A DNA stretch of 41,149 nt, from the NCBI GenBank assembly GCA_027036935.1, contig JALWCE010000154.1, positions 1-41,149 of the forward strand, in the 5' to 3' direction. The DNA comes from Nitratiruptor sp. (GTDB lineage: Bacteria; Campylobacterota; Campylobacteria; Campylobacterales; Nitratiruptoraceae). The position numbers and the translations under genes were made by a program. A model generated the notes under the pieces. That model did no database searches and was not told where the DNA came from. It saw nothing but the letters and a program-made list of their open reading frames with translations. Positions 1 to 41,149 of the stretch are shown piece by piece. The first letter of the stretch is position 1. Each line of letters opens with the position of its first letter.

Positions 1-416
1 ATGTTTGGATTGACCCGCACGCTGATCCTGGCCACCTTGCCAAGCTCCTTGGCGATCTGCTCCACTCTGTGCCCCTCGGCTTCGCTCTCGATATTGATAT
101 ACAATATATCTTTTTCCAATGCCTCGGCGATCTCCTCGTCACGCTTGCCAACACCGCTAAAGATGATCTTGTATGCTGGTATGCCGGCTAGCAAAGCTCG
201 CTTGATCTCGCCGATACTTACGCAATCGGCTCCACTGCCAAGATTGGCCAAAAGTTTGAGCAGACTTAAGTTGGAGTTGGCCTTGATAGCATAAGCAATA
301 AGGGATTTTCTGGCTTTAAAAGCCTTTTTGATGGCTTCATAATTTGTGGTCACTTCGCCAAAATCGTACAGATACAAAGGAGTATCATACTTTTGGGCCA
401 GCTTGCGGTAATCCAA
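1..416 (-). CDS. lysA: Diaminopimelate decarboxylase, N-terminal part (cut by window edge)
   Basis: PLP-dependent decarboxylation of meso-diaminopimelate to L-lysine, the last step of lysine synthesis. About 138 codons are present. The translation starts DYRKLAQKYDTPLYLYDFG and contains AYAIKANSN, the alanine-racemase-fold barrel motif whose lysine binds PLP, followed by GSGADCVSIGEI, all typical of LysA. The start appears to be TTG at 416-414, with AAGGAG five bases upstream; no ATG fits as well. It lies 38 bases behind the LptF/LptG-type permease gene and probably belongs to the same transcript. The C-terminal domain lies outside the window. Confidence 0.9.
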   Translation of the reverse strand, partial: MDYRKLAQKYDTPLYLYDFGEVTTNYEAIKKAFKARKSLIAYAIKANSNLSLLKLLANLGSGADCVSIGEIKRALLAGIPAYKIIFSGVGKRDEEIAEALEKDILYINIESEAEGHRVEQIAKELGKVARISVRVNPN

Positions 417-454
417 GGGGACTCCTTTTTTGCCCCAATATTATCAAAAAAGTG

Positions 455-1495
455 CTAAAACTTTTTATAAAACCAAAGAGCAATCCCAAAAAGCAAAATT
501 TGGGGCAGTACGATAGCTATAAACGGATCTATCGACTCTGTGAAGGCCAGCTTGGCCAAGGCGTAGAGCAAACCCCACGTAATGAGTGCGGCCAGCATCG
601 CCCCAAAACTAAAAAGTCCAAGATTGCCAAGGCGTGCGGTAACAGGGACGAAATAGAAGATTATTACCATCAAAAACGGAGCGAAAAAAGGGAAGAAGAG
701 CTGATAAAGTATCACCGCCTCAATCTTTTTTGTACGGATATGCTGCTTTTTAAAGAGCCTAAAGGCATAAATAGCATCTAACAGCGAAATGGCGGTTTTG
801 CCCTCATAGACACTATCAAGTATCGTAGGCCTATAACCTTGGAGTGTATCGATATCTTTGGATAAAATAGCTATTTTATGGGGCAGTTTTTTCACGACGG
901 TGGCGTTGGGAAGATGCCAACTCTCTTGATGAAATGCAGCTTTTTTTGCCAAAATCAAGGAGGAGAGCTCGCTGCCGCCACTGCTGTTTAACTCAAATAT
1001 TCGCACTCTTTTCGCACTCTTTTGCAAGGGGATAAGCTCGTCGAAATAGACATAACTCTCTTTATATTTAAAAAAAAGATTTTTGGTGGAGCTCACAAAG
1101 GTATGAAATTTTCTGATATTTTTGGCATATTCGTCCGCATAACTAAAGGAGGTCATATGAAGAACCAAATAGAAAAAAGTAAGCACTATAGCTATCAAAA
1201 AAAGTGGACGAATGAGAGCCTTTTTACTATATCCGGCTGCATAAAATGCTACAAGTTCATTTGAGCGTATAAGATGAAGCTTAAGAGAGATCATGGCAAA
1301 GACGAGACTGATGGGAAAAAGCACATCCACGCCGTGAAAAAAGCGGTACACAGCGTACAGAATCTGTAAACTAGCCGATGAGGGTAAGGATTTAAGAGCT
1401 TGTACGAAATCAAGTCCTACAAAAAAGAGCACCAGCGAAAAAAGTATCAAAAAGATATATTTTAGATATAAACTCCCCAAATATCTGCGTACCAT
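455..1495 (-). CDS. LptF/LptG-family permease (YjgP/YjgQ)
   Basis: Inner-membrane permease of the lipopolysaccharide export machine, which with LptB extracts LPS from the inner membrane and passes it to LptC. The layout is the family's: two N-terminal membrane helices (about residues 12-35 and 50-75), a third near 100-120, a periplasmic beta-rich stretch (about 125-255) and three C-terminal helices (about 260-345). The length of about 346 residues is usual. Whether it is the F or G paralogue cannot be decided here. The ATG at 1495 overlaps the pth stop as TGATG, so translation is probably coupled; a GTG one codon upstream is possible. Confidence 0.85.
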   Translation of the reverse strand: MVRRYLGSLYLKYIFLILFSLVLFFVGLDFVQALKSLPSSASLQILYAVYRFFHGVDVLFPISLVFAMISLKLHLIRSNELVAFYAAGYSKKALIRPLFLIAIVLTFFYLVLHMTSFSYADEYAKNIRKFHTFVSSTKNLFFKYKESYVYFDELIPLQKSAKRVRIFELNSSGGSELSSLILAKKAAFHQESWHLPNATVVKKLPHKIAILSKDIDTLQGYRPTILDSVYEGKTAISLLDAIYAFRLFKKQHIRTKKIEAVILYQLFFPFFAPFLMVIIFYFVPVTARLGNLGLFSFGAMLAALITWGLLYALAKLAFTESIDPFIAIVLPQILLFGIALWFYKKF

Positions 1496-2067
1496 CACAT
1501 CTCTTTACACTCGCTCCCTTTTTGGGAGTAGCGAGCCCGCACTTTCTCTAAACTCTCACGGCTCAAAGCAAGCGCAGCTTCGGCTGCTTTTTGGAGTGTG
1601 GGCTCGATGCACTCTAGCTCTTTAGTGCTAAAATCACTAAGCACATATGATACTACCTGCTCTTTGCGTTCAGGTCTACCAATACCAAAACGTACCCTCA
1701 CATACTCTGACCCCACTAAAGAGTCGATAGATTTTAGGCCGTTATGTCCGCCGCTGCTACCACCTCTTTTGAAACGAAGAGCACCCAAAGCCAGATCCAA
1801 ATCATCATGGACGACAACAATATGCTCCAAAGGAATTTTATAAAAATTTTTGACAGCTTGTACACTTTGGCCGCTTAGATTCATAAAAGTTAAAGGCTTA
1901 AGAAGAAGAAGATCTTGCGATTTATAAAGCTCGCCTTTGAACTCTTTTTTAGAGATTGGAGTCGGTTTTAGGTTTTCGATCAAGCGATCGAGTACCATAA
2001 AACCGACGTTGTGACGATTTTTTTCATATTTCGCTCCGGGATTGCCCAGACCGACAAGAAGATACAT
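1495..2067 (-). CDS. pth: Peptidyl-tRNA hydrolase
   Basis: Cleaves peptidyl-tRNAs released by stalled ribosomes and recycles tRNA. At 190 residues it has the normal bacterial Pth length. The family hallmarks are visible: LLVGLGNPGAKYEKNRHNVG with the catalytic His19, the asparagine in FMNLSG (Asn63), HDDLDL with Asp88 that activates the histidine, and GGHNGLKSI with Asn109. The ATG overlaps the rplY stop by one base (TAATG), and its own stop overlaps the next start. The pair rplY-pth is a widespread conserved neighbourhood, so the call is secure. Confidence 0.97.
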   Translation of the reverse strand: MYLLVGLGNPGAKYEKNRHNVGFMVLDRLIENLKPTPISKKEFKGELYKSQDLLLLKPLTFMNLSGQSVQAVKNFYKIPLEHIVVVHDDLDLALGALRFKRGGSSGGHNGLKSIDSLVGSEYVRVRFGIGRPERKEQVVSYVLSDFSTKELECIEPTLQKAAEAALALSRESLEKVRARYSQKGSECKEM

Positions 2068-2603
2068 TACTTGGCTTTAACCACACCGACAACAGCCACA
2101 TGTTCAGGTGTCATATGCTCTACACCCTCTGGTAGCTCAATATCTCTAATCAAAATCGCATCGCCCACATCAAGATTACTTACATCCAAAGTGATGCTGT
2201 CTGGAATATTTTCAATAGCCCCTTTGACTTTGATTCGTCGTTTAGATGTGACGAGCACCCCTTTGTTTTTAAGACCTATCGGCGTACCTACGATTTTGAT
2301 AGGAACCATATAATAGGTCACCACACCGGGCTGTGCCACCATCAAATCCACATGCAGTAGATCATACGTTACCGGATCTTTTTGGTACTCTTGGACAACT
2401 ACTTTGAGCTCTTTATCACCCACTTTTACCGGAAAGGCCAAAGAATCTTTATGACGGACAGCTCGAATGAACTCACCCTTTTTAAACGCCGCGTGGATGT
2501 TGTCAAACTCTTTTCCATAGATGTTGGCAACTAGATAACCATCCCGTCGCAAGGCTTTGGTCGCCTTTTTACCGGTACTCTCTCTAACGATGCCTTCTAA
2601 CAT
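2067..2603 (-). CDS. rplY: 50S ribosomal protein L25 (Ctc/TL5 type)
   Basis: Binds 5S rRNA in the large subunit. The 178-residue protein is the long form: an N-terminal L25 domain (about 1-90, starting [29 protein letters not shown]) followed by a TL5/Ctc-type beta domain (about 95-178). Its end, [17 protein letters not shown], is much shorter than the long acidic tails of some family members. The ATG at 2603 has GGGAG six bases upstream. It heads the rplY-pth-permease-lysA run, with 58 bases to the upstream pilT. Confidence 0.95.
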
Positions 2604-2661
2604 ATCGCTCCCTTTTGTCTAAAATAGGCGCTAATTATATCCAAAAAAGTTTTATACGATC

Positions 2662-3825
2662 TTAAATCTTTAAGCCAATAACTCCATCTTGATCTCCTAC
2701 AATACTCGCTTGTTTCTCATCTTTTGACTTTTTGATCTTAAGAGCCATATCGGCACGAGAAGAGGCATTCGATAGAGCCTCTTCCTCATCGATCACACCC
2801 TCTTCATAGAGTTTTAAGAGTGCTTGGTCAAAAGTTTGCATCCCATAGACCTCTCCCGCCTCGATCGCTTCTGGTATCTCGTTTTCTTGCTGATGGGCTA
2901 TGAGTTCTGCTATTCTTTGGGTTTTAAACATAATCTCCAAAGCGGCCCTTCTGCCTCCTTCTTTGGTCTTGACAAGCCGCTGAGAGACGATCGCTTCCAA
3001 AACCGAGGCAAGTACTAAACGGATGCGGTTTTGTTCCTCAATCGGAAAGACGGAGATAATGCGGTTGATAGTCTCTTTGGCATCGAGGGTATGGAGTGTG
3101 GAGAGGACCAAGTGGCCGGTCTCAGCTGCGTGCAGCGCCATCTCGATGGTCTCAAGATCCCTCATCTCACCTACAATGATAATATCGGGGTCTTCTCGGA
3201 GTGCCGCTCGCAAGGCTCTAGCATACGAGGGGGTATCTTGACCAAGGCTTCGCTGGTTAACGATACAGTTGATATTTTTATGGACAAACTCCACCGGATC
3301 TTCTATGGTGATGATATGCTCGGCTCTTTGGGTATTGATAGCGTGGACAAGCGCCGCCATTGTTGTGGACTTTCCGCTTCCCGTAATCCCGGTTACTAAG
3401 ACTAGACCCCTTTTAAACTGAGCGATCTTTTTGATTTGGGGGGGGAGTTTGAGCTCCTCTATGCTCTTTACTCTAGTGGGAATAACGCGAAAAACAGCAG
3501 AAACTCCATCTATTTGAAAAAAGATGTTCACCCTAAAGCGGTGATCTTCATTCAAAATGAATATCAAATCCACATCTTTTTGTTCCACTAGCTCATGAAA
3601 ACGGCTTTTGAGCAGCTCCTTGGCCAAGAGCAAAGCGTTCTCTTTGGAAATTTGCTCCTTAGATAAAGGTACGATATCCCCGCTTACCCGAGCATAGATT
3701 GGCGAATTGGCCTTAATATGTAAGTCACTTCCTCCATACTCAATAAGCTGCTCCAAATAGCGGCGTACCAACTTTGTCATTCGGTAATCGTGAGTTTTTG
3801 GATCAAAATCTAGTGGCTGCTTCAT
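2662..3825 (-). CDS. pilT: PilT/PilU-type twitching ATPase
   Basis: Cytoplasmic hexameric ATPase of the GspE/PilT family that powers type IV pilus retraction. Walker A is GITGSGKST at residues 146-154, followed by TIEDPVEFVH (Asp box), EDPDIIIVGEMRD (Walker B) and GHLVLSTLHT (His box). The 387 residues fit PilT/PilU. The C-terminal AIRNLIRE motif of classical PilT is altered to something like QRIAELIAH, so the PilU paralogue remains possible. No other pilus gene is in the window. The start overlaps the transaldolase stop by four bases (ATGA), a tight but functionally unobvious coupling. Confidence 0.9.
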   Translation of the reverse strand: MKQPLDFDPKTHDYRMTKLVRRYLEQLIEYGGSDLHIKANSPIYARVSGDIVPLSKEQISKENALLLAKELLKSRFHELVEQKDVDLIFILNEDHRFRVNIFFQIDGVSAVFRVIPTRVKSIEELKLPPQIKKIAQFKRGLVLVTGITGSGKSTTMAALVHAINTQRAEHIITIEDPVEFVHKNINCIVNQRSLGQDTPSYARALRAALREDPDIIIVGEMRDLETIEMALHAAETGHLVLSTLHTLDAKETINRIISVFPIEEQNRIRLVLASVLEAIVSQRLVKTKEGGRRAALEIMFKTQRIAELIAHQQENEIPEAIEAGEVYGMQTFDQALLKLYEEGVIDEEEALSNASSRADMALKIKKSKDEKQASIVGDQDGVIGLKI

Positions 3826-4802
3826 CCCAACTCTTTCAAAATCTCCTCAAAAGCTTTGACAAACGCCTCAAGCCCTTCGTGCAAAAGCTCATAATAGATC
3901 TGTTTCATATCAATCCCGTTGGCTTTGAGCATAGCAAAAAATCGTTCGATCTCCTCATTGGGAATGGGTAATTTTGGCTCTGTGTCGCCGCTTTGGACAA
4001 AAGCTTCGATAGTATGGATGGGAGCTGTATTGATAGTATGAGGAGCCAAAAGCTCGCTGATGTAGTAGTGGGGTGGATAGTCTCCCCCTTTAACCCCCGT
4101 ACTGGCAAAAAGGCTCTTCGTATGGGGCAAATCTCGCTTTCTTACCATATTGTAGATCTTGGCAGCATTCATAATACCTACTCTTCCAGTAGGCAACCCT
4201 TTGGCTTTGAGCAAAGGATCGAGTTTTCGATCAAAACGGCTTACAAAAACACTAAGAACGCAATGGCCCTTGTCATTTTTTTTAAAGCCTCTCTCCATTG
4301 CATCTAAACACTCATCGGCTTGATTGGGAGAGAAGATAAGCGTAGCGTTGACATGCACGCCATCTCCCACCAACTCCTCTATTGCCGCACATCCAGCGGG
4401 AGTTACGGGGATTTTGATCATCACGTTGGGTCTATTGATGGCTTGCAAGAGCCGCTTTGCCTCGGCTACCGTGCCTTTGGCGTCATCGGCGAGCCTTGGA
4501 TCAACCTCCAAGCTTACAAATCCTTCATCGCCTCTTTCATATAAAGGCCGCAAAATATCGGCAGCCTTTTGAATATCGGCGATAGCCAACGCTTCGTACT
4601 TGGCTTTTGGTTCCAATCCATTCAACTTCTTTACCTGCTCTTGATAGGCGGGGGAGGAGAGAATAGCCTCTTTAAATAGAGCCGGATTGCTCGTAGCACC
4701 GTTGATAATATTTTGGGATATGAGCTCTTTAAATTTAGTATCTAAAAATTCTCTCTCAATAAAATCGGCCCATAAAGAGAAGTCTATATTCTTAAGATAC
4801 AT
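3822..4802 (-). CDS. tal: Transaldolase
   Basis: Transfers a dihydroxyacetone unit between sugar phosphates in the non-oxidative pentose phosphate pathway. The 326 residues have NGATSNPALFKEAI near residue 34, the family signature, and NVMIKIPVT, whose Lys130 forms the Schiff base. Later segments SRFDRKLDPLL and FASTGVKGGDYPPHYY fit the epsilonproteobacterial long transaldolases. The start has AAAGGT about six bases upstream and follows a gap of 73 bases, so this gene probably begins a transcript including pilT and perhaps rplY onward. Transketolase is encoded separately at 21082-23025. Confidence 0.95.
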   Translation of the reverse strand: MYLKNIDFSLWADFIEREFLDTKFKELISQNIINGATSNPALFKEAILSSPAYQEQVKKLNGLEPKAKYEALAIADIQKAADILRPLYERGDEGFVSLEVDPRLADDAKGTVAEAKRLLQAINRPNVMIKIPVTPAGCAAIEELVGDGVHVNATLIFSPNQADECLDAMERGFKKNDKGHCVLSVFVSRFDRKLDPLLKAKGLPTGRVGIMNAAKIYNMVRKRDLPHTKSLFASTGVKGGDYPPHYYISELLAPHTINTAPIHTIEAFVQSGDTEPKLPIPNEEIERFFAMLKANGIDMKQIYYELLHEGLEAFVKAFEEILKELG

Positions 4803-4875
4803 AATACTACCTTTTGTCTTTTTAGAGTGGTTATCAAAATATGACCTAAAATGCCCATCAGCAACCTAAGGTCAC

Positions 4876-5589
4876 TTAGGGGAGCGGGAATCCACACCGT
4901 TTACGGGGTGGAGTATCAACCTGTAGTTTCCATTTTCCGTAGCGTCCGGGCTTTTGCAAAGCGATATCGAGCTCTTCTAAAAACCTCGCTCTGCTGATCT
5001 CCACCGCCCCCATTCGTTTGAGATGGGCGCTGGGAATTTGACAATCGATAAAATCAAAACTAAACTCTTGTGCAATCTGGGCTAGATGCACCAAAGCTAC
5101 TTTTGAGGCGTCACTGACGCGACTAAACATACTCTCGCCAAAAAAAGCGCCCCCTAAACTTAATCCATAGAGTCCTCCCACAAGCTCACCATCTTGATAG
5201 GTTTCGATGCTGTGGGCAAAACCCATCTCATGCAACTCGCAAAAGAGCTCTATAATCTCAGGGAGTATCCATGTCTTGCTTCTGATATTTTTACAACTTT
5301 GGATCACTTGGCGAAAATCATTATCGACTCGTACCTCAAACTTTTTAAGACTCTTTTTGAGCGATCTTGAGATTTTGATATCTTGAGGATAGAGCACAAG
5401 TCTAGGATCTGGTGACCACCAAAGGATAGGATCACCCTCATTGTACCAAGGAAAAATCCCTCGTTTATAAGCCGCCAGCACTCTTTGAGGATGCAAATCG
5501 CCCCCGTAAGCCACCAGCCCTTCGGGACTGGCCTCCTTGGGGTCTGGGAAGATATGGTCATAGGGCGAGAGTAGAGTTATCCAACTCAT
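4876..5589 (-). CDS. aat: Leucyl/phenylalanyl-tRNA--protein transferase
   Basis: Adds Leu or Phe from charged tRNA to the N-terminus of proteins that begin with Lys or Arg, creating degradation signals for ClpS-ClpAP. The 237 residues contain the core motifs GIFPWYNEGDPILWWSPDPR, GGLYGLSLGGAFFGESMFS and FIDCQIPSAHLKRMGA, the last holding the catalytic Asp and Gln. The start overlaps the clpA stop by four bases, so the substrate-marking enzyme is translationally coupled to the unfoldase. A short inverted repeat CCTAAG/CTTAGG at 4865-4880 straddles the stop codon and could be a weak terminator. Confidence 0.95.
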   Translation of the reverse strand: MSWITLLSPYDHIFPDPKEASPEGLVAYGGDLHPQRVLAAYKRGIFPWYNEGDPILWWSPDPRLVLYPQDIKISRSLKKSLKKFEVRVDNDFRQVIQSCKNIRSKTWILPEIIELFCELHEMGFAHSIETYQDGELVGGLYGLSLGGAFFGESMFSRVSDASKVALVHLAQIAQEFSFDFIDCQIPSAHLKRMGAVEISRARFLEELDIALQKPGRYGKWKLQVDTPPRKRCGFPLP

Positions 5590-7790
5590 TGGATCGTAAA
5601 ATTTAATGCCTCTTCTTTGACATCAACGATCACTTTACCACCATGTTTGAGTTTGCCAAAGAGTATCTCATTCGTCAGCGGTGTCTTGATCTCTTCGCTG
5701 ATCACCCGTGCCAAAGGTCTAGCTCCTAGCTCCTCGCTATACCCTTTTTTGGCCAGATACTTCTTGGCTGCGGGGGTGAGCTCCAGCCAGATTCCTTTGT
5801 TGTCCAGCTGCTGATTGAGCTCTTCGATGAACTTGTCTACTATTCCCTCCACAATCTCAAGGCTTAAAGGCTTAAAGCGTATAATTGCATCGAGGCGGTT
5901 GCGAAATTCTGGCGTAAAGTACTGCTTCAAAGCTTCGTCAAACTTGCTGACCGACTCTTTTTTAAATCCCATAATATTGGCTTCAGTAGCCCCTACGTTG
6001 GAGGTCATGATCAGTATCACGTGCTTAAAGTCGGCTATATTACCGTTGTTATCAGTAAGTGTGGCGTTGTCCATCACTTGCAGCAAGATATTGATCAGAT
6101 CTGGATGTGCCTTTTCTATTTCATCGAGCAAGAGCACGGTATAGGGGTGCTTTCGTATCGTCTCAGTCAGCAGTCCCCCCTCTTCGTAGCCCACATACCC
6201 CGGAGGCGCGCCAATAAGGCGTGAGACGGCATGCTTTTCCATATATTCACTCATATCAAAGCGCTCAAAATGTACTCCCATCGTTCTTGCCAGCTCTTTG
6301 GCCAACTCCGTCTTACCCACGCCGGTGGGGCCAACGAACAAGAAAGAGCCAATCGGCTTGTTGGGTGGATTGAGGCCGGCACGGCTTCGCTTGATCGCCA
6401 TAGCGATGTGATCCACCGCCTCCTCTTGGCCAAGAACCCGCTCTTTGAGCCGCTCTTCCAGATTGGCCAAGATGCTCAGATCATCGCTGGTAACCCTTTG
6501 GGGCGGCAGGCCAACCATTTTGGCAATGGTATCTTCGATATCGTTGACAGTTACCACGCTTCGGCGCTTTTTGAGCAGATGAAAACTTGCCCCCACCTCA
6601 TCGATCAGATCGATCGCTTTATCTGGCAGCTGACGATCATTGATATATTTGTCGCTAAGCTCCACGGCGCTTCTTAAAGCGTTTACTTGATATTTGACTT
6701 TGTGGTGGCGCTCATATTTCTCTTTGAGCCCTTTGAGGATCTTAAATGTCGTCTCAAGGTCGGGCTCTTTAACATCCACTTTGGCAAATCGGCGACTAAG
6801 GGCTCTATCTTTTTCCAAAAAGTTGCGAAATTCATTGTACGTGGTCGCCCCAATACATTTGATCGCACCGCTAGCAAGTGCGGGCTTGAGCATATTTGAA
6901 GCGTCCATACTCCCTCCTTGGGTAGCGCCCGCTCCTACGATGGTGTGGATCTCGTCGATAAACAATACGGCATTGGGGATCTTCTTGAGCTCCTCGATCA
7001 CCCCTTTGAGCCGTTTTTCAAAATCTCCTCTATATTTGGTGCCCGCCAGCAGTGCTCCCATATCCAAAGAGTAGAGACTCGCCCCCTCCAACACATCTGG
7101 GATCTGGCCAGAGGCAATCTTGAGGGCCAGCCCCTCGGCGATAGCGGTCTTTCCGACTCCTGGCTCACCTACGAGCAGCGGATTGTTCTTTTTTCTTCGA
7201 CAAAGAATCTGCATCACCCGCTCAATCTCTTTATCCCGTCCAATCACCGGATCTATCTTACCTTTCTTAGCCTCTTTGAGCAGATCGATTGTAAATTTGG
7301 CCAAATAGGAATCTTCTGCAATGCCCTCTTTCTCCTCTTTTTGCTGCTCTTCGGATAAGGACTCTGGCTGATGAGAAATAATCTCTAAAATATCGAGTTT
7401 GCTAATACCTTGCTCCTTGAGCAAATAGACGCTATAGGAGTGCTCCTCATCAAATAGAGCTGCCAACAAGTCCCCAACCGTCGCCTCTTTTTTCTCCGCA
7501 CTTTGGATGTGGCGGATCATATTCTCTATTACCCGCGAGAGCGCTACGGTTTCAAAAGGCTCTCGAACAAGATTTTCAGGCAGCGGCTTGAGGGTGTTTT
7601 CTAGATGCTGGACCAGTTTTTTTCGCATCAAGATGGTGTCAGCTCCAGCCTTTTTGAGAATACGCACACCCTCTTGGCTACCCAGTAGCGCCAAAAAAAC
7701 GTGCTCTACGGTTAAATATTCGTGTCGGTGCTGTTTGGCAAAACGTACCGCTTCTTTAAAAATTGAATTTAGTTGATTGCTTATCATCAC
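5586..7790 (-). CDS. clpA: ATP-dependent Clp protease ATP-binding subunit ClpA
   Basis: Double-ring AAA+ unfoldase that feeds substrates to ClpP. Of 734 residues, the N-domain covers about 1-140 with two Clp-N repeats. D1 has [13 protein letters not shown] and [15 protein letters not shown]2 has [13 protein letters not shown] and [12 protein letters not shown]; the C-terminal ClpB_D2-small domain closes it. IMGFKKES in D2 matches the hydrophobic-G-[FL] loop that docks on ClpP. No long middle coiled coil is present, which separates it from ClpB and ClpC. Two methionines start it; the first overlaps the clpS stop by four bases. clpP is not in the window. Confidence 0.97.
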
Positions 7791-8080
7791 TCTTCCTCCA
7801 TTGTCGCTTTGAGCGGAAACTCGTGGGCACGGGCTAGGCGGTGTACCTGATCCACTTTGGTCTCAGCAATTTCATAGGTATAAACGCCACAAAGCCCCTT
7901 ACCCTTTTTATGGACCGTGAGCATAATCTCCACAGCCTCTTCATAGCTTTTATGAAAGACCTCTTGCAACACGTCGATGACAAAATCCATCGTGGTATAG
8001 TCATCGTTGAGCAAAAAGACCTTGTATCTTTTTGGCTCTTCGAGTTTTGTCGTCTCTTTGGTCTTTACTTTTGTGGCCAA
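7787..8080 (-). CDS. clpS: Clp adaptor protein ClpS
   Basis: Adaptor that recognises N-terminal Leu, Phe, Tyr and Trp and delivers those proteins to ClpA. The 97 residues carry the N-degron pocket segments [18 protein letters not shown] and [21 protein letters not shown], with the conserved Asn-Asp-Asp and His. The charged N-terminal tail, rich in Lys and Thr, is normal for the family. The start is TTG with AGGGGA a few bases upstream; no ATG is available at this position. It leads the clpS-clpA-aat operon and is divergent from bioD. Confidence 0.96.
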
Positions 8081-8139
8081 TTTGTCCCCTCGTTTTTCAT
8101 TTATTGTAATATAAATTTTTAAAAACCCAAAGGAGTTGG
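8081..8139. promoter_or_regulatory. Divergent promoter region clpS / bioD
   Basis: This 59-base AT-rich gap separates two divergent genes and should hold both promoters. On the plus strand AATATAAAT near 8108-8116 is a possible -10 for bioD, followed by AAAGGAG before its ATG. On the minus strand TACAAT in the same core could serve clpS. No convincing -35 boxes are seen, which is usual for epsilonproteobacterial sigma-70 promoters. Confidence 0.4.
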
Positions 8140-8778
8140 ATGCGTATTTTCATAACAGCCACCAATACGGGCGTAGGCAAAACCTATACCACGCTGCGGC
8201 TACTCGATATCGCCAAAAAAGCCGGCTTAAAACCTGGGGTGATCAAACCTATAGAGACGGGAGTACTCGGCAGTCCCGACGATGGTAGCAAACTTTTTAC
8301 TAAATGTCAAGAGCTTAATCCAAACTTAAAAAGCCTCGCCCTAGAGGATATCGTCCCTTATCAATTCAAGCTCCCGGCAGCCCCTTATATAGCCAAGGGC
8401 AAAAGCAATATCGACATAAAAAGGATCAAACAAAAAATAGATAGGATCGAGGCACTTTGTGACATTCTTTTTATTGAAGGGGCTGGTGGCTTGATGGTAC
8501 CGATAGAAAAAGATTTTTTTATGATAGATCTTATCAAAACGCTTCAAGCCAAAGCCTTGCTAGTGGCTCCTTCTAAACTTGGTTGCATCAACGATACGCT
8601 GCTCAGCCTCCAAGCCCTCGAAAATAAAAAAATCCCCCATCGCTGGTATCTTAATCTGTACGAGGACAAAGAGGAGTTTTTCAAAATCAGCTACCCTTTT
8701 TTTGCAGACTATTTTGGCAAAGTCCCTCTTGATTTGCCATCAATATTCAAGAGTTACATCCACTTTGATGAAATCTAG
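8140..8778 (+). CDS. bioD: Dethiobiotin synthetase
   Basis: ATP-dependent carboxylation of 7,8-diaminopelargonate to dethiobiotin in biotin synthesis. The P-loop is TNTGVGKT at residues 8-15. Lys and Thr follow in VIKPIETGV, and [12 protein letters not shown] holds the conserved EGAGG. The 212 residues are slightly short for the family. AAAGGAG lies about five bases before the ATG. The gene stands alone here without other bio genes, and its last 39 bases overlap the end of the convergent gene at 8740-9237. Confidence 0.93.
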
Positions 8779-9237
8779 AGGTCTATCGCTATATTTGACG
8801 ATACGCCGCCCCATCACTTTGGCGATATTTTTATACTCGACTATGGTATCTTCGCTCTCTTTGTAGCGGGTGCGGCAGCGTCGCACTCTTTTGTATCCGG
8901 GGCGCTCATGGCTGCGTTCGGCTAAATTTTTACCCACCAGCGTACCGATGATGGCTCCTCCTACCGTGGCCGCTGTTTTACCACTACCGCCGCCTACTTG
9001 ATGCCCCAAGATCCCTCCGGCGGCTCCTCCTATGATAGCACCCAAGGTATCACTCCCCTCATCATACTCCTCTACGGGAATCTCCTCTTCCCAACACTCC
9101 TCATAGGGGACTTTTTTCGTAACGATATGACGAACTTCTACGCTTTTATAAACTGGAACCCGCTTTACAAAGTGCACTACTTCGCCAAAAAGATGAGATG
9201 CTAGACATAAAGAGACAAAAAGAGCCATCCTTTTCAT
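8740..9237 (-). CDS. Glycine-zipper envelope protein, secreted
   Basis: Unassigned envelope protein of 165 residues. It begins with a signal peptide (MKRMALFVSLCLASHLFG) lacking a clear lipobox. A polar region with tandem valine/lysine-rich phrases follows, then a glycine zipper at about residues 65-105 (GAIIGGAAGGILGHQVGGGSG and GGAIIGTLVGKNLAE). This resembles the glycine zipper 2TM domain of 17-kDa-antigen/SlyB-like outer-membrane proteins. The C-terminal part (RRCRTRYKESEDTIVEYKNIAKVMG) is a small conserved tail found in such proteins. AAGGAG lies six bases upstream of the ATG. Its 3' end overlaps bioD in the opposite direction. Confidence 0.75.
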   Translation of the reverse strand: MKRMALFVSLCLASHLFGEVVHFVKRVPVYKSVEVRHIVTKKVPYEECWEEEIPVEEYDEGSDTLGAIIGGAAGGILGHQVGGGSGKTAATVGGAIIGTLVGKNLAERSHERPGYKRVRRCRTRYKESEDTIVEYKNIAKVMGRRIVKYSDRPLDFIKVDVTLEY

Positions 9238-9255
9238 AGGAACTCCTTTTTTTTG

Positions 9256-9261
9256 TATAAT
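9256..9261 (+). promoter_or_regulatory. Candidate -10 box for pyrB
   Basis: A perfect TATAAT preceded by a T-rich tract and TG-like context (TTTTGTATAAT) stands 30 bases before the pyrB ATG, which would leave a leader of about 20 bases. The opposite strand of the same AT-rich core (TATATTATAC) could drive the divergent glycine-zipper gene. No strong -35 is visible. Confidence 0.5.
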
Positions 9262-9290
9262 ATATCAAATAAATGTGAGGCGAATGTGAA

Positions 9291-10172
9291 ATGGCACACC
9301 ATCTTATAACCACTAAAGATCTCAGTGATCAAGAGATTTTGCGCATATTCAAAGAGGCAAGCGAGTATTTAGCGGCACCTCCACCCCAACTGCTCAAAAA
9401 CAGACTTATCATCACTATCTTTTTTGAAAACTCTACAAGAACTAGAAGCAGCTTTGAAATAGCAGCCAAGAGATTGGGAGCTGAGGTAGTCCATCTGGAT
9501 GTGGCCAAAAGCTCTACCAACAAAGGCGAAACCCTCTTTGACACCGCCGCCAATCTTGATGCCATGGGACCCAACGCTATCATCGTACGCCATCAGCACT
9601 CAGGCGTACCCCAAATTCTCTCCCAATATGTAAGCTGCTCTTTGATCAATGGAGGCGATGGCGCTCACGCCCATCCCACGCAAGCTCTTTTGGATCTTTT
9701 TACCATACAACGCCATTTTGGCGAGATACGGGGAAAAAAGGTGGCGATCGTAGGCGATATCAAAAATTCCCGTGTAGCTAACTCCAACATCGAGCTGCTA
9801 AGACGCTTTGGTATGAAAGTGATTTTAGTAGCCCCGCCTCATTTCCTGCCACAAAGCGATCTACCCACGGCCACTTATCTTAAAGAGGTGATCGACGAGG
9901 TAGATGTGGTGATGAGTCTACGTACTCAAATCGAACGCCATACCTATCCTATTTATGCCAGCCTCAAAGATTATGGAAGCGATTACTGCATCACAAAAGA
10001 GCTTATCGGCGATAAAGATATCCTCATCCTCCATCCGGGCCCAGTACACCGCAATATCGATATTAGCGACGAAGTGCTCTTAGATCCCAGATGCAAAGTC
10101 TTAGAGCAGGTCAAAAACGGGGTGGCGGTGCGTATGGCGGTGCTGCGTCATCTTATTATGAAAGATGGATAG
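9291..10172 (+). CDS. pyrB: Aspartate carbamoyltransferase catalytic chain
   Basis: Condenses carbamoyl phosphate and aspartate to carbamoyl aspartate in pyrimidine synthesis. [13 protein letters not shown] (residues 44-56) holds the carbamoyl-phosphate STRTR loop, KSSTNKGET the mobile loop with the active-site lysine, RHQHSG the histidine region, and [12 protein letters not shown] the C-terminal signature. At 293 residues it has catalytic-chain length. No pyrI regulatory chain is adjacent. Its stop overlaps the pabB start by eight bases, so the two are co-translated. Confidence 0.97.
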
Positions 10173-11103
10173 ACTCTCCTTTTACGCTACGCGCCAGATC
10201 CCCTTTTTCTTTCTTATTGACTACAAAAAACGCCATATTTTCGTAGAGCCTATCCAGAATTTACATAATGTGTTTTTTCAAGTCCCCGGGTTTGCCAATT
10301 ACACACCCCAAAGAGCTTACGCAAAAATTTTGGCCAAAGACCCGATCCCTTTTGAGCGCTACGAGGAAGCTTTCAAAGAGGTCCAGCGACAAATCCACCA
10401 AGGCAACACCTACTTGCTCAATCTCACCTTTCCTACCCCTATTTGGTGCGAGGGCTCTTTGCGTGATATATTTTTTGCTACCAATGCCCCTTTTAAGCTC
10501 TATTTCCAAGATCGCTTCGTCTGCTTCTCCCCCGAGCGCTTCGTGCGCATAGCAGGTGATCGGATCCACACATTTCCAATGAAAGGGACTATCGACGCTT
10601 CGCTGCCAGATGCCAAAGAGCATATACTAAGCGATCCAAAGGAGATGGCGGAGCATACGATGGTTGTGGACTTGCTGCGAAACGATCTTAATATGGTTGC
10701 ATCAAAAGTACGGGTACGAAAGTTTCGCTATATCGATCATATTCACTCACAGGACAAAGAGCTTTTACAAGTCTCTAGCCATATTGAGGGTATCCTCCCC
10801 GCCGACTGGCCCAATCGTTTGGGAGAGATTTTTGATCTGCTCCTACCCGCAGGTAGCGTTACGGGCACCCCAAAAAGATCCACGTGCTCCATTATAGAAA
10901 AAGTAGAGGGGTATGAGCGAGGATACTATACCGGAGTATTTGGCTATTTTGACGGGCACAATCTAGAAAGCGGGGTGATAATCCGATTTATACAAAGACA
11001 AGGAGGGGGGCTCGTATACAAAAGCGGCGGCGGAATAACCGCCCAAAGCGATGTGCAAAAGGAGTATCAAGAGCTCATAGATAAAATCTATCTCCCTTTT
11101 TAA
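10165..11103 (+). CDS. pabB: Aminodeoxychorismate synthase component I
   Basis: Converts chorismate plus ammonia to 4-amino-4-deoxychorismate for folate synthesis. The chorismate-binding domain has FPMKGTI with Lys140, the residue that in PabB-type enzymes attacks chorismate C2 (the PIKGT motif with Met for Ile). [21 protein letters not shown] and [11 protein letters not shown] follow. At 312 residues it lacks the N-terminal extension of E. coli PabB and carries no fused lyase or amidotransferase domain, a short form common in Campylobacterota. The stop overlaps the convergent pqiC-like stop by four bases. Confidence 0.9.
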
Positions 11104-11609
11104 GAGCACTCTCGTGCGAGCATTTGGGCCGCTTTTTGAAAAACTTTTTTCCACAATTCATCCATAGCTTGGCGCAGATCCTCTCCAGATTGGACGAGCA
11201 CAAAACTCTTTTTTTTATCTGCTATCTCTACTTCTATCTTTCCTTGTAAGGTGGCACTTTTTTCGTCCCAGACAAGATGCGAGACAATAAGCTTTACGAT
11301 ACATTTAGGTTTTGTCGCAAACTCCCAAGGATACACTCTAACCCGTTCATCTCCCAAAGCGGCGCGAAGATACTCTACAAAAGCCTTTTGAATCTGCCAC
11401 TCAGGCTCACCTGCAAAAGTAAAATCGTGATACTCTCCACTCTTTAGCAAGACTTTGTCCATCAAAAGATATTGGGGCAGAGTCACGGGCGCCACCCCTA
11501 TTGGCGTATTGATACGCACAAGCGGCTGTGTCTGATGTATGGATGGGATATAGAACCTTTTTTGGCTACATCCAACAAAGATCAAGACCACAAAGAGTAC
11601 CCACCTCAT
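11100..11609 (-). CDS. PqiC-like transport lipoprotein (ABC-type transport auxiliary family)
   Basis: Predicted outer-membrane lipoprotein of a PqiABC lipid-transport system. The N-terminus MRWVLFVVLIFVGCSQK has a hydrophobic segment and the lipobox FVGC, so lipidation at Cys14 is expected. The rest (about 155 residues) follows the PqiC/DUF330 pattern, with PLVRINTPIGVAPVTLPQYL near the start and GEDLRQAMDELWKKVFQK at the end. The start follows the PqiB stop without a gap. In E. coli PqiC forms an outer-membrane ring that meets the tip of PqiB; the same role is inferred here from family and order. Confidence 0.8.
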   Translation of the reverse strand: MRWVLFVVLIFVGCSQKRFYIPSIHQTQPLVRINTPIGVAPVTLPQYLLMDKVLLKSGEYHDFTFAGEPEWQIQKAFVEYLRAALGDERVRVYPWEFATKPKCIVKLIVSHLVWDEKSATLQGKIEVEIADKKKSFVLVQSGEDLRQAMDELWKKVFQKAAQMLARECS

Positions 11610-13220
11610 CTAATCCCCAAAAATCAAGGCGTTGGGTTTTTTGTCCAGCTTCAAAAGCACCTTATGTAAACTCTTGGCACTTTTATCGATATCATACAAA
11701 GTTTGGGTGAGCTGCGCTTTAAAAGTGGAGTTGGCATCATACCCCTTAGCCAAAAGAGTAAACTCTTTTAAAGCTTTTTGCAGTTGTCTCAAAGTAGTGT
11801 GTAGATCTTTTGGCAATGCCTTTGTCTCGTTGCTCTCTAAGAGCTTGTGCAAGCTGCTTAGAGTCCTATGCAAAGAGAGCAGGCTCTGGCGCAAGGGCTT
11901 TTGATTTTTCTCCAACAAAGCAGAAAAAGCCTCAAGAGCACGTTCGATGGGCAGGTTTTCTAGCTTGGTCAATATCTTATCTAGATGTTCTAGCAGTTTG
12001 CTCTTGCGATAAGGCAGAGTGGGCAAAGCGTACACACCATTGCCCAAAGACTTGAGCTCTCCTCCTTCTTTTTCAAACACGAGATTAACAAAGAGAGATT
12101 TTGTTAAAAAATTGCTCTGTTGAAGTTTCGCCTTGAGCCCTTTTTGGACCGCTTTGCGCAAAGCATCCATTCCAGAGATTTTAGGAGAGTTTTGAAAAGC
12201 TGAGACATCCAAACGGATCAGCACCTTTGAGTTCACCCGTCTATGTTCAAGATCAAAAAAGCTTGCTACATCCTCCACCTCTCCTACTTTATACCCTTCA
12301 AACCGCACGGGCGAGCCGATGCCAAGATATCCCGTCCCCGCATCAAAATCGAGTAAAAACCGAACAAATTGTTCTCTTGGTAGACCCAGCTTCTTTTGCA
12401 ACGCCTCGCTTTTGCTAGGATAAAGAATAAAAGGCTTTTGCAAGGAGATACGGCTCTTTTGTCCCAAATTTTTGGTAGCAAATCCAACACCACCCATGAG
12501 CATCTGAGAGAGTGAACCCATACGCACCTCCAACCCTTCATCCGTCAACTCCAGCCGTACGCTTTTTATATTCCAAAATCGGCTGGTATCGTTGATGAAG
12601 CGGTCATATGGATGTCTAATAAAAAGATAGATATTTACCCTTTGGCCATCGGAAGCTAGGTCTATCTTTTTTACGGCTCCTACCCGAAGCTGTCTATAGT
12701 AGACTGGCATACCCGGTTCAAGGGCAAAAGAGCTAGAAGCTTGCAGCCGCACGGTAGAGCCCCTCTTATCCTCGATCAAAGGAGGCTCCTCCAACCCTTG
12801 AAAAACAAGTTTGCTCCTCTTGCCAAGCTTTGCGCTCATCTGAATGTAAGCCCCGCTCATCAATGCGTCCAATCCCCGCACTTTTCCCAGTCCAATTTCA
12901 GGTTTTACTATCCAAAACTTAGTTGTTTCATTTAAAAAAGGCAAAATATCTTTATTGACCCTCGCATAGACCCGCACCCCCTTTTTCAAAATCTCGATAC
13001 GCTCTACTCTTCCTACTTTGACTTCACGAAATTTGACATAAGAGTGTTTGGGTTCGAGTCCGCCGCTGCTTTGGAAAGTAATTTGGATCTGAGGACCCAA
13101 ATTGGAGTAGTAGCGATAGAGCATCCACCCCCCTATGATCAAAGCGATCAGGGGTACGAGCCATACGATGAGGTGGATACTTCTTTTTTGAATTTTTACT
13201 TCAACTATCTCGTCTTGCAC
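11610..13220 (-). CDS. pqiB: PqiB-like MCE-domain lipid transport protein
   Basis: Periplasm-spanning protein anchored by one helix (about residues 15-36: IHLIVWLVPLIALIIGGWML). Three MCE domains follow at about 42-130, 155-250 and 285-390; each repeats the pattern of a beta strand, then P-x-[YV]-[VY]-x-[FR] and V-G-x-V. The C-terminal 430-530 is helical and heptad-like, matching the coiled-coil needle of PqiB. The 536 residues agree with PqiB and not with the seven-domain LetB. It overlaps the second PqiA half by 20 bases. It probably moves phospholipids between the membranes. Confidence 0.88.
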   Translation of the reverse strand: MQDEIVEVKIQKRSIHLIVWLVPLIALIIGGWMLYRYYSNLGPQIQITFQSSGGLEPKHSYVKFREVKVGRVERIEILKKGVRVYARVNKDILPFLNETTKFWIVKPEIGLGKVRGLDALMSGAYIQMSAKLGKRSKLVFQGLEEPPLIEDKRGSTVRLQASSSFALEPGMPVYYRQLRVGAVKKIDLASDGQRVNIYLFIRHPYDRFINDTSRFWNIKSVRLELTDEGLEVRMGSLSQMLMGGVGFATKNLGQKSRISLQKPFILYPSKSEALQKKLGLPREQFVRFLLDFDAGTGYLGIGSPVRFEGYKVGEVEDVASFFDLEHRRVNSKVLIRLDVSAFQNSPKISGMDALRKAVQKGLKAKLQQSNFLTKSLFVNLVFEKEGGELKSLGNGVYALPTLPYRKSKLLEHLDKILTKLENLPIERALEAFSALLEKNQKPLRQSLLSLHRTLSSLHKLLESNETKALPKDLHTTLRQLQKALKEFTLLAKGYDANSTFKAQLTQTLYDIDKSAKSLHKVLLKLDKKPNALIFGD

Positions 13221-13788
13221 AAATCTCTCCTAATATTCGCTCATCCAAAGCGTATGAGGCCATAAGAGTAAAAAAGACCATCAAGGCAAAGGAACTTGCT
13301 CCAATACCCGGTATTATAGCGATACTTTGAAAGTGGATCAGCGCCACAAGTAGCACTACGACAAACACATCAATCAAAGACCAAGGACCGGTCAGCTCTA
13401 TAAGGTGATACAACCACATCTCTTGTTGTAAACTTTTGCATCTTTTGCGCCAAATGGTAAAGAGCAGATAAAAAAGCACCAGAATTTTAAGGAATGGGAT
13501 GAGTACGGAAGCTACGAAGATAATGATCGCAACCGGATAATCCCCCTCGCCCCAAAGCTCTACCACGCCGCCAATGATCGTACTTCCCTCAACATTGGAA
13601 AATTTGGAAGTTTGCAAAATGGGGTAAACATTGGCCGGAATATAAAAGATAACGGCAGCTAAAAGATAGGCAAAGCTCTTATAAAGCGAGCCTTTAATAT
13701 CTAAAGTGATCTGCAATCCGCATCGTCCGCACCATCTATCCTCACGATCGTTGGTAGCTCCGCAGTACGGACATCTAAGCCATCTCAT
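13201..13788 (-). CDS. PqiA-like half protein (C-terminal half equivalent)
   Basis: Integral inner-membrane protein of 195 residues with an N-terminal zinc-ribbon-like module (CPYC at residues 6-9, CGRC at about 20-23) and four predicted membrane helices (about 36-55, 80-108, 128-150, 160-182). This is one PqiA domain; E. coli PqiA carries two in a single chain of about 417 residues. The start overlaps the upstream half by 14 bases and the stop overlaps the pqiB start, so the halves are very likely made together and act as a heterodimer. Confidence 0.85.
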   Translation of the reverse strand: MRWLRCPYCGATNDREDRWCGRCGLQITLDIKGSLYKSFAYLLAAVIFYIPANVYPILQTSKFSNVEGSTIIGGVVELWGEGDYPVAIIIFVASVLIPFLKILVLFYLLFTIWRKRCKSLQQEMWLYHLIELTGPWSLIDVFVVVLLVALIHFQSIAIIPGIGASSFALMVFFTLMASYALDERILGEICARRDS

Positions 13789-14392
13789 AGCGTCGCTCCC
13801 ACAACTCCCACAGCTCTTCGATGCGAATACTTTTTACCACATAAATCTCTAAGAGCACAAATATCCCTAAAGCCCAAAACGCCACGCCAAAATGGATCTG
13901 AGCATACTGATACACCTTGATCATCGCCACTAAAATGGCGATAAAAAAGATATCGAGCATACTCCAGCGTCTAAAGATCTCCACCAAGATCAGTGAGCCC
14001 TTGGCTATAACTTTGCCTCTTCGTAGCAGCACCAAAATAGAAAAAAGGCTCAACGTTCCCATCAACAACCACGGAAAAACCTCCAAAACAAGTAAAGAAA
14101 AGAAACTAATAAAGACAAACCCTTTATCAAAGAGGCTGAGTATCGCCTCAAGCAAGAGAGTGCGTGCGCTCAGTTCTCCAAAATTTATACGAAGCAAAGG
14201 CGAAACATTGGCTATGAGCAAACAAAGCAAAGAGAGTGTCGAAAGAGTCAAAAGCAAATACTCAAGACCCGAGCGGTAACGATATAGCAGTGCTTGACAG
14301 CGTACGCATCGAGCCTCCTCTTTAGGTGCGAGTGGCAACTTTTTGTGTGGGGTAAAACATCTCGGACACAAAATTATATTTTTATGCAACAT
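13775..14392 (-). CDS. PqiA-like half protein (N-terminal half equivalent)
   Basis: First gene of the PqiABC-type operon. It is 205 residues long, with CPRC (9-12) and CVRC (about 30-33) forming a zinc-ribbon-like pair before four hydrophobic helices (about 48-70, 90-115, 135-158, 165-188). The architecture repeats that of the following gene, although the sequences have diverged. The promoter should lie in the 118-base gap to the divergent DUF2853 gene, which contains a 13-base tandem repeat on this side. Confidence 0.85.
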   Translation of the reverse strand: MLHKNIILCPRCFTPHKKLPLAPKEEARCVRCQALLYRYRSGLEYLLLTLSTLSLLCLLIANVSPLLRINFGELSARTLLLEAILSLFDKGFVFISFFSLLVLEVFPWLLMGTLSLFSILVLLRRGKVIAKGSLILVEIFRRWSMLDIFFIAILVAMIKVYQYAQIHFGVAFWALGIFVLLEIYVVKSIRIEELWELWERRYEMA

Positions 14393-14417
14393 CGGTTGTA
14401 CTCTATTTTATTCTCTA

Positions 14418-14443
14418 TTCTATCATAAATTTCTATCATAAAT
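14418..14443. repeat. Perfect 13-base tandem duplication in a divergent promoter gap
   Basis: TTCTATCATAAAT occurs twice without spacer (14418-14430 and 14431-14443), 26 bases upstream of the pqiA-type start. Read on the minus strand each copy contains TATGAT, a possible -10 hexamer, so the duplication may double a promoter element or a repressor half-site. Simple slippage in AT-rich DNA is an equally valid explanation. Confidence 0.7.
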
Positions 14444-14510
14444 TAAAATTAAGGGAGCAATAAGTAAGTCAAAAGTACAATAAGATACAATCCAATATAA
14501 AGGAGCCGTT

Positions 14511-14852
14511 ATGAGCAAATTGGACGAAAAGATTGCGTTGTACAAAGAGAAACTCAAAGAGATAGAGCCAGATTTCGACGAAGCACTGCTCGAAAAAATT
14601 ACTAAAAGTCTAGGACCCTCCATCTATAGAAAAGATTCCGAGATGGTATCGTGTACAAGTCCTGAGGAGCTGGCGCGAGTGCGCAATAACTTTTTGAAAA
14701 TGAAGCTGGGTCTTGATAAGAGCGACGAAGAGCTTGATGCTGCCATCAAAGAGGTATGCCAAAAGATGGGTAGCTCCAATCGCAATAAGTACCGAGCCCT
14801 TTTTTACTATTTCCTAGTAAAAAAATTTAATAAAGAGTCCTTATATAAGTGA
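14511..14852 (+). CDS. DUF2853 family protein
   Basis: Small soluble acidic/basic helical protein of 113 residues with no signal peptide and no catalytic motif. Its C-terminal half, ARVRNNFLKMKLGLDKSDEELDAAIKEVCQKMG and KYRALFYYFLVKKF read as family hallmarks of DUF2853, whose function is unknown. AAAGGAG stands about six bases before the ATG, and TACAAT boxes at about 14475-14490 may be -10 elements. It is monocistronic, with a terminator hairpin behind it and convergent with the serpin gene. Confidence 0.75.
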   Translation: MSKLDEKIALYKEKLKEIEPDFDEALLEKITKSLGPSIYRKDSEMVSCTSPEELARVRNNFLKMKLGLDKSDEELDAAIKEVCQKMGSSNRNKYRALFYYFLVKKFNKESLYK

Positions 14853-14876
14853 GCAAGCTTTACGGCGATATTTGGT

Positions 14877-14908
14877 AAGAGCGAGATCGAAATGGATTTC
14901 GCTCTTTT
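14877..14908 (+). terminator. Intrinsic terminator after the DUF2853 gene
   Basis: The arms AAGAGCGA (14877-14884) and TCGCTCTT (14899-14906) form an eight-pair stem that may extend inward with ATC/GAT, followed by a short T run. It lies between convergent stops and may also act weakly for the serpin gene on the minus strand. Confidence 0.65.
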
Positions 14909-14920
14909 GTGGTATCAGAT

Positions 14921-17053
14921 TTAGGGTCTGCGCACTACTCCCATAAAAAGCGGCGTTTGGGTGCCGTCGTGGAAAATCATAAAGATAAAGGGGCGATCTA
15001 AAACGAAGCGATAGGGCTGTGGCGCAGCCGTTACCGAAATCACCCCCGCCGTTGCGGCTGCCGCTTCGCTCCCTTTTTCGTCCACTTTAATGTAGCTTTT
15101 GTGAAAAAGGCCACTAAGAAAAAGGCGACGTTGGCTTGGGCCAATCAATGTAAGATCGGCTCTATTGGGATCAAAAAGAGCCTCTATCCCCATTTGCCTC
15201 AGTGCACGGGAAAGCTCTTTAGTACCCCAAATAATCTTGAATTTTGGCATCTTAAGTTCTACATTGTACTTGAGTACCCTTTTATCGTAAAGTGCCGCAG
15301 GCTCTAAAGTGATCAGTGTGGTGAGCAGATCCTCTACCCTCTTGCCCTCTTTTGGCGCTACAAGCCACATGCTAAAATCTTGTTTATAAGGCAGCTGCAA
15401 AGCGGTAAACATAGAAAATTCGCTCACATTATATTCAGAGGTTCGATTCATCATATCCACAAGTACGCTATCACCATTTTGTGGATAGAACCTCTCTTTT
15501 TTTGTCAAAGAGGCGTTAAACTCCTCTCTCCACTGGCCATAAAAATAGACCGCATCTACCAGCACCGCCTTGGTGGCCGAAGATATGGAGCCCGGTGGCA
15601 AGAGATTTTTTATCTTTTGATGCGTTTTTTGGGCTACCCAATCATTGATCTGGCCTCGCGATCCCTCAGGATCATCTCCAAAATCAACTCTAAAAAGCTC
15701 AGCACCCAACACATCGTTTATCAAATATCGGTAGCTTCGGTATGGATGAAAAGCTTTGTCAAACCAAGCACTATTGGCAATTTCAAGCTCTACTGCATCG
15801 CTGTGAAGCTGGGAGCGAAAGGCCGCAAGAGAAGCGAGGGGATCAAAATCTTTGGGATAACCAAGAGCTAAACGAAGCTCCTTTTTAGTCTCACCTTTGG
15901 CTCCCACATAAAGCATCACTAACGCATCTTCGATACTCAAAGGCGAGCAAAACAGATTATTGCGCTTGGTATCTAGCTCTTTAACCAAGTTGATACCCAG
16001 ATGATAAAATGAGGAGGCAAGTATCCTTGTATCGGTACTTACATTTTTTTCGCAACTTCCCATATGGACAAAACGCGCTTGTGTATCGGCTTTAAGAGCG
16101 CAGTAATTGGGATAAGTGGTAAAAAGAGGCTCACAAGGAGCTACCACGCACTGCACCTGTTTAAGACCGCATACGGGAGCTTGAGGCTCGTTATCACATG
16201 GTATTTGCATCTGTGTCGAAACAATATCTTCTTGGCCTTCCCCCTCAAAAATAACTCGCTGGATATTTTTGCTAGCTAACACCCCTGTAAGATAGTAAGC
16301 CATATCGGCCGTCCCCATCTGGGGAACAGAGCGAGCGATAGGGATCTTGACTACCTCATCGCTCACAAAGATCGGCTCTTGGAGCTTCACCTGAATCGAT
16401 CCGCTTGGCTCCGTGATGCGATAGAGGATGAGATTGTACAGATCAAAATCGCTTCCTTCTATTTTGGCTTGAAGCTTTTGGCTTGGATGTGCCGCCAAAA
16501 ACTCTTGGGCCTCTTGCCAATCATGCAACACCACGCTTTTGGGAAAAGTGGAGAATTCATAAGATCTCAGCAAGGGCAAGTAGCGAAGAAAACCTCGCTC
16601 AAAAGTGATTTGTAAAGGATAGCGTCTAAAATGCATAAATCCTAGATTTTGATACTCAAAAAAAGATCCCACGGGTGTGGGTAGAAGCTTAAAAACCTCC
16701 TTAGAGTCCTTTTGAGCTCGAATCGTAATAAAATCAAATCTCGTATCCCCATCTGCATCTAGATCCCCAATGAAATAAAATCGCCATAGCGGCTGGGTAT
16801 TTAGATGCACATCTACCCGTTTCCAGCCAAAAACATTATCGGGCGTAGGCTCGGTGCCGTGCATTTGATAGATATGGTCCAAAGGAGTTTTAAAAGCCCA
16901 GTTGTAGGCACTAAGAGGCGAAGAGGGGGGATGAAAAGGGTAAGGATAGAAATCTCCGGCTAACTTGAAACTCTTGTCTTGTAAAAGTGCGGGAGAGAAG
17001 CCAGCAAAAGCAAAAAGTGCTCCCCAAAATAGTGATAAACAAAATCGCAACAT
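14921..17053 (-). CDS. Secreted double protease inhibitor: Kazal-type domain fused to a serpin
   Basis: Predicted exported 710-residue inhibitor. A signal peptide covers about residues 1-20. The region 25-280 is of unknown family and contains GDLDADGDTRFDF (96-108), like an EF-hand/dockerin calcium loop. Residues 286-334 form a Kazal-like module with six cysteines (286, 295, 302, 307, 318, 334), including PVCG and TYPNYCAL. Residues 344-710 are a full serpin: NSAWFDKAF, INDWVAQKT, FYGQWREEFN, the hinge EKGSEAAAATAG (659-670) and the C-terminal PFIFMIFHDG...FMGVV. The alanine-rich hinge is that of inhibitory serpins; P1 probably lies around Thr675-Ala677, suggesting elastase- or subtilisin-like targets. 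AAAGGA precedes the ATG. It ends a run with flippase, glycosyltransferase and porin. Confidence 0.88.
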   Translation of the reverse strand: MLRFCLSLFWGALFAFAGFSPALLQDKSFKLAGDFYPYPFHPPSSPLSAYNWAFKTPLDHIYQMHGTEPTPDNVFGWKRVDVHLNTQPLWRFYFIGDLDADGDTRFDFITIRAQKDSKEVFKLLPTPVGSFFEYQNLGFMHFRRYPLQITFERGFLRYLPLLRSYEFSTFPKSVVLHDWQEAQEFLAAHPSQKLQAKIEGSDFDLYNLILYRITEPSGSIQVKLQEPIFVSDEVVKIPIARSVPQMGTADMAYYLTGVLASKNIQRVIFEGEGQEDIVSTQMQIPCDNEPQAPVCGLKQVQCVVAPCEPLFTTYPNYCALKADTQARFVHMGSCEKNVSTDTRILASSFYHLGINLVKELDTKRNNLFCSPLSIEDALVMLYVGAKGETKKELRLALGYPKDFDPLASLAAFRSQLHSDAVELEIANSAWFDKAFHPYRSYRYLINDVLGAELFRVDFGDDPEGSRGQINDWVAQKTHQKIKNLLPPGSISSATKAVLVDAVYFYGQWREEFNASLTKKERFYPQNGDSVLVDMMNRTSEYNVSEFSMFTALQLPYKQDFSMWLVAPKEGKRVEDLLTTLITLEPAALYDKRVLKYNVELKMPKFKIIWGTKELSRALRQMGIEALFDPNRADLTLIGPSQRRLFLSGLFHKSYIKVDEKGSEAAAATAGVISVTAAPQPYRFVLDRPFIFMIFHDGTQTPLFMGVVRRP

Positions 17054-17102
17054 AAAAAATCCTTTAGAGGGTACTTTTTTAGTATAGTAGAAAGTACGTA
17101 AG

Positions 17103-18281
17103 TTAAATGTTACCCAAAACTCCTTTGATCTCTTTCCAAGCCAGCAGCGCTACGACCCCTTCACAAACGATAGTAGCTACGATCGCCCCTTTGGCACCCA
17201 AAAAGGGTATAAAAGCAAAATTGAGCCCCACGTTGAGCGAAGCGGAAAAGAGCGTGATCCAAAACCAGGCTTTGGGTTTATCTAAAAGAGGCAAAGGAGA
17301 GCTCAAAGCAAAACTCAAAGCCAATACTACGCCGCTAAGAGCAAAATAGGCCATTAGCTCCTTGGTAGGAGAAAAATGGTCGGAGTAGAGCAAAGGAATA
17401 AACCAATCTCTAAAAAGATAAAAAACCGCTCCTCCCGCTATCCCCAACAAAAGAATAGTCCAAAAATAGGGACGAAACACACTTTTTTCTCTAGCCACTT
17501 TTGGAGCGTACACCGTCCAAACTAGCCCAAAAATCACGGCTAAAAGAGCGTAGAGCTTGTATCCGGCCTCGTAGTAGCCGGTATATTCGATCCCAAGGAG
17601 CTTTGTGATCATGATCTTGTCGGTGTTGGTGTAGATCTGATTGAGAAAAAGGGCTCCTCCTAGATAAAAGGCCACCCTTAGCACCCTACCCCACTGCTTG
17701 GGATGGACTAGCGAGGGATCGAACTCCTTAAAAATTTTGGGAAAATAGAACAAGAGGGCTATCAAAAAACTGCCAAGATAGGCCAGCGCCAAAAAGTAGA
17801 TCGTAGTTTTGAAAAAAAATAAAATCCCGATCAGCACCCCATAGCTTATAGCTTGGATCAGCTTCACTTTAGCGATGGCTTCAAAATCCTCCTCTACCTG
17901 GAAAAACCAGCGTGGCGTCAATGAAGCCACATAGTCCCCCATCAAAAGAAGCAAAAGCAGTGTAAAGGCTTTAGGATCAAAAAGAGAGTGAAAAAAGATC
18001 AGTAGTAGCAGTACAAAGCTAAAGAGTAGCAGACGAAGGGCAAAGACCTGGCTTAGCACCTGTGGGCGTTTGGAGAGATCCTTGGCGCACTCCACCATTG
18101 CATAGGTTTCCAATCCCAAACTACTGGCGATAATCAAAAAGGCGTTGATCGCCAAAGCGTAGGACCAGTAGCCAAGCTCCTGAGGACCCAAGACCTTTGC
18201 CACATAGACGATTACCACAAAGCTTAAGACCCTGCCTACTATCTCGGCCAAAAAAAGCGTGGAGAGGGCTTTGCGTATCAT
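17103..18281 (-). CDS. Oligosaccharide flippase (Wzx/MATE-like polysaccharide exporter)
   Basis: Polytopic inner-membrane protein of 392 residues with about twelve hydrophobic segments, starting [43 protein letters not shown]. The phrase [AV]KxLGPxxxGxxSYA is the N-terminal signature of the polysaccharide biosynthesis (RfbX/Wzx) family, which flips lipid-linked sugar units to the periplasm. It starts four bases inside the end of the glycosyltransferase gene (ATGA overlap), so the two are co-translated. No polymerase or ligase gene is beside it, so the substrate is unknown. Confidence 0.85.
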
Positions 18282-19414
18282 AGAAGAGTGTGGATCAACT
18301 CATCGAATTTGGCTACAGCCTTGCTCCAGCTAAAGTTTTGGCTCCGAGCCAACCCCTTTTTGGCCAAAATCAGACGCAGCGCCTCATCTTCATCCAGTCT
18401 GGTAAGAGCTCTTGTTATCTCGTCGCTATCCAAAGGATCGACCAGCATCCCGGCATCCCCCACTACTTCTGGAATCGAGGAGGCGTTGGAGGCAAGCACC
18501 GGCGTCCCACAGGCCATCGCCTCCAGCGGCGGCAACCCAAACCCCTCGTAGATCGATGGAAATACAAAAGCTTTGGCCCCTCCGTACAAGGCTATCAACT
18601 CCTCTTCGCTTACATAGCCCAAACGCCGCACATAGCCCGTATCTAGAGCTTTTTGTAATATTTTGTCAAAATGTTCACTCCGCCACCCTACTCCGCCTGC
18701 TAGTAGCAAGGGGGTAGGATGGGAAGTTTTGGCCAAATAGCCTAGATATGCCTCCAGTAAAGTCTTGAGATTTTTCCTTGGCTCCAGTGTCCCTACGAAT
18801 AAAAAATAGCCTCGATACTTTACGCCATACTTCTTGGCCGTGGCGGCAAACTCCTCTTTAGAGACAGGATGAAATTTTTCCTCCACGCCGTTATAGATCA
18901 CTTCGATCTTTTGAGGCTCGCATAGACCCAGATCCACCAGCTCCTTTTTTGTAAACTCCGATATCGTGACGATCTTGGCACTCTTTTGTATACTTCGTGG
19001 CAAAAATCTCTCGAAATACTCCACCCGCTCTTTAGGATGGTACTCCTTGAAGCGAATGTGCGAGAGATCGTGAACGAAAGTGATAGTAGGGATATCAAAA
19101 GGGGTGGGAAAGGAGATGTAGTTTGGCTGGATGAAGATATCTGGTCGCTCTTTGGCCAAAGTGTAGTTAAAGATGGCAGTTTTTAACGAATGGGTCACAA
19201 GATAGGGTCTTGGAAGATACTTTTTGGCCAAATTGACAGCTTTTTCATACTCTCCAAGAGGTCTTTGGCGAAGTGTAGAGCCATAAAACCAAGCATAGTA
19301 AAAGAGTATGTTTTGATGGAGTTTTTGCAGTCCTTTGGCATATTGATAGGTAACGTATCCTACTCCACTGAGGTCTTTGAGCAAAGGAGTGGTATCTATC
19401 AAGATTTTTGGCAT
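18278..19414 (-). CDS. Glycosyltransferase, family 4-like (GT-B)
   Basis: Cytoplasmic sugar transferase of about 378 residues. The N-terminal half has [20 protein letters not shown] (acceptor-side Rossmann domain). The C-terminal half has [20 protein letters not shown] and [21 protein letters not shown], the E-x7-E motif of retaining GT-B enzymes, then [18 protein letters not shown]. The longer reading frame upstream lacks similarity, so the ATG at 19414 ([12 protein letters not shown]) is chosen, with GGATAC nearby. It overlaps the preceding small membrane-protein gene by 16 bases. The donor sugar cannot be read from the sequence. Confidence 0.88.
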
Positions 19415-19743
19415 GAAGTATCCATCGTTGTGGTGATTGTTTGATTGTATTGTAACATATTGGAAGATTTTTGATGGAGGTGTGGAAATTTGCGCACCAC
19501 ATCTTTGGGATCGATATTTTGCCCCAAATCTACCGCGTAAAAAAGCCCCCACATCCCATAGATGATCGAAAGAATCACGGCAAGCAGCTCAATAGCCGTA
19601 CCTGTGATACCATTCAAGGCCCCCAGAGCGATCTCGATCAAAAAGATTGCTACGCCGATGGCTTCGAGTATGGACAAAATCATCACAATGGCGATAGAGA
19701 CCACCGGCTTACCAAAAGTGGAGTTGGGCAAAAGCCCAATCAC
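19399..19743 (-). CDS. Small membrane protein of unknown function
   Basis: A 114-residue hypothetical protein that I do not recognise. Two long hydrophobic stretches (about residues 14-42 and 48-70) separated by a small-residue turn (LGALNGITGTA) suggest two or three membrane helices; the C-terminal 40 residues are polar and start DLGQNIDPKDVVRKFPHLHQK. The only good start is GTG at 19743, one base after the porin stop, so initiation would depend on termination of porin translation. Its 3' end overlaps the glycosyltransferase start. The reading frame is open and hydrophobicity is patterned, but coding status rests on that alone. Confidence 0.55.
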   Translation of the reverse strand: MIGLLPNSTFGKPVVSIAIVMILSILEAIGVAIFLIEIALGALNGITGTAIELLAVILSIIYGMWGLFYAVDLGQNIDPKDVVRKFPHLHQKSSNMLQYNQTITTTMDTSCQKS

Positions 19744-19744
19744 T

Positions 19745-20920
19745 CTACCAGTGCACTTCGGTAGTGAGAAGATAATCGATTTTATCGTTGTTTTTGTTGG
19801 GGATGTCGTCGCTGTATTTGTCTATATTGGCGATGAATTTGACATTTTTATTGTATGTATAGGCGACCCCTGCGATGAGGTTTTTCTTGGTATAGTCACT
19901 AGCCGCCGCTGGGGTAACTTTCCAATGATCATATCTAGCAAGGAGGCTCCATTGGGGTATCGGACGAACTTCGCCATTGAGGCTCCATCCATGCCCGTCG
20001 TGCGGACCCCCGTTGTTGTCGTCTCTCATCCAGTGGCCTGCTATGAGAAAAAGAGGCTGATTGTATACCGCATGCAAGCCGGTCATCGTATCTTTGTTGG
20101 TGCCATTGTCGGTACCGGTAAGGAGTCTGCCGTAAAAGGAGAGGTTGAGCCACTCATCACTCGTAGCGTGGAGATGTTTGTTGCCGTTGCCTAGTGCGTG
20201 ATAGGTCAAACGCCACTCGAAGCTCTGCCCAGACCCGCTCTTTTTGCTATGATAGCCGCCATTGTTGAAGAGCCCCATCTCACTGCTAAAGTATGGCCTT
20301 TTGGTTTTGAAATTGACTCCAGGAGCCGCTGAATTGATCACATGAGCCGCATTATGGGTCTCTACAAAAGTTTCGGAGATACTGCGATAAAGCCATCCAT
20401 GGTGCTCGGCATAATCGATCCAAGGTCTATGCACTTGGCCAAACTCCACTCCCGTATAGGGCAAAACATTGCTTAAATACAAATAGGCGTATTTGAGGCG
20501 ATAGACCCAGTCCCCAGAAGCGTTTTGATGCGTATCCATCGTTACTCTAGCATAATCTTTATCGTTCCAGTAAGCTTTGACCTGAAAATAGTTTCTTCGT
20601 GTCTCAAATCGGCTCACATCCGATTTGGCTTGATCATCGTAGTGTGTATAGCGATAGCCTAGATAGTGGGTGCCGTTGATTTTGAGCTTTGGCACTTTTG
20701 AAAAAATTCTCGTACTACCCAGCTCTTTGCTCATCTTTTTTTGGATATCTTTTGTGGTAGTCACTACCTCATCTTTACTGATAAACTCTCCTAGCTTTAC
20801 CCGATTGGGTCCGGGTTTGGTGTACAAAGCTCCTGTATTGGTATCTTGATAAAGTACCACCGTTGTAGCAAACATGTTGGTAGCTAGTAGTGCCGCAAGA
20901 GAGAGTGCGATTTTTTTCAT
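19745..20920 (-). CDS. Outer-membrane porin
   Basis: Predicted outer-membrane beta barrel of 391 residues. The signal peptide MKKIALSLAALLATNMFA is followed by alternating hydrophobic and aromatic strands such as GTHYLGYRYTHYDDQ, RNYFQVKAYWND and YARVTMDTHQN. YKYSDD-like strands near the end lead to a terminal Trp, the aromatic C-terminus expected for BAM-dependent barrels. An early lysine/threonine-rich segment (22-70) may be a periplasmic helix. The pattern resembles epsilonproteobacterial porins annotated as Opr-type. AAAGGAAAGG precedes the ATG. The leader region upstream holds omega-RNA-like copy 1 on the other strand. Confidence 0.78.
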   Translation of the reverse strand: MKKIALSLAALLATNMFATTVVLYQDTNTGALYTKPGPNRVKLGEFISKDEVVTTTKDIQKKMSKELGSTRIFSKVPKLKINGTHYLGYRYTHYDDQAKSDVSRFETRRNYFQVKAYWNDKDYARVTMDTHQNASGDWVYRLKYAYLYLSNVLPYTGVEFGQVHRPWIDYAEHHGWLYRSISETFVETHNAAHVINSAAPGVNFKTKRPYFSSEMGLFNNGGYHSKKSGSGQSFEWRLTYHALGNGNKHLHATSDEWLNLSFYGRLLTGTDNGTNKDTMTGLHAVYNQPLFLIAGHWMRDDNNGGPHDGHGWSLNGEVRPIPQWSLLARYDHWKVTPAAASDYTKKNLIAGVAYTYNKNVKFIANIDKYSDDIPNKNNDKIDYLLTTEVHW

Positions 20921-20959
20921 AACCTTTCCTTTAAATTTTTTCTAAAGTCAGGAATATCA

Positions 20960-21077
20960 GGGCATCGACTCTTGGCATAGGGGAAGTAAGACCCGACCAT
21001 TGTTTGTTTAGAGCAATGGTCGGGCATCCCTGCTTAAAGCCAAAATCCCCCATATTTATGCGTGGGGAGTATGTGAG
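20960..21077 (+). mobile_element. IS200/IS605-like right end / omega-RNA-like element, copy 1 (degenerate)
   Basis: This non-coding block shares with 24332-24428 the opening GGGCATCGACTCTTGGCATA, then AGGGGAAG, AGACCCG, GCATCCC, CTTAAAGCC, AATCCCCC, TTTATGCGTGGG and AGTATGT in the same order. It carries its own 11-pair hairpin (CCCGACCATTG 20992-21002, CAATGGTCGGG 21014-21024) where copy 2 has only a short palindrome. The 3' hairpin is weakened (CATAT against ATGCG) and the final tetranucleotide is TGAG where copy 2 has TCAA, so it looks decayed as a transposon end. It fills the gap between the tkt stop and the porin start. On the minus strand its hairpin followed by TCTTACTT could terminate tkt. 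Confidence 0.55.
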
Positions 21078-21081
21078 GCCC

Positions 21082-23025
21082 TCAACCCAAAAGCTCTTGT
21101 GCTTTTTGGACTACATTTTGGACGCTAAATCCATACTCTTTAAAAAGTACGTCCGCAGGGCCGCTGGCACCAAAGCGATTTTCCATGCTGATCGTCGCGT
21201 CGGCAAAACGATAGAGCTCCAATCCTGCAGCCGCTTCTATGGCAAGAACTTTAGTTGCAGGATCGATAACCTCTTGGATGTACTCTAGATCTTGCTCCAA
21301 AAAAAGCTCCATACACGGCATACTTACCACATTGGCGTTGATCCCTTTTTCTTCCAAGTGACATCCCGCTTGAAGCGCCAACATCACCTCGCTTCCACTT
21401 GCTAAGAGCGTAAGTACCGCGTTCTCCCTTTTTTTGATGATATAAGCTCCTCTGCTAGGCTCTCCAAAATCTCGCTTGGGCTTGAGGGTTTTGAGCTTTT
21501 GGCGTGAGAGTACAAAACCGCTTGGGCGATCGAGCCTAATCGCTATTTTCCAGCACTCCACGTTCTCCGTCGCATCGGCCGGTCGAAATGTATAAAAATT
21601 TGGAAGTGCCCTAAAGGTCGTGAGCTGCTCTACTGGTTGATGAGTAGGACCATCTTCACCGACTCCTATGCTGTCATGGGTCCATATGAAGTAGTTTTTG
21701 AGGCTTGAAAGAGCCGCTATTCGCACAGCCGCTTTTTGATAGTCGCTAAAGACAAAAAATGTAGCGTTGAATGGAATGAGCAGTCCATAGGCCGCCATCC
21801 CATTAGCGATCGCTCCCATAGCGTGCTCTCGTACGCCAAAATGGATATTTTTTCCTTGAGGGAACTCTCCCATTCCTTGTAGATAGGTCTTGTTGGATGG
21901 AGCCAAATCGGCGCTTCCGCCCAAAAATCCCGGCAAGGCTTTGGCGATAGCATTGAGGATTTTGCCGTTGCTCTCTCTCGTAGCGATCATACTGCCGGGC
22001 TCAAACTGGGGCCACTCGATCGCATCATAATCTGGATGCTGCAGTTTTTCTAGCAGTTCCGTCTGCTCTTTGTATGGAGATTCGATGATAAGCTTTTTCC
22101 ATTCTCTTTCTGCCAACTCTCCTTTTTCGACGGCACACCGAAAGCGTACCAATACATCTTCTGGTACATAAAAGTGTTTATCCGGCGGGAAGCCCGCTTT
22201 TTCTTTGGCGCATCTAATATCATCCTCTCCTAGTGGTGCCCCGTGGGCGTGTGGATCTCCTTCATACTTGCAACTTCCTTTGGCTATAACGGTATTGGCT
22301 TTGATGAGTACCGGTTTGCTCCGCTTTTTGGCCCATGTCAAAGCTGCATCTATCTGATCGTAATCATGCCCGTCAATCTCGATCACATCCCAGTTTTGTG
22401 CCCGAAAACGCTCCATCACATCTTCGTTCCATGCTAAAGAGGTATCCCCCTCGATAGTAATGTGATTGCTATCGTAAATAAGGATAAGATTATCAAGCTC
22501 ATACCGGCCCGCCAGTGCTCCAGCTTCGTAACTGATCCCCTCTTCCAAATCCCCATCGCCACAGAGACAATAAACCTTGTGGTCGATGATTTTGGTTGTT
22601 TCTGTGTTGAGTAAATGGCCAAGATATTTACTTGCCATCGCCATACCCACAGCATTGGCTATCCCTTGTCCTAAAGGTCCAGTAGTGATCTCCACTCCCG
22701 GAGTGTGTCCATACTCTGGATGGCCAGGCGTTTTGGAGCCATACTGACGGAACTCTTTGAGATCCTCCAGAGTCAAGTCATATCCCCATAAATACAAAAG
22801 CGAATAGATCAATCCCGTAGCATGCCCACCACTAAAGACCAAGCGATCTCGATTGAGCCATTTGGGATTTTTGGGATTGTGCCTAAGATGTTTGGAGAGC
22901 ACCACCGCCACATCAGCCAATCCCAAAACCACACCCGGATGGCCGCTATTGGCTTTTTGGATCATATCTAGACCCAAAAATCGGATGGTATCAGCCATCT
23001 TTTTGAGCATCTTCTTCTCTTGCAT
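21082..23025 (-). CDS. tkt: Transketolase
   Basis: Thiamine-diphosphate enzyme moving two-carbon units between sugar phosphates in the pentose phosphate pathway. Visible hallmarks are DMIQKANSGHPGVVLGLADV, GPLGQGIANAVGMAMA, CLCGDGDLEEGISYEAGALAG with the GDG metal-diphosphate motif, HFGVREHAMGAIANG and HDSIGVGEDGPTHQPVEQL. The ATG at 23025 (MQEKKMLKKMADT) with AAAGGAG upstream is chosen over a longer frame without similarity, giving 647 residues. It overlaps ispA by 35 bases and is the last gene of ybaB-ispA-tkt. Confidence 0.96.
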   Translation of the reverse strand: MQEKKMLKKMADTIRFLGLDMIQKANSGHPGVVLGLADVAVVLSKHLRHNPKNPKWLNRDRLVFSGGHATGLIYSLLYLWGYDLTLEDLKEFRQYGSKTPGHPEYGHTPGVEITTGPLGQGIANAVGMAMASKYLGHLLNTETTKIIDHKVYCLCGDGDLEEGISYEAGALAGRYELDNLILIYDSNHITIEGDTSLAWNEDVMERFRAQNWDVIEIDGHDYDQIDAALTWAKKRSKPVLIKANTVIAKGSCKYEGDPHAHGAPLGEDDIRCAKEKAGFPPDKHFYVPEDVLVRFRCAVEKGELAEREWKKLIIESPYKEQTELLEKLQHPDYDAIEWPQFEPGSMIATRESNGKILNAIAKALPGFLGGSADLAPSNKTYLQGMGEFPQGKNIHFGVREHAMGAIANGMAAYGLLIPFNATFFVFSDYQKAAVRIAALSSLKNYFIWTHDSIGVGEDGPTHQPVEQLTTFRALPNFYTFRPADATENVECWKIAIRLDRPSGFVLSRQKLKTLKPKRDFGEPSRGAYIIKKRENAVLTLLASGSEVMLALQAGCHLEEKGINANVVSMPCMELFLEQDLEYIQEVIDPATKVLAIEAAAGLELYRFADATISMENRFGASGPADVLFKEYGFSVQNVVQKAQELLG

Positions 23026-23899
23026 TACTCTCCTTTGTGAAATGTTGATGTCGATAAAGGTAATTTTGTAGCGCCTCTTGCAAACTTTTTTGTATCCTCG
23101 GTTCAAAAAATGCAAGCTCTTCTTCTAAATTTTTGGCTAATTCTTGCGCTTTTGCATAAGCTCCATCCAAACCCAAAAGATTGACAAAAGAGTTTTTATA
23201 CTCATCTTTTTGCGTACTTTTGCCCGCCTCTTCTTGCGTGCATACCGCATCGATGATGTCATCTTGAATCTGAAAAAGCAGGCCAAGGCCCAAACCAAAA
23301 TCATAAAGTCTTTGGAGTATCATCTCCTCCAACCCTACAATCACTCCGCCCATCTGCAAAGAAGCAGCAATGAGCTTTGCTGTCTTGTTGCGATGCAAAA
23401 TAGTAAGCTGTTTGAGCGTAAGAGGATGGTTCTCAAAATGACAATCAAGGATCTGGCCATGCACCATTCCCTCTACTCCACCATTTTTGGCCAAAATAGT
23501 TGTAAGTCCATTTTTTATATCAGAGCTCAAAGGAGCACTACCAATAAGATAAAAAGCATGCGTATTAAGAGCATCGCCCACCAAGACGGCGGTTACTTCA
23601 TCATAACGGGTATGAAGTGTAGGCTTGCCCCTGCGAAGAGCTGCATCATCCATTACTGGAAGATCGTCGTGAATGAGGGAGTAAGTGTGAAATATCTCCA
23701 CTGCCAAAGCTATGGGCATAGAAGAGGGGAGAAGCAACGGATCGACAGCGTGGACTATGCTCAGCAGCAAAAGGGGACGAAAACGTTTTCCACCTGCTTG
23801 CAGCATTGCGTTTAAAGCTTCTTGATAGTGAGGATGAAAGCTATCGATTTGGATAGGGTGGGTGCGTAAATACTCCTCAAAGTGTTCGAGCAGATCCAT
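22991..23899 (-). CDS. ispA: Polyprenyl synthetase (farnesyl/geranylgeranyl diphosphate synthase type)
   Basis: Head-to-tail condensation of isopentenyl diphosphate onto allylic diphosphates. The first aspartate-rich motif is DDLPVMDD at residues 78-85 (the DDxxxxD spacing of bacterial short-chain enzymes) and the second DDIID at 213-217; GGKRFRP and HTYSLIHDD are also family features. At about 302 residues it fits IspA; the exact product length cannot be fixed here. The ATG at 23899 overlaps the ybaB stop as TGATG, and the 3' end runs 35 bases into tkt. The C-terminus is charged and variable. Confidence 0.9.
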   Translation of the reverse strand: MDLLEHFEEYLRTHPIQIDSFHPHYQEALNAMLQAGGKRFRPLLLLSIVHAVDPLLLPSSMPIALAVEIFHTYSLIHDDLPVMDDAALRRGKPTLHTRYDEVTAVLVGDALNTHAFYLIGSAPLSSDIKNGLTTILAKNGGVEGMVHGQILDCHFENHPLTLKQLTILHRNKTAKLIAASLQMGGVIVGLEEMILQRLYDFGLGLGLLFQIQDDIIDAVCTQEEAGKSTQKDEYKNSFVNLLGLDGAYAKAQELAKNLEEELAFFEPRIQKSLQEALQNYLYRHQHFTKESNAREEDAQKDG

Positions 23900-24204
23900 C
23901 ACTCTTTTCCAAACATAGACGGATCAAAAAGATTCATCGCATTTTTTTGTCGATTTTCCTCCACCATTTTTAGTACGTCGTTGAGTGCACTCATAAGTAA
24001 AATCTGCAAGGATTCCTTATCCTCTAGCAAGGAATCGTCTATTTTGATATCGATAATCTCCCCCTTGCCGTTAGCGCTTACTTGCACCATACCTCCACCA
24101 CTTTTGGCGGTTAAAATTTGTCGCTCCTGCTCCTCTTGGAGTTTTTTTGCCTTTTCTTGCATTTGCTCAAAAAGCTTACCAATATCGCCCAACTTATCAA
24201 ACAT
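23899..24204 (-). CDS. YbaB/EbfC family nucleoid-associated protein
   Basis: Small DNA-binding protein of about 101 residues that forms tweezer-like dimers. The sequence has the family plan: an N-terminal amphipathic helix ([19 protein letters not shown]), two strands ([24 protein letters not shown]) and a C-terminal helix ([22 protein letters not shown]). GAGG lies about six bases before the ATG at 24204; the longer frame upstream contains non-homologous sequence from the intergenic region. It is the first gene of a run with ispA and tkt. The usual neighbours dnaX and recR are absent. Confidence 0.9.
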
Positions 24205-24270
24205 TTCCATCCTCAATTTACAAAATATCGCCGTAAAACCCCTTGATGTATCAATGGGGATATAAGGCGA

Positions 24271-24312
24271 CAAAAGAGTTGAGAGGGGATTTGTCCCCTC
24301 TCAACTCTTTTG
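24271..24312. terminator. Perfect 19-pair hairpin, probable terminator
   Basis: The left arm 24271-24289 (C plus AAAAGAGTTGAGAGGGGA) and right arm 24294-24312 are exact complements around a TTTG loop. Both flanks of the GC-rich core are A4/T4, so each strand ends in a T run and the hairpin can act in either direction. It sits downstream of panD and upstream of ybaB, both minus strand, where a terminator for the panD transcript is expected. A role as left-end hairpin of the IS605-like element that follows at 24332 is an alternative. Confidence 0.6.
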
Positions 24313-24331
24313 CTATAAAAATAGAGAGCCG

Positions 24332-24428
24332 GGGCATCGACTCTTGGCATAGGGGAAGAGACCCGCAATTGCAAGCATCCCCACTTAAAGCCGCAATCCC
24401 CCGCATTTATGCGTGGGAAGTATGTCAA
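24332..24428 (+). mobile_element. IS200/IS605-like right end / omega-RNA-like element, copy 2 (intact end)
   Basis: A 97-base plus-strand block that opens GGGCATCGACTCTTGGCATA and ends in an imperfect palindrome (CCC-C-CGCAT, TT loop, ATGCG-T-GGG at 24398-24417), then AAGTATGTCAA. A subterminal hairpin with an unpaired T followed by TCAA is the layout of IS608/IS605-type right ends. In TnpB systems this end is also the guide-RNA scaffold, with the guide read from the flanking DNA; here that flank starts AATATAGTACACTC at 24429. No TnpA, TnpB or IscB gene lies in the window, so this is a solo end, a MITE-like remnant or a stand-alone guide RNA. Homology is judged by memory of the family pattern only. 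Confidence 0.58.
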
Positions 24429-24468
24429 AATATAGTACACTCATACCCTACGAAATAGCTCCCAAGAG

Positions 24469-24834
24469 CTACATCGAGTGAAGAATCTCTTGGATATCGT
24501 TTTTTTCATCTACCAAAACGATAGTGGGCTCATACGATTGAAGCTCTAAAGGATCGTATTGGGCGTAAGCTACGATAATGATCTTGTCTCCAGGATGGAC
24601 TTTTCTCGCTGCCGCCCCGTTAAGGCAGATTTCTCGTTTGCCTTTCTCGCCTTTAATCACATAGGTTTGAAAACGCTCGCCGTTATTGATATTAAGAATA
24701 TCGACTTTTTGACCAACAACAAGTTTTGCTGCTTCCATAAGCTCTTCATCGATGGTAATGGAACCAACATAATTAAGATTGGCATCCGTTACCGTAGCTC
24801 GATGAATTTTGCTATAGAGCATTTCGATTTGCAT
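24469..24834 (-). CDS. panD: Aspartate 1-decarboxylase (pyruvoyl-dependent)
   Basis: Makes beta-alanine for pantothenate. The proenzyme self-cleaves between Gly24 and Ser25, visible in NYVGSITID, generating the pyruvoyl group. [50 protein letters not shown] and IIIVAYAQY are standard PanD segments. The 121 residues are normal. The start directly follows the ferredoxin gene stop without a gap, so it ends the nifU-to-panD run, ahead of a strong hairpin at 24271. Confidence 0.96.
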
Positions 24835-25221
24835 TTACGCTCCACCTGCCATTTTGATTACATCTGCAATGCTAAGAGGCTCATCCCAATACTCTTTTGG
24901 TATCAGATACTCCTCCACCACTTTGCCGCCGATTATGTGCTCTTGTATAATTCTATCAATTTTTTCCTTGTTTAGTCCAACATACATATGATGACCCGGC
25001 TCCACAAGCATAACGGGGCCTAATTGACAGCGGTTAAGGCATCCAGTGCGCACCGGCTGAACTGCTGCGATAATCCCTTTTTCCATAAGTTTTTGTGCCA
25101 TATATTGAAAAAGCTGCTGGGTTTCGGGGTCATTGGCATTGACACAGCTTGGTTTTGGAAAGCCCGGAGGTGCGGACTGCTCACACTTAAAAAGATAAAA
25201 TGTAGGTTGTGGAATGCCCAT
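24835..25221 (-). CDS. [2Fe-2S] ferredoxin (thioredoxin-like fold)
   Basis: Soluble redox protein of 128 residues. Four cysteines at 13, 26, 61 and 65 (FKCEQSAPPGFPKPSC and TGCLNRCQLGPV) match thioredoxin-like [2Fe-2S] ferredoxins as found in NuoE-related and Shethna-type proteins. The segment MLVEPGHHMYVGLNKEKIDRIIQEHIIGG is a typical C-terminal part. The electron partner is not evident. Its position with a NifU-type scaffold gene two genes upstream hints at iron-sulfur metabolism, but panD and murE beside it do not. Confidence 0.85.
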   Translation of the reverse strand: MGIPQPTFYLFKCEQSAPPGFPKPSCVNANDPETQQLFQYMAQKLMEKGIIAAVQPVRTGCLNRCQLGPVMLVEPGHHMYVGLNKEKIDRIIQEHIIGGKVVEEYLIPKEYWDEPLSIADVIKMAGGA

Positions 25222-25290
25222 AATCGCTCCTTAAATCATACAAATTTTGTCTTAATTTTATCGATTATTTTTTAATTTTAGATCAAAAAA

Positions 25291-26574
25291 TTACGATTTT
25301 TTATTTTTTAAGATTTTATCAATCTCTGCTACGTCGGAAAAGGGAATTTTTTGACCATTTTGCTCCATATACTCCTCATCCCCTTTACCAAGTACTAAAA
25401 GTATCTCATCCTTTTTGAGCTCCTCTAGAGCCTGCCGCAAAGCCTTTTGGCGGTCTGGCTCCACCACAACCGGTATATCCGTTTTGATACCCGATTGGAT
25501 CTGATCTATTATGGCATTTGGCTCTTCGCTGCGAGGATTGTCGCTTGTTAAATAGACTCTTGTACAAAACCTGCTAGCTACATTGCCCATTAATGGACGT
25601 TTCTTGTTATCCCTATCTCCGCCAGCTCCAAAAAGAGCTACGATCTTTTTGCCGGGAAAACTCTCAAAAACTTTTTGCATCCCATCGGGCGTATGGGCAA
25701 AATCGACAATAATAAGAGGATTGTAAGAGACAATTTGCATCCGTCCCCGTACTCCACCAAAATTTTCGCAAGCTTTACATATTTTGGCCAAATCCTCATT
25801 GGTGAGCATATGCACCGCTCCAATGGCAGCTGTGAGGTTATAAAGATTAAAAAGCCCCATCAAAGGTGAATGAAAGTCAACCATTTCGCTGCCAAATCGC
25901 AGTACTGCGCTGATCCCCTCTTCTAAAGAGTATGCAAGTATTTGATAGGTTGCAAGCTCCTCTAGAGCATAGGTCCTGGCCCCCTTTGGATTAAATTGGA
26001 TACGTGGCTCTTCCTTATTGATGAGTTTAGGAGTTTCATCTTGAAAAAAGGAGCTTTTCGTAGCGGCGTAATTTTGCATCGTTTTGTGATAATCAAGATG
26101 ATCTTGAGAGATATTGGTAAGAACTTTGAGGGCAAAAGGCAGATCCTCAATACGATTTTGAGCGATTGCGTGGGAGCTCACCTCCATCACAAAATGAGAA
26201 GCTCCTCGCTGTTTAGCCAAATGAAGATGGTAAAGAGTAGTGAGGATAGAAGGTGTCGTCAAACTTTTTGGCTCGATCGTTTCATCGGCTATGAAAAATC
26301 CTCTGGTACCTTGCAAAGCCGTTTTATGGCCTAAATCGTTAAGCATCGAATAAATAGCCGCCGCTGTGGTAGTCTTGCCATTGGTACCAGTAATTCCTAC
26401 GATCTGTATATCATCCAAAGCAAAACGCTCTATAAGCTCTTTGGGTGTGACCAAAGAGATATCTTGCATGTTTTTACAATATTTTTTATTTTGATCAGTT
26501 AGTAAAAAAAGATCGGCTTCTTCTTTCAAACGGGTATCATCTGTAATACGTAAAGAGTCAAAAGAGTAGATCAT
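25291..26574 (-). CDS. murE: UDP-N-acetylmuramoyl-tripeptide synthetase (meso-DAP-adding)
   Basis: Adds meso-diaminopimelate to UDP-MurNAc-L-Ala-D-Glu in peptidoglycan synthesis. The ATP loop is GITGTNGKTTTAAA near residues 60-73, followed by HFVMEVSSHAIAQNRI and ISQDHLDYHKTMQNYAATKSS. LTSDNPRSEEP holds the DNPR motif that selects meso-DAP over lysine. At 427 residues the N-terminal substrate domain is short, as usual in Campylobacterota. The start overlaps the upstream TPR-like gene by four bases. Confidence 0.95.
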   Translation of the reverse strand: MIYSFDSLRITDDTRLKEEADLFLLTDQNKKYCKNMQDISLVTPKELIERFALDDIQIVGITGTNGKTTTAAAIYSMLNDLGHKTALQGTRGFFIADETIEPKSLTTPSILTTLYHLHLAKQRGASHFVMEVSSHAIAQNRIEDLPFALKVLTNISQDHLDYHKTMQNYAATKSSFFQDETPKLINKEEPRIQFNPKGARTYALEELATYQILAYSLEEGISAVLRFGSEMVDFHSPLMGLFNLYNLTAAIGAVHMLTNEDLAKICKACENFGGVRGRMQIVSYNPLIIVDFAHTPDGMQKVFESFPGKKIVALFGAGGDRDNKKRPLMGNVASRFCTRVYLTSDNPRSEEPNAIIDQIQSGIKTDIPVVVEPDRQKALRQALEELKKDEILLVLGKGDEEYMEQNGQKIPFSDVAEIDKILKNKKS

Positions 26575-27137
26575 GCTTTCCCACTATGTAATCGCTCAAC
26601 AAACTCTTGGAGTCTCTTATCAGCGGGGTAGAGTTTAGAAGCATCCTCTAAATAGCTATAAACCATATCGATAAAACCACTTTTAATTAAGTTGTCGATA
26701 AAATCAAAAAAATCATTTTTTTGCGTAATCACCACTTTGGTACTAAACATCACATCCTCAAAGGCCTGCTTAAAGCCACCGCGCTCTTCAATAACTTTTT
26801 TGAAATCCTCATAACTGATACCCTCTTGGAGTATAGGCATTTCTTGCTGGACGACTCGCTCAAACTCCTCTTGTTCTTCATCCAGCGATCGGATAATTTG
26901 CATAATCTCCTCTTCGGGCTCTTTAACCCCTTCTTCTTTGAGCACGATATAGTAATCGTACAGCGCTATGGCCTCTTCTTCATCCTCACTCAAAAGATCA
27001 CACAAAATCGCTCCAAGTTTTGCCTCTTTGTTTTGGGGATCTTCACGCAAAACGGCTAAAAACCCATCCAAGGACTTTTGATAGCGTTTTTTCATAAAGT
27101 CTTCACCCGCTTTTTTAAGTACTCTTTTTTTACGCAT
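26571..27137 (-). CDS. Conserved hypothetical protein, TPR-like helical
   Basis: About 188 residues, almost wholly helical and acidic. The N-terminal part (MRKKRVLKKAGEDFMKKRYQKSLDGFLAVLREDPQNKEAKL) looks like one tetratricopeptide repeat, and a second such unit is near the end (SYLEDASKLYPADKRLQEFVERL). No signal peptide or enzyme motif is visible. The ATG at 27137 with AAGGAG five bases upstream is preferred over a longer frame that only reads through the nifU end. It overlaps nifU by eight bases and murE by four, so expression is tied to both. A scaffold role in a complex is conceivable but not shown. Confidence 0.7.
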   Translation of the reverse strand: MRKKRVLKKAGEDFMKKRYQKSLDGFLAVLREDPQNKEAKLGAILCDLLSEDEEEAIALYDYYIVLKEEGVKEPEEEIMQIIRSLDEEQEEFERVVQQEMPILQEGISYEDFKKVIEERGGFKQAFEDVMFSTKVVITQKNDFFDFIDNLIKSGFIDMVYSYLEDASKLYPADKRLQEFVERLHSGKA

Positions 27138-27444
27138 CGCTCTCCTTATTGGTATCGTACTGCATTGCGATATCCTCCCACTGATCTTCATAACCCGGAG
27201 GGATGTTGACTACCTCGATATCTGGATGGATATCGATTTTAAGCTGGCGCTCCACACCATATTTAAGAGTGTTGCCACTAGCGCTACATCCTACGCACGC
27301 ACCCCCTAACTGTACAAATACTTTGCCGTTTTTTACGCCTAAAAGTTTAATATCTCCGCCATCCAAAGCTAACATTGGCTTGAGCTTTTCTATTGTTTTG
27401 GAGACGGCTGGATAGAGATCCTCATCAGAAAATGGAAATGTCAT
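27130..27444 (-). CDS. NifU C-terminal domain iron-sulfur scaffold protein
   Basis: The 104 residues correspond to the stand-alone NifU/Nfu domain that carries a transient [4Fe-4S] cluster between subunits. GGACVGCSASGNTLKYGVE contains the cluster cysteines C50 and C53, and MLALDGGDIKLLGVKNGKVFVQL is the typical preceding segment. The ATG at 27444 has AAAGGG five bases upstream; a TTG one codon before is less likely. It begins the run nifU - TPR-like - murE - ferredoxin - panD. Confidence 0.92.
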   Translation of the reverse strand: MTFPFSDEDLYPAVSKTIEKLKPMLALDGGDIKLLGVKNGKVFVQLGGACVGCSASGNTLKYGVERQLKIDIHPDIEVVNIPPGYEDQWEDIAMQYDTNKESDA

Positions 27445-27485
27445 CAATACCCTTTGCTTAATTTTCTATAAGGAATATAGTCGAA

Positions 27486-27491
27486 ATTATA
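27486..27491 (-). promoter_or_regulatory. Candidate -10 box for the nifU operon
   Basis: On the minus strand TATAAT stands 42 bases before the nifU ATG, preceded by T/A tracts (TTTTTTTAA), the kind of periodic AT upstream sequence used in place of a -35 in Campylobacterota. A second AT-rich box, TATATT, lies nearer the gene. Confidence 0.4.
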
Positions 27492-27540
27492 TTAAAAAAA
27501 GATTAAAAATAAAAAGTATTTAAAGAGGAAATAAGGAAGA

Positions 27541-27557
27541 AGAGGCAAAAAGCCTCT
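27541..27557 (-). terminator. Probable terminator after rplQ
   Basis: Arms AGAGGC and GCCTCT flank a five-base loop directly behind the rplQ stop. On the minus strand the hairpin is followed by a pyrimidine-rich tract (TCTTCCTTATTTCC), a weak version of a T run. It would end the long ribosomal transcript. Confidence 0.5.
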
Positions 27558-27564
27558 AAAAAGA

Positions 27565-27915
27565 TTAAACGAATTCGATAAATGCCATGGGAGCGGCATC
27601 CCCTCGTCGCACTCTTGTCTTTATTACTCTTGTATAACCGCCCTTTCTCTCTTTATACCGTGGAGCGATCTCATTTACCAGTTTTTTGGTAGCCTCTTTA
27701 TCTTGAAGATAAGCAAAAACCTCTCTGTGGGCATTGTAATCGCCCCGTCTTGCTTTAGTGACCAATTTTTCTATATAGCTTCTTAGGGTCTTGGCTTTGG
27801 CTTCTGTGGTCTCGATTTTCTCGCTTACAATAAGCGCAATAGCCAAGTTTTTCAAAAGCGCTTTTCTATGAGAGCTCGTTCTATTGAGCTTTCTATATCC
27901 GTGCTTATGTCTCAT
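27565..27915 (-). CDS. rplQ: 50S ribosomal protein L17
   Basis: Large-subunit protein near the exit tunnel. [29 protein letters not shown] is the L17 signature, and the basic C-terminus [22 protein letters not shown] is typical. At 116 residues it has bacterial length. It follows rpoA with a three-base gap and closes the alpha-operon part, before a hairpin at 27541. Confidence 0.97.
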
Positions 27916-27918
27916 TCT

Positions 27919-28908
27919 CTATCCTTTTAGAGTTTCTAATTTTTCTTTGATGGCCTGCTTTTGCTCTTCGGAGAGCTTTTCTACCGCAGGACGCAACTCC
28001 GCCAACCTCTCGTTGATCTCGTCTACAGATTTTTTACCAAGATTTTTGATCTCTTTGAGCTCGTTCTCTCCCATAAGCAAGAGCTCGCCCACATATTCAA
28101 TACCAGCTTTGTTCAAGCAGTTGTAACTTCTTGCACTCAGTCCTAAACTATCGATAGGCTGGATAAAAAGATCCTCCCCATGAGCATCACTGCTTTTTGG
28201 ACTCTCTGGAATCAAAAGCTCTTTATCAAAAATTTCCATTTGGGATTTAAATACATCCAAAGCCATTCGCAGCGCTTCAGAGGGTGAAATTTGACCGTCG
28301 GTCTCGATATCAAATACAATTTTTTCGTAGTTAGGATTATCCTCGACCAATACTCTTTCTATTTCATAGACCGCCTTTTTCACAGGCGTAAAAAAAGCAT
28401 CTAAAGGGATATAGCCCTCCGGGATTTCTGGTCGCAGCTCTTCACTCGGAACATATCCGATACCTTTTTTGATAATGAGCGAGAGTTTAAGTTCCGCATC
28501 CTCGTTGAGCGTGGCCAAAAAATTATCAGGAGTTACTACGTCCACTTCATCCGTAACAAAATCTTTGCCATATATCTCTTTTGGACCTTTAAATTCATAA
28601 GAGAGCTCGATACTATCCACTTCTGGATCTTTGATCTTAAAACGAACATTTTTAAGATTGATGATAAATTCAGCCACATCTTCAAGCATCCCCCGCACGC
28701 TGTCAAACTCATGCTGAACGCCCTCAATCTTTAGAGCTACGGGTGCATATCCGGCAGTACTACTCAATAACAGCCGTCGTAGAGGATGGGCAACAGAGAT
28801 GGCATATCCACTCTCGTATGGATAGACGTTCAGTCGGATATGATTGTCTTTTATCTTCTCAACTTCCATTTTCGTTGGAACGGATGGAGTCACTTTAATT
28901 TTATTCAT
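27919..28908 (-). CDS. rpoA: DNA-directed RNA polymerase subunit alpha
   Basis: Assembly platform and promoter-contact subunit of RNA polymerase. The N-terminal domain has VAHPLRRLLLSSTAGYAPVALKIEGV, the alpha-alpha dimer signature; a linker near residues 235-255 leads to the C-terminal helix-hairpin-helix domain (IDSLGLSARSYNCLNKAGIEYVGELL, LGKKSVDEINERL). The conserved arginine of the UP-element-binding helix (LSARSYNCL) is present. The ATG at 28908 is preferred; TTG two codons upstream (28914) is an alternative. Confidence 0.97.
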   Translation of the reverse strand: MNKIKVTPSVPTKMEVEKIKDNHIRLNVYPYESGYAISVAHPLRRLLLSSTAGYAPVALKIEGVQHEFDSVRGMLEDVAEFIINLKNVRFKIKDPEVDSIELSYEFKGPKEIYGKDFVTDEVDVVTPDNFLATLNEDAELKLSLIIKKGIGYVPSEELRPEIPEGYIPLDAFFTPVKKAVYEIERVLVEDNPNYEKIVFDIETDGQISPSEALRMALDVFKSQMEIFDKELLIPESPKSSDAHGEDLFIQPIDSLGLSARSYNCLNKAGIEYVGELLLMGENELKEIKNLGKKSVDEINERLAELRPAVEKLSEEQKQAIKEKLETLKG

Positions 28909-28959
28909 TGCCAACTCTTTTACTAGATTTTTATTCCGGGAAGATCCCGGATGAATGGA

Positions 28960-29586
28960 TTATTTGGAGTAGAGCTCGACGATCAATCGCTCTTCTACAG
29001 GAATTTCTACCTCTTCTCGCTCGGGTATACGGGTAAAGATACCAAAAAGCTTCTCCTTATCCACATCGACCCAAGGTACGATTCCAGTTTGATTAGTCAA
29101 TTCGATTGATCGTTGGATTTGGGGATTATTTTTACTTTTTTCCTTGATTTCAATCTTTTGACCGGGTTTAACTCGGTATGAGGGAATATTGACCCGTTTG
29201 CCATCTACAAGTACATGTCCATGATTGACAAGCTGTCTAGCAAAACGTCTTGTAGTGGCAAATCCCATTCTATATACCACGTTGTCAAGCCGCTGCTCCA
29301 AAAGCTTCACCAAGTTCTCCCCTGTGTTTCCTTCCATTCTGTTGGCCTCTTTGAAAAGGTTTCTAAACTGCTTTTCAAGAATACCATACATATATTTGGC
29401 TTTTTGTTTCTCACGAAGTTGAAGACCATATTCACTGATTTTTGTTCTTCTTTGACCATGCTGTCCGGGAGGATATGGTCTTCTTTCAAGGGCGCTCTTG
29501 CCCGCCAGTCTTCTCTCGCCTTTTAGGGCAAGGCTTACGCCAAGTCGCCTTTCAATTCTTTCTACTGGACCTCTATATCTTGCCAT
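28960..29586 (-). CDS. rpsD: 30S ribosomal protein S4
   Basis: Primary 16S rRNA binder that nucleates small-subunit assembly. The S4 RNA-binding motif is [45 protein letters not shown] at about residues 99-143. The N-terminus lacks the CxxC zinc pair of C+ S4 proteins. The 208 residues are usual. It lies between rpsK and rpoA; in many bacteria S4 represses its own operon, which could hold here but no leader structure is evident. Confidence 0.97.
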
Positions 29587-29642
29587 CTGTCTCTCCTACT
29601 CTCCAAATATTTCGCTCGTTTTAGGTGTACCGTCGTAAAAAA

Positions 29643-30035
29643 TTATACTCGTCGTCGTTTTGGAGGTCTACATCCATTGTGTGGTAAAGGTGTAATATCT
29701 TTAAAAAAGATTACGCGAATTCCCTCGATCGCACCAACACTTTTTACAGCCGTATCTCGACCACTTCCAGGACCTTGGACTTTGATACCTACTTCTTTGA
29801 TGCCGTGCTCTTTGGCTTTGGTCATGGCATCCTCTACGGCTTGCTGGGCAGCAAAAGGAGTAGATTTTTTACTTCCTTTAAATCCTAAACTTCCCGCACT
29901 GCTCCAAGCAATTACATTACCCATTTCATCTGTTACCGTTACCACAGTATTGTTAAAAGTCGCATTGATATAAACTATACCTTTTGCGATATTCTTTTTT
30001 ACAACCTTTTTTCTAGAACCTTTTCTTTTTGCCAT
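29643..30035 (-). CDS. rpsK: 30S ribosomal protein S11
   Basis: Platform protein contacting the E-site m[25 protein letters not shown] and the basic C-terminus [17 protein letters not shown] are diagnostic, as is [20 protein letters not shown]. The 130 residues match. It lies 11 bases behind rpsM, with 56 bases before rpsD. Confidence 0.98.
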
Positions 30036-30046
30036 CTATCGATCCT

Positions 30047-30412
30047 TTACTTCGCCGCACCTACGGTTTTTTTCTTGCCTTTTCTTGTTCTAGCGTTCGT
30101 TTTGGTCTTTTGTCCACGTACAGGCAAACCACGTCTGTGTCTCAGCCCTCGATAGCAGCCAATATCCATCAACGCTTTAATATCCATAGCCACTTTTCGT
30201 CTCAAATCCCCCTCGACCATATAGTTGTCCCGGATATGGCGGTTGATGAGGGCCACTTCTTCTTCACTCAATTCATAAACCCGTTTATCGTAGCTAATAC
30301 CTACTGCATCAAGAATCTTTCGAGAAGTAGTCAACCCTATACCATAGACGTAAGGGAGTGCATACTCAATTCTTTTATTTTTTGGCAAATCTACCCCTGC
30401 GATCCTAGCCAT
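30047..30412 (-). CDS. rpsM: 30S ribosomal protein S13
   Basis: Head protein bridging to the large subunit. [26 protein letters not shown] and the glycine-arginine segment [28 protein letters not shown] are clear signatures. At 121 residues with a lysine-rich tail it is of normal length. Three bases separate it from the rpmJ stop. Confidence 0.98.
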
Positions 30413-30415
30413 CTG

Positions 30416-30529
30416 CTATCCTTGTCTTTGTTTATGTTTTGGATTTACACAAATTACTCTAATAACGCCTTTGCGTTTAATGATTTTACATTTGTCGCAC
30501 ATCTTTTTGACTGATGCTCGTACTTTCAT
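30416..30529 (-). CDS. rpmJ: 50S ribosomal protein L36
   Basis: The smallest protein of the large subunit, 37 residues: [20 protein letters not shown], then [17 protein letters not shown]. Cys11, Cys14, Cys27 and His32 form the zinc site, so this is the zinc-dependent (C+) paralogue. AAGGAGA lies about four bases before the ATG. It is the first gene behind a 158-base gap with a promoter-like box and two hairpins. Confidence 0.97.
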
Positions 30530-30571
30530 TCTCTCTCCTTAGAAATTTTGGCACTTTCGACGGTACACACA

Positions 30572-30625
30572 GGCTAAGTGAGCCGGCTTAGCCAATCCTT
30601 GTAAGAATAGTGCCCTTTCTTACAA
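30572..30625. promoter_or_regulatory. Two consecutive hairpins in the rpmJ leader
   Basis: Hairpin A pairs GGCTAAG (30572-30578) with CTTAGCC (30587-30593); hairpin B pairs TTGTAAGAA (30599-30607) with TTCTTACAA (30617-30625). Both would lie in the leader RNA of rpmJ-rpsM-rpsK-rpsD-rpoA-rplQ if transcription starts at the box near 30660. They may be a control leader or remnants; neither is followed by a T run on the minus strand, which argues against a terminator. Confidence 0.4.
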
Positions 30626-30658
30626 AGATTCTTCCCATAGTTCACAAAAAGGGACAAA

Positions 30659-30664
30659 ATTATA
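30659..30664 (-). promoter_or_regulatory. Candidate internal promoter for the rpmJ-rplQ genes
   Basis: Minus-strand TATAAT in the context AAGTATAATTTTG stands in the 158-base gap between infA and rpmJ, the largest gap in the ribosomal block. AT-rich phased sequence precedes it and no good -35 is seen. It could give the alpha-operon genes a separate promoter. Confidence 0.45.
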
Positions 30665-30687
30665 CTTGATATCCACTTAATTTAACC

Positions 30688-30906
30688 TTATTTATATCGG
30701 AAAGTGATGCGTCCTTTGTCTAAGCTGTAGGGGGTCAACTCAACTTTTACCTTATCTCCGGGTAAAATTTTGATATAGTGCATCCGCATCTTTCCAGCAA
30801 TATGACACAAAACTACATGGCCATTTTCCAATTCCACTCTAAAAGTGGCATTTGGCAACGCCTCCTTAACAATACCGTCTACTTCTATAACATCATCTTT
30901 TGCCAT
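30688..30906 (-). CDS. infA: Translation initiation factor IF-1
   Basis: S1/OB-fold protein of 72 residues that occupies the A site during initiation. [50 protein letters not shown] and [20 protein letters not shown] cover the fold end to end. Two bases separate it from the map stop, so it is co-transcribed with secY-map. Confidence 0.98.
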
Positions 30907-30908
30907 TT

Positions 30909-31667
30909 TTACTCCTTGCTTAAAATTTGCGCCGTACCATCTATGATGGCTACCGTATGTTCATAGTGAGAACCTCGTAAGCCATCCTCGCTTACTACCG
31001 ACCACTTATCTTCCAAAATTTTTGGAGTCCCCAGTTTTTGACAAATCATAGGCTCAAGACAAAAAACCATCCCGTTTTTGATTTTAGGACCGCTTTTGGG
31101 TGAACCATGCTCAAGATAGTTTGGAATTTCGGGCTCTTCATGAGGCTTTTTGCCAATACCATGCCCGCAAAATCCATGAAGCGGTACATAGCCACGAGCC
31201 CTGATATACTTTTCTATCTCATAGCTGAGCTCTTTAAAACGCATACCCACACGGATTATTCCTATGGCATAGTCCAAAGTATCTTTGGCTACTGCGATAA
31301 GCTCCTTATCCTTTGCAGAGATTTGGCCAACGCCTACGGTGATTGCTCCATCACCATACCACCCATTAAGCTCCGTCCCAATATCAAGGCCTACAATATC
31401 TCCTTCTCGGAGTCTGTACTCAGTAGGAATACCATGGATAATCACCTCATTAACTGAAGTACATACTGAAGCTGGAAAGCCGTATAATCCTTTAAAAGAT
31501 GGTCGAGCGCCAAGGCTTTGGATATACTCCTCGCCTAATTGGTCAAGTTCTTTGAGCGAAGTGCCGGGTTGACACTTCGTTTTGAGGAAGTTAAGGGTTT
31601 TTGCAACGATTTGGTTGGCCTGGCGAAGCTTTTCTATCTCGGCCGGTTTGCGAATAGCAATCGCCAT
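30909..31667 (-). CDS. map: Methionine aminopeptidase, type I
   Basis: Removes N-terminal methionine from nascent proteins. The five metal ligands sit in [18 protein letters not shown] (two Asp), [16 protein letters not shown] (His), [10 protein letters not shown] (Glu) and HYEHTVAI (Glu). At 252 residues without the type II insertion or zinc-finger N-terminus it is the plain bacterial form. It overlaps secY by one base. Confidence 0.97.
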
Positions 31668-32929
31668 TAAAGACCTACCGCACTAAGGGTCTGATACTTG
31701 CTCATATAGATTTGGGCCTCAATCTTTCGCATCGTATCAAGGGCTACTTGCACTACAATCAAAACCGCCGTTCCACCAAAATAAAAAGGCACGCCCATCG
31801 CTTTGACAAGTATCCAAGGTAAAGTGGCAATAATACCAAGATAAAGGGCTCCCCACAGGGTCAGTCTGCTAGCTACTTGGTTCAAGTACTCGGCAGTAGG
31901 CTCACCTGGACGAACACCGGGGATAAATCCGCCTTGACGTTTGAGATTTTCGGCGATCTCCTTGGCGTTAAAGACAATGGAAGCGTAAAAATAGGCAAAA
32001 AATATTACGAGAAAAAACATTAAGACATTAAATATAAAACCATTGGGATTAAGGATATCGGCAATCTTTTGGACAATTGGATTGGTACTTGATTGTAAAA
32101 TGGTAGAGGGAAACATCAGTATAGCTGAAGCGAAAATTGGTGGAATTACCCCACTTAAATTAAGCTTGATAGGAATATAGTTCATAATTCGTTTTTTTTG
32201 ATTTTGCATCAAGACTTTTCTAGAATATGAGACCGGAATACGCCGCTCCGCTAGTTCTACATAGATGATAAATCCCACCGTTACCAAAATAATGGCCACA
32301 ATTGCGATTAAAACCAAGAAATTGAGCTCACCAGTATTGACTAAATTGATAGTCCCCGCAATGGCTGTTGGAATACCCGAAACGATACCGGCAAAAATGA
32401 TCAAAGATATCCCGTTACCAATACCTCGCTGAGTAATTTGCTCACCAATCCATACCAATATCATAGTACCCGCAAGCATCGAGATAGCCGCTATGACTAC
32501 AAAAGTTTGCATATCAATCATAATGGCACTCTCACCGCCTTTACCCGTAAGCGAATGCAAACCTATGGAGACCCCAATCGCTTGAATAAGCGTAATAGCT
32601 ACGGTAGCGTACCGGATAATTTGCATATATTTGACCATTCCATCACGCTCTTTTTTGAGCTGTCCTAATGATGGAAAAGTAGCCGCAAGAAGTTCCATAA
32701 TAATCGAAGCGGTGATGTAGGGCATAATACCTAAGGAGATGATGCTCAGTCGTCGTACGGCGTTGCCGCTAAACATATTGAGCATTCCCAAAGCATTGCC
32801 GCTTTGGGAGTCGAAAAACTCTTTTACCACATCGATATTAACGCCAGGGACAGGCACATAGGCCAAAACTCTATACAAGAATAGAAATCCCAGTGTAATA
32901 AGGATTTTGTTTACAAGTGCTTTGCTCAT
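31667..32929 (-). CDS. secY: Protein translocase subunit SecY
   Basis: Channel of the Sec translocon with ten predicted membrane helices in 420 residues. ALGMLNMFSGNAVRRLSIIS and LGIMPYITASIIMELL cover the plug-helix TM2 region, and FIYVELAERRIPVSYS and GGFIPGVRPGEPTAEYL the large cytoplasmic loops that bind ribosome and SecA. It overlaps the rplO stop and the map start by one base each. Confidence 0.98.
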   Translation of the reverse strand: MSKALVNKILITLGFLFLYRVLAYVPVPGVNIDVVKEFFDSQSGNALGMLNMFSGNAVRRLSIISLGIMPYITASIIMELLAATFPSLGQLKKERDGMVKYMQIIRYATVAITLIQAIGVSIGLHSLTGKGGESAIMIDMQTFVVIAAISMLAGTMILVWIGEQITQRGIGNGISLIIFAGIVSGIPTAIAGTINLVNTGELNFLVLIAIVAIILVTVGFIIYVELAERRIPVSYSRKVLMQNQKKRIMNYIPIKLNLSGVIPPIFASAILMFPSTILQSSTNPIVQKIADILNPNGFIFNVLMFFLVIFFAYFYASIVFNAKEIAENLKRQGGFIPGVRPGEPTAEYLNQVASRLTLWGALYLGIIATLPWILVKAMGVPFYFGGTAVLIVVQVALDTMRKIEAQIYMSKYQTLSAVGL

Positions 32930-33330
32930 TACTTTTGTCCGCTGTAAGAGATATTTTCATCTTTTATCTTTGCGATGATCTCTTTGACACTACTCCCGAT
33001 AAGTTTAATTTTTGTGACATATTTTGGAAGTTTATAAACACTTTTGATACTTTCGATAGTAATCTCTTCTAGTGCCGCTACAGATTTTACCTTATCTACA
33101 TTAATAGCGTGCGGCTTTTGGACGCGTGAGCGAAATCCAACTTTTGGCAATCGTCTTTGCAGTGGCTGTTGACCACCCTCAAAGCCTCTTTTTTGAGAAT
33201 ATCCCGTTCTACTTTTTTGACCTTTTTGTCCTCTTGTGGCAGTCTTTCCCTTACCGCTTCCTTGTCCTCGTCCGACCCGTTTGGTTTTATGGGTACTTCC
33301 GGGAGCTGGTTGAAGATTATGCAATGCCAT
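32929..33330 (-). CDS. rplO: 50S ribosomal protein L15
   Basis: Late-assembly large-subunit protein of 133 residues. The glycine-rich N-terminus ([20 protein letters not shown], then [21 protein letters not shown]) and [17 protein letters not shown] are diagnostic. It follows rpsE directly after three bases, with no rpmD gene between them. Confidence 0.97.
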
Positions 33331-33333
33331 ACT

Positions 33334-33777
33334 TTATCCTTTTATTCTCTCTAGTGCTTCGATAGTCGCTCTAACCAAAGTAGCTGGGTTGTTTGAACCC
33401 AAAGATTTGGTCAAGATATCTTTAATACCCGCAAGCTCCAATACCGGTCGGGCAGCACCACCGGCGATAACCCCCGTACCTTGACTAGCGGGTTTGAGTA
33501 AAATTTTACTCGCATTATATTTATGCTCAATATCGTGGGCAATCGTAGTCCCTTTGATATTAACAGTGGTAATATTTTTAAAAGCGTTGTCAATCGCTTT
33601 TTTAATAGCGTCAGGTACCTCTTTGGCTTTACCGATGCCGTATCCCACATGGCCCTTTTTATCGCCTACCACTACAAGAGCGCTAAAACGAAATCTTCGT
33701 CCACCTTTGACCACTTTCGTCACACGGCTGATATTGACAACAACCTCTTCGAACTCTTCTCTGTTCCAATTTTCCAT
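33334..33777 (-). CDS. rpsE: 30S ribosomal protein S5
   Basis: Decoding-fidelity protein of 147 residues. The double-stranded RNA-binding-like S5 N-domain shows [39 protein letters not shown] (residues 11-49) and the C-domain [19 protein letters not shown]. The spectinomycin-relevant loop near VVKGGRR is unaltered in form. The N-terminal extension is short. Confidence 0.98.
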
Positions 33778-33786
33778 CGACTACCC

Positions 33787-34143
33787 CTAAAACTTGATTC
33801 CGTTTTCTCTAAGCGCATCCGCAAAAGATGCAACAACGCCATGATAGAGATAACCGTTTCTATCAAAAACGATTGTCTCAATATTGATACTTTTAAGCTT
33901 TTGAGCCATATCCTCGGCTATTTTTTTCACATCCTCTTGATTTACTTTTAAGCCAAGCTTTGCACCATCGCTATACGCGAGGGTATGACCTTGTGTATCG
34001 TCAATCGCTTGAGCGTAAAAATGGCGATTGGATTTAAAGACCGATACTCGAGGACGATCGGCTGTACCTCGTACTTTTCCTCGAACTCTTCTTTTTCTTT
34101 TTATTCGAAGTCTATTTTTTTTTCTTTGAATACTCTGTCTCAT
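33787..34143 (-). CDS. rplR: 50S ribosomal protein L18
   Basis: Binds 5S rRNA with L5. [31 protein letters not shown] near residue 20 and [26 protein letters not shown] at the end are L18 signatures. 118 residues with a very basic N-terminus. Confidence 0.98.
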
Positions 34144-34153
34144 TCCCTACCCC

Positions 34154-34690
34154 TTACTTCTTAGCTGTCTTACCAGCTTTTCTAATAATCACTTCATCAA
34201 CATATTTGACACCTTTGCCTTTATAGGGCTCAGGTGGTCTAAAGCTTCTAATCTCTGCAGCTACTTGGCCTACTTTTTGTTTGTCATGTCCCTTGATAGT
34301 GATAATATTTTTATCCACGCTTATCTCAATCCCCTCAGGAATTTGATAAATAACCGGATGGGAAAAGCCTAGTTGAAGTTCGAGTGTTTTACCCTTAATA
34401 GCCGCTCTGTATCCAACCCCATTGATCTCGAGTTTCTTTTCGAAACCCTTGACCAACCCTTCGATAGCGTTGGCTGTCAAAGAGCGATAGGTCCCCCAAA
34501 AAGCTTTGCTCTGCTTATCTTCGCCTACGGGGGAAAAAACGATCTTATTATCTTCAATTTTTACATTGACGCGATTGCCAAAATCTACCTCTTGGACAAG
34601 ATTACCCTTTTTAGCAATGAGTTTTCCTTCTTCAAGCTTTACCTCTACACCACTAGGTATCGCAACTGGTTGTTTACCTATTCTACTCAT
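34154..34690 (-). CDS. rplF: 50S ribosomal protein L6
   Basis: Two tandem L6 folds near the factor-binding centre. [23 protein letters not shown] starts it; the C-domain signature [26 protein letters not shown] ends it. The 178 residues are standard. It lies 49 bases behind rpsH, one of the larger gaps of the block. Confidence 0.98.
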
Positions 34691-34739
34691 ACTTTTCCTT
34701 TATACGATATTTCTACGATTGACTCGAATGGATATCGTC

Positions 34740-35144
34740 TTACCAAACACTACACAAAACTTCGCCGCCAACACCGAGGCGGTAGGCTTCATCGTTGGGT
34801 AACACACCTTTACTTGTACTAACGATTATAGTCCCATATCCGTTTTTAAATCGTTTAATCTCATCTTTGCCTTTATAGACTCTTCGTCCGGGCTTAGAAA
34901 TTCTCTTGATCTCATTGATAACAGGCTTTTTCTTTTTGCCCTGTTCTTCATATTTTAAAACTACATTGATATATTTTTTATTACCATCTTCTACAACTTT
35001 ATAGCTTTCGATGTAGCCTTTATCCTGCAAAATTTTAACGATAGCTTCTACAATTTTTGAATAGAGTAGTTGGGTGACTTCTTGGCCTCTCATCTGAGCG
35101 TTTCTGATTCTTGTAATTGAATCTGCGATCATATCATTAATCAT
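34740..35144 (-). CDS. rpsH: 30S ribosomal protein S8
   Basis: Central 16S rRNA binder and, in E. coli, repressor of the spc operon. [21 protein letters not shown] is the typical start, and [26 protein letters not shown] the C-terminal signature. Two ATGs are adjacent; the second (35144) better fits the GGAG spacing and homologues, giving 134 residues. Confidence 0.97.
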
Positions 35145-35203
35145 CATTTCTCCTTCATGAATATCTAATAGGGTTCGTGCTTGGCACGCTACCTATTAGT
35201 GAA

Positions 35204-35389
35204 TTACCAGCTTGACTTTTTCACACCGGGTAAAAGTCCCTCGCTCGCCATTTTTCTTAGACAAATTCTACAAATCCCAAAATCTCTATATACAGAGCGG
35301 GGTCTTCCACAAATTCGACATCTAGTATAGGCGCGTACCTTAAATTTTGGCTTTCTTTGCGCCTTTGCGATCATACTTTTTTTAGCCAT
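35204..35389 (-). CDS. rpsN: 30S ribosomal protein S14, zinc type
   Basis: Short 61-residue S14 with a CxxC-x12-CxxC zinc site at Cys24, Cys27, Cys40 and Cys43 ([20 protein letters not shown]) and the end [10 protein letters not shown]. This is the C+ form rather than the 101-residue form of enterobacteria. It overlaps the rplE stop by one base. Confidence 0.98.
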
Positions 35390-35940
35390 TATTTACCACC
35401 TTTTGCAAATGGAAATCCAAGAAGCTCTAGCATTTTATACGCTTCTTTGTCATTTTCGGTCGTTGTGACCATGGTAATGTTCATCCCGTGCGTTTTAATG
35501 ATATTATCATAATCGACTTCGGGAAACATCAACTGTTCATCCAAACCAAAGTTATAGTTACCCCGTCCGTCAAATCCGTTTTTTGGAAGACCACGAAAAT
35601 CTTTTACTCTTGGTAATGCGATGTAGATAAGCTTTTGTAAAAAGTTCCACATACGCTCACCCCGTAAAGTAACCATTACACCCACAGGCATCCCCTCACG
35701 GATCTTAAAACCGGCCTCAGACTTTTTGGCTCTAGTAACGACAGCGTGCTGTCCGGCAATAAGACTAATAGTATCTTGAATATTTTGCAGCAGTTTACTA
35801 TCTCTGCTTCCCTCACCTGCTCCTACACTGATTACGATCTTTTCAAGATTTGGGATGAGCATAGGATTTTGGATCCCTAGCTCCTCTTTGAGAGCTGGAA
35901 CTACTTTTTCTTTATAGGTCTGTTTCAACTCCAATGTCAT
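35389..35940 (-). CDS. rplE: 50S ribosomal protein L5
   Basis: 5S rRNA and P-site tRNA contact protein of 183 residues. [43 protein letters not shown] and [29 protein letters not shown] are typical. It overlaps rplX by four bases. Confidence 0.98.
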
Positions 35941-36179
35941 GACGCGCCACCTTCTACTTTTCGAACGTTAGAGATATGAATTGGCATCTCTTTTTTTATG
36001 AATCCGCCCTCAGGATTCTCTTCACTGGGCTTGACCGCCTTTTTAGCCACTTTGCATCCAGCCACAATTACCGCATCTTTTTTAGTCAAAACCTTTAATA
36101 CCTCGCCGGTCTTACCTTTATCATCTCCAGCGATAACTTCGACGATATCACCCTTTTTAATTTTAAATTTTTTTGCCAT
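35937..36179 (-). CDS. rplX: 50S ribosomal protein L24
   Basis: Assembly initiator with a KOW motif: [26 protein letters not shown] at residues 4-29, then [22 protein letters not shown]. At 80 residues it is on the short side but covers the whole fold. It overlaps the rplN stop by one base. Confidence 0.97.
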
Positions 36180-36547
36180 TAGAGCACCTCCGGTGCGAGT
36201 GAAACGATTTTCATAAAATTTTTATATCGAACCTCTCGAGCTACCGGTCCAAAAATCCGTGTACCAATAGGTTCATTTTTATTATCCAAAATAACTGCGG
36301 CATTGTCATCAAATCGGATCAAAGAGCCATTTTCTCTTTGGATCTCTTTTTTTGTACGTACTACCACCGCTTTGACCACTTGGCCTTTTTTTACCTTGCC
36401 GTTTGGCAAAGCTTTTTTAACAGATGCGACAATCACATCGCCCACGGAGGCGTATCGTCTTTTGGAGCCTCCAAGGACCTTGATCGCCATAATCTCTTTC
36501 GCGCCGCTGTTATCGGCGACGTTGAGTCTTGTAAAACTTTGAATCAT
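36179..36547 (-). CDS. rplN: 50S ribosomal protein L14
   Basis: Intersubunit bridge protein of 122 residues. [27 protein letters not shown] and [30 protein letters not shown] are diagnostic. The ATG at 36547 overlaps the rpsQ stop as TGATG, and the normal family length supports it over the upstream GTG. Confidence 0.98.
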
Positions 36548-36798
36548 CACTGCACTCCTGACTGAACGATCTCTTTAAGCCGAAAAGATTTTCTTTTAGA
36601 AATGGGGCGACACTCTATAGCCGTAACTATATCGCCCACATTGGCTTGATTTTTTTCATCATGCACGAGATACTTTTTAAATCGTTTCACGATTTTATGG
36701 TATCTTGGATGCATCATCTTCCTCTCTACCAACAAAGAGATGGTCTTATCACCACTCTTTTTAATCACTTTTCCTTGAATAACTCTTTTATAAGCCAT
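36547..36798 (-). CDS. rpsQ: 30S ribosomal protein S17
   Basis: OB-fold 16S rRNA binder of 83 residues: [37 protein letters not shown], then [21 protein letters not shown], the S17 signature. It overlaps the rpmC stop by one base. Confidence 0.98.
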
Positions 36799-36992
36799 TA
36801 TCCAGCCCTTCTTTTCTCAGATATCGCCGTTTTGATTCTAGCGATATCTTTTCTTGTTTTTCTAATTTGACTCGTATCTTGGAGCTGCATGGTTTTAAGC
36901 TTCATACGAAGCGTAAAAAGCTCCAACTTTTTCTCTTTTAACAACCCTTCTAACTCTTTTAAACTTTTCTCTTTAATCTCAGTATAGTTCAT
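36798..36992 (-). CDS. rpmC: 50S ribosomal protein L29
   Basis: Two-helix protein by the exit tunnel, 64 residues: [20 protein letters not shown] and [20 protein letters not shown]. The ATG at 36992 is preferred to the GTG at 36998. Both lie inside the rplP 3' end, an overlap of 14 to 20 bases. Confidence 0.95.
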
Positions 36993-37404
36993 TTTCACTC
37001 TCTTGTGTCACGATTTTTGTTTTGAATGGAAGTTTATATCGTGCAAGATCAAGAGCCTCTCTTGCCAAGCTCTCCTCAACACCGGCCATCTCATAGATGA
37101 TCCGACCGGGTTTGATATTCATCACCCATTTTTCCACTGAACCTTTCCCTTTACCCATCCGGGTTTCAAGAGGTTTTTTAGTCAATGGTTTATCAGGGAA
37201 TACCCGAATCCAAATTTTACCTGTTCTTTTTACTTTTCTCGTCATCGCAACCCGAGCCGCCTCAATCTGTCGCGAATCGATACGGCCGTGTTCAAGCGCT
37301 TTGATTCCAATATTACCAAAAGCTAGGCTGTTGCCTCGATAGGCCTTGCCTCGGTTTCGTCCCTTTTGCTGTTTTCTATATTTTGTCTTTTTTGGCATCA
37401 ACAT
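36979..37404 (-). CDS. rplP: 50S ribosomal protein L16
   Basis: Contacts A-site tRNA and is needed for subunit assembly. [21 protein letters not shown], then [28 protein letters not shown] are L16 signatures. The ATG at 37404 matches the M-L-x-P start of homologues, with AAGGAG in the rpsC end. 141 residues, normal. Confidence 0.98.
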
Positions 37405-37406
37405 GG

Positions 37407-38096
37407 TTAGCTTCTCCTTCTTGGAGCTCTACGTTTTGGCTTTTCGGTAGGCTCTGGTCGGATCCCTTTTTGCAAAACTTCACCTTTGAAGATCCAAACT
37501 TTCACCCCGATTACGCCGTATGTAGTATGAGCTTCGGCATAGCCGTAATCGATTTTGGCTCGAAGCGTATGCAAAGGTACGCGACCCTCCAAATACCACT
37601 CCGTTCGTGCCATCTCTGCACCGCCAAGTCGTCCCGCTACTTGGACTTTGATCCCCTTTACGCCTGCTTTTTGGGCAGCTTGGATCGCTTTTTTCATCGC
37701 TCGTCTAAAAGCGACCCGTCTCTCAAGCTGAGTCGCAACGTTTTCAGCGGCAAGCTGTGCGGAGGCTTGGGGACGTTTTTCTTCTTTGATATTAATATAG
37801 ACCTCTTTACCTACAAGCTTTTGAAGTTTTTGCTTAAGCTTTTCGATATCGGCGCCTTTCTTACCAATAATGACACCGGGTCGCGCCGCTACGATGGTAA
37901 CTCGAAGTTTTTTAGCCGTACGCTCGATAATGATATTGCTCACGCCTGCGTAGTAGAGCTCTTTTTTTAAAAAATTTCTAATTTTATAATCTTCGGCCAC
38001 TCGATCAGGCATCTTATTGTAATCGGGAAACCAGCGAGACTCCCAGTTTCTATTGATCCCAAGTCTCAAACCGATAGGATTGACTTTTTGACCCAT
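37407..38096 (-). CDS. rpsC: 30S ribosomal protein S3
   Basis: mRNA-entry protein with a KH domain ([26 protein letters not shown] near residues 68-95) and the C-domain [31 protein letters not shown]. 229 residues with a basic tail. It starts one base inside the rplV stop. Confidence 0.98.
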
Positions 38097-38422
38097 TAGC
38101 TATCCTTCTTTTGTGCTACTTCTACATAGATATGAGAAGTTGGCTTCATAATTCTGCTCGCTCGCCCTCGAGCTCTTGGTCGAAATCGTTTCAGATATGG
38201 ACCCCGATCGACTCTACAAGAGACGATCTCCACCTCTTCTGGCTCATATCCTCCATTGGCTACTGCACTCGTAATCACTTTAGAGATCACTTTTGCCGCT
38301 TTATTTGGCATAAACTCCAATGCCGCCAACGCCTCCTCGGCATTCATACCCTGCACCTCGCGAGCGATCAATCTCGCTTTTGTAGGTGAGAGCCGGATAA
38401 ATCTCAAAACTGCTTTACTCAT
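38096..38422 (-). CDS. rplV: 50S ribosomal protein L22
   Basis: Exit-tunnel protein of 108 residues. [20 protein letters not shown] and the tunnel loop region [28 protein letters not shown] are typical; no change is seen in the macrolide-relevant beta hairpin form. A GTG one codon upstream is an alternative start. Confidence 0.97.
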
Positions 38423-38431
38423 CACCTATCC

Positions 38432-38713
38432 TTACTTACCTATTTTCTTCTGTACGGAGCCCTTATGGCCTCGAAAAGTCCGTGTCGGTGCAAATTCACC
38501 GAGTTTAAATCCCACATGGTTTTCTGTGATATAGACCGGTACAAACTGCCGGCCGTTGTGGACGGTAATTGTCAATCCGATCATTTCGGGTACGATAGTG
38601 CTTCTTCTTGACCATGTTTTGATCGGTTTTTTATCACCACTCTCTTTTGCTTTGAGCACTTTTTTCATCAAATGCTCATCTACAAATGGACCCTTTTTAA
38701 TACTTCTTGCCAT
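38432..38713 (-). CDS. rpsS: 30S ribosomal protein S19
   Basis: Head protein of 93 residues: [44 protein letters not shown] and [12 protein letters not shown]-type signature [19 protein letters not shown]. Eleven bases behind rplB. Confidence 0.98.
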
Positions 38714-38724
38714 CGTTTACCCTC

Positions 38725-39555
38725 TTATTTTTTCTTTCTTCTAGAGATTATAAGCTTATCGCTTGGCTTTTTGCGTCGCGTCTTATACCCTTTGGTCGGT
38801 TTACCCCATGGCGTTACCGGATGTCCGCTTGGTCCAGTTTTCCCCTCACCACCGCCGTGTGGGTGATCGACCGGGTTCATCGCACTACCTCGTGTTTGTG
38901 GTCTAATGCCTAGATGTCGGCTTCGTCCAGCTTTTCCGATGACAATGTTGATATACTCTTCGTTACCTACCACACCGATAGTAGCCATACACTCGCCAAG
39001 AATCTTCCTCATCTCTCCACTAGGGAGTCGAAGAATGACATATTTACCCTCTCGACCCATAATCTGAGCATATGCTCCAGCACTTCTGGCCAACTGCCCG
39101 CCGTGTCCGGGTTTCATCTCGATATTATGTACCAAAGTACCCACGGGAATGTTTTTAAGCTTCATAGCATTACCGGGCAGTACATCGAGTCCTGACTCCG
39201 CCGCTTCGACAATATCACCGATTTTAAGACCGCTTGGTTGGAGGATATATCGCTTATCGCCATCTTTGTATACGATTAAAGAGATGCGGCAGTTTCTGTA
39301 TGGATCATACTCAATAGTTGCCACTCGACCCGGAACGCCAAATTTATTTCGTTTAAAATCGATGATTCTATAGAGTTTTTTCGCTCCACCCTCTCGGTGT
39401 CTTGAGGTGATGCGCCCTTGATTGTTTCTACCCGCTCTTGTTGGCAGTTTGACCAATAGCTTTCGCACACTTGGACGAGCGGTGATGTCACTGCTCTCCA
39501 CCACGCTCATAAATCTACGACTAGGCGTATATGGTTTATATTTTTTAATTGCCAT
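38725..39555 (-). CDS. rplB: 50S ribosomal protein L2
   Basis: Peptidyl-transferase-proximal protein of 276 residues. The C-terminal [20 protein letters not shown] holds the conserved histidine region, and the N-terminus [15 protein letters not shown] and [22 protein letters not shown] complete the L2 profile. Nine bases behind rplW. Confidence 0.98.
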
Positions 39556-39564
39556 GCTCTATCC

Positions 39565-39846
39565 TTACACCGCTAAGCTCTCTATGCTCGCACCCTCTGG
39601 GAGCTTAACATAGAATTTTTTATAGTTATCTCGTTTACCCTCAATCCCTCGAAATCGCTTGGTTTTGCCTTTCATCCGAAGAGAGTTGATCTTAACGGGA
39701 GTGACGCCAAAATACTCTTTGAGTACCGCTTTGAGCTGATTTTTTGTCATTTTGTCACTCGTTTGAATAACGATGTATCCCTCTTCTTGAAGGCCTAAAC
39801 TCTTTTCTGTGTAGATGATTGATTTGATATCTGTTATATCTGCCAT
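39565..39846 (-). CDS. rplW: 50S ribosomal protein L23
   Basis: Exit-site protein that docks trigger factor and SRP. 93 residues: [53 protein letters not shown] is the L23 pattern. It is close to the end of rplD with one base between. Confidence 0.97.
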
Positions 39847-39847
39847 A

Positions 39848-40462
39848 TTAGCCCTCTTTTACTATTTTTTCCCAAACCGGTTTTTCAATAACTACAGCTC
39901 TAAAAGCAGCCGCAAGATATGCATTGAGTTCATTTGGTTCGATGAGATACGCATTTGGTAAATTTCTAAATGCTAAGGATGTCTTCTCGTCAATGTTTTC
40001 TTTGACAATCAAAGCGTCTCGTACTCCAAGTTTTTTAAGGAGTGCGGCCGCATCTTTGGTCTTGCCAGACTCTACAGCCACACTCTCTACGACAAACAGA
40101 GCTCCTTGCTCACCTTTTTCGTTTAAAGCAAACTCAAGAGCTTTTCGTTTCTGCTTTTTGTTTACTTTTTGGGTGTAATTTTTGGTATTTTTAGGACCAA
40201 AAGCCACGCCACCGCCCACAAAAATAGGTGATCGTATGGAGCCGGCTCTCGCTCCTCCTCGCCCTTTTTGCTGCCAAGGTTTCTTACCCCCGCCGCTCAC
40301 TTCGCCTCTTGTTTTGGTATGGGCGTTATTAGCGCGAAGATTTGCCAAATAGGCCTTGACATAAAGATAAAGGTTGTGGGGATTGATCCCTTGAAAATTT
40401 TCTGGCAGCGCCAACTCCCCAGAGCGCTCGAAATTTTCGTTTAGTACTACCGCTTTACTCAT
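39848..40462 (-). CDS. rplD: 50S ribosomal protein L4
   Basis: Exit-tunnel protein of 204 residues. The tunnel loop [33 protein letters not shown]-type stretch (residues about 48-80) and [23 protein letters not shown] are diagnostic. In enterobacteria L4 represses the S10 operon; its upstream leader would lie outside the window. It overlaps rplC by four bases. Confidence 0.98.
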
Positions 40463-41037
40463 TTTACAATCCTTATCTTACCGATTGCTCCATTTGGCCC
40501 CGGAATGGAACCTTTGACAACCAAAATTTTATTTTCAGGGTCAAAACTGACCACTTCGTTTTGGACGGTTACTTTTTTATTGCCGTATTGTCCTGGCATC
40601 TTTTGACCCGGCATGATGCGTCCGGGCCATTCACACATACCCACAGACCCCGGAGCTCTGTGAAAACGAGACCCGTGGCTATCAGGGCCGCCGGCAAAGT
40701 TCCATCGTTTGACAACTCCTGTAAATCCTCGTCCTTTGGAGTTGAGGCTTACTTTGACCCTTTTGGCTTCACTCAAAGGCGAATAGTCCAAATCGCCCGC
40801 CTCTTCATTGGCCACTTTGAGTGTGACAAAGCGATTAAACTGAGGCTCTAGGCCATATTTTTTTTGCTGACCCTCAATTGCTTTATTTTTTCTTTTTCCT
40901 TGAGGATAGGCTACGATCGCCTTGCCGCCCTCTAAAATCTCGCAAACTTTTGCATCTTTGACTTTGAGTAGCGTTACCGGTATACTTGGTACTCCGATCG
41001 TTCTACTCATCCCAATTTTTTCAATGATAAATTCCAT
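40459..41037 (-). CDS. rplC: 50S ribosomal protein L3
   Basis: Early assembly protein near the peptidyl-transferase centre, 192 residues. [14 protein letters not shown] starts it; [33 protein letters not shown] and [23 protein letters not shown] are the L3 signatures with the glutamine that PrmB methylates in proteobacteria (PGQ). Confidence 0.98.
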
Positions 41038-41046
41038 CTGTTCCCC

Positions 41047-41149
41047 TTACTCGCCCATTGATCTGACTTCGACATCCACTTCAGGTGCCAAGTCGAGCTT
41101 CATCAGTGAATCTACGGTATCTGGTGTGGCGGATACGATATCGATGAGC
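41047..41149 (-). CDS. rpsJ: 30S ribosomal protein S10, C-terminal part (cut by window edge)
   Basis: The last 33 codons plus stop read [20 protein letters not shown], then [13 protein letters not shown], which is the C-terminal end of S10 including the strand that carries ribosome and NusG/NusB contacts. It is the first gene of the S10 block; its start and the operon promoter are outside the window. Confidence 0.96.

Follow-up and report, generated by a model that had tools for sequence, protein, structure and literature searches.

Between panD and ybaB in a 41,149-nt stretch of Nitratiruptor sp. DNA (the window) lies a non-coding block, 24332–24428, that closes with a hairpin and TCAA. A preliminary description made from the sequence took it for a stand-alone IS605-type right end acting as a solo guide RNA, or for a MITE-like element. 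This raises the question of what the block belongs to, and whether an RNA read from it could serve a protein encoded elsewhere.

Boundaries and setting of the element

The imperfect hairpin (CCCCCGCATTTATGCG-T-GGG), the terminus AAGTATGTCAA and the TCAA were all found where they had first been placed. Comparison with other copies showed that the block is the right half of an element at 24222–24428. The right boundary of the original span was correct, but the span was too narrow: a left end is present from 24222, so that the block is not a stand-alone right end, and the left-end hairpin, the internal 19-bp palindrome and a promoter remnant had been missed. The features are as follows.

23899–24273, minus strand: neighbour gene ybaB, as the longest ORF (PF02575)
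24217–24221, plus strand: TTTAC left flank, the host target (TTAC = C_L) and expected TAM of the empty site
24222–24428, plus strand: complete protein-less element, 207 bp, with ends taken from comparison with other copies and empty sites
24235–24238, plus strand: left guide tetranucleotide (G_L), AAAA in this copy; most of the family, like IS608, has AAAG
24239–24259, plus strand: left-end subterminal hairpin (IP_L), CCCCTTGAT...ATCAATGGGG; other copies have the alternative CCCCGAGCTTTAGCTC..GG
24271–24312, plus strand: internal perfect palindrome with 19-bp arms, terminator-like on both strands, read from the sequence
24311–24319, plus strand: remnant of an extended -10 box, TGCTATAAA; consensus of the copies TG[C/G]TATAAT, a Campylobacterota promoter form
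24324–24428, plus strand: omega-RNA-type scaffold (right end), from a covariance-model match of 105 bits
24394–24397, plus strand: right guide tetranucleotide (G_R), CAAT in this copy; the parents and IS608 have GAAT
24398–24419, plus strand: right-end subterminal hairpin (IP_R) with one unpaired T, from sequence and alignment
24425–24428, plus strand: TCAA right cleavage site (C_R), closing element and scaffold, from sequence, copies and the IS608 rule
24429–24446, plus strand: would-be guide from the flank, AATATAGTACACTCATAC, from the sequence
24469–24834, minus strand: neighbour gene panD (Pfam PF02261)

The left part of the element thus runs from the IP_L hairpin, held within short outer arms, through the palindrome to the scaffold. 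Subterminal hairpins are present at both ends and TCAA at the right end; terminal inverted repeats are absent. The palindrome is perfect in the window copy and imperfect (..CCCCTTGAAACTC..) in nearly all others, and looks as if one of its arms had been rewritten from its partner.

The family, its parents and its insertion sites

The 221 bases surrounding the block recur in the same genome (G000, searched as a 1.69 Mb assembly of 156 contigs), mostly at 82–90% identity and with E values down to 1.7e-66. The aligned copies represent one element, usually of ~190–220 bp, and the genome holds about 11 such mini-transposons, the window copy included, in addition to two parent elements. A covariance model trained without the window copy recovered it over 24324–24428 (E = 2.5e-21). 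Within G000 this model gave 15 matches, namely the two parent ISs, two in the window and the rest MITEs together with one weak match, and the window copy ranked 10th of the 15 by score. Since the element recurs in the genome and was found by an independent model, the block is not a chance occurrence. These copies with shared ends support its MITE-like character.

Genes for TnpA and TnpB, suspected to lie elsewhere in the genome in elements with a matching right end, were found in the two parents, C59 and C17, to which the window block is 90% and 87% identical, respectively. The C59 parent (C59:1687-3097) has both ends, a decayed tnpB and an intact TnpA of 151 residues (from ATG) that matches the ISHp608 transposase (E = 2.4e-73) and keeps the HIH motif and the Tyr of KQYIENQ; it is an autonomous relative with the same ends as the MITEs. 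The C17 parent (C17:4031-5427) also has both ends and carries an open TnpB, 381 aa from ATG, which matches ISDra2 TnpB (E = 1.1e-55) and keeps the RuvC D/E/D and zinc Cys residues (motifs GIDFG, VVIEDLN and HDRDVNAA). Intact TnpA and intact TnpB therefore reside in separate parents in this assembly of 156 contigs. A TnpB-like protein on a third contig, C68, was ruled out as a partner: it is a different protein, without a matching right end. This second, unrelated protein (L026, G000:C68:6988-7323, minus strand) has the RuvC-II motif VLGDFSG in place of VIEDLN and, by its sequence, may have a rearranged active site. The contig with the intact TnpB also holds a fragment of a different Y1 transposase, an 89-residue open frame (L029 1501-1680, G000:C17:8159-8338).

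IS608 inserts 3' of TTAC, ends in TCAA and uses the guide tetranucleotides AAAG and GAAT (PMC5934647). The family carries all four of these signals, with TTAC or a close variant adjoining the other copies, AAAG in the majority, and GAAT in many MITEs as well as in the parents; the CAAT of the window copy is found in about half of the G000 MITEs. These copies and parents bear out the initial assignment of the block to an IS605/IS608-type right end with an intact TCAA. The resemblance to IS608 (ISHp608) of Helicobacter pylori extends to the TnpA family, the target, the right terminus and, in many copies, the guide tetranucleotides; unlike IS608, the present element is a gene-less 207-bp derivative, with AAAA and CAAT in the window copy.

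To locate empty sites, the flanks of individual copies were joined in silico and searched in the sister genomes G008 and G009. Empty sites were found there for the window copy and for copies C130a, C52 and C143, as illustrated by the C130 copy, where GAATTGTTAC is followed directly by AATAGT. As these sites are contiguous at TTAC and free of target duplication, insertion was precise and 3' of TTAC. The empty site of the window copy is contiguous, but shows divergence in its flank (ATCTAC in G008 and a small indel); with the site empty in both sister genomes, the insertion is absent there, as expected for one made in its own lineage. The insertion polymorphism seen for the family is between species only. 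Taken from the sequences, the ends, the copies, the precise insertion after TTAC, the conserved scaffold structure and the presence of parents with intact TnpA and TnpB make it highly probable that 24222–24428 belongs to the IS608 group of IS200/IS605 elements as a non-autonomous member (MITE/PATE), mobilised in trans.

Core-deleted IS605 elements are already known. They include the PATEs of Haloquadratum walsbyi (PMC3119063) and a PATE-like element of Halanaerobium hydrogeniformans in which the 3' tail of tnpB and the right end survive (PMC7290912). Like the elements described there, the Nitratiruptor family has transposase-free IS605-type ends, a core deletion and subterminal palindromes, and lacks terminal repeats. 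Unlike them, as far as those PATE descriptions go, it has a -10 box directly before the scaffold, a feature that we did not find described in a limited literature search; nor did we find a discussion of guide RNA in the PATE descriptions of the two papers.

Among 60 relatives, the element was found only in members of the same genus, and of 22 genomes of the family the covariance model detected it in 5, which belong to one genus and include G014 and G004. No intact cognate TnpB was found in G014 or G004, despite the scaffolds there. G014 holds six diverged solo scaffold-like elements (L173, L176, L177, L181, L184 and L187) and only a short tnpB remnant. In named records the scaffold core pattern was found only in Nitratiruptor/Epsilonproteobacteria MAGs (WGAT, WGAX); the exact window right end had no match in named genomes, and the scaffold core had none in viral contigs. 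G008 carries ~28 nearly identical MITE copies (L093-L120), many at contig ends, a set that by its sequence uniformity is a recent burst. The window itself has a second scaffold copy at 20952–21077 on the plus strand (84.7 bits), without a left end and with stem 1 broken; ending in TGTGAG rather than TGTCAA, it is, judged by sequence, an older relic. G000 further contains two solitary palindromes of ~42 bp, perfect or near-perfect (TTGACATAC..CGCATTTATGCG..GTATGTCAA), one in L021 near 717-759 (G000:C23:15216-15258) and one in L022 near 698-746 (G000:C77:4997-5045), which resemble the right-end hairpin mirrored both ways and have no scaffold alongside.

The right-end scaffold and the -10 box

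The structure of the scaffold was assessed in an alignment of 25 right ends, comprising the window copy, 18 other MITE copies and 6 parents. Six helix segments were supported, with 95.0% of cells paired versus 90.2% in shuffles and 33-50% in slid controls, a covariation score of 0.252 versus 0.161 and 0.03-0.09, respectively, and two-sided changes in 11 pairs. RNAalifold agreed with most of this structure. The single-sequence fold of the block was unremarkable against shuffles (z = -0.49), and the structural evidence therefore rests on comparison. No Rfam family matched at the gathering threshold, and at E values up to 10 nothing relevant appeared, the sub-threshold matches falling mostly on the internal palindrome.

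In both parents the scaffold lies at the right end and tnpB 3' end, the C-terminal end of tnpB overlapping it (RVGASTLGIGEVRPAIAGISA in C59), and is followed by a flank-derived guide. The omega-RNAs of AmaTnpB and ISDra2 are arranged in the same way, with a right-end scaffold overlapping the tnpB 3' end and a 3' hairpin adjoining the guide, and the ~105-nt Nitratiruptor scaffold is similar in size and stem number to that of AmaTnpB, which has 106 nt and four stem-loops (PMC10278001). The overlap with tnpB and the helices conserved across the 25 copies uphold the earlier likening of the block to omega-RNA; judged by this comparison of sequences, the right end, ~105 nt long, is a genuine omega-RNA-type scaffold. 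Unlike AmaTnpB and ISDra2 omega-RNA, it sits in a tnpB-less element, where its 5' end would be set by a promoter and not by processing of a tnpB mRNA.

In G000 and the parents, stem 1 reads GAGTC/GACTC; the G008 MITEs and one G015 MITE have AGGTT/AACCT instead. In the tnpB frame AAGGTTGGGGCATCAACCTTTGGC reads KVGASTFG, where the parents have RVGASTLG, though the G008 and G015 copies seen all lie behind a -10 box and none behind tnpB. The compensatory changes in stem 1 and helix 5 are synonymous or conservative when read as tnpB codons, and may thus predate the loss of tnpB. Because of this reading in the tnpB frame, we set aside stem-1 compensation as proof of selection in the MITEs.

Most copies have an extended -10 box (TGNTATAAT) directly before the scaffold. 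The parents, where the region is preserved (C59 and, in G015, L045 and L048), have GCTATAAT or a TTATAAT box just before the first start codon; in the MITEs the box is TG[C/G/A]TATAAT and lies ~7-11 nt before stem 1. Exact TATAAT was found in 5 of the 11 MITEs of G000, in the two of G015 and in almost every one of the ~28 G008 copies; other G000 copies have TAAAAT or TATAAA. Campylobacter promoters have an extended TGxTATAAT box and a periodic A/T-rich signal that replaces the -35 box (PMC3656092; PMC3887049). The G008 copies hardly differ from one another, so that their agreement is chiefly a sign of recent amplification; the better argument for a promoter is that the box agrees across G000, G008 and G015 while the spacer differs. 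On this pattern the MITE family resembles promoter and guide-RNA minigenes with transposon ends, and we infer that the MITEs may be transcribed from the -10 box.

Possible use of the RNA in trans

We propose that a parent IS lost its protein genes through a core deletion but retained the left end, a leader with the -10 box and the complete right end, the last of which would double as a TnpB guide-RNA scaffold. TnpA made elsewhere would recognise both hairpins on single-stranded DNA, excise the element and insert it 3' of TTAC. From the promoter kept in intact copies, a short RNA would probably be made that consists of the scaffold and ~16-20 nt of right flank. TnpB made elsewhere could take up this RNA and cleave the TTAC-plus-flank site left empty by excision, and repair would restore the MITE. 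The window element itself is probably movable and readable only via the parent proteins encoded elsewhere.

It is an even call whether the scaffold in the MITEs is instead a passive leftover, with TnpA needing the terminal hairpins and the RNA under no selection. Among the stem-1 changes in G000 are wobbles as well as disrupted pairs, and indels occur in several copies, as in neutral decay; the conserved features could reflect ancestry, and solo relics are present in genomes in which no intact cognate TnpB was found. Against this, the whole ~105-nt scaffold and the -10 box have been kept in three genomes, and the box is conserved although the spacer behind it varies. IS608 TnpA should need only the terminal ~40 nt, and retention of the full scaffold and -10 box therefore counts against a passive leftover. 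If the RNA is unused, the family would be an ordinary set of MITEs and an illustration of how the right ends of IS605 elements linger.

We entertain more tentatively that the family is a set of promoter-driven stand-alone guide-RNA genes, each with a guide taken from its own flank, sharing a trans-acting, gene-drive-like mode of retention; with the same reserve, one TnpB encoded elsewhere might use all of the MITE guides to cut empty sites. Stand-alone omega-RNA loci with IscB/TnpB systems were reportedly described by Altae-Tran in 2021 and Meers in 2023, and the likeness is that of a guide RNA without an adjacent nuclease gene. If the RNA is used, the family would be a natural multi-guide TnpB system built from transposons with nothing but a promoter, a guide scaffold and their ends, and this would explain how protein-less IS605 elements escape loss upon excision. 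The close-species set, with its occupied and empty sites and intact TnpA and TnpB, makes guide use directly testable.

That the window copy works as a solo guide RNA, with its own promoter driving transcription and the C17 TnpB using the product in trans against the empty site, is unlikely. It does have a complete scaffold with the TCAA end, the -10-like TGCTATAAA in front of it, and a cognate intact TnpB in the genome. However, its -10 box is mutated to TATAAA, it has a private 2-nt deletion in GAAGTAAGACC that is absent from all 24 other aligned copies, stem 1 has a C-A mismatch and some scaffold pairs are broken. A generic sigma-70 scan also gave no promoter match at this copy, though the scan demands a -35 box, mostly lacking in Campylobacterota. 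Since promoter, scaffold and guide tetranucleotides are all altered, the guide-RNA step is doubtful here. These changes hit functional places, and we therefore regard the window copy as decaying and, by its sequence, as an insertion between panD and ybaB that is most likely passive for the greater part. Its guide had no TTAC-flanked match within 3 mismatches in 16 genus genomes, its own flank aside, and the guide 17-mer had 4 matches in viral contigs, about the number estimated by chance for such a collection; the search for a protospacer in related genomes and phages, suggested at the outset, thus gave no target.

It is improbable that the insertion has been co-opted to terminate transcription, or to act as a leader element, in the space separating panD from ybaB. 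The palindrome, with its perfect 19-bp arms, does resemble a terminator on either strand and lies just upstream of the ybaB ribosome-binding site, but the palindrome is a family-wide feature and sister genomes G008 and G009 lack the insertion. Use of the block as a guide by a nuclease-dead TnpB repressor of the TldR type, which the preliminary description had also allowed for, can be dismissed as highly improbable: all that speaks for it is that TldR guides broadly resemble omega-RNAs, and against it stand the lack of a guide target within 3 mismatches in the genus genomes searched, the D, E and D catalytic residues all retained in the only cognate intact TnpB (C17), and the many similar copies with unrelated flanks, which would be unexpected for a regulator.
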